12,009 nucleotides of DNA from assembly GCA_014378225.1 (NCBI GenBank), contig JACMOA010000071.1, positions 1 through 12,009 of the forward strand, given 5' to 3'. Under the pieces are notes generated by a model. It did not search any database. It was not told the DNA's origin and saw only the letters and a program-made list of their open reading frames with translations. This DNA comes from Deinococcales bacterium (lineage in GTDB: Bacteria > Deinococcota > Deinococci > Deinococcales > Deinococcaceae). The number at the start of each line of letters is the position of its first letter. Position 1 is the stretch's first letter. Positions 1-12,009 of the stretch are shown here, piece by piece. The translations under genes and the position numbers were made by a program.

Positions 1-45
1 AACCCAGAACCCAAAACCCAAACCCGAGAACCCAAAACCAACCCC
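1..45. repeat. Degenerate AACCCAAA-type low-complexity stretch
   Basis: The first 45 bases are almost pure A and C, built from imperfect copies of AACCCAAA / GAACCCA. They lie directly before the first start codon and leave no Shine-Dalgarno sequence. Related purine-rich strings (CCGAAAAC, GAGAAC) occur at 4448-4475 and, on the opposite strand, at 10967-10988, so this may be a dispersed simple-sequence element of the genome. No function can be read from it. Confidence 0.5.
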
Positions 46-567
46 ATGACCCCCATCACCCTAACCTACACCCTCGAGCGCGAAGACCACCTGGCCCTAG
101 CGCTGCACACCGTCCGCACCGACTTCCTGCAGCGCCGCCGCACTCAGATTAACCGCATTGTGTTGGCGCTTGCGCTGGCCTTATGGATGATTTTTCTGGC
201 TCGAGTGTTCAACTTTTCTGGCTTAGTGGGTGTGGCCCTGCTCAGCGCGGGCATGGGAATTCTGGGTTACTGGCTCTATCCCCGGCTGGTCGAGGCGGCT
301 ATCCGGCAGCAAACCACGGCCTTTTACAACCGAAACCCAGGGGCGCGTGGGGAGCAAACTCTCACCCTGACCGGGACTGAACTGACCGGGCGCTCGAGCA
401 AATCCGAAGTTCGTTTCGAGTTGAGCGCAGTACAGCGCCTCGAGCAAAGTCCTACGCATCTGTTCGTTATGCTGGGTGAAAACAACGTGATTATCGTGCC
501 AAAGCGGGCTTTCTCGAGCGCGGAGGAACAAAAGCAATTTGTGGTAGGGGTCTCGAGTAGGGCGTGA
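46..567 (+). CDS. YcxB-like two-TM membrane protein
   Basis: This 173-residue protein has a short polar N-terminus (residues 1-35, with an Arg-rich patch near 30-33). Two hydrophobic helices follow at about 38-53 and 58-77, and then a soluble domain of about 90 residues rich in beta-strand pattern. The end of the soluble part (VIIVPKRAFSS...EEQKQF) matches what I know of the YcxB-like C-terminal family, a widespread domain of unknown function on small membrane proteins. The start is the only reasonable ATG. No Shine-Dalgarno is visible, because the upstream 45 bases are AC-rich. The next gene begins 63 bp downstream on the same strand. The family assignment comes from motif memory, not a search. 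The molecular role is unknown. Confidence 0.65.
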   Translation: MTPITLTYTLEREDHLALALHTVRTDFLQRRRTQINRIVLALALALWMIFLARVFNFSGLVGVALLSAGMGILGYWLYPRLVEAAIRQQTTAFYNRNPGARGEQTLTLTGTELTGRSSKSEVRFELSAVQRLEQSPTHLFVMLGENNVIIVPKRAFSSAEEQKQFVVGVSSRA

Positions 568-618
568 GCCACACAGAGAACATCTGTAAATCCAGAACTT
601 GAGGGTGGCTCGAGCGGG

Positions 619-630
619 TAAATTAAACCC
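619..630 (+). promoter_or_regulatory. Possible -10 box giving a near-leaderless mRNA
   Basis: TAAATT at 619-624 lies six bases before the ATG at 631, and no Shine-Dalgarno precedes the start. A -10 at this spacing would start transcription at or next to the ATG. Leaderless genes with a TANNNT box just upstream of the start codon are common in Deinococcus. No good -35 is seen at 17 bp, so read-through from the upstream gene is the alternative. Confidence 0.3.
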
Positions 631-1302
631 ATGCCTCGAGCCATCATTTTTGACCTGGACATGACCTTGCTGGACCGCCGCGCCAGTGTGGAGCAGTATT
701 TGCAGGGCAGCTTGGAGCGCCTGAAACTCGAGCCGCACGAGTATTCGAGCTACCGAGAACGGTTTCACTTTTTTGACCTTGAGGGCTACGGTCCCAAAGA
801 GGTTTTATTCTCGAGCCTGCAAGTGGAATTTGCCCTCGAGCACGCGGTCCAGGATTTGCTCGAGGAATTCTGGGCGCACATGGCGCTTTACCCACATCCT
901 TTTGATGATGCCCTCGAGACCTTGACCGTCCTCAAATCACGCGGGTACAAGCTGGGTATCGTCACCAATGGACAAACTTCACAGCAATGGGGCAAAATCA
1001 GAAACGCAGCGCTCGAGCCATTTTTTGAAACCATCGTGGTGTCTGAAACCGAGGGAATCCAGAAACCAGACCCAGAAATTTACGCTCGAGCGGGTTCACG
1101 CCTGAACGTTCCTTTGGCAGAGTGTTTATTCGTGGGCGACCACCCGGAAAATGACGTTCTGGGCGCAGCTCGAGCGGGCCTAAAAACTGCGTGGCTGAGT
1201 CAGGGCCGTGTGTGGCCCTCGAGCGAGGGAAGCCCTGATTTTGTGCTCGAGGGTTTGACGGATTTGGTGGGTCTTTTAGGGCGCTCGAGTGAAGCAGATT
1301 AA
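631..1302 (+). CDS. HAD-superfamily hydrolase (YjjG-like, HAD-IA type)
   Basis: This 223-residue cytoplasmic phosphatase-type enzyme has all four HAD motifs. Motif I is FDLDMT with nucleophile Asp8 and acid/base Asp10. Motif II is the IVTNG strand near residue 110. Motif III is the Lys of QKPDPEIY. Motif IV is the GDHPEND acidic loop. The helical cap sits between motifs I and II, as in subfamily IA. Length and cap position suit YjjG-like (d)NMP/pyrimidine 5'-nucleotidases or phosphoglycolate-like phosphatases, but the substrate cannot be read from sequence. The gene follows a YcxB-like gene by 63 bp. Its TAA overlaps the TAA of the convergent gene on the other strand. CTCGAG occurs about a dozen times in it, in all three codon frames. 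Confidence 0.85.
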
Positions 1303-1898
1303 AGTTTTGAGCGCATCTGAATCGCCTGAACCACCAGCACCACACCTGAAATCAGTGCGTAAGCCCCAATCACAGCAATGACCGAGAGTGCGCCCACCCC
1401 AGGGTTTAGGTAAAGTAAAACGCCAAAAATCACGCTAACCAGCCCGCTCAGGCCCACGGCCCATTCCCAGGCTCCTGGAATTTCGTTTCTAAGCCTGTAT
1501 GCCGCTATCATCTCGAGGATTCCACTGAATACGGCCCAGAACGCCACGGTGTAAAGCAAAAACAAACCCGTAAAGCCAGGTGAAAGCAGGGTAAAAATAC
1601 CCACGCCTACGCCCAGAAAGCCCATAATGGCGGTCCAGCCCCAGGAGCGGCTCGAGGTGTGACCAAAAGCATAAATCAGGGCGCTTACGCCGTCAAACAG
1701 CACGTAAATGCCAAACAGCAAGACGAGATAGGACAGGGTGAGTCCCGGTGAAAACAGCGCCAGTAGGCCAAAGCCAATGGCTATGAGACCCCGCAGCAGG
1801 GTAAAGCCCCAGCCGTGCGCCCTCACTCGAGCGGGGGAGGGAGGGGTGGAGGTTTGGGGTGGAGGCGAAGAAGGTGAAATGGAGCCGCTTTGAGTCAT
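1299..1898 (-). CDS. HdeD family (DUF308) membrane protein
   Basis: This 199-residue protein begins with a Ser/Pro-rich cytoplasmic-looking tail (residues 1-28). It then has about six hydrophobic segments, near 31-50, 53-76, 88-106, 108-133, 143-163 and 166-194. A unit of the form G-x-(6-8)-G-(3-4)-(F/L)-(S/N)PG recurs three times (around residues 36-52, 92-108 and 150-167), which is the short internal repeat typical of HdeD/DUF308 proteins. E. coli HdeD is linked to acid resistance; the role here is unproven. The start is supported by TAGGAG seven bases before the ATG on the minus strand. It converges with the HAD gene, sharing the bases TTAA at the two stops, and no terminator separates them. 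Confidence 0.8.
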
Positions 1899-2077
1899 AG
1901 TTTTCTCCTAATAAATAACTTAAAAGTTGTGCAGACTCGAGCGGCTTTAATAAAGGTTGGGTCCTGAACTTCTTGGCTCGAGGGCTGAAGTTAGTTTACG
2001 CTGGACGCAAATCTTGGGGCAAGGGGTAAAACCTAATCAGACGGTCATCCACCCGTAGCACAGCGCATCCGCAAATC

Positions 2078-2100
2078 ACTTGAGTCAGGACCTCTCAAGT
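2078..2100 (-). terminator. Small perfect stem-loop at the kinase stop codon
   Basis: ACTTGAG (2078-2084) and CTCAAGT (2094-2100) form a perfect 7-bp inverted repeat with a 9-nt loop, beginning at the last base of the kinase stop codon. There is no T-run after it on the minus strand, so it could aid 3'-end stability or weak termination but is not a classic intrinsic terminator. Confidence 0.3.
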
Positions 2101-2921
2101 CAGGAATGCTCGAGCTGGTCCCCGAGCATTCCACGCAACACCAGCGCGTTGCCGATGCGTTCAGAAGGGTTTTTGCGAAGCAGCATCAAGCATAGAGCGT
2201 CCAGTGAATCCACCGAGCTTCCCCGAACCTGATGCGGCGGAACCGGAGCGCTCGAGACGTGCTGGCGCATCACTTCTGGTAGGGTTCCGTAAAAAGGAAG
2301 TTGCCCACTCAGCGCCCAGTACATCAGCACGCCCAAACTATATAAATCTGTGGCGGGGGTGGAGGGATTGCCCAGCGCCTGTTCTGGGGCCATGTAGCCC
2401 GCAGTTCCCATGGCGATACGCTCTTCGAAGACCTCGCCCACTGGGCCAGAAAGGTCGAAATCAATGAGTCGGATGCTGTAATCCGGCGTAACCATCACGT
2501 TTTCGGGCTTGAGGTCGCGGTGAACCACTCCGTGTTCGTGGATGTAGGCCAGTGCCTCGAGCAGTTGAATCAACACCTTTAAAAAATCCTGTCTACGCTC
2601 GGTTCCGCGCTCGAGGGCGGTGTGTCCATCCTGGGCTGCAAACACCCTGCTCAGCACCTCTCCAGGCGCGTAGTCCAGCAGCAGTCCCGGCTGGTTTTCG
2701 ATGGTCAGGCGCTCGAGCACAGGATTGATGAGCGGGTGTTTCCAGGTGTGGGCTAACTGGTACTCCCGGTTGACCCGGCTCTCGAGGGCGGGAGGCAGCA
2801 GTTTGAGCACGTAGGGACGGCCTTCAGGGTCAAAGACCAAGTACACCACACTGTTAGCTCCCCGTGCAAACGGGCGCACCACGCGGTATCGGCCTGAGAT
2901 GAGGGTGCCCTGAAGCGCCAT
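2100..2921 (-). CDS. Soluble Hanks-type Ser/Thr protein kinase with DFD in place of DFG
   Basis: The 273 residues are essentially one kinase domain with no membrane helix or sensor domain. In order: a glycine-loop remnant (ARGANSVVYLVF, 19-30), ATP-binding Lys40 (YVLK), a candidate alpha-C Glu53, the catalytic loop HRDLKPEN (134-141), the metal-binding motif at 154-156, the APE motif (178-180), TDLYSLGVLMYWALSG (191-206) and the subdomain XI Arg in NPSERI. The metal-binding triplet is Asp-Phe-Asp instead of Asp-Phe-Gly, and the glycine loop has fewer glycines than usual. The key Lys, Asp136, Asn141 and Asp154 are intact, so activity is plausible. The gene stands alone, divergent from signal peptidase. 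The substrate is unknown. The start codon lies just after a -10-like box, with no Shine-Dalgarno. Confidence 0.88.
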   Translation of the reverse strand: MALQGTLISGRYRVVRPFARGANSVVYLVFDPEGRPYVLKLLPPALESRVNREYQLAHTWKHPLINPVLERLTIENQPGLLLDYAPGEVLSRVFAAQDGHTALERGTERRQDFLKVLIQLLEALAYIHEHGVVHRDLKPENVMVTPDYSIRLIDFDLSGPVGEVFEERIAMGTAGYMAPEQALGNPSTPATDLYSLGVLMYWALSGQLPFYGTLPEVMRQHVSSAPVPPHQVRGSSVDSLDALCLMLLRKNPSERIGNALVLRGMLGDQLEHS

Positions 2922-2936
2922 TTACAAGGACTATAG
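2922..2936 (-). promoter_or_regulatory. -10-like box for a leaderless kinase transcript
   Basis: Read on the minus strand, TGC-TATAGT (an extended -10 form) ends nine bases before the kinase ATG, and no Shine-Dalgarno lies between. Transcription would then begin at or beside the ATG. No convincing -35 is seen at the usual spacing. Confidence 0.45.
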
Positions 2937-2945
2937 CACGGGGTT

Positions 2946-3022
2946 CTCGAGCTTTTCGAGCAGAAATTCATTTTATGAACACCTCGAATCGAGTATCCTA
3001 ATTCGGTCTATTCCGCCGAGGT
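2946..3022. promoter_or_regulatory. Divergent intergenic region with nested palindromes
   Basis: Between the divergent kinase and signal-peptidase genes lie three palindromic elements. One is CTCGA/TCGAG around 2946-2960. The second is the odd-centred palindrome CTCGA-A-TCGAG at 2983-2993. The third is ACCTCG (2981-2986) facing CGAGGT (3017-3022). They could be operator sites or stem-loops. Nothing identifies a regulator. Confidence 0.3.
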
Positions 3023-3047
3023 GGGATATTGCCGCCAACTTTGTATT

Positions 3048-3076
3048 TTGATTTGCAGCAAAAGCGAGTGTAGCGT
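3048..3076 (+). promoter_or_regulatory. Candidate promoter of signal peptidase gene
   Basis: TTGATT (3048-3053) and TAGCGT (3071-3076, of TANNNT type) are separated by exactly 17 bp. The expected start is near 3083. This gives a very short leader before the ATG at 3092, whose likely ribosome site GAGGGG is formed by the tail of a CTCGAG copy (3079-3084). Confidence 0.4.
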
Positions 3077-3091
3077 GGCTCGAGGGGAACC

Positions 3092-3907
3092 ATGACCGAC
3101 ATTGAAAATCCTACTGGGGCAGATAAACCGGGCATAGCGCCGGGTAATCAGGCGGGAGCGCCGGAAAGTTTTGGCCGCAAGCTGTGGCGCGAAGTCATCA
3201 AGCCGTACGGCGAGGCTATCTTATTTGCCGTGGTCATTACCACGTTTCTGTTTACTCTGGTGGCGGTAGACGGAACCAGTATGATGCCCAACTTGAGAAC
3301 CGGGGAGCGGGTCTTTATTCCCAAATATGAAACCTGGCTGCACCGAGTAGGTATCGGCAGCTTTCAGCGCGGCGATATTCTGGTGTTCAAACCACCTGGT
3401 GACGCTGGAGACCGGGTGAGCTTTCTGGGATTGTGGAACTACACACCTTTTCTTATCAAACGTTTGATTGGGCTGCCCGGTGACAAGATTAGGATTGATA
3501 AAGGTGTTGTTTTTCTCAATGACAAGCAACTGGACCAGAGCTTCACCACTGATTACTGGAAGAAACGGGGCTGCTGGGAAACCGACGGCAATTATGCCAA
3601 CAACGTGGACTTCAACAACAACGATGGCCGCAGCCTCACCGTTCCAGCGGGTCAGTATTTCATGATGGGAGACAATCGCAATGTGGGGGGAAGCCAAGAC
3701 TCGAGATTTTTTGGTACGGTCCCCATGAACAACGTCTCGGGCCGCGCTACCTTCGTGTTATGGCCTTTTGTGCGCCAGACCGAGGCGGATTACACCTGTG
3801 ATAGCAACAGCAAAACCTCGGTCAAGTTGAGTGGTGAAAACGTGGGCAACTGGCGGATTCTGCAAAGGCCAGACGGATTCAAGGCGCTCGAGGGGACGAC
3901 TCCATAA
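3092..3907 (+). CDS. lepB: Signal peptidase I
   Basis: This membrane-bound serine protease cleaves signal peptides from exported proteins on the outer face of the cytoplasmic membrane. The 271 residues contain a polar N-terminus (1-38), one transmembrane helix (about 41-59), and box B with the nucleophile Ser63 in GTSMMPNL. Box D has the general base Lys123 in LIKRLIGLPGD. Box E follows as GDNR (193-196) plus the SQDSRFFG segment. The catalytic Ser/Lys dyad is complete. An Asn-rich insertion (about 155-180) lies between boxes D and E, and the C-terminal tail of about 45 residues carries a lone Cys. The single N-terminal helix is the Gram-positive-like arrangement, unlike the two helices of E. 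coli LepB. The gene appears to be monocistronic. Confidence 0.93.
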   Translation: MTDIENPTGADKPGIAPGNQAGAPESFGRKLWREVIKPYGEAILFAVVITTFLFTLVAVDGTSMMPNLRTGERVFIPKYETWLHRVGIGSFQRGDILVFKPPGDAGDRVSFLGLWNYTPFLIKRLIGLPGDKIRIDKGVVFLNDKQLDQSFTTDYWKKRGCWETDGNYANNVDFNNNDGRSLTVPAGQYFMMGDNRNVGGSQDSRFFGTVPMNNVSGRATFVLWPFVRQTEADYTCDSNSKTSVKLSGENVGNWRILQRPDGFKALEGTTP

Positions 3908-3930
3908 GAATTCTCGTGAAACAGCGATTG

Positions 3931-4051
3931 GGAACAAGGATAAAATAACTTTCCAATTTTGAAAATCCCCTTGTCATGTTGAGCAAAGCGAAACATCTCA
4001 ACCCAGTGGATATTTAGACCCTTCGCCTCGCTCAGGGTGACAGAAAAAAAG
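3931..4051. repeat. Dispersed hairpin repeat, copy 1
   Basis: This segment aligns without gaps, at a constant offset of 7916 bases, to 11847-11967. Weaker similarity continues to about 4074 after a 1-base indel. Its core is an imperfect inverted repeat with arms 3973-3997 and 4017-4041, which pair at about 20 of 25 positions if G-U pairs are allowed. The arms carry GAGCAAAGCGAA and TTCGCCTCGCTC. Similar GAGCGAAGCGAA...TTCGCNNCGCTC elements are, to my knowledge, common non-coding repeats in many bacterial genomes. Sitting 24 bp after lepB, the hairpin followed by an A-run may also shape the 3' end of the lepB transcript. Confidence 0.8.
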
Positions 4052-4115
4052 TGTTATTGCTCGAGATAAAACACGGAAGTTAGCTCAATCCCAATCCTTA
4101 GCAATTAGCAAATAT

Positions 4116-4148
4116 ACCGCTCGAGCAGTTTTATAGTGTTCGAGCGGT
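4116..4148. repeat. Perfect 9-bp inverted repeat containing CTCGAG
   Basis: ACCGCTCGA (4116-4124) and TCGAGCGGT (4140-4148) are exact reverse complements around a 15-nt loop. The left arm contains a full CTCGAG copy and the right arm a TTCGAG variant. On the plus strand it is followed by TTCGCTTTA rather than a clean T-run, so termination is possible but weak. Confidence 0.5.
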
Positions 4149-4260
4149 TTCGCTTTATGGTCCTAAATTTGTCCACCCTGTTCCAGGAATCAGCACAGAC
4201 TGTTACAACCCCAACGTTTTATTAGTGGTCAGTACACAAGCGCTCAAGCTTATAAGTCCT

Positions 4261-4289
4261 TTACACACAGGTCTTACACACTTTACACA
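4261..4289. promoter_or_regulatory. Iterated TTACACA words upstream of the glmS promoter
   Basis: TTACACA occurs at 4261-4267, 4274-4280 and 4283-4289, spaced by 13 and 9 bases, with related GTACACA at 4231-4237. They lie just upstream of the proposed -10 element. An activator or repressor array is one reading; compositional AC-richness is the other. Confidence 0.3.
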
Positions 4290-4307
4290 ACACACTCTCC
4301 CGCGCTG

Positions 4308-4341
4308 TGCTAAACTCCTGCAAGCGTGGACCGAAGTCCAC
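4308..4341 (+). promoter_or_regulatory. glmS promoter (extended -10) and 5'-end hairpin
   Basis: TGC-TAAACT (4308-4316) fits an extended -10 element; no good -35 lies at 17 bp. The predicted start is near 4322-4324. Immediately after it, GTGGAC (4326-4331) and GTCCAC (4336-4341) form a perfect 6-bp stem closed by CGAA, which would cap the nascent 5' end. The order -10, start, 5' hairpin, then ribozyme is self-consistent and supports this placement. Confidence 0.45.
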
Positions 4342-4379
4342 TCGAGGAGGGAAAGGCCAGAAATGCGGGTTAAGAGGGC

Positions 4380-4622
4380 AGCGCAAGGTCTGGAGAGGGT
4401 TTCAAGTGGTGAGGTATCGGTTTTCAGTGAGGCAACGAGTCTTGACTGAAAACTGAGAACCGAAAACTGAAAACTACTTTCAGAAGACGAGGTGACGGTG
4501 AGCGAGTTTCTGCGGATGCCGTCAGGGTGGAGAAACGCACCCTTCCCCGCTCGAGTGAACTGCTCGAGCAAGTGCGGTTATAAGCGACGCGGTGACGCGA
4601 CGATAATGCCGGATACGGTTTT
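4380..4622 (+). ncRNA. glmS_ribozyme: glmS ribozyme (glucosamine-6-phosphate riboswitch)
   Basis: This element is a self-cleaving RNA that uses glucosamine-6-phosphate as cofactor to cut its own mRNA, leading to glmS shut-off. By comparison with the Bacillus ribozyme as I remember it, the cleavage site is A4380/G4381 (A|GCGC..GG). P1 is TCTGGAG (4389-4395) with TTTCAGA (4478-4484). The conserved GACGAGG follows at 4486-4492. P2 is GACGG (4494-4498) with CCGTC (4519-4523), enclosing GCGGATG (4512-4518). The core helix CGCA (4382-4385)/TGCG (4511-4514) replaces Bacillus CGCC/GGCG, a compensating change. P3 is AGGGTG (4524-4529) with CACCCT (4538-4543). P4 is CGGT/GCCG (4575-4578/4608-4611), with P4.1 CGCG-GTGA-CGCG (4588-4599) closed by a GNRA loop. 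A weak P3.1 pseudoknot may pair 4532-4536 with 4618-4622. P1 is enlarged, and an extra CTCGAG stem separates P3 from P4. Confidence 0.88.
4549..4569 (+). repeat. CTCGAG-built stem inserted between P3 and P4 of the ribozyme
   Basis: GCTCGAG (4549-4555) and CTCGAGC (4563-4569) form a perfect 7-bp hairpin with loop TGAACTG. The Bacillus ribozyme has only a short joining segment here. The added stem consists of two copies of the genome-wide CTCGAG word. Confidence 0.6.
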
Positions 4623-4676
4623 GAAGATTTGGGAATAGGGTCAGGCCGACCAGAAAAGATTTGGAGGGTTATAACT

Positions 4677-4721
4677 CCCAACTCGAGCCTAATTTTTGGG
4701 TTTCTGAAACTCGAGGTTGGG
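4677..4721 (+). repeat. CTCGAG inverted repeat in the glmS leader
   Basis: CCCAACTCGAG (4677-4687) pairs with CTCGAGGTTGGG (4710-4721) as an 11-bp stem with a single bulged C and a 22-nt loop. It lies between the ribozyme and the glmS start in an untranslated stretch of about 240 nt. No T-run follows, so attenuation is not indicated. A smaller stem (GTAC-AAAT-GTAC, about 4837-4848) lies just before the ribosome site. Confidence 0.45.
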
Positions 4722-4851
4722 TTTTGGAGTGTGAGGTCTTGGCGTATGCAGTTAAATAGACTGCTCGAGCGAGAGGACGTTTAACGCAGGTTGAACGCTG
4801 CTTTTGCTCCGGCTCTGAACTGCTGCTTGAGGGTGGTACAAATGTACTCAA

Positions 4852-4858
4852 AGGAGTT
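4852..4858 (+). promoter_or_regulatory. glmS ribosome binding site
   Basis: AAGGAGT is a strong Shine-Dalgarno sequence centred about eight bases before the ATG at 4863. It fixes the start so that the second residue is the catalytic cysteine. Confidence 0.75.
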
Positions 4859-4862
4859 TTAG

Positions 4863-6701
<1,839 letters not shown>

Positions 6702-6713
6702 GAGACGGGAGCC

Positions 6714-6752
6714 AAAAGAAGAGGAAGCTTTCTCAGCTCCCTCTTCTTTTTT
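6714..6752 (+). terminator. Bidirectional intrinsic terminator between glmS and the kinase operon
   Basis: AAAAGAAGAGG (6714-6724) and CCTCTTCTTTT (6740-6750) form a perfect 11-bp stem, with a nested AGCT/AGCT pair inside the loop (6726-6729, 6735-6738) and six T residues on the plus strand (6747-6752). On the minus strand the stem ends in TTTT. It lies 12 bp after glmS and about 30 bp after the convergent kinase gene, so it can serve both. Confidence 0.88.
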
Positions 6753-6784
6753 ATGCCCTCAAGCGTGTTGACTCGAGCGCTTTA

Positions 6785-8866
6785 TCAATCGGTCATTTCA
6801 AAGCCTTCTTTCACGTACATCGCCAGTGAGGTCACAGGTTCGTAGGTCTCGAGGTGGGGCAGAGCGCGACCTGTGGAGTTGAACTTCTGAATCTGGTGCA
6901 GGCCAGGACGAGCGGCGTAGACGTTGCCCTCGTGGTCGGCAGAAATCTGAAGCGCCTGCTCGAGGTCTTCTCCGGGCAACGTGTCCAGCGCGAAACTCTG
7001 CACCGCCTTGCCCTCCCCGTTGATGCGCCGAATCTTTCTCGAGGGGATGTCCGAAATATAGATAGCCCCGCTCGAGTCCATGCCCAGACCGTCCAGAGTT
7101 CGCAGTTCGGGGTCGTCTTTAGACATTTTGAAGGCAAACCTGGAGAGATATTTTCCCTCGGCGTCAAAGCGCTGCACCTGACGGTTTCCGTAGTCCAGCA
7201 CGTACACGCTGTCGTCGTATCCAGCCACAATCAGGCGGGGGTCGTTGAAGGTTCCCTTGCCGCCGCCGTTGCCACCAAAACGCCCCAGGTACTCGCCGTC
7301 CAGATTGAAGCGCTGCACAATACAGGTTTCGCCATCCAACACGTAAAGTTCCTGGGTGATAGGGCTGATAGACAGCGCCACCGGATGCAGAAACTCACCG
7401 GGTTTGAGGCCGTAAGCCCCAAAGGCCAGCAATTCCTCGCCACCCGGCGAAAACTTGCGAATCATCTTGGGAACCTCGCCGCTCGAGCGGTAACTCACGA
7501 TGGCGGCGTAAAAGTTTCCTTTTGGGTCTACCGCCACACCCACAGGCGCGGCGGGAAGTGCGGTTCCAGGAGCAATCACGCCCACGCTAGATTGCAGGTT
7601 GCCTTCGCCGTCCAGTCGCCGCAGCACCCCTTTACGGGCGTTGGTAGACAATACCAGATAGCTGGGAACGTTGGCCTGGACCCGCTCCTCAAGCACGCCT
7701 GCGTCCAGACTCTCGATGATTTCGCTCAAACTTGGGCGCTTTTCCGGGTCCTTCTCCACCATGCTCATAATCAGGTCCGAGAGTGGCCCCGGAATCTCGT
7801 GGTTGATTTGCTTGGGCGGTGGTGGCATCTGAAACACCTGCTGGTGAACCACCACTTCGTAACTACCTTTAAAGGGCGTCTGGCCGGTAATCAGTTCGTA
7901 AAATACCAGCCCCAGACTGTAGATATCGCTCCTCGAGTCCAGTTTTTGGCCTTTGGCCTGCTCGGGACTCATGTAAATGGGGGTTCCTACCCGTGCCCCG
8001 GTCATGGTCAGGCGGGTCAGTACCTTGCCCACCGCAATCCCGAAGTCCATCAGCTTAATCCGGTCTGGGCGCAGTCCAGCAATCCCTTCCTGACCCAGCG
8101 CCACCATCACGTTGGCGGGTTTAATGTCGCGGTGGATAATGCCCTGACTATGAATATAACGCAATGCGTCTGCCAAGGAACGCACAATTAGGATGGTTTG
8201 GTCAAAGCTGAGCTTGTGGGTTTCCATCACACTCTCGAGCGTTTCACCTTCTACAAATTCCATGGCGATGTAGTGGTGGTTGCCCTGAGAGTTGTGGTCG
8301 TAGACTTTAATCACGCTAGGGTGGGACAACCGTTTGAGCACCTCGGCTTCGCGGTGAAAGCGGCGCACAAATTTAGCGTCTGCCACAAATTTCTCGAGCG
8401 GAATCTTGAGCGCAGACATGCGCCCATCCTCGAGCTTGCGGCCCCGGTACACACTGGCCATACCACCCACTCCCACCCGCTCGAACAGTTCGTAACCGGG
8501 AATCTGGAGCGCCTCTCCGATGAGTGAAGGATTCTTAGACTTGCCCCCCACACCAGTAGTCTTGTTACGACCTCCCCTTGCGCCGCCCATCTGTGGAAGA
8601 TTGAGGGTGAAAAGGGGTCCTCTGACCACGGCCCCGCGTCGTCGCGGTCCTTTCTGAGCATTGGGTTTGCCCAGCACTACAAGAGCGCTAGACGTCAGCA
8701 GGAATGCGCCCACCATCGCACCGCCTGCTCTGGCGACGTTGTCCAGACTGGCCTGATACAACGCGAAGACCAGCGCAAACAGACCCAGAGTGAGGGCCAG
8801 CGGCGTTTCGCTAAACTTTAAAAAAAGAAGCAGAGAAACGACAAACAGCAACAAAAGTATAATCAT
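6785..8866 (-). CDS. Membrane-anchored Ser/Thr protein kinase with C-terminal NHL propeller
   Basis: The 693-residue protein has three N-terminal hydrophobic segments (about 1-17, 21-38 and 47-66) and a basic Gly-rich linker (67-120). The complete Hanks kinase domain (about 125-390) has the loop VGVGGMASVYRG (131-142), Lys154, HRDIKPAN (245-252), DFG (274-276), GTPIYMSPEQA (295-305) and RSDIYSLGL. A C-terminal region (about 415-690) holds roughly five or six NHL-type beta-propeller blades, with repeated patterns such as DPKGNFY, QELYVLD..IVQRFNLDGEYLGRFG, DSVYVLDYGNRQVQRFDAEGKYLSRF and GAIYISD...IRRINGEGK. M. tuberculosis PknD also carries an NHL sensor, but outside the membrane. Here no helix lies between kinase and propeller, so both are predicted to be cytoplasmic. 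The gene follows its phosphatase by 25 bp, with GGAG before the ATG. Confidence 0.92.
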   Translation of the reverse strand: MIILLLLFVVSLLLFLKFSETPLALTLGLFALVFALYQASLDNVARAGGAMVGAFLLTSSALVVLGKPNAQKGPRRRGAVVRGPLFTLNLPQMGGARGGRNKTTGVGGKSKNPSLIGEALQIPGYELFERVGVGGMASVYRGRKLEDGRMSALKIPLEKFVADAKFVRRFHREAEVLKRLSHPSVIKVYDHNSQGNHHYIAMEFVEGETLESVMETHKLSFDQTILIVRSLADALRYIHSQGIIHRDIKPANVMVALGQEGIAGLRPDRIKLMDFGIAVGKVLTRLTMTGARVGTPIYMSPEQAKGQKLDSRSDIYSLGLVFYELITGQTPFKGSYEVVVHQQVFQMPPPPKQINHEIPGPLSDLIMSMVEKDPEKRPSLSEIIESLDAGVLEERVQANVPSYLVLSTNARKGVLRRLDGEGNLQSSVGVIAPGTALPAAPVGVAVDPKGNFYAAIVSYRSSGEVPKMIRKFSPGGEELLAFGAYGLKPGEFLHPVALSISPITQELYVLDGETCIVQRFNLDGEYLGRFGGNGGGKGTFNDPRLIVAGYDDSVYVLDYGNRQVQRFDAEGKYLSRFAFKMSKDDPELRTLDGLGMDSSGAIYISDIPSRKIRRINGEGKAVQSFALDTLPGEDLEQALQISADHEGNVYAARPGLHQIQKFNSTGRALPHLETYEPVTSLAMYVKEGFEMTD

Positions 8867-8891
8867 GACTCAAAACTCCGCTGCTCCATTT

Positions 8892-9674
8892 TCATGCTCC
8901 TACCTTGACGATGATGCCGGTTACATTATCCGGTCCACCTCGCTGATTAGCCAGATTGATGAGATAGTCCAGAGCGGCCTGAGGGTCAAAGTTTCCCTTG
9001 AGTTCGGCTTTCATATCAGATTCCTCGACCAGTCCGTGTAGACCATCGGTGCAAAGGAAAAAAATGTCACTGGGTTGAACCTTGAGACCCCGAATGTCGG
9101 CCTGGACCTGGGGTTTGGTTCCCAGCGCTCGAGTGATGATGTTGCGGTAGGTGTGCTCTTTGGCTTCCTCGGCGGTCAAAAAGCCTTTGGCTACCTGCTC
9201 GGCCACCCAGGAGTGGTCTTCTGTAACCTGGCGCAACTCACCGCGCCGCACCAGCAACACTCGAGAGTCTCCCACATGGCCCAAGACGGCACGGCCCTCG
9301 TAAAACACCAGAGCGCTGAGCGTGGTGCCCATACCGCTGAGGTTGGGGTCGTAAAGCGCTGCTTGATGAATATTGCGGTTAGCCAGGGTAAACCCGCGCT
9401 CGAGCACCTTCTCGAGGGCAATCACCTCTCGGCCCTGCTGCATGGCGGTTGCGTACCCACTCAGAATCTCGGTCAGCGTTTCGATGGCCAATTTGCTGGC
9501 TTTTTCTCCAGCCACCGCGCCGCCCATACCATCTGCCACCGCCACCAGTTGTAAGGTTCCTTTGGGGGTGGAAAACGCTTTGATGCGGTGATAATCCTCA
9601 TTGCTCTCGCGCACCCGTCCGGGGTGAGAACCGTGACCCAGTTGCAAATTTAGTGATTGCACGGTACGCTCCAC
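8892..9674 (-). CDS. PP2C-type Ser/Thr protein phosphatase (PppL/PrpC/Stp-like)
   Basis: This 260-residue cytoplasmic Mg/Mn-dependent phosphatase should reverse the action of the kinase encoded just downstream. It has the standard bacterial PP2C motifs: RESNEDY (Asp27), VADGMGG (Asp48, Gly49), GTTLSALVF, GHVGDSRVLLVRRGEL (Asp136), ITRALG, FLCTDGLHG (Asp210) and GGPDNVTGIIV (Asp249, Asn250). All metal-binding aspartates are present. The start is not certain. The frame opens with GTG at 9674, and no Shine-Dalgarno is clear upstream. A second in-frame GTG four codons later would shorten it without touching the domain. It is the first gene of a two-gene operon, with 25 bp to the kinase. Kinase/PP2C pairs are a common bacterial signalling layout. 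Confidence 0.93.
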   Translation of the reverse strand: MERTVQSLNLQLGHGSHPGRVRESNEDYHRIKAFSTPKGTLQLVAVADGMGGAVAGEKASKLAIETLTEILSGYATAMQQGREVIALEKVLERGFTLANRNIHQAALYDPNLSGMGTTLSALVFYEGRAVLGHVGDSRVLLVRRGELRQVTEDHSWVAEQVAKGFLTAEEAKEHTYRNIITRALGTKPQVQADIRGLKVQPSDIFFLCTDGLHGLVEESDMKAELKGNFDPQAALDYLINLANQRGGPDNVTGIIVKVGA

Positions 9675-9880
9675 ATCGTAAGGACAATTCCAAGCCTTGC
9701 CCGATTCCTCATATTAACCTTATCCTAGCACGCTTTATCTGAAGCACAGTGCAAAAATCAGCATAGTGCTTTGTTGAGCCACCAGGTAACTTCTCCGCCA
9801 CACTAAATACGTTTGGGGTCTTCTCTTTCTAACTCGCTCGAGAGTACACTCAGGAGCAAAGTTACCTTTCAGGAGTGTGC
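9675..9880. promoter_or_regulatory. Divergent intergenic region, phosphatase/oxidoreductase
   Basis: These 206 bp separate divergent genes and must hold promoters for both. On the minus strand TGC-TAGGAT (9730-9722) could be an extended -10 for the phosphatase. On the plus strand TACACT (9845-9850) could be a -10 for the oxidoreductase, just after a CTCGAG at 9837. No convincing -35 hexamers are visible. Confidence 0.3.
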
Positions 9881-10963
9881 ATGACCCGAATCGGCATTGT
9901 TGGCACTGGAAATATCAGCGGCATTTATCTGGAAAACGCGGCCAGACTAGGCTACGAGGTTCTGGCTGTAAGCGACCTGGACCTCGAGCGGGCGCAGGCA
10001 CAGGCCACACAGTACGGCGTTCCGCACGCGCTCAGCGTGGACGACCTGCTGGCTCACCCAGACATCGAAATCGTGCTCAATTTGACCATTCCGGCGGCGC
10101 ATGGACCCATTGCACTGCGCTCACTCGAGGCGGGAAAGCACGTTTACAACGAGAAACCCCTGGCTAGCACGCTTGAGGAGGCGAAAAAGATGCTCGAGCG
10201 GGCGGCTCAGAAGGGACTGCGGGTAGGGTGCGCCCCAGATACTTTTTTGGGCGCGGGGTTTCAGAGTGCGCGTGAACAGCTCAAAGGGGGAATCATCGGG
10301 CAACCGGTTCACGCCAGCGCTCTGATGGCCAGCGTGGGGCCGGAAGGCTGGCATCCCGACCCCTCCTTTTTCTTTCAGCCAGGAGCAGGACCGTTGTTTG
10401 ATATGGGGCCGTATTACCTGACCGCACTCATCTCACTGTTTGGTAGCGTCTCGAGCGTGTTTGCTACGGTTAAGAGTACCCATACTGAGCGCACGGTGGG
10501 CAGCGGCCCTAAAGCGGGGCAGAGCGTTCCAGTCAACACTCCTACCCATGTGAGCGGGGTGCTGAACTTCGAGAGTGGACTGAGCGCCAGCCTGACCATG
10601 AGTTTTGACATGGTGCCGGGAAGTGCCCCGCTGCTCGAGGTTTACGGCACGAAGGGTTCGCTGACCCTGCCAGACCCCAACACCTTTGGCGGCCCTCTCG
10701 AGACCCATAGCGTTACGGGAGAAAAAATCGAACTTTCCCTGAACAAACCTTTCGAGGACAACTCGAGGGGCCTGGGGCTGGCGAATATGGCTCAGGCTAT
10801 ACAGGAAGGCCGCCCTCATCTAGCCAGCGGTCAATTGGCTTATCACGTCCTCGAGACGATGTTCAAACTGCTTGAGTCTGGAGAGGCTGGCAAGCTCATG
10901 ACCCTCGAGAGCAAGGTAGTGCGTCCAGAAGCGTTGGGAGAAATTGCCGCTCGAGTGGGTTAG
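9881..10963 (+). CDS. Gfo/Idh/MocA family NAD(P)-dependent oxidoreductase
   Basis: The 360-residue protein is a two-domain sugar or polyol dehydrogenase. The N-terminal Rossmann fold has GIVGTGNIS (5-13) with an acidic end of strand 2 near SDLDLER. The family signature is EKP (91-93), with Lys92 in the catalytic site, and the C-terminal alpha/beta domain carries the DMGPYYLTAL helix. I chose ATG 9881 over the in-frame GTG at 9875. AGGAG (9871-9875) is a Shine-Dalgarno five bases before the ATG, and the GTG would overlap it. The next gene on the same strand is a xylose-isomerase-like protein, and the two families often work together in inositol-like or rare-sugar catabolism. The substrate is unknown. 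Confidence 0.9.
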   Translation: MTRIGIVGTGNISGIYLENAARLGYEVLAVSDLDLERAQAQATQYGVPHALSVDDLLAHPDIEIVLNLTIPAAHGPIALRSLEAGKHVYNEKPLASTLEEAKKMLERAAQKGLRVGCAPDTFLGAGFQSAREQLKGGIIGQPVHASALMASVGPEGWHPDPSFFFQPGAGPLFDMGPYYLTALISLFGSVSSVFATVKSTHTERTVGSGPKAGQSVPVNTPTHVSGVLNFESGLSASLTMSFDMVPGSAPLLEVYGTKGSLTLPDPNTFGGPLETHSVTGEKIELSLNKPFEDNSRGLGLANMAQAIQEGRPHLASGQLAYHVLETMFKLLESGEAGKLMTLESKVVRPEALGEIAARVG

Positions 10964-10966
10964 GTT

Positions 10967-10988
10967 GAGTTCTCGGTTTTCGGTCTTT
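10967..10988 (-). repeat. Short copy of the CCGAAAACCGAGAAC simple repeat
   Basis: On the minus strand this stretch reads GACCGAAAACCGAGAACTCA. It resembles 4448-4475 in the ribozyme P1 arm and, more loosely, the first 45 bases. It lies in the 93-bp gap between the last two genes, which otherwise shows only an AT-rich patch. Confidence 0.35.
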
Positions 10989-11056
10989 AGCAAACATACC
11001 AATCAATTTTTGTTCATAGTTCATTGCTCACCACTTGTCTCCAAAAGGAACTCCCC

Positions 11057-11791
11057 ATGAACCAACCTCAAATCGGCGTCCAGATGTACACTTTGCGCGA
11101 CCCTGCAGAAAAAGATTTTGTAGGAACTCTCGAGCGCGTTTCTCGAATGGGTTTTGCAGGCGTGGAATTTGCCGGGTATTTTGACCTCAAGGCTAAAGAC
11201 TTGAAAGCCGTGCTCGAGCGCCTGAATTTAGCTCCGGCGGGTTCTCACCGCTCTTATGACCAACTGCTGGGTGAGCTTGAGGAGCACACCGATTACGCGC
11301 TCGAGCTGGGACTGACCCACTTAATTTGTCCCTACGCCCGTTTTGATACGGACGCCGAGTGGCTAGATTTAGCGGCACGGCTCGAGACGGTGGCCCAAAC
11401 CTTGAAAAAGTCTGGAATCACGCTGTCTTACCACAACCACGACCACGAGTTAACCCAGAAAATTGGCGGTCAAACCGTGCTAGACGCTATCCTCGAGGCC
11501 GCGCCTAGCATGAGCGCCGAGCTTGACGTGGCCTGGTTAGAGGTAGGTGGCTATTCTGCCGCTGAATACCTAAACAAGTATGCCGCACGCGCCCATCTGG
11601 TTCATCTCAAGGATTACGGGCGCGAGGGCGACAAGGTGAGCACCCTCGAGCTGGGCCGGGGCCTCACTGCCCTACCCGCTGCACTCGAGGCCGCAACAGG
11701 AGCACAGTGGTGGCTCATTGAGCAGGATTACTGTGCTGGAGACCCTTTTGACAGTTTACAGATAAGCCTTGAGTGGTTAAAGGCGAATTGA
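11057..11791 (+). CDS. Sugar phosphate isomerase/epimerase (xylose isomerase-like TIM barrel)
   Basis: This 244-residue member of the AP-endonuclease-2/xylose isomerase-like fold is typical of IolE/IolI-type sugar and inositol isomerases or epimerases. Metal and active-site candidates in order are Glu37 (GVEFAG), the YHNHDHE motif (125-131), Glu155/Asp157 in AELDVAW, His183 in HLKDYG and Glu222 in IEQDYC, which is the family pattern of E/D/H ligands around a barrel. The start is ATG 11057, preceded by AAGGAA (11045-11050). An in-frame TTG upstream at 11024 has no ribosome site. It lies 93 bp after the oxidoreductase with no terminator between, so co-transcription is likely. The substrate cannot be inferred. 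Confidence 0.9.
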   Translation: MNQPQIGVQMYTLRDPAEKDFVGTLERVSRMGFAGVEFAGYFDLKAKDLKAVLERLNLAPAGSHRSYDQLLGELEEHTDYALELGLTHLICPYARFDTDAEWLDLAARLETVAQTLKKSGITLSYHNHDHELTQKIGGQTVLDAILEAAPSMSAELDVAWLEVGGYSAAEYLNKYAARAHLVHLKDYGREGDKVSTLELGRGLTALPAALEAATGAQWWLIEQDYCAGDPFDSLQISLEWLKAN

Positions 11792-11846
11792 AGTTAGGCG
11801 CTCGAGGGCGACTTGAATTTTTTAGACAGAACCGGAACTTTTTTAA

Positions 11847-11967
11847 GGAATGGGGATGAAATAACTTCCCGATTTAAAGAATCTGCTTGTTCTGTCGAGC
11901 AGGGCGAAACATCACAACCTGTCCGATATTCAGACCCTTCGCCCTGCTCAAGGTGACAGAAAAAAGG
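11847..11967. repeat. Dispersed hairpin repeat, copy 2
   Basis: This is the second copy of the element at 3931-4051, in the same orientation and without gaps over the 110-bp core; weaker similarity runs to about 11989. Its inverted-repeat arms are 11889-11913 and 11933-11957, with a perfect inner stem AGCAGGGCGAA/TTCGCCCTGCT. Compared with copy 1, paired positions have changed together (AGCAAAGC/GCCTCGCT here becomes AGCAGGGC/GCCCTGCT), so the stem rather than the sequence is kept. As in copy 1, it follows the end of a plus-strand gene (56 bp downstream). Confidence 0.8.
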
Positions 11968-12009
11968 GTCGTCGCTTAAAATGAAACACTCGAGTTATTT
12001 CGTCTCCAT

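What the first reader, a model, noticed from the sequence alone, without database searches (positions are those of the whole stretch)
1..12009. Massive over-representation of the palindrome CTCGAG (HIP1-like word)
By hand I count about 91 copies, one per ~130 bp. At equal base frequencies about 3 would be expected (12009/4096). It occurs in nearly every gene on both strands and in most gaps. In glmS it reads Leu-Glu nine times, X-Arg three times and Ser-Ser/Ser-Arg three times. In the first gene six copies fall in all three frames. Protein motif preference or CTC/GAG codon bias therefore cannot explain it alone, and the copies outside genes cannot be codon-driven. A frequent extension is G on the left and C on the right (GCTCGAGC). 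The closest precedent I know is HIP1 (GCGATCGC) in cyanobacteria. Possible meanings are a methylation mark, a repair/recombination or nucleoid signal, an uptake-like tag, or biased mutation toward the word.
Basis: partly seen in the sequence, partly recalled or inferred. Interest (0 to 1): 0.85.

Follow-up and report, generated by a model that had tools for sequence, protein, structure and literature searches.

The report
Genome-wide CTCGAG word in Deinococcota
In this bacterium and its close relatives the six-letter DNA palindrome CTCGAG is written about once every 130-170 letters, in genes and between them, often enough to have changed the make-up of the proteins, and what keeps it there is not yet known.

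Summary
The count is right: 91 CTCGAG in 12,009 bp, and it is genome-wide: 14,690 in 1.94 Mb against 2 of the same-letter control GAGCTC. Composition and codon use do not explain it: 401 of 476 Leu-Glu pairs are spelled CTCGAG (31 expected), other frames and non-coding DNA are enriched by comparable factors, mostly 20-110, and Leu-Glu itself is over-used 2.2-2.7-fold. The genome belongs to Deinococcota; a genus mate and four genomes of a neighbouring family share the extreme state (5.9-6.5 per kb), many others show milder excess, some none. One phage contig carries it. Sixty-seven methyltransferase-like proteins of six relatives hold no orthologue common to all, and XhoI-type nucleases were not found in them. 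Best reading: a highly iterated palindrome of the HIP1 kind in a second phylum, several times denser than most, kept by selection (or a selection-like repair bias) for a bound site. The binder is inferred, not found.

The parts
1..12009 (.). 91 CTCGAG sites at 73, 200, 393, 439, 513, 552, 609, 635, 727, 810, 835, 859, 913, 1012, 1085, 1169, 1218, 1246, 1284, 1512, 1651, 1826, 1936, 1977, 2109, 2251, 2556, 2610, 2712, 2781, 2946, 3079, 3700, 3887, 4060, 4120, 4341, 4550, 4563, 4682, 4710, 4764, 4932, 5052, 5301, 5547, 5566, 5727, 5934, 5999, 6130, 6263, 6312, 6450, 6536, 6568, 6645, 6772, 6848, 6959, 7038, 7071, 7482, 7932, 8234, 8393, 8429, 9128, 9260, 9399, 9411, 9837, 9983, 10124, 10193, 10450, 10634, 10697, 10762, 10850, 10904, 10950, 11129, 11213, 11300, 11381, 11492, 11645, 11684, 11801, 11989
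46..567 (+). YcxB-like gene, 6 sites (frames 2/1/3)
631..1302 (+). HAD hydrolase, 12 sites
1299..1898 (-). DUF308 protein, 3 sites
2100..2921 (-). Ser/Thr protein kinase, 6 sites
3092..3907 (+). signal peptidase S26, 2 sites
4369..4579 (+). glmS ribozyme (RF00234); its last helix is written as two copies of the word, 4550-4555 and 4563-4568
   Evidence: 37.5 bits, cut-off 37
4863..6701 (+). glmS, 15 sites (9 Leu-Glu, 3, 3)
6785..8866 (-). Ser/Thr kinase with weak NHL-type repeats, 9 sites
8892..9674 (-). PP2C phosphatase, 4 sites
9875..10963 (+). Gfo/Idh/MocA oxidoreductase, 10 sites
11024..11791 (+). xylose-isomerase-like TIM barrel protein, 7 sites, all Leu-Glu

Best explanation
CTCGAG is a highly iterated palindrome of a Deinococcota clade, kept genome-wide by a force that acts on the DNA word itself, in every reading frame and outside genes. 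SHOWN: hyper-abundance, near-saturation of the places where it can be written, a similar weight (mostly 20-110-fold) in all contexts, altered dipeptide use, conservation in place, short-range repulsion between sites in genes, presence on a phage contig. INFERRED: the force is weak selection (ln of the weight 3-4.7, the size of 2Ns) for a site bound by an abundant sequence-specific protein (nucleoid, repair or self-recognition) whose footprint of roughly 20-45 bp makes a second site close by useless or harmful.
For: Genome counts and control word. Weight in frames 0/1/2/non-coding: G005 112/58/43/41, G000 76/75/59/35, G007 22/33/39/30. Leu-Glu the most over-used dipeptide: 2.58 (95% 2.38-2.86) in G000, 2.30 (2.20-2.43) in G005, 1.06 in G003 where the word is not enriched. 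Crowding in G005: doubly occupied pairs 13 seen/35.6 expected at 9-12 bp, 41/91.5 at 12-20, 91/126 at 20-30, 157/195 at 30-45, none of 200 permutations as low, 748/748 at 90-150; G000 2/12, 27/44.6, 33/43.8 up to 30 bp. Generic inverted 4-GC hexamer pairs in genes are not depleted at 12-45 bp in G005 (1.18, 1.25, 1.20). Retention in G004 46 of 64 against 28-29% for control hexamers. Transition near-misses are not depleted. Density is roughly flat around starts and stops, lowest bin (41, others 43-75) just before start codons.
Against: No binding protein was identified and no phyletic comparison of whole proteomes could be run. A repair bias that favours the word behaves like selection in these data; 7 of 14 G005 near-misses being the word in G004 fits either. 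In G000 the 30-45 bp bin is not depleted (82/78.2); G004 (3 and 4 of 200 at 9-20 bp) and G007 (nothing clear below 60 bp, an unexplained dip at 60-90 bp, 26/38.9) have few pairs; pairs centred in non-coding DNA are in excess at 12-20 bp (1.38, 36 pairs), where some form terminator-like hairpins. Generic inverted pairs are low in places too: 0.74 (35 pairs) at 9-12 bp in G005, 0.78 (29 pairs) at 12-20 bp in G000, 0.50 at 6-12 bp in all G000 DNA. So part of the crowding in genes may be avoidance of hairpins. G096 is enriched for the word (25 of 36 Leu-Glu pairs) yet its Leu-Glu use is 0.86 of expectation in 20 kb. Gene calls were crude longest-ORF picks.
Confidence: 0.42

Rival explanations
1. 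Methylation-linked repair drive (Elhai's model for HIPs): a methyltransferase marks CTCGAG and mismatch repair keeps changes toward the word and reverts changes away from it; the word itself has no function.
For: In cyanobacteria a matching methyltransferase is present when an alternate HIP is abundant (abstract). Orphan CTCGAG methyltransferases are reported in Nocardia (passages). Rich genomes other than the incomplete G000 hold many methyltransferases. The phage contig carries the word, as expected if host enzymes imprint it.
Against: 67 methyltransferase-like proteins of G001, G002, G004-G007 from six Pfam families: at 35% identity over 60% of the shorter protein no cluster spans more than 3 of the 6 genomes; only at 30%/50% single linkage do the cytosine enzymes of all six fall together, which is family-level kinship. 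G001, 96% complete and 3.6 words per kb, has no PF01555, PF12950 or PF02086 hit. The model saturates near one site per kb; density here is 6-8 times that and the repulsion is strongest below 30-45 bp.
Confidence: 0.27
2. DNA uptake or recombination tag accumulating by molecular drive, as DUS/USS do.
For: Uptake words are also hyper-abundant and form inverted pairs in terminators (passages); here some intergenic pairs do. The phylum has a competent member.
Against: T. [quoted passage not shown] DUS spacing matches conversion fragment size (passage), which I take to be far longer than the exclusion range seen. No receptor was sought.
Confidence: 0.12
3. Purely local mutation bias toward the word.
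For: Would act in all frames, outside genes and on phages alike.
Against: Sites are not independent; transition near-misses are 2.0-2.7-fold enriched in G005 and 1.4-2.4-fold in G004, not consumed (in G000 two of three, in G007 one of three clearly so).
Confidence: 0.08
4. Relic or shadow of a restriction-modification system of XhoI specificity.
For: XhoI-family nuclease in 4 of 111 genomes, one of them broken by stops; the three intact carriers G012-G014 are the word-poor members of their genus, 0.69-0.97 per kb against 1.65-1.97.
Against: No hit in G000-G007 (G000 is 59% complete). Restriction would lower, not raise, site counts: the sampled carrier G012 has 7 seen/7.0 expected, its genus mate G009 36/10.3; but GAGCTC falls by about the same factor in the carriers, so even this contrast is weak. 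The methyltransferase beside the nuclease has close kin in G015 and G044 (62-67%) and only distant matches (28% or less) among the rich genomes' PF01555 hits compared.
Confidence: 0.03
5. Composition, codon or amino-acid preference.
For: CTC and GAG are common codons in GC-rich relatives, which explains part of the raw counts in Thermus-like genomes.
Against:: control word nearly absent, all frames and non-coding DNA enriched; 5.7 to 7.9 per kb in family f2 between 45% and 60% GC.
Confidence: 0.01

Closest known systems
HIP1 (GCGATCGC) and alternate HIPs of cyanobacteria (Elhai 2015, PMC4390886; abstract, section 2.3 and part 1 of 2 of section 3.4 read)
   Same: Genome-wide hyper-abundant palindrome with lineage-specific loss; function open.
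   Different: Other phylum, 6-mer with weak flank preference, 5,900-7,600 per Mb against the 500-2,500 per Mb quoted for most HIPs (one degenerate word is said to be higher, no figure seen); no shared methyltransferase found; effect on dipeptides and short-range repulsion measured here.
DNA uptake sequences of Neisseriaceae and Pasteurellaceae (Treangen 2008, PMC2397512; passages)
   Same: Abundant word under selection or molecular drive; inverted pairs in terminators.
   Different: Neisserial words lie mostly between genes; here a 6-bp palindrome about as dense in genes as outside in G005, with exclusion over tens of bases; no uptake specificity known in the studied relative.
Orphan CTCGAG methyltransferase of Nocardia (Blow 2016, PMC4752239; passages)
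   Same: Same word.
   Different: There clusters beside dnaA; here spread over the whole genome, and no such enzyme found.
XhoI/PaeR7I restriction-modification (specificity recalled)
   Same: Same word; nuclease family present in 4 of 111 genomes of the phylum.
   Different: Not found in the rich genomes.

Membership tests
Highly iterated palindrome (HIP) | Palindrome over-represented many-fold genome-wide | tested here: met
Highly iterated palindrome (HIP) | Present in coding and non-coding DNA and all frames | tested here: met
Highly iterated palindrome (HIP) | Sites conserved in place between relatives beyond controls | tested here: met
   46/64, 10/16, 19/37 against 29%, 25%, 18%; one 20-kb query stretch only
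Highly iterated palindrome (HIP) | Matching methyltransferase in the genome | tested here: inconclusive
   many methyltransferases, no orthologue in all rich genomes; specificities unknown; other families not screened; G000 itself, 59% complete, gave no hit
Highly iterated palindrome (HIP) | Core flanked by G and C as an 8-mer (HIP1 proper) | tested here: not met
   28% G before the word against 22% base share in G005; so it is not HIP1 itself
DNA uptake sequence | Word favours uptake by competent cells | not testable with these tools
   only a passage on T. thermophilus
DNA uptake sequence | Inverted pairs as terminators | tested here: inconclusive
   T-run beside 10 of 24 non-coding close pairs and 21 of 108 coding ones in G005; 3 of 13 and 7 of 50 in G000
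XhoI restriction-modification | XhoI-family endonuclease present | tested here: not met
   none in G000-G007; G000 is 59% complete
Very-short-patch-like repair toward the word | C-to-T near-misses depleted | tested here: not met

The most novel reading that the evidence does not exclude
The chromosome is tiled by binding sites of an unknown architectural or self-recognition protein every 100-200 bp, and selection for these sites is strong enough to dictate synonymous codons, to create about half of all Leu-Glu pairs, to write RNA stems such as the last helix of the glmS ribozyme, and to be copied by phages of these bacteria.
Probability: 0.33. Interest if true: 0.9.

Novelty: new variant of a known kind. 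Interest (0 to 1): 0.76.

Why it matters
What HIP1 is for has long been open (recalled). A second, much denser case in another phylum, with graded strength among relatives and a loss within one family, turns the question into a comparison: which gene tracks the word? It also shows a DNA word reshaping a proteome, which matters for dipeptide statistics, phylogenetics and codon models.

Tried and rejected
Searches for close relatives of its portal and capsid found only itself.

Methyltransferase families over 20 of 111 genomes: PF12950 in 5, PF01555 in 10, PF00145 in 9, PF02384 in 17, PF07669 in 15, PF02086 in 9. My first comparisons were faulty: a motif filter missed cytosine enzymes (mended) and dropped long proteins in 7 of 20 stretches; while checking this report I fetched the remaining hits and compared all 67 proteins of G001, G002 and G004-G007. 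The result did not change and I left the odds as they were. Methyltransferase genes are themselves colonised by the word at 55-86% of the genome rate.

Long word-free gaps in G005 are mostly AT-rich stretches; the ten ORFs scanned gave five without a family, a D12 methyltransferase, an O-antigen ligase, an S41 peptidase, a penicillin amidase at the edge and one sub-threshold match: read as recent arrivals, not proven. In glmS the Leu-Glu count alone is unremarkable (9 in G000; 3-10 in eleven others), so the proteome effect rests on the larger samples. D. radiodurans MP1 (8 seen/13.0 expected) and T. thermophilus pTT27 (45/20.4, but GAGCTC 55/25.1) show no specific excess (first 50 kb each). 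Non-coding weights for G000 and G002 were wrong because withheld stretches read N; one search replaces them. GC and density of G000 and G002 also counted N; one search corrects them. The 0.5-kb piece L213 of G071 was fetched and not used.

Papers: one search did not bring the 2018 HIP1 selection paper that I recall (Xu and others, Nucleic Acids Research); nothing from it is used as evidence. Searches showed no report of CTCGAG excess in this phylum; I saw only the top rows (for instance 15 of 263, 10 of 120, 10 of 515, 5 of 2,512, 8 of 48) with abstract starts, open-licence papers only. A word search in Elhai 2015 found no mention of Deinococcus, Thermus or CTCGAG.
Full report
OBSERVATION. The window has 91 CTCGAG, the commonest 6-mer in it. 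It is contig 318 of a 1.94-Mb, 59% complete draft genome, G000, which holds 14,690 copies, one per 132 bp, against 2 copies of GAGCTC, a palindrome of the same letters. In the sample taken (91.2 kb readable, window included) 768 copies stand against 50.6 expected from an order-2 Markov model, while eleven other 6-bp palindromes are absent altogether. Density outside withheld stretches is 8.4 per kb.

WHO HAS IT. 111 genomes of the phylum were searched, all in one order and five families. Rich: G000, its genus mate G002 (6.2 per kb) and the four genomes of family f2 (5.9-6.5 per kb), with 2-25 GAGCTC each. Intermediate: G001 of the same family, 3.6 per kb. Not enriched: G003 of the same family, 0.30 per kb. 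In 20 further samples (19 genomes of f3-f5 and the named Trueperaceae locus L003) CTCGAG was the palindrome with the highest z in 13, and not in G012, G018, G024, G057, G097, G110 and L003; four samples had only 3.5-6 kb. A contig of G022 has exactly the length of plasmid pMESIL01 of Allomeiothermus silvanus, which places the order in Deinococcota. The first 50 kb of that plasmid have 63 seen/20.3 expected, of D. radiodurans MP1 8/13.0. The nearest named glmS is an uncultured Trueperaceae at 57%.

NOT CODON USAGE. For every place in a gene where the amino acids allow the word, I asked whether it is written. G000: 401 of 476 Leu-Glu pairs, 132 of 266 and 79 of 198 in the other frames; G005 (433 kb): 1,220 of 1,835, 448 of 1,234, 562 of 892; G003: 10 of 126, 1 of 161, 0 of 126. 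With codon usage estimated outside the word, its weight is 22-112 in frames 0-2 of G000 and G004-G007 (G002, with few sites, 66-212) and 22-49 in non-coding DNA. Frame-0 weights are somewhat inflated because the word also creates Leu-Glu pairs. In G005 coding and non-coding densities are 5.7 and 6.0 per kb.

PROTEINS. Leu-Glu is the most over-used dipeptide of G000, G001 and G005, 2.6, 1.9 and 2.3 times expectation, and 1.06 in G003; the reverse, Glu-Leu, is 0.75, 0.80, 0.97 and, in G003, 1.18. All six rich genomes lie at 2.2-2.7. G026 and G033, of milder excess, have 1.6-1.7, but G096 only 0.86. The word therefore changes amino acids, not only codons, at least in the rich genomes.

RNA. The window holds a glmS ribozyme (just above its cut-off) whose last helix is CTCGAG paired with CTCGAG.

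SPACING. In genes, two attainable sites are jointly occupied less often than in permutations within frame and 10-kb block: ratios 0.37, 0.45, 0.72, 0.80 at 9-12, 12-20, 20-30 and 30-45 bp in G005 and 0.17, 0.61, 0.75, 1.05 in G000; at 60-90 bp both are slightly low (0.92, 0.90) and at 90-150 bp 1.00 and 0.99. G004 and G007, with few pairs, lean the same way at 12-20 bp (11/17.9 and 5/8.3; 4 and 18 of 200 permutations as low) and are flat at 20-60 bp. Generic inverted hexamers of the same GC in genes give 0.74 (35 pairs), 1.18, 1.25, 1.20 in G005 and 1.23 (17), 0.78 (29), 1.10, 1.23 in G000. Around non-coding sites of G005 the bins from 20 to 45 bp are low (0.71, 0.72) but 12-20 bp is high (1.38), with hairpins among the pairs, some terminator-like.

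TURNOVER. Over 13.1 kb aligned at 79% identity, 46 of 64 G005 sites are intact in G004, against 28-29% for control hexamers; 10 of 16 in G006 and 19 of 37 in G007 against 25% and 18%. 7 of 14 transition near-misses of G005 are the word in G004. Near-misses by transition are enriched 2.0-2.7-fold in G005 and 1.4-2.4-fold in G004; in G000 two of three and in G007 one of three clearly so; G003 shows 1.0-1.1. Some transversion near-misses are also high (ATCGAG 2.0 in G000; GTCGAG 2.2 in G001 and 1.8 in G003), and all 6-mers scatter by 0.5-1.0 log2 units in these models, so this is moderate evidence against consumption of near-misses and no more.

MOBILE DNA. One viral contig, IMGVR_UViG_3300049491_000613, with terminase, SU10-like portal, capsid and adaptor matches, has 95 sites in 17 kb at 45% GC and, in the 10.5 kb checked, the f2 family's lack of GGCC and CCGG; its Leu-Glu use is 2.05 times expectation. 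Its host is inferred from composition; whether it is a prophage is not known.

ENZYMES. Six methyltransferase families over 20 genomes gave patchy hits. All 67 hit proteins of G001, G002 and G004-G007 were compared: at 35% identity over 60% of the shorter protein the widest cluster is a cytosine methyltransferase group in three genomes, G002, G004 and G005. At 30% over 50%, single linkage joins cytosine enzymes of all six, as any family would. XhoI-family nucleases occur in 4 of 111 genomes, none of them rich.

JUDGEMENT. The excess, its ubiquity and its independence from codon use are established. The kind is that of the cyanobacterial HIPs, in another phylum and several times denser than the 500-2,500 per Mb quoted for most of them. 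That the force is selection for a bound site is my best inference from non-independence of neighbours, non-depletion of near-misses and lack of a common methyltransferase; a methylation-linked repair bias is the main rival.

Noticed in passing
window 3928-4102: A dispersed repeat of up to about 170 bp: matching pieces (67-175 bp) at several places of G000 (78-90% identity) and in G002 (71-81%); fold only mildly stable (z -1.9); no Rfam match there.
   Followed up: partly
window 11846-11976: Also repeated: G000 contig 136 at 79%, and 30 bp at 97% in G002.
   Followed up: no
window 4369-4579: glmS ribozyme upstream of glmS with a long insert in its first variable helix.
   Followed up: partly
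G000 sample and relatives: Strong avoidance of many other palindromes, differing by genome: GATC 8 against 251 expected in G000, GGCC 0 against 212 in G004, CCGG 5 against 42 in G002, as if many restriction systems had passed through. AGCGCT is the second commonest palindrome of G000.
   Followed up: no
G005 intergenic regions: Terminator-like hairpins built from CTCGAG-loop-CTCGAG with longer stems.
   Followed up: partly
G012, G013, G014, G108: XhoI-family nuclease genes in G012-G014, with a DNA methyltransferase beside them in G012 and G013; a copy interrupted by stops in G108.
   Followed up: partly
L659: A phage contig for whose portal and capsid no close relative was found in the viral collection.
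   Followed up: partly
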